Source of the DNA: a bacterium
GTDB taxonomy: Bacteria; Actinomycetota; Acidimicrobiia; UBA5794; ZC4RG35
Assembly: GCA_028819835.1 (NCBI GenBank)
Contig: JAPPKR010000202.1
Location: forward strand, 1-13,913
Direction of reading: 5' to 3'
Length of the DNA stretch: 13,913 nt
Below, piece by piece: positions 1 to 13,913 of this stretch (the first letter of the stretch is position 1; every line of letters starts with the position of its first letter). The position numbers were made by a program, and so were the translations under genes. The notes beneath the pieces are model-generated. The model did no database searches. It saw only the letters and a program-made list of their open reading frames with translations, and was not told the DNA's origin.

Positions 1-134
1 ACGAACGACAGGCAGGCGTCCCGCAGCGCCTCCACCATCTCGTCCACCAGGCTGATGAAGGCGCTGGAGAGAATCGAGAAGGTCACCGGATCGACGCCGC
101 CGGCCAGGTCCGGGGAGTGCCGGTCGGCGTTCAT
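1..134 (-). CDS. hyuB: HyuB-like hydantoinase / lactamase / 5-oxoprolinase subunit B, N-terminal fragment
   Basis: Only the first 44 complete codons are present; the gene runs off the left edge. The start is the ATG at 132-134, which overlaps the hyuA stop as ATGA. A strong GGAGGTGAGGG ribosome binding site lies inside the last hyuA codons. The translation contains DPVTFSILSSAF and then a VDEMVEALRDAC stretch. This matches the family's N-terminal pattern (DPVT, a short helix, then xDEM..ALR). HyuB-family proteins pair with HyuA to hydrolyse cyclic amides such as hydantoins, 5-oxoproline or lactams, usually with ATP; related pairs carboxylate ketones. Position directly after hyuA supports the assignment. 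The family is fairly secure from the motif plus context, but the specific substrate cannot be read from this fragment. Confidence 0.85.
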   Translation of the reverse strand, partial: MNADRHSPDLAGGVDPVTFSILSSAFISLVDEMVEALRDACLSF

Positions 135-2191
135 CCCTCACCTCCCTCTCCGGTGGTGTCGAGCACCAGGTTGAGATGACGGTCCACATAAAGACTCATT
201 CCGGGTGGCGCCAGGGTGGTGGAGTCCATCTGCTCCACCACGGCCGGCCCCACGGTCCGGAACCCGACCGGCAGGGAAGGCCGGGACCACACCGGCGTTT
301 CCACCCAACCTCCCGCCTCTCGCCAGTAGACCTGACGTGACGCCGAGGCGGTCGGCGCGGCGGAACCCTGCTCGGCCGCCTGCGGCCGGTACTTGTCGGA
401 GATCCCCGTTCCGGTGACGTTTATCCCGTGGATCTCCACTTCCCGCTCCCCCAGGTCGAAGGTGAACCTCTGCAGATACAACTTTCTGAAGAGTTCCACG
501 CTCTCCGAAAGACTCTCTCTGGTCATTCTGCCGGTGACCGGGATGGCGAACACCCTCCACTGTCCCGCGTAGCACATGTCGATGGTCTTCTCCACGAACT
601 GGTTCTCCGGCGCAATGCCCTCCCGGTCCAGGGCCGCCCGCACCCGGGCGTCGAACTCCTCAAAACGATCGTTCATCTCGTCGATGTCAACCGCCGCCGC
701 CTCCCCATAGAACATGCTGGCGCCCAGGTCATGGCGGATGTCGGCCATGAGACAACCCAGAGCCGAAGTGAGTCCGGGCCGGGGAGGCACCAGCACGGTG
801 GGTATGCGCAACTCGGCCGCCACCCGCGCCCCGTGGAACGGCCCTGCTCCGCCGAACGCCACCAGGGCGAAGTCGCGGGGGTCCAACCCCCTCCTCATGG
901 TGGCCAGCCTGATGGCGTTGGCCATGTTCGCCTCGGCCACCGCGATCACCGCCGCCGCGGCGGAGACCGTGTCGCCGCCCAGCCTTCGACCGATCCCGTC
1001 ATGGATCACCTTGTGGGCAAGCTCCGGCGAGATCTCCATCGCCCCGCCCAACATGGCGCCCGGCCGGAGGTTCCCCATCACCACGTGGGCGTCGGTGTTG
1101 GTGGGCTGGTCCCCTCCCTTGCCGTAACAGGCCGGTCCGGGCACGGCCCTCATACTGTGAGGTCCCGAACGGAGCTTTCCTCCCGGGTCGAACCACGCCA
1201 CCGACCCTCCCCCTGCTCCGACGGTGATGATGTCCACCGCCGGGAACATGATCGGATGTCCCCACTCCACCTCCCAGGTCTCGGTGGTCCTCAACTGGCC
1301 TTCGAGGGTCACCGAGACGTCGGTGCTGGTCCCGCCGATGTCGAGGCCGATGATGTTCTCGAAACCGGCCAAGGCCCCTATCTCGCGGGCCGCGATCGCC
1401 CCCGCCGAAGGACCCGAATTGGCGGTGCGGACCGGGATGTCGGAGGTGGCCTCCACCCCCATCAAGCCACCCGCCGACTGCACGATCAGCACGTCACCGG
1501 GGTAGTCCCGACCCCGCAGACCCTGCTCAAGCGCCTGCAGGTAGTCGATCATCACCGGGATCAGGGCCACGTTGAGGATGGTGGTGGTGAAACGCTCGTA
1601 CTCGAGAATGCGAGGAATGGTCTCATGGGAGGTCCGGACCAGCGCCTCTGGGAACTCCTCCAGGATGATCTCCTTCATCCTCCGTTCGTTGCGGCCGTTG
1701 GTGTAGGAATGCAGGAAGCACACCGCGATGGTGCGGATGCCCCGACCCCTCAGGATCCGTGCCACCGCCCGGGCCTCACTCTCGTCGAGAGGAGTACGCA
1801 CCTCGCCGGAACTGAGCGTCCGTTCAGTGACTTCCAAGCGGTCTCGCGGCTTGACGATCGAGGGACGGGGGGACTCGTGGTAGATGTCCCATATGTCCTC
1901 CTTCGAGCCGCGGGCGGACTGGGTCAGGACGGCGGTGACACCCCTGGTGGTCACCATGGCCACCCGCGGGAGGCGTCTCTCTATCAAGGCGTTGGTGCCC
2001 AGGGTGGTCCCATGAGCGAAAGAGCGGAACCGGTCCCCTGTCACCTCCGCTTCATCCATGGCATTGAAGACTCCCCCGAACCCGTCGGGAGTGGTGGGGG
2101 TCTTGACGACCTGCACCCCACCCTCGGGATCGGCCATCACCCAGTCGGTGAAGGTCCCGCCGATGTCGACCCCGATCCTGAACTCAGCCAT
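131..2191 (-). CDS. hyuA: HyuA-like hydantoinase / lactamase / 5-oxoprolinase subunit A
   Basis: A 686-residue protein of normal length for the HyuA family, which has an actin/ASKHA-type ATPase fold and works with HyuB on cyclic amides. Visible motifs are the N-terminal phosphate loop GVDIGGTFTD (residues 7-16), GTTLGTNALIER (61-72), a second phosphate motif GLDIGGTSTD (282-291), VGAGGGS (324-330), GPACYGKGG (352-360) and TNTDAHVVMGNLRP (364-377). The start ATG shares one base with the livF stop (TGATG), and the stop overlaps the hyuB start (ATGA), so translation of the three is probably coupled. The neighbouring Liv-type importer and RidA suggest a nitrogen-containing cyclic substrate brought in from outside. 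Relatives include N-methylhydantoinase, 5-oxoprolinase, caprolactamase and acetone or acetophenone carboxylase subunits; sequence alone does not separate these. Family secure, substrate unknown. Confidence 0.92.
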   Translation of the reverse strand: MAEFRIGVDIGGTFTDWVMADPEGGVQVVKTPTTPDGFGGVFNAMDEAEVTGDRFRSFAHGTTLGTNALIERRLPRVAMVTTRGVTAVLTQSARGSKEDIWDIYHESPRPSIVKPRDRLEVTERTLSSGEVRTPLDESEARAVARILRGRGIRTIAVCFLHSYTNGRNERRMKEIILEEFPEALVRTSHETIPRILEYERFTTTILNVALIPVMIDYLQALEQGLRGRDYPGDVLIVQSAGGLMGVEATSDIPVRTANSGPSAGAIAAREIGALAGFENIIGLDIGGTSTDVSVTLEGQLRTTETWEVEWGHPIMFPAVDIITVGAGGGSVAWFDPGGKLRSGPHSMRAVPGPACYGKGGDQPTNTDAHVVMGNLRPGAMLGGAMEISPELAHKVIHDGIGRRLGGDTVSAAAAVIAVAEANMANAIRLATMRRGLDPRDFALVAFGGAGPFHGARVAAELRIPTVLVPPRPGLTSALGCLMADIRHDLGASMFYGEAAAVDIDEMNDRFEEFDARVRAALDREGIAPENQFVEKTIDMCYAGQWRVFAIPVTGRMTRESLSESVELFRKLYLQRFTFDLGEREVEIHGINVTGTGISDKYRPQAAEQGSAAPTASASRQVYWREAGGWVETPVWSRPSLPVGFRTVGPAVVEQMDSTTLAPPGMSLYVDRHLNLVLDTTGEGGEG

Positions 2192-2895
2192 CAGATCCCC
2201 AGATAGGCCCTTCGCACGAGATCGCTCTCGAGCACATCCTGGGTCTCGCCGCTCTCGACCACCAAACCCGACTCCATCACATAAGCTCTCCGGGCGATCT
2301 CCAAAGCCAGGAAGGCGTTCTGCTCCACCAGCAGCACAGTCAACCCCTGGCGGTTGAGGTCGAGGATGATCTCGGCCAGATGGTCCACGATGATCGGGGC
2401 CAGACCCGCCGACGGCTCGTCCAGCAGCAGGAGCCGAGGCTCGGCCATCAGAGCCCTGGCTATGGCAAGCATCTGCTGCTCCCCGCCGCTCAGGGTCCCG
2501 GCGCGCTGGCGGGCCCGTTCGGAGAGGCGCGGGAAAAACTCGAAGGCCCGCTCCAGCCGTCGGCGGTACTCGTCCTCCTCGTTGACCATGTGAGCGCCCA
2601 TCTCGAGGTTCTCCAGAACCGTCATGGCGGGAAAGAGTTCCTTGCCTTGCGGCACGTGGCCCAGGCCCATGCCGACTATCTCGTGAGGTCTGAGGCTGTC
2701 GATTCTCTCACCCTCGAAGGAGATCTCGCCGCTCTGGGGTCTGAGCACTCCGGAGACGGTGAGCAGCAGAGTGGTCTTTCCCGCGCCGTTGGCTCCGATC
2801 ACCGTCACCAACTCCCCCTCCGGCACGCTGATCGAGACATCGAAGAGCACCTGCACCCGCCCGTAGGCCACGTTGAGAGCGTTGATCTCAAGCAC
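2191..2895 (-). CDS. livF: Branched-chain-type amino acid ABC transporter ATPase LivF
   Basis: A 234-residue ATP-binding subunit, cytoplasmic face, powering a HAAT-family importer. Walker A GANGAGKTT (residues 34-42), Q-loop around Q83 in VPQGKELFP, signature LSGGEQQ (135-141) and Walker B LLLLDEP (155-161) are all intact. The short form, ending in a DLVRRAYLGI-like tail, is typical of LivF. The start is GTG at 2893-2895, eight bases inside the end of livG, with no clear ribosome binding site, so translation probably couples to livG. The stop shares a base with the hyuA ATG. The partner ATPase is the livG product. The branched-chain name is a family label; the real ligand is more likely the substrate of the adjacent hydrolase. 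Confidence 0.95.
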   Translation of the reverse strand: MLEINALNVAYGRVQVLFDVSISVPEGELVTVIGANGAGKTTLLLTVSGVLRPQSGEISFEGERIDSLRPHEIVGMGLGHVPQGKELFPAMTVLENLEMGAHMVNEEDEYRRRLERAFEFFPRLSERARQRAGTLSGGEQQMLAIARALMAEPRLLLLDEPSAGLAPIIVDHLAEIILDLNRQGLTVLLVEQNAFLALEIARRAYVMESGLVVESGETQDVLESDLVRRAYLGI

Positions 2896-3655
2896 CGCGG
2901 CGTTTCCCCAGGTAGGCGGTGATCACATCGGGGTTGCCCACTATCTCCTCGGGGGTCCCCTCGGCGATCTTCGCGCCGAAGTTGAGCACGGTGATCCTTG
3001 TGCAGATGTTGGTTATCAAGCGCATGTTGTGCTCCACCAGGAGAACCGTGACCCCCTGGCTTCGCAGCGTCCTGATCAGGTTCATCAAATAGGCTGCTTC
3101 CTCGGGATTGAGGCCGGTGGCTGGTTCGTCCAAGAGCAGCATCTTGGGCTTGGCCGCCAAGGCGATGGCGATCTCCAGATACCGGTGCTCTCCGGCCGAG
3201 AGGTCCCGGGCCACCGCGTCGATCCGCTCGGCGAGGCCCACGAAGGCGAGCAACTCCCGCACCCGTTCCTCCATCTCCCTGCTCTGCTCCAGGTATTTTC
3301 TGGACCTCGTCAGCGCTCCCAGCAGCGATGTCGGATTCTTGAGGTGGCTTCCGTGGAGTACGTTGTCCCGGACGGTCAGGTTCTCGAACAGGGTGGTGAT
3401 CTGGAAGGTGCGAACCAATCCCAGACGGGCCAGTTCGTGAGGTTGCTCGCCTGAGACGTCCGAACTCTGGTACCTAACCACCCCCCTGGTGGGCTTGATG
3501 TAGCCCGTGATCAGGTTGAGGGCAGTGGTCTTGCCGGAGCCGTTCGGCCCGATCAGACCCCGGATTTCTCCCTCTTCCACAGACAGGTCCAAGCGGTCCA
3601 CCGCCGAAAGGCCGCCGAACATCCTGGTGAGGCCGCTGGTCTCTAGGATCGGCAT
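2888..3655 (-). CDS. livG: Branched-chain-type amino acid ABC transporter ATPase LivG
   Basis: A 255-residue ATP-binding subunit paired with LivF. Walker A GPNGSGKTT (residues 36-44), Q-loop Q85 in VRTFQITTLF, and Walker B MLLLDEP (172-178) are present. The signature reads LSAGEHRYLEIA (152-163), a variant of the usual LSYGEQRRLEIA of LivG proteins, with Ala and His at positions normally Tyr and Gln. This is probably tolerated, since the SxGE core is kept. The LivG-type insertion between the Q-loop and the signature (residues about 101-150) is present. The ATG start lies 2 bases after the livM stop, and the end overlaps livF by 8 bases, so it belongs to the same operon. Confidence 0.95.
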   Translation of the reverse strand: MPILETSGLTRMFGGLSAVDRLDLSVEEGEIRGLIGPNGSGKTTALNLITGYIKPTRGVVRYQSSDVSGEQPHELARLGLVRTFQITTLFENLTVRDNVLHGSHLKNPTSLLGALTRSRKYLEQSREMEERVRELLAFVGLAERIDAVARDLSAGEHRYLEIAIALAAKPKMLLLDEPATGLNPEEAAYLMNLIRTLRSQGVTVLLVEHNMRLITNICTRITVLNFGAKIAEGTPEEIVGNPDVITAYLGKRRGA

Positions 3656-3657
3656 CG

Positions 3658-4680
3658 CTACTCCATCCCCACCCCGGCCCGGGCTCGGTCTTCGCCCTCC
3701 GCGGTCGCCTCATCTCCGGATTTCCTGCGTTCCCTGCTGCTCCGAACTGCCCTCTGTAGAGCGGGGAAGACTCCGATCGGCATGAACAGCACCACCAGCA
3801 GCAACACCACGCCGAATATCACGAAGCGGTATTCCTGCAGGGCCCGCAGCCACTCGCTCACCAGGACGAAGATCGCCGCGCCCAGGACCGGACCCCACAG
3901 CGTTCCCGTCCCTCCCACCAGGACGACTATCAGGAAGATGAACATGTAGTCGAGACCCAGGAGGTTCGGGTTGACGAACCGAAAGTGGTGGGCGTACAGG
4001 GCGCCGGAAAAGCCCACCAGCGCGCAGGCGAACGAGAACGCCAGGACATAGTATTTGGTAGCCGCCACACCGATGGACTTGGCCAGGTCCTCGTTCTCGT
4101 GGATGCTGCGCACTCCTCTCCCGAACCGGGAGGAGCGCAGCCTCGACAGGAGAAACACCACCCCCAGCAGCAACAGCAGGGCGAAGTAAAAGTAAGCCAA
4201 CTCCGAGCGTATCTCCCAGCCGAACAGGCTGGGTGGGGGGACCTGGCGCAACCCTGACGGACCGCCGGTGACCGGTCTCCACCGGAGAGCCACCGTCCAG
4301 GCCAACACTCCGAAACCCAGGGTGACGATCGCCAGTTCAAGGTTCCGGGTGCGGCGCAGCGCTATGTATCCGATCAGGAGACCCACCAGGCCGGCGGCGG
4401 CCGGCGCAGCCAGGAACCCGATCCAGGGAGATATCCCCAGATCAAGCGCCAGTTTCGCCGACACATAGGCGCCGAACCCCCAGAAAGCGGCGTGTCCGAA
4501 AGAAAATTGCCCCATCTCACCCATGATGTAATCGAGACTGAGCCCGGCGATCGCATATATCACAATCAGGACCAACAGACCACGGTTGTAGGTGTTGGTA
4601 AACAGGAACAGCGGCACCATCGCAACCACCAGGAGCAACAAACCTCCCAGCCACCATCCCGGTGGGATTCTCAACCTCAC
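3658..4680 (-). CDS. livM: Branched-chain-type amino acid ABC transporter permease LivM
   Basis: A 340-residue integral membrane permease of the LivM group, forming the inner-membrane channel with LivH. It has many hydrophobic helices beginning at about residue 9, and the family landmark GQFSFGHAAFWGFGAY around residues 57-72. A second landmark, VGGTGTLWGPVLGAAIF, lies near residues 256-272. The C-terminus is a charged, Arg/Glu-rich tail of about 30 residues, longer than the minimal family end and probably cytoplasmic. The start is GTG at 4678-4680, preceded by GGGAGG about seven bases upstream inside the end of livH; the gap to livH is one base. Confidence in the family is high. The transported compound is inferred only from the hyu genes downstream. 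Confidence 0.95.
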   Translation of the reverse strand: MRLRIPPGWWLGGLLLLVVAMVPLFLFTNTYNRGLLVLIVIYAIAGLSLDYIMGEMGQFSFGHAAFWGFGAYVSAKLALDLGISPWIGFLAAPAAAGLVGLLIGYIALRRTRNLELAIVTLGFGVLAWTVALRWRPVTGGPSGLRQVPPPSLFGWEIRSELAYFYFALLLLLGVVFLLSRLRSSRFGRGVRSIHENEDLAKSIGVAATKYYVLAFSFACALVGFSGALYAHHFRFVNPNLLGLDYMFIFLIVVLVGGTGTLWGPVLGAAIFVLVSEWLRALQEYRFVIFGVVLLLVVLFMPIGVFPALQRAVRSSRERRKSGDEATAEGEDRARAGVGME

Positions 4681-4681
4681 T

Positions 4682-5545
4682 TCACTTCCTCCCGAACAGG
4701 CCCTGGGGGCGCAGCAGCAGAACGATGATCATCACCACGTACAGGTACCCCTGGCGGTAGTAGGTGGATACGAACTGGCCGAACAACGCCTCGGTCACGC
4801 CCATGAACAGGCCCACCGCCACCGCTCCCGCCACGTTCCCCATCCCCGCCACGATCACCACCGCAAAACCGGTGATTAGCAGAGGTTGTCCCAGGTTGGG
4901 AGATGCGGACGAGACCAGGACAATCAACACCCCGGCCAGGGCCGCCAATCCGGACGCGACTATCAGGGTGGTGTCATAGACGGCGGTTGTGTTGATCCCG
5001 ATCAGACGGGCCCCCAGCAGGTTCTGGCCGGTGGCCCGGGTCTTCTTGCCCAGCTTGGTGAAAGTAAGCATCAGGTACAGCCCCAGAACCGCCGCAAAGC
5101 ACACCCCCACCAGGAGGACGCTGGCGGTGGTTACGTACACCCCTCCCACCTGGACGATCTCATTGAAGGGCTTGTCCACTCCCTTGGGTCCGGACCCCCA
5201 CACCACCAGACTGCCGTTCAACAACATGAAGCTCAGCGCCACGGTCGAGAGGATCACCACCAACTCCGAATGTCCCAGGAACGGGCGAACCGTGACCCGG
5301 TTGACCAGGAAGCCGGCCAGGGCCATCACCACCACCACCAGCGCCGCGCCAGTGAAATAACCCATCCCGACCACATCGGTGACCGTGAACAGCAGCATGG
5401 CCCCCAACATGGTCAACTCGCCATGCGCCATGTTGATCACCCTCATCACTCCGAACACCAGGCTCAACCCGGCCGCGAAGATCACATAGATCGAGCCGTT
5501 GAGGAGACCGTTCCAGAGTTGCTGGCCGATGACGTCCCAACTCAT
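4682..5545 (-). CDS. livH: Branched-chain-type amino acid ABC transporter permease LivH
   Basis: A 287-residue permease of usual LivH length. The N-terminus carries NGLLNGSIYVIFAAGLSLVFG followed by MRVINMAHGELTMLGA (about residues 34-49), the classic LivH amphipathic motif. Several hydrophobic helices follow, and the end LLLRPQGLFGRK is a near-invariant LivH terminus. The ATG at 5543-5545 follows an AGGTGAGG ribosome binding site. It is separated from the iclR stop by 55 bases that hold a cluster of palindromes, unlike the tight junctions further downstream. The protein partners with LivM, LivG, LivF and the lipoprotein encoded at 7299-8546. Confidence 0.95.
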   Translation of the reverse strand: MSWDVIGQQLWNGLLNGSIYVIFAAGLSLVFGVMRVINMAHGELTMLGAMLLFTVTDVVGMGYFTGAALVVVVMALAGFLVNRVTVRPFLGHSELVVILSTVALSFMLLNGSLVVWGSGPKGVDKPFNEIVQVGGVYVTTASVLLVGVCFAAVLGLYLMLTFTKLGKKTRATGQNLLGARLIGINTTAVYDTTLIVASGLAALAGVLIVLVSSASPNLGQPLLITGFAVVIVAGMGNVAGAVAVGLFMGVTEALFGQFVSTYYRQGYLYVVMIIVLLLRPQGLFGRK

Positions 5546-5560
5546 CCGCCGGACCTCACC

Positions 5561-5593
5561 TGGTTACCGACCAACCCGGGTTGAGACAACCGA
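5561..5593. promoter_or_regulatory. Cluster of interleaved palindromes between iclR and livH
   Basis: The 55-base gap contains a perfect 12-base palindrome CAACCCGGGTTG (5572-5583). It overlaps on one side with GGTT-N6-CAACC (about 5562-5576) and on the other with GGTTG-AGA-CAACC (5579-5591). Repeated GGTTG/CAACC half-sites in alternating orientation look like a protein operator, and the adjacent gene encodes an IclR-family regulator. As RNA the same bases could form small alternative hairpins upstream of the livH ribosome binding site. No convincing promoter was seen here. The function is inferred; the repeats themselves are plain in the sequence. Confidence 0.45.
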
Positions 5594-5600
5594 TTCATGG

Positions 5601-6401
5601 CTAGCCGTAGATCGGGACCCGGTTGTCGAATCGCGTGGCTGATATCTCCTCGCTGATCGTCTCCGCGAAGGACTTGAGAATCGGGCCGTAGTGGCTTTCC
5701 AAGGTCTCGATGTCTGCTCGGGTCGCCAGGGTGGCCACCCCAACCGCTCCTATCACCTCCGCGCCATGAAACACCGGCGCCGACACCGACCGCAAACCGA
5801 CGGTCAGTTCCTGGTCGTTCAGAGCGATCCCCTTGATCCGCGCCTCCTCCAGTTGGGCCCGGTAGTCATCAGCGCCCGTAACCGTAGTGGTGGTCCGGCG
5901 CTGGAAGTCCATCTCCCTCAAAACCCTCTCCGCCTCCTGGGGCGGCATGGCCGACAGGATGGCCTTGCCCAAAGAACTCAGATGGGCAGGGAGGCGGCTG
6001 CCCACTTGAAGATTGATTGTGATGATGTCGTCGCGGTGACGCCTCGCCATATAGATGACTTCGGCGCCCTCCAGGACGCCGTAGTTGACGGCCGTCGCCT
6101 CCGGCAATGCCACGCTGATCTCATCCAGGTAGGGACGGATGTGCTCCACGAACTCTCGAGATTCAACCGCGGCGACCCCCAGATTCAGGACCTTCTTGGA
6201 AGGCCGGTAGAGACGCTCGGTCCTCCTTATGTACCCCAGGTCTTCCAGAACGCCGGTGAGGCGATAGACACTTGCCCGGCTGATCTGGGTGCGGCGCGCG
6301 ATGTCCGCCACCGAGAGCGCCGGAGACCTCTCGTCGAAGGCAGCCAGTATTTGCAGGCCCTTCGATAAAGACCCTGGCGGATGGCTGGGAACGGCAGTCA
6401 T
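5601..6401 (-). CDS. IclR-family transcriptional regulator, Pca/Pob-like subgroup
   Basis: A 266-residue DNA-binding regulator of normal IclR length. Residues about 10-72 form the winged helix-turn-helix (SLSKGLQILAAF, then ADIARRTQISRASVYRL as the helix-turn-helix, then wing YRPSKKVLNLG). Residues about 80-258 form the effector-binding domain, with VGSRLPAHLSSLGKAIL and NDQELTVGLRSVSAPVF. The latter motif is characteristic of the PcaR/PcaU/PobR subgroup, whose members often activate catabolic operons in response to small carboxylic acids. The ATG at 6399-6401 follows the EthD gene by 15 bases and has no clear ribosome binding site, so translation is probably coupled. It sits in the middle of the operon it likely controls, which would give autoregulation. 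Effector unknown. Confidence 0.9.
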   Translation of the reverse strand: MTAVPSHPPGSLSKGLQILAAFDERSPALSVADIARRTQISRASVYRLTGVLEDLGYIRRTERLYRPSKKVLNLGVAAVESREFVEHIRPYLDEISVALPEATAVNYGVLEGAEVIYMARRHRDDIITINLQVGSRLPAHLSSLGKAILSAMPPQEAERVLREMDFQRRTTTTVTGADDYRAQLEEARIKGIALNDQELTVGLRSVSAPVFHGAEVIGAVGVATLATRADIETLESHYGPILKSFAETISEEISATRFDNRVPIYG

Positions 6402-6416
6402 CTGAGACCAGCGGGT

Positions 6417-6746
6417 CTATTCCACACCGAACTCGTCCTCCTCGACGATCACGAACACCGAGTCCTGGGTCTTGGCGCCCATGAAGTTCTTCTCGTCGGC
6501 CAGGAGGGTGGCGTACTCGGGAGAGTCGGCCGTGGCCAGAAAGTCCTCCACGGTGTCATACCACACCTCGGCCACCCCGTCGCAAGGCGCAACACGCCCG
6601 GGAACCTCCAGGGGTCGGCATTGGACGTACCGGCGCACCCTGGGCATGGCCAGCACCAGGGGCGCATGCACATTCTTCCAATGTTCATGGAATTGCTGGC
6701 TGGTCAGGTCGGGTCTCCTGGTCAGCAGGGTCACCGTTTTGATCAT
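6417..6746 (-). CDS. EthD-domain protein
   Basis: A 109-residue single-domain protein of the EthD / dimeric alpha-beta barrel group. The N-terminal pattern MIKTVTLLTRRPDLTSQQF, followed by HEHWKNVHAPLV (residues about 20-31), is the family hallmark. It contains the His/Trp-rich segment typical of the fold. EthD proteins are small dimers found in many catabolic operons; several relatives bind heme or aromatic and lactone intermediates, but the general function is poorly defined. A good AAGGAG ribosome binding site precedes the ATG at 6744-6746. It lies 55 bases after ridA and 15 before iclR, within the transporter-hydrolase operon. A role in handling an intermediate of that pathway is an inference from position only. 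Confidence 0.82.
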   Translation of the reverse strand: MIKTVTLLTRRPDLTSQQFHEHWKNVHAPLVLAMPRVRRYVQCRPLEVPGRVAPCDGVAEVWYDTVEDFLATADSPEYATLLADEKNFMGAKTQDSVFVIVEEDEFGVE

Positions 6747-6801
6747 CTTCCACTCCTTGTGCCAGGGTGCGGATCAACGAACGGATGGCGCCGGAAAAGG
6801 G

Positions 6802-7200
6802 TCATCCGTCGTCCACCACCGCCACTGCCTCGATGTCGATCAGGGCGTGGTGAATCAACTCCGCCACCACCACCGACACCCGGGCGGGCTGTCGGTCGGG
6901 GAAGTACCGGGCGTAAATCGGCTCGTACCGGTGGTAATGGTCGTGATCGACCAGGTAAACCCGGGTGAGGACCACATCGCTCATCTTGGCGCCGGCCCGC
7001 TCCAAGGCAACCTTGAGGTTCTCCAGAGCCAGTTCCGCCTGTTCCTCCAAGGTTTCCCCCAGCACCCCGGTGGTCTTGTCCCAGCCCAACTGGCCCGTCA
7101 CCCAGAGGGTGTTCCCCGCCCGCACCACGTCATTCCAGCGGCTCTTCGACCCGATGGCCCGGAAGAGTTCCTCCTCAACCGGTACGAATACTCTCTCCAC
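6802..7200 (-). CDS. RidA/YjgF-family (Rid) protein, probable enamine/imine deaminase
   Basis: A 132-residue Rid-family protein, usual length. RidA proteins form trimers that hydrolyse reactive enamines and imines to ketones and ammonia; other subgroups act in catabolic pathways for pyrimidines, aminomuconate and similar compounds. The catalytic arginine is kept in QPARVSV (R107), as is the glutamate in IEAVA (E124). The cysteine that follows the arginine by two in E. coli RidA is a valine or serine here, so this is not the housekeeping form. VTGQLGWD (34-41) and DVVLTRVYLVD (75-85) are family landmarks. The start is GTG at 7198-7200, with AAAGGAGG 11 bases upstream. A strong hairpin separates it from the binding-protein gene. 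It may remove an imine formed after ring opening of the operon's substrate; that is inferred. Confidence 0.88.
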   Translation of the reverse strand: MERVFVPVEEELFRAIGSKSRWNDVVRAGNTLWVTGQLGWDKTTGVLGETLEEQAELALENLKVALERAGAKMSDVVLTRVYLVDHDHYHRYEPIYARYFPDRQPARVSVVVAELIHHALIDIEAVAVVDDG

Positions 7201-7232
7201 TCTCTTCGGCGCCTCCTTTCTCGGTCAATAAG

Positions 7233-7277
7233 GATGTATCGGCCTGGCCCCGTATAAAGGGCGCAGGCCGATACATC
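7233..7277 (-). terminator. Perfect 14-bp stem hairpin between the binding-protein gene and ridA
   Basis: GATGTATCGGCCTG (7233-7246) and CAGGCCGATACATC (7264-7277) are exact reverse complements. The 17-base loop contains a further GCCC/GGGC pairing with one bulged G, so the stem can extend to about 18 pairs. It begins 22 bases after the binding-protein stop. On the minus-strand transcript it is followed by CUUAUUGACC, which is not a proper U tract, so full intrinsic termination is unlikely. In ABC operons such hairpins often protect the upstream mRNA 3' end, or act as partial terminators so that binding protein exceeds the permease. That role is the likely one here. Confidence 0.7.
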
Positions 7278-7298
7278 AGAGTTATGGGAGAGTTACGT

Positions 7299-8546
7299 CT
7301 ACCCGGCTAACGGAACGGCGTCGACGGGATGCAGTTCACCACCGGTTGACTGGATGATGATCCAGTCGTCAACCAGTCGGAGTCCCTTCTCGTTGAAGCG
7401 CAAAGGCTTGCCGCGAGGAGTGACGAACCCATGCTCGTCGTTCATCAGGGGAGCAACGGCCGAATGGTCGGTCGTTCCTGCCGCCTCGATCGCCGCGATC
7501 AACTGCAGGGCCGCCGTGTAGCCCAGTTCGGACCACCAGTCCGGTGCATGGCCGAACTCGGCTTCATATGCCTCGGAGAAGGCGGCCGCCTCGGGAATCG
7601 ACTCGTCCAGAATCCACCCGGTGGAACTGTAAATGCCTTCGGAGAGGTCACCCAGGGCTTCCACTTCCGGCGGGGTGTACACGACCTCGTTGACCATGAT
7701 GTCACCCTCATAGCCGATCTCGCGGGCGGCTTGGACGGCATTCACGACCACGTCCTTACCCCACAGACCGAGATACAGCAGGTCCGGATCGTTGCCGACT
7801 CCCTTGGTCACTTCGACCCGAGCTTCAGCGGTGCCGTAGGGGAAGTACACCATGCCGGTGTACTCGAAGTCCGCCGCGGCCTCTTCCTCGAAGATGCGAG
7901 TGAACTCATCATGGGTGAGACGCACCCAGTCGGAGTCGACGCCCACACCCTGGACCCGCTTGTAACCCTGGGAGATCATCCAGCGGGCCAGCACCGACAA
8001 GGCGTTGCTGTCGGATTGGCTCTGCTTCACGGGGGCGCGGATGTGCACCGCTCCCTCGTATCCTTCTTCGGTGATCAACTCGGACCCGCAGGCGGTCACA
8101 ACCAATGGCATGCTGACCTCGGCCGTGACGTCCTTCATCGCCACGCATGTGGTGGCGTCGTTGCCGCCGGCGACTCCGGCCACGCCGTCGGCGATCGCCT
8201 TTCTCGCCGATGCCACCGACTCGTCGGCCGAGTAGCCCTCGTCGTAGTGGATCACTTCGATCTGGCTTCCCAGTAGTCCTCCGGCTTCGTTCTTCTGCAT
8301 CACGGCCAACTCGAACCCGTTGCGCATGATGTCGCCAAGGCCGCTTGCCACCCCGGAGTTGAACCAGATGGTGCCCAGCTTGATGGGCTCTGCCGGTTCG
8401 GGAGCGGCGGTGGTGGTTGGGGCCGCGGTGGTGGGAGCTGCCGTGGTCTCCGCCGCTTCTTCTTCTCCGTCACCACAAGCCGTGGCGACCAGAGCCAGGA
8501 CGGACAGCACTACCAATACTCGTACCCAAGATCTACGTTTACTCAT
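7299..8546 (-). CDS. Branched-chain-type ABC transporter substrate-binding lipoprotein
   Basis: A 415-residue extracytoplasmic binding protein of the LivK / periplasmic-binding type 6 family. Residues 1-23 form a signal peptide with two basic positions, a hydrophobic core and the lipobox VATA-C, so Cys24 is the predicted lipidated residue. It is followed by an acidic patch (GDGEEEAAE) and a low-complexity TTAAP linker (about residues 33-54) that tethers the mature domain. The domain starts at IKLGTIWFNSG and has the usual NEAGGLLG and Asp-rich first-lobe features. The ATG at 8544-8546 has an AAGGAG ribosome binding site. It is first in the operon, with a 333-base leader and promoter region upstream, consistent with high expression. 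It should deliver ligand to LivHMGF; ligand unknown, possibly the cyclic amide handled by HyuAB. Confidence 0.93.
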   Translation of the reverse strand: MSKRRSWVRVLVVLSVLALVATACGDGEEEAAETTAAPTTAAPTTTAAPEPAEPIKLGTIWFNSGVASGLGDIMRNGFELAVMQKNEAGGLLGSQIEVIHYDEGYSADESVASARKAIADGVAGVAGGNDATTCVAMKDVTAEVSMPLVVTACGSELITEEGYEGAVHIRAPVKQSQSDSNALSVLARWMISQGYKRVQGVGVDSDWVRLTHDEFTRIFEEEAAADFEYTGMVYFPYGTAEARVEVTKGVGNDPDLLYLGLWGKDVVVNAVQAAREIGYEGDIMVNEVVYTPPEVEALGDLSEGIYSSTGWILDESIPEAAAFSEAYEAEFGHAPDWWSELGYTAALQLIAAIEAAGTTDHSAVAPLMNDEHGFVTPRGKPLRFNEKGLRLVDDWIIIQSTGGELHPVDAVPLAG

Positions 8547-8639
8547 TTACCTGCCTTCTCCTTCCGGACCCATGCCACCAAGAGGATGGACATAGGGTCA
8601 CGCTGCTCTTCTCGTTCTCAGTCAATCTCGAAAGGAATG

Positions 8640-8670
8640 CCCCACCTGACGCTGCCAGGGGGGACACCCC
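8640..8670 (-). promoter_or_regulatory. Competing hairpins in the leader of the transporter operon
   Basis: In the minus-strand leader RNA the order is GGGG (8670-8667), UGU, CCCC (8663-8660), CCUG (8659-8656), a 7-base loop, CAGG (8648-8645), a bulged U, and GGGG (8643-8640). The central CCCC can pair either with the upstream GGGG across a 3-base loop, or join CCUG to form an 8-pair stem with the downstream CAGG-U-GGGG. The two pairings exclude each other. This resembles a leader switch or attenuator, but no known riboswitch consensus was recognised. It could simply be GC-rich coincidence. Confidence 0.3.
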
Positions 8671-8700
8671 GATCGAAATGCCCGTTTACCGGAATCTCTA

Positions 8701-8742
8701 TCCGATATACGGACGCTAGTAACCGCAGGCGGCGCGCGTCAA
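8701..8742 (-). promoter_or_regulatory. Candidate promoter of the transporter/hydrolase operon with operator-like repeat
   Basis: On the minus strand, TTGACG (8742-8737) is followed after 18 bases by TAGCGT (8718-8713), a plausible -35/-10 pair with a weak -10. Directly downstream, where transcription would start, is TCCG-N5-CGGA (8701-8713), a short inverted repeat in operator position. Related TTACCGGAA and TTCCGGAA strings lie nearby (about 8686-8694 and 8763-8770). The gap 8547-8879 otherwise contains only the leader hairpins and the inverted repeat after the thioesterase gene. Binding by the operon's IclR protein is a guess. Confidence 0.4.
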
Positions 8743-8843
8743 GAAATCGGAGAGTTAAAATTTTCCGGAACCCTTCACCAAGGGGACGGGCTCACGTTGT
8801 GCCCATGGGTGGAGATTTCGGTAAATGGGGGCCCGATCGGCCG

Positions 8844-8877
8844 CTCAAAGCCTCTTGATGGCGCGGCTGACTTTGAG
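8844..8877 (-). terminator. Inverted repeat just after the thioesterase gene
   Basis: CTCAAAG (8844-8850) and CTTTGAG (8871-8877) form a perfect 7-pair stem around a 20-base loop, starting two bases beyond the stop of the hotdog thioesterase gene. A GC-rich palindrome CCGATCGG (8833-8840) follows in the minus-strand direction. There is no U tract, so this is at best a weak or factor-assisted terminator for the msrA-aminotransferase-thioesterase unit. The position directly after the last stop codon is the main argument. Confidence 0.4.
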
Positions 8878-8879
8878 AC

Positions 8880-9290
8880 TCAGCGAACCTGATCCAGGTT
8901 CTGGAGGCGCAACCGACCTTGGGCGACCATCTTCCCGTCCGAGGCGCGGGTTATCGTCACCTGCCAGATTTGTTGGCTGCGCCCCTGGTGGACAGGCACG
9001 GCCTCCCCGTCCAAGCGCCCCAGGCGGTGGGAGCGGAAGAAGTCGGTGGCGTTGTGGACGCCGACCGCCGCCGCCATTCGGTGTTCCTGTGCCCACATGA
9101 AGGCTCCCACCGAAGCCAGCGTCTCCACCATGGTGCTGTGCAGTCCCGCGTTCACGATGCCGAACGGCTGATGGTGCTTCTCCCCCACTTCAACGTGCCC
9201 GCGCACCCTCGATGAGGACGACTCGTCGAGAACGATGCCAACCATCTCGGCGAACCCACCGCCGACGCCAAGCACGGAAGGGTCGGTCAC
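8880..9290 (-). CDS. Hotdog-fold thioesterase, PaaI/MenI-like
   Basis: A 136-residue single hotdog domain of typical length, expected to hydrolyse an acyl-CoA thioester in the cytoplasm as a dimer or tetramer. The catalytic segment HHQPFGIVNAG followed by MVETLAS contains Glu56, which aligns with the catalytic acid of the PaaI/4-hydroxybenzoyl-CoA thioesterase class. GVHNATDFFRSH (77-88) and QIWQVTITR (107-115) are further family landmarks. The usual HGG after GIV is NAG here (residues 47-49), a noticeable departure in a normally conserved turn. The start is GTG at 9288-9290; the ribosome binding site is poor, and an internal ATG at 9243-9245 is a less likely alternative. It lies 24 bases after the aminotransferase gene and is probably cotranscribed with it. 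Substrate unknown. Confidence 0.82.
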   Translation of the reverse strand: MTDPSVLGVGGGFAEMVGIVLDESSSSRVRGHVEVGEKHHQPFGIVNAGLHSTMVETLASVGAFMWAQEHRMAAAVGVHNATDFFRSHRLGRLDGEAVPVHQGRSQQIWQVTITRASDGKMVAQGRLRLQNLDQVR

Positions 9291-9314
9291 GACCGCAACT
9301 CTACCGGTCTCCGG

Positions 9315-10460
9315 CTAGCCCAGAGCCGACCACTTCTTGAGGCGCCGGACGGCCTCGGCGATGTCGTCGGTGGACTCCGAGTAAGAGAAACGGACCCAGC
9401 GATCTCCCTGCTCGGGATCAAAGTCGATGCCGGGAGTGACCGCCACTCCTATCTCCTTCAGCCACCGGGCGCACAGGGTGGGAGAATCCATGCCCAGATG
9501 AGAAATGTCGGCGTACACGTAGAACGCCCCGTCAGGCGGAGCGATCCGGCTTATGCCGGCTTCCGCCAACCCAGCCACCAGCACGTCCCTGCTCTCGGCG
9601 TAGGCCGTGACGATCGCGTCCAGTTCCGCGGTGCAGTCGAAGGCCTCCAGGGCGCCCAACTGGGAGACGGTGGGCGGTGCGATGAACAGATTCTGGGAGA
9701 GTCGTTCCACCGGTCGGAACATCTCGGGAGGAACCACCAGCCATCCCAGGCGCCAGCCGGTCATCGAGAAGTACTTGGAGAAGCTCTGCACCACAACCGG
9801 CCCATCGCTGAACTCCAGTGCGCTGTCGGCCGGTCTCCCGTAGTGGATCCCGTGATAGATCTCATCGCTGATCAGGACAGTCCCGGCGCTCTCGCAGAAT
9901 TCGACCACCGAGTTCAACTCCTCGGGCGTGAAGGTGACCCCGGTCGGGTTGGAGGGGCTCGCCACCACCAGCCCGTCCAGCGGACCGGCCATCTCCAGAC
10001 GTTCGATGGAGGGAACGAAGCGGGTCCCGGCGTCCACCCGCACCTCCACCAACTCCAGGCCCAGGGCAGACAGCACGTTGCGATAAGCGGAGTAGCCGGG
10101 CACGGTCATCGCCACCCGATCGCCGGGGTCGAAGAGCGCCAGGCAGGCCAGGACAAACCCGGCGGAGGCCCCGATGGTCGCCACCACCCGATCCGGCGAC
10201 ACCTCCAAGCCGTACCGGTCCTGATAGAAGCGACCGATTCTCTCCCGGAGGGCGCCCAGGCCGGTTGCCGCGGTGTAACCCAGCCGGTCCTCGATCAGGC
10301 CCTGGCGGGCAGCCTCCAGCACCCGGGAGGGAGCGGGCGTCATGGGTTGACCGACCTCCAGGTGAAGGACGTCTCCACCCTCCGCCTCCCGCAGGGCGGC
10401 CGCTTTCATCACCTCCATCACGTAGAACGGAGGGACCTGGGAGCGAAGGGACTCCTTCAC
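9315..10460 (-). CDS. PLP-dependent class I aminotransferase
   Basis: A 381-residue fold-type I aminotransferase. The PLP lysine is K229 in [14 protein letters not shown]. The cofactor-binding stretch SNPTG (170-174) and SDEIYH (198-203) are intact, as is the substrate-carboxylate arginine in WVRFSYS near the C-terminus. The open frame extends upstream through msrA, but homology begins at residue 1 as chosen here: GTG at 10458-10460, 13 bases after the msrA stop. The ribosome binding site is weak, so the start is the least certain part. The LEVGQP motif (34-39) is in the place where related enzymes have a GxGEP/GQP element. It transfers an amino group between an amino acid and a 2-oxo acid; the exact pair is not evident, with aspartate/alanine-type or aromatic specificity all possible. 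Confidence 0.92.
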
Positions 10461-10473
10461 CGCGCTCGGCGGC

Positions 10474-11136
10474 CTAGCCGGTGGCGGGCTGTGCCTGCGC
10501 AGGGGTGCAATACGAGACCCCGGTGCCCCCGATGCCGCAGTACCCCCACGGGTTCTTGGCCAGATACTGCTGGTGGTAGTCCTCCGCGTAGTAGAAGGAC
10601 TTCCCCTCACCGATCTCGGTGGTGACCAGGTCGTAACCGTTCCTGTGCAACTCCTGCTGGTAGGCCTCGAGACTTGCCCGGACCGCCGGCAACTGCTCCG
10701 GGCGGGAGACATACACCGCGGAGCGATACTGGGTCCCGTAATCATTCCCCTGTCTCATTCCCTGGGTGGGATCATGGCCCTCCCAGAAAACAGCCATCAG
10801 TGCGTCGAGGTCGACCTGTCCCGGCTGGTACACAACCTGCACCAACTCTGTGTGACCGGTCATTCCCGAGCACACCTCTTCATAGGTGGGGTTGGGGGTG
10901 ATTCCGCCGCCGTACCCCACCGCGGTGGAGTACACGCCCTCGGTTTGCCAGAACATCCGCTCCGCGCCCCAGAAGCACCCCATTCCGAACCAGATCACCT
11001 CGGATCCCTCCGGGAAGGGGGGCGTGATGCGAGCATCGGTGACGAAGTGGAATTCAGGCACCGAAAGGGGATTCTCCCGGCCGGGGAGCGCCTTTTCCCT
11101 ATCGGGCAGAGTGGCGGGCTTCCTGCGCCATGACAT
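10474..11136 (-). CDS. msrA: Peptide methionine sulfoxide reductase MsrA
   Basis: A 220-residue MsrA that reduces the S-epimer of methionine sulfoxide in proteins. The catalytic motif [10 protein letters not shown] places the nucleophile at Cys54. The C-terminal [12 protein letters not shown] has Cys200, and Cys210 follows in SYCTP, matching the two recycling cysteines of E. coli-type MsrA. Further landmarks are [21 protein letters not shown] and [11 protein letters not shown]. The N-terminal extension with ALPGREN and VPEFHFV is usual for the long form. The start at 11134-11136 has no Shine-Dalgarno sequence in the preceding bases, which are pyrimidine-rich, so a leaderless or near-leaderless message is possible. 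It lies 62 bases after the channel gene, with no clear terminator between, so readthrough is possible. No MsrB partner is visible. Confidence 0.97.
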
Positions 11137-11198
11137 AGGGAGGAGGCTACCAGTTACCGGCGGCTAAGGGCAACAAGAATTCGCCTGGGACTGCCCAT

Positions 11199-13328
11199 TC
11201 AACCCAACGCACCGAACCAGCGGTCGTGGAGTTGGCGGTAGACCCCGCTCTCGATGAGATCCAACAGGGCCAGGTTGACCCGCTCCCGGAAACCGGCGTC
11301 ATCCTGGCTCAGCACGAATCCGTACTGGACCTGTTCGAAGTCGGGACCGACCGTCACCACCTCGCCGCCTCCCTCCCGGGAGGCGTGGAAGTGAAGCACG
11401 GGAGCGTCGAAGACAATCGCATCGACCTCGCCTGCCTGTAGCAGCGAATACGCATCCCCGACGTCCTGGACCAGCACCGGCCCCACCCCTATGGAGGACA
11501 GGTAGGCTGCCCCCGCCGACTGGGAGACCGTGGCAACCCGGTGACCGGGTAAGTCGGAGGGTCCGGCGATCTCTCCACGCAGTTCGTTGACCGCCAGGGA
11601 AGACGCGATGGAAGCGGTGAAACTGGCGAACACCAGGGTTCCCAGGGCTATCCAGATCAGGGCGAACACTCTTCCCTTGTCGCCCCTGGCCACCTTGTCG
11701 CCATAACCGACGGTGCTCATGGTCACCACCGACCAGTAGAACGAGTCCCAGATTCCCTGGCGGTAGGGCACGGCGAAATCGGCGTTGTGATGCCGTTCCA
11801 ACCACCAGATCACATGGGCGGAGATCAGCACCGCCACACCGAACACCACCAGCAGCCAGGGAAGGTCCGAGGAGATGATGGCCCTCAGGAAGAGCAGGAT
11901 CCGATCCCCGATGTGCCGGTCCGCTTCGCTGGGCGCCATGATGGTCAACCCGGTGTTGAGCACCGGCAACGAGAAATCGACCAACCGCTCCCTGGATTCG
12001 GTGATTGCCACTCCCCCCAGGGCCAACCGGGCGACGCCACGTTCGATGTCATCGATCTGCTTGGCCACCGTGTCCACCGCGTGGATGTCGACTTCCATCC
12101 CCAGGCGGGCAGCCAGAAGGTGTGCCAACTCCACCTCGAAGCCGCTGTAGGAGCGGTCGTCATAAACCACGAATGGCGGGAGAATGCGTACGGCAACCGC
12201 CAGCCTGCCCCCGGCCGCCGAGACCGCGCCGCCGGCGTCCTCCACTCCCACCGCTTCCGGGTCCGCAGTTTTTATCCAGCCTTCCACGAGGGCTTGATTG
12301 GCGTCCACCCATTGCTCGGCATGGCGGCGGATGTCGTCGGGGTCCCCCTCGTCGGCCACCATCAAGGCGTTCTGGGCAGAGATGTCCCCCAGCGGGATCA
12401 CCACCTGCTCCAGCAGACTGCGGATGGATGGATTGGCTTCCAGGAACCGAGCGTTGGCCACAACTCGTATGTCATTGGGAGGCCAGCCGACCTGGCAGGG
12501 ATCGTTGGCGCATCCCCGGATCCCGGCGATCGTGGTCCGGTCCAGGTAGGCAGCCTGCTCCACAGGCAGTGAGGGGAAGGGCGTCTCGAGCCAGACCACG
12601 TCCCGACCAGGCTGTAACTCGCCAACGGTCCAGTTGGGCGTCCACGTGTAGTAGAGGACCGGACGCCCGGCTCGATACCGATCAAAAGTGGCCCTTATCG
12701 AGGGTGAGTAGGCGCCCTGCACCTGTTCGACCGTGTCCCTCAACCCGTACGCCTCCAGGTGGTGATCTATGATCGCAGCGCAACCCCACGAGGGCTCGCA
12801 CCCGGTGAGGTCGGCCAACCCGTCCCCGTCCTCATCGAACAGCGCGGCAAGTTCGGGGCTGGCCAAGTCGCCGAGGTTGGTGATCCCGTGAGCTTCCGCG
12901 GTGGCCTTGTCCACGAAGTATCCCTGCAGCGCGCCATCGTCCACTTGGGTTCCCACCACTTCCACTTGGTCCTCCTGAAGAAAGACGTCCTGTGTCGGGA
13001 ACCATCCGTTAGCCCACAGGTCCACGTCGCCAACCGCCACGGCTTCGTAGAACTCGTCATTGTCCATGGTCACAGGTCCCTCAACCTGATATCCGAGCCG
13101 CTGTATCAAGAGGCGATAAACCTCGGCTTGGAACCAGCCCGTATCCCAGGTGGCCCGCGCCATTCGCACCGGTTGCTTTTCAGCACCGCCGTCCTCAGAC
13201 TCGGCGACCGCCACGCCCGCGGCCAAGGGAGAAACAAGCATCACTGACAGTATTCCCAAGACAACTATGGAGATTCTGCGCATGAAGGATGTCCGAGTGG
13301 GCTGGGCCGAAGGGTAGCAAAGCGACAC
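11199..13328 (-). CDS. ProX betaine-binding domain fused to a prokaryotic glutamate-receptor-type potassium channel
   Basis: A 709-residue membrane receptor-channel. Residues 16-42 are a signal peptide (MRRIS start, hydrophobic core, AVA cleavage site). Residues about 52-356 form a full ProX-type glycine/proline betaine-binding domain. W109 (NGWFPTQ), W181 (CEPSWGC) and W229 (YYTWTPNW) match the three cage tryptophans of E. coli ProX, and C177/C183 match its disulfide; C273/C278 form an extra pair. A short Gly/Ala linker leads to SBP_bac_3 lobe S1 (375-466; R446 in TESRERLVDFS). M1 (489-509), the pore helix and TVGYGD filter (539-544), and M2 (551-580; SFTASIASSLAV, like the receptor SYTANLAAF motif) follow. 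Lobe S2 (588-706; QSAGAAYL, D641) completes the GluR0 plan. The GTG start has GAAAGGAG 8 bases upstream; the ATG at 13281-13283 better suits the signal peptide. Each module is secure; gating ligand and physiology are inferred. Confidence 0.93.
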   Translation of the reverse strand: MSLCYPSAQPTRTSFMRRISIVVLGILSVMLVSPLAAGVAVAESEDGGAEKQPVRMARATWDTGWFQAEVYRLLIQRLGYQVEGPVTMDNDEFYEAVAVGDVDLWANGWFPTQDVFLQEDQVEVVGTQVDDGALQGYFVDKATAEAHGITNLGDLASPELAALFDEDGDGLADLTGCEPSWGCAAIIDHHLEAYGLRDTVEQVQGAYSPSIRATFDRYRAGRPVLYYTWTPNWTVGELQPGRDVVWLETPFPSLPVEQAAYLDRTTIAGIRGCANDPCQVGWPPNDIRVVANARFLEANPSIRSLLEQVVIPLGDISAQNALMVADEGDPDDIRRHAEQWVDANQALVEGWIKTADPEAVGVEDAGGAVSAAGGRLAVAVRILPPFVVYDDRSYSGFEVELAHLLAARLGMEVDIHAVDTVAKQIDDIERGVARLALGGVAITESRERLVDFSLPVLNTGLTIMAPSEADRHIGDRILLFLRAIISSDLPWLLVVFGVAVLISAHVIWWLERHHNADFAVPYRQGIWDSFYWSVVTMSTVGYGDKVARGDKGRVFALIWIALGTLVFASFTASIASSLAVNELRGEIAGPSDLPGHRVATVSQSAGAAYLSSIGVGPVLVQDVGDAYSLLQAGEVDAIVFDAPVLHFHASREGGGEVVTVGPDFEQVQYGFVLSQDDAGFRERVNLALLDLIESGVYRQLHDRWFGALG

Positions 13329-13330
13329 AT
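13265..13330 (-). other. Possible 21-codon upstream reading frame overlapping the channel gene start
   Basis: An ATG at 13328-13330 lies six bases after GAAAGGAG and opens a frame that begins MCRFATLRPS and ends with TAG at 13265-13267. It overlaps, in another frame, both the GTG start of the channel gene (13328) and the internal ATG (13283). If ribosomes choose this ATG, they would finish 19 bases past the internal ATG, a geometry that permits coupled re-initiation there. The alternative is that GTG at 13328 is the real start and this frame is meaningless. No homology is recognised. Confidence 0.25.
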
Positions 13331-13401
13331 AAGGCGCTCCTTTCCGTCCTGAATTTGGATGTCATTCCACTAGGTGAAATAAGAAAAAAGAGTGACCGCT
13401 T

Positions 13402-13452
13402 TTGACGACGCGCCCGCAGGTTCGTAAGTAGGGTTGCTGGAAAAATACTTAC
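13402..13452. promoter_or_regulatory. Divergent intergenic region: inverted repeat over a candidate promoter
   Basis: GTAAGTA (13424-13430) and TACTTAC (13446-13452) are perfect reverse complements with centres 22 bases apart, about two helical turns, as expected for a dimeric regulator. On the plus strand, TTGACG (13402-13407) and TAAGTA (13425-13430) are 17 bases apart, so the left arm would cover the -10 of a promoter for the BCCT gene; that -10 is weak. The region 13365-13450 is also more AT-rich than its surroundings. No convincing minus-strand promoter for the channel gene was found, though it must lie in or near this 237-base gap. Confidence 0.4.
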
Positions 13453-13536
13453 CCCCGCCGGTCCGGGCTGAGGTTTGACTGGAGATCGTTGGCCGAGGGT
13501 GGTAGTGAATAGAGAAGACGACAGAAGGAGGCGAAA

Positions 13537-13575
13537 ATGGTCGATCCACGAGTAGAAAGGAGTTCGTATGTCTGA
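13537..13575 (+). other. Possible 12-codon leader frame overlapping the BCCT gene start
   Basis: ATG at 13537-13539 follows a strong AGAAGGAGG (13523-13531) with 5-base spacing and encodes MVDPRVERSSYV, then TGA at 13573-13575. Its last codons overlap the BCCT start ATG (13568) in another frame, and they contain the BCCT ribosome binding site GAAAGGAG (13555-13562). Translation of the leader would therefore pass through and expose or occlude that site. This is a plausible coupling or leader element. The strong ribosome binding site is the main evidence; the peptide itself resembles nothing known. Confidence 0.35.
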
Positions 13576-13913
13576 GAAAGAAGATCTCGATCTCACTCAC
13601 ATCGCCGAGGCCTACGAGGACTGGGAAGAGGAAGAGGAGCGCCGCCGGGAAGCGGCCATCCGTAACCGACCCCACTTCGAAGGCCTCCAGGTCGATCCCG
13701 AGATCGATTTCTATCCCGAGGTCGCCGACCGGGAACCCGGTGACAAGAACATCGTCAAGTGGGGGTTCGACATCCACCCGCAGGTGACGTTCTACGCGGC
13801 AGGTTTCCTGCTGCTGTTCATCGCCTGGACCCTGTTGTTTCCGGAATCGGCCGCGGACGTGTTCGGCACCATTCTCACCTTCATCAACGAGAAGGTGGGT
13901 TGGCTGTACATCA
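13568..13913 (+). CDS. BCCT-family betaine/carnitine/choline transporter, N-terminal fragment
   Basis: The first 115 codons of a gene that runs off the right edge. The start ATG has GAAAGGAG five bases upstream, and an in-frame stop lies just before it. Residues 1-70 are a highly charged cytoplasmic tail with an EEEEERRRE cluster (20-28). WGFDIHPQVTFYAAG then enters the first transmembrane helix (about 72-91), followed by LFPESAADVFGTIL and FINEKVGWLYI. The order (N/HP-x-V, helix, FPE-A--VF, GWxYxL) is the BCCT-family N-terminus. These are sodium- or proton-coupled symporters for betaine, choline, carnitine or related osmolytes. Long charged N-tails occur in osmotically regulated members such as BetP. 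Divergent from the ProX-channel gene, which shares a betaine theme. The family is well supported; which quaternary amine it carries is not. Confidence 0.87.
   Translation, partial: MSEKEDLDLTHIAEAYEDWEEEEERRREAAIRNRPHFEGLQVDPEIDFYPEVADREPGDKNIVKWGFDIHPQVTFYAAGFLLLFIAWTLLFPESAADVFGTILTFINEKVGWLYI

What the first reader, a model, noticed from the sequence alone, without database searches (positions are those of the whole stretch)
11199..13328. Betaine-binding ProX domain fused to a glutamate-receptor-type potassium channel
Seen: one uninterrupted frame carries a whole ProX-like domain (residues about 52-356) and a whole GluR0-like unit (S1-M1-pore-M2-S2, 375-706). Known: prokaryotic ionotropic glutamate receptors such as Synechocystis GluR0 usually have only the ligand-binding and channel parts; animal receptors add an N-terminal domain of the LIVBP fold. 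Inference: here an unrelated periplasmic-binding module, ProX, takes the amino-terminal-domain position, giving a possible osmolyte-sensing or doubly gated potassium channel. I am not aware of a described example.
Basis: partly seen in the sequence, partly recalled or inferred. Interest (0 to 1): 0.93.

Follow-up and report, generated by a model that had tools for sequence, protein, structure and literature searches.

The report
Betaine-sensing glutamate-receptor-type potassium channel
One bacterial gene joins a domain predicted to bind the salt-protectant betaine to a glutamate-receptor-type channel predicted to carry potassium, and because it sits beside a betaine-transporter gene in several bacterial phyla it likely ties potassium flow to betaine uptake during salt stress.

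Summary
Window 11199-13328(-) is one open frame: signal sequence, whole ProX/OpuAC domain (53-356), short linker, GluR0-type S1-M1-pore-M2-S2 unit (374-706) with a TVGYGD filter. It is no assembly join: the window is collinear at 94% with a held genome, and 54 intact fusions were found in at least five phyla. In 55 aligned fusions both predicted ligand sites are kept: ProX cage W109 and W181 55 of 55, third position aromatic 55 of 55; amino-acid-site Arg and Asp 55 of 55; K+ filter 54 of 55. The sampled channel modules form one clade. A BCCT transporter gene lies in the fetched flanks (about 6 kb) of 42 of 54 loci (37 of 41 with full flanks), against 0 of 14 free ProX loci. Database names, where given, say ABC-transporter ProX, but no ABC ATPase was found next to the fusions. 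I found no description in print (open-access searches only). Most likely it is a two-ligand K+ channel in which betaine on ProX tunes an amino-acid-gated pore, coupling K+ to betaine during osmotic adjustment. Ligands, gating and conductance are untested.

The parts
11199..13328 (-). ProX-GluR0 fusion gene, 709 codons from GTG 13328 (694 from ATG 13283)
13203..13328 (-). Leader and signal sequence (hydrophobic stretch at residues 21-39)
   Evidence: hydropathy; low pLDDT there
12261..13172 (-). ProX/OpuAC domain, residues 53-356
13002..13004 (-). Trp109, aligns with E. coli ProX Trp65 (cage residue)
   Evidence: alignment, counted by hand; conserved 55 of 55; cage role of Trp65 recalled
12786..12788 (-). 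Trp181, aligns with ProX Trp140
   Evidence: 55 of 55; role recalled
12642..12644 (-). Trp229, aligns with ProX Trp188
   Evidence: 48 W, 6 F, 1 Y of 55; role recalled
12210..12260 (-). Linker, residues 357-373, low confidence in model
11931..12209 (-). S1 half of the ligand-binding core, residues 374-466
11991..11993 (-). Arg446, predicted alpha-carboxylate contact
   Evidence: aligned with 2pyy; 55 of 55; role recalled from iGluR structures
11796..11864 (-). M1 helix, residues 489-511
11697..11714 (-). TVGYGD K+ selectivity filter, residues 539-544
   Evidence: sequence; 54 of 55
11580..11681 (-). M2 helix, residues 550-583, with SFTASIAS resembling the iGluR SYTANLAA gate motif
   Evidence: motif comparison by eye, motif named in PMC3483616
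11211..11579 (-). S2 half of the ligand-binding core, residues 584-706
11406..11408 (-). Asp641, predicted alpha-amino contact
   Evidence: aligned with 2pyy; 55 of 55; role recalled
13329..13567 (.). Intergenic region between the divergent fusion and BCCT genes
   Evidence: no Rfam match in window at gathering scores
13568..13913 (+). Start of a divergent BCCT transporter gene, cut by the window end
   Evidence: Pfam BCCT E 3e-5 on 115 aa, 23.1 bits, below the 27-bit cut-off, the gene being cut; 109 of 115 identical to the complete BCCT of L053

Best explanation
This gene encodes one continuous protein in which a ProX-family domain, predicted to bind glycine betaine, precedes a GluR0-type module predicted to form a potassium channel opened by an amino acid, and betaine binding would likely tune that channel while the BCCT transporter encoded next door likely imports betaine. 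Shown: the fused frame, its conservation and spread, both sets of aligned ligand-contact residues, the K+ filter, the predicted fold of each module, and the gene linkage. Inferred mechanism: four subunits form an inverted K+ pore with the S1S2 cores outside; an external amino acid (glutamate or glutamine type) closes S1S2 and opens the pore as in GluR0; ProX, outermost, takes the place of the animal amino-terminal domain, and its closure on betaine shifts the opening probability. After osmotic upshock a bacterium first holds K+ with glutamate and later replaces these with betaine; a channel that reads released glutamate together with external betaine could let K+ move when betaine is there to take its place.
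For: Domains and folds. Conserved sites: W109 and W181 55 of 55, W229 aromatic 55 of 55, R446 and D641 55 of 55, TVGYGD 54 of 55. One fusion clade in the sample, SH-aLRT 99, 27 fusions against 37 single-domain channels. Purifying selection on both halves. BCCT within the fetched flanks in 42 of 54 loci and 19 of 26 clusters at 75% identity, in divergent, convergent and co-directional layouts, against 0 of 14 free ProX loci (some of these 14 records are short) and 0 of 3 single-domain GluR0-like channels of the same class. The BCCTs keep a WTxFYWxWW tryptophan stretch (12 of 12 inspected); the 6 tested pass the BCCT subfamily cut-off and score highest on the betaine_BCCT model, though under its cut-off. 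Synechocystis GluR0 carries K+ and slows shrinkage after KCl upshock, more so with glutamate; its authors discuss the K-glutamate to compatible-solute switch (PMC13099474).
Against: No ligand, current or phenotype was measured. 12 of 54 loci lack a BCCT in the fetched flanks, among them all six intact cyanobacterial ones and the Bacteroidota and Desulfosarcinaceae ones; four of the 12 (L061, L066, L072, L076) have full flanks. In two Jiangellaceae loci the filter reads TPFGAGN, so K+ selectivity is not universal. pTM 0.50 leaves the placing of ProX on the LBD undefined. W229 is F or Y in 7 of 55. In Synechocystis the gluR0 deletion grew better, not worse, on KCl agar, so the physiological sign of such channels is not simple. 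Direction of K+ flow cannot be told.
Confidence: 0.6

Rival explanations
1. The ProX half is a tethered scavenger: it captures betaine and hands it to the neighbouring BCCT transporter, and the channel half serves as anchor or as a separate K+ path; betaine does not gate the pore.
For: BCCT linkage; a free ProX gene accompanies it in 35 of 54 loci, with a lipobox in L053 and L059 and an N-terminal hydrophobic stretch in L031 (read), showing that membrane-tethered ProX near BCCT is a theme here.
Against: Where a free anchored ProX exists it already does the tethering; the channel filter and amino-acid site are kept as strictly as the cage; cyanobacterial loci keep the fusion without BCCT in the fetched flanks.
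Confidence: 0.2
2. ProX here acts mainly in subunit assembly, as animal amino-terminal domains partly do, and its ligand is incidental.
For: Animal ATDs drive subunit interaction (PMC3483616 passages).
Against: The Trp cage is invariant or aromatic in 55 of 55, which assembly alone does not explain.
Confidence: 0.1
3. It is an ordinary ProU-type ABC substrate-binding protein, as databases name it, that picked up a channel tail.
For: Source names, where given, read glycine betaine/L-proline ABC transporter substrate-binding protein ProX or the like.
Against: With a LivG-type query, ABC ATPase hits occur in 11 of 54 fusion loci, weak (54-68 bits) and 1.5 kb or more from the fusion; 11 of 14 free ProX loci have one upstream on the same strand.
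Confidence: 0.05
4. Betaine or a similar osmolyte is the true agonist and the S1S2 core is a structural coupler.
For: Osmolyte gene context.
Against: Arg446 and Asp641, the alpha-amino-acid contacts by alignment, are 55 of 55.
Confidence: 0.05

Closest known systems
GluR0 of Synechocystis and Nostoc (prokaryotic ionotropic glutamate receptor)
   Different: GluR0 has no amino-terminal domain (PMC6385376 and PMC3483616 passages); here a ProX domain precedes S1 and a BCCT gene is often nearby
ProX of the E. coli ProU ABC transporter (1r9l)
   Different: Fused to a channel; no ABC ATPase found next to the fusions
Animal and plant iGluRs with an amino-terminal domain
   Same: An extra binding-protein domain in front of LBD-pore; AMPA LBD-TMD chains matched over about 375 columns, at high rmsd
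   Different: Animal ATD is of the LIVBP type (recalled); here OpuAC type; K+ filter; no M4
BCCT betaine transporters (BetP/OpuD type)
   Same: Neighbour gene; Pfam BCCT full length in two complete neighbours scanned (L013, L023), Trp stretch
   Different: Known BCCTs work alone (recalled); here they are often followed by an OpuAC-type binding-protein gene; the glycine motif reads GLGIG or GIGIG in five close relatives of the window's group, GMGIG in ten others

Membership tests
Prokaryotic ionotropic glutamate receptor (GluR0 type) | Ligand core split by two membrane helices and a pore loop | tested here: met
Prokaryotic ionotropic glutamate receptor (GluR0 type) | K+ selectivity filter (Group 1 of Ger et al. 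2010) | tested here: met
   window has TVGYGD; 54 of 55 aligned fusions
Prokaryotic ionotropic glutamate receptor (GluR0 type) | Arg and Asp contacting the amino acid | tested here: met
   by alignment to 2pyy only; roles recalled
Prokaryotic ionotropic glutamate receptor (GluR0 type) | Ligand-opened K+ current in a tetramer | not testable with these tools
   needs electrophysiology
ProX / OpuAC betaine-binding family | Whole-domain profile match above curated cut-off | tested here: met
   Pfam 156.4 bits over 21.2, NCBIfam 347.8 over 215
ProX / OpuAC betaine-binding family | Tryptophan cage | tested here: met
   cage positions recalled
ProU ABC transporter component | Encoded with ProV ATPase and ProW permease | tested here: not met
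   no ABC ATPase hit within 1.5 kb of the fusion at 54 loci, some with short flanks; permeases were not searched
Eukaryotic-type iGluR | LIVBP-type (type I) amino-terminal domain | tested here: not met
   N-terminal domain is OpuAC; no Peripla_BP or ANF match in this protein
Eukaryotic-type iGluR | Third full membrane helix M4 after S2 | tested here: not met
   protein ends with S2

The most novel reading that the evidence does not exclude
A bacterial glutamate-receptor channel that acquired an amino-terminal sensory domain independently of animals and plants and works as a two-input osmolyte detector: glutamate on S1S2 and betaine on ProX together decide K+ flow, forming with a BCCT transporter and an anchored ProX a membrane module that swaps K-glutamate for betaine.
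Probability: 0.42. Interest if true: 0.94.

Novelty: new variant of a known kind. Interest (0 to 1): 0.86.

Why it matters
[quoted passage not shown] A widespread bacterial family with a different binding protein in that place would be a second, independent case of the same solution, and a simple system for asking how an outer binding domain controls an iGluR pore. It also offers a direct protein-level link between betaine and K+ control in bacterial salt adaptation, which the papers I could search do not describe.

Tried and rejected
Assembly or frame artefact: rejected. ABC-transporter component: rejected as main reading. Neighbours of seven of the 12 intact loci without BCCT (L061, L064, L065, L066, L072, L076, L080) and of the interrupted L083, 20 proteins in all, gave no shared osmolyte gene: histidine kinase, radical SAM, luciferase-like, MTHFR, D-Ala ligase (in L066 and L072), an MscS-type channel gene (L072), EamA and others. 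RNA families: none in the window at gathering scores. tRNAs: none. Local duplication of the neighbouring free ProX as source of the fused domain: not supported; 12 neighbouring ProX proteins form their own clade (support 100) apart from 25 fused ones (81) (quick method). Literature: ten searches. Nine bore on the architecture or its context and listed no paper whose title or abstract start describes it; one search listed 20 of 12,782 and 15 of 18 papers. sought the cage residues and its two hits were not opened. Only open-access PMC text was searchable. Ger et al. 2010 (PMC2950845) was read in parts 1-2 of 4 plus a term search (no betaine, no OpuAC), its supplements not seen. PMC6385376, PMC5818414 and PMC3483616 were seen as passages; PMC13099474 as part 1 of 5 plus passages.

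Limits: the genome scan used two peptide patterns from an alignment of Acidimicrobiia-group fusions and kept 80 of 111 matches, so far-off fusions may be missed; most loci are MAGs, whose binning may err, the named cultured carriers being Salsipaludibacter albus, Haloactinopolyspora alba and Halomicronema sp. CCY15110. Protein-search counts come from about 8,000 capped candidates. The channel tree took 27 of the 55 aligned fusions and 37 singles chosen from the 120 listed rows, quick method with some long branches. Residue counts use 54 loci plus the window. Of the 76 loci, 8 were dropped: L056, L075, L077, L081 cut by contig ends, L078, L083, L084, L092 interrupted or partial; 14 are free ProX. 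The four interrupted loci count against universal integrity of the gene.

Full report

It is real. The 13,913-base window is collinear at 94% with genome G001. Among 60 relatives, 12 hold full-length fusions. In a class-wide sample, 13 of 198 genomes hold a GluR0-like channel at E <= 1e-25 to the query used; by frame length and neighbouring analysis 10 of those are fused and 3 are not. A scan of genome contigs gave 76 loci: 54 intact fusions, 8 partial or interrupted, 14 free ProX. By record title the intact ones lie in Actinomycetota (Acidimicrobiia, Nitriliruptoria-type with Salsipaludibacter albus AS10, Jiangellaceae with Haloactinopolyspora alba), Cyanobacteriota (with Halomicronema sp. 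CCY15110), Thermodesulfobacteriota and other Deltaproteobacteria, Chloroflexota and Bacteroidota; a Kiritimatiellae copy is cut by its contig end. Most are MAGs. Two protein searches listed 120 of 791 and 120 of 683 hits; every listed row shows OpuAC, SBP_bac_3 and Ion_trans_2.

Both sites are kept. Aligning the window with E. coli ProX puts W109, W181 and W229 on Trp65, Trp140 and Trp188 (the cage role of these residues is recalled). In 55 aligned fusions W109 and W181 are invariant, W229 is W 48, F 6, Y 1; Arg446 and Asp641 of the amino-acid site are invariant; TVGYGD is present in 54. The exception, H. alba, has TPFGAGN, and the interrupted Phytoactinopolyspora locus L083 shows the same letters. 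dN/dS is 0.09-0.15 in ProX and 0.10-0.15 in the channel against four congeners, higher (0.18-0.38) in the linker.

Origin. In a 64-row tree of channel modules the 27 sampled fusions fall on one side of a branch (SH-aLRT 99) from 37 single-domain channels, consistent with one fusion event followed by spread; more origins outside this sample are not excluded. In the ProX tree fused, neighbouring and ABC-linked ProX separate (81, 100, 12), so the deeper branching is weak.

Neighbourhood. In the window a BCCT gene starts at 13568 on the other strand, cut by the window end; its 115 residues match the complete BCCT of L053 in 109. In the near genome G001 a ProX-family gene overlaps the BCCT end by 4 bases; whether the window's own genome has it lies beyond the window. 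Over the 54 loci, 42 have a BCCT in the fetched flank (37 of 41 with at least 3 kb on both sides) and 35 a free ProX. Layouts differ: divergent in most Acidimicrobiia-type loci, convergent in L051, L052, L059, L060, operon-like in L042, L045, L054, L063, downstream on the same strand in L071, L073, L082. In L079, L085 and the interrupted L084 the order is BCCT, an OpuAC-type binding protein (that of L085 scores higher on the choline than on the ProX model, below both cut-offs), then the fusion. The 14 free ProX loci have no BCCT and 11 have an ABC ATPase upstream; 11 of the 54 fusion loci also have an ATPase hit, weak and at least 1.5 kb off. The three single-domain channels of the class have no BCCT in their flanks. 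Fusion loci lacking BCCT show no common partner.

Interpretation. What it works like: a GluR0-type amino-acid-gated K+ channel with an added betaine domain in the place of the amino-terminal domain. What it belongs to: the GluR0-type channels by anatomy; the ProX family by its front domain; neither the ProU transporter nor the eukaryotic iGluRs, whose defining features were tested and not met. GluR0 of Synechocystis was recently reported to carry K+, need its soluble domains, and slow shrinkage after KCl upshock, more with glutamate, while its deletion improved growth on KCl agar; its authors discuss early K-glutamate accumulation followed by a shift to compatible solutes (PMC13099474). A channel that also reads external betaine, placed beside a betaine-type transporter, fits that switch. 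The coupling, its sign and the direction of K+ flow are inference.

Novelty. Papers describe bacterial iGluRs as ligand core plus channel without an N-terminal domain. Nine searches of open-access text found no description of this fusion; subscription papers were not searchable. I therefore call it a new variant of a known kind, with a strong and directly testable hypothesis.

Noticed in passing
L065:5812-7947 and L083:6218-8101: Fusions of two Jiangellaceae genera have TPFGAGN in place of the TVGYGD filter, a possible change of ion selectivity parallel to that of animal iGluRs.
   Followed up: partly
L053:3053-3991, L059:7986-9077, L031:2944-3960: BCCT transporter genes are followed by ProX proteins with a lipobox (L053, L059) or an N-terminal hydrophobic stretch (L031), suggesting a binding-protein-assisted BCCT.
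   Followed up: partly
L084:5959-8117: In one Deltaproteobacteria MAG the fusion is broken into two overlapping frames in the linker; no repair was attempted.
   Followed up: partly
L088:2295-9188: Six ProX-family frames in tandem in Marinimicrococcus flavescens.
   Followed up: no
L072:9348-11486: An MscS-type mechanosensitive channel gene lies two genes downstream of the fusion in a Symploca MAG.
   Followed up: no
window 131-8546: A branched-chain amino-acid type ABC operon (binding protein with Pfam Peripla_BP_6 at 7299-8546; ATPases and permeases named by eye), an IclR regulator at 5601-6401 and a hydantoinase-like gene at 131-2191 (by eye).
   Followed up: no
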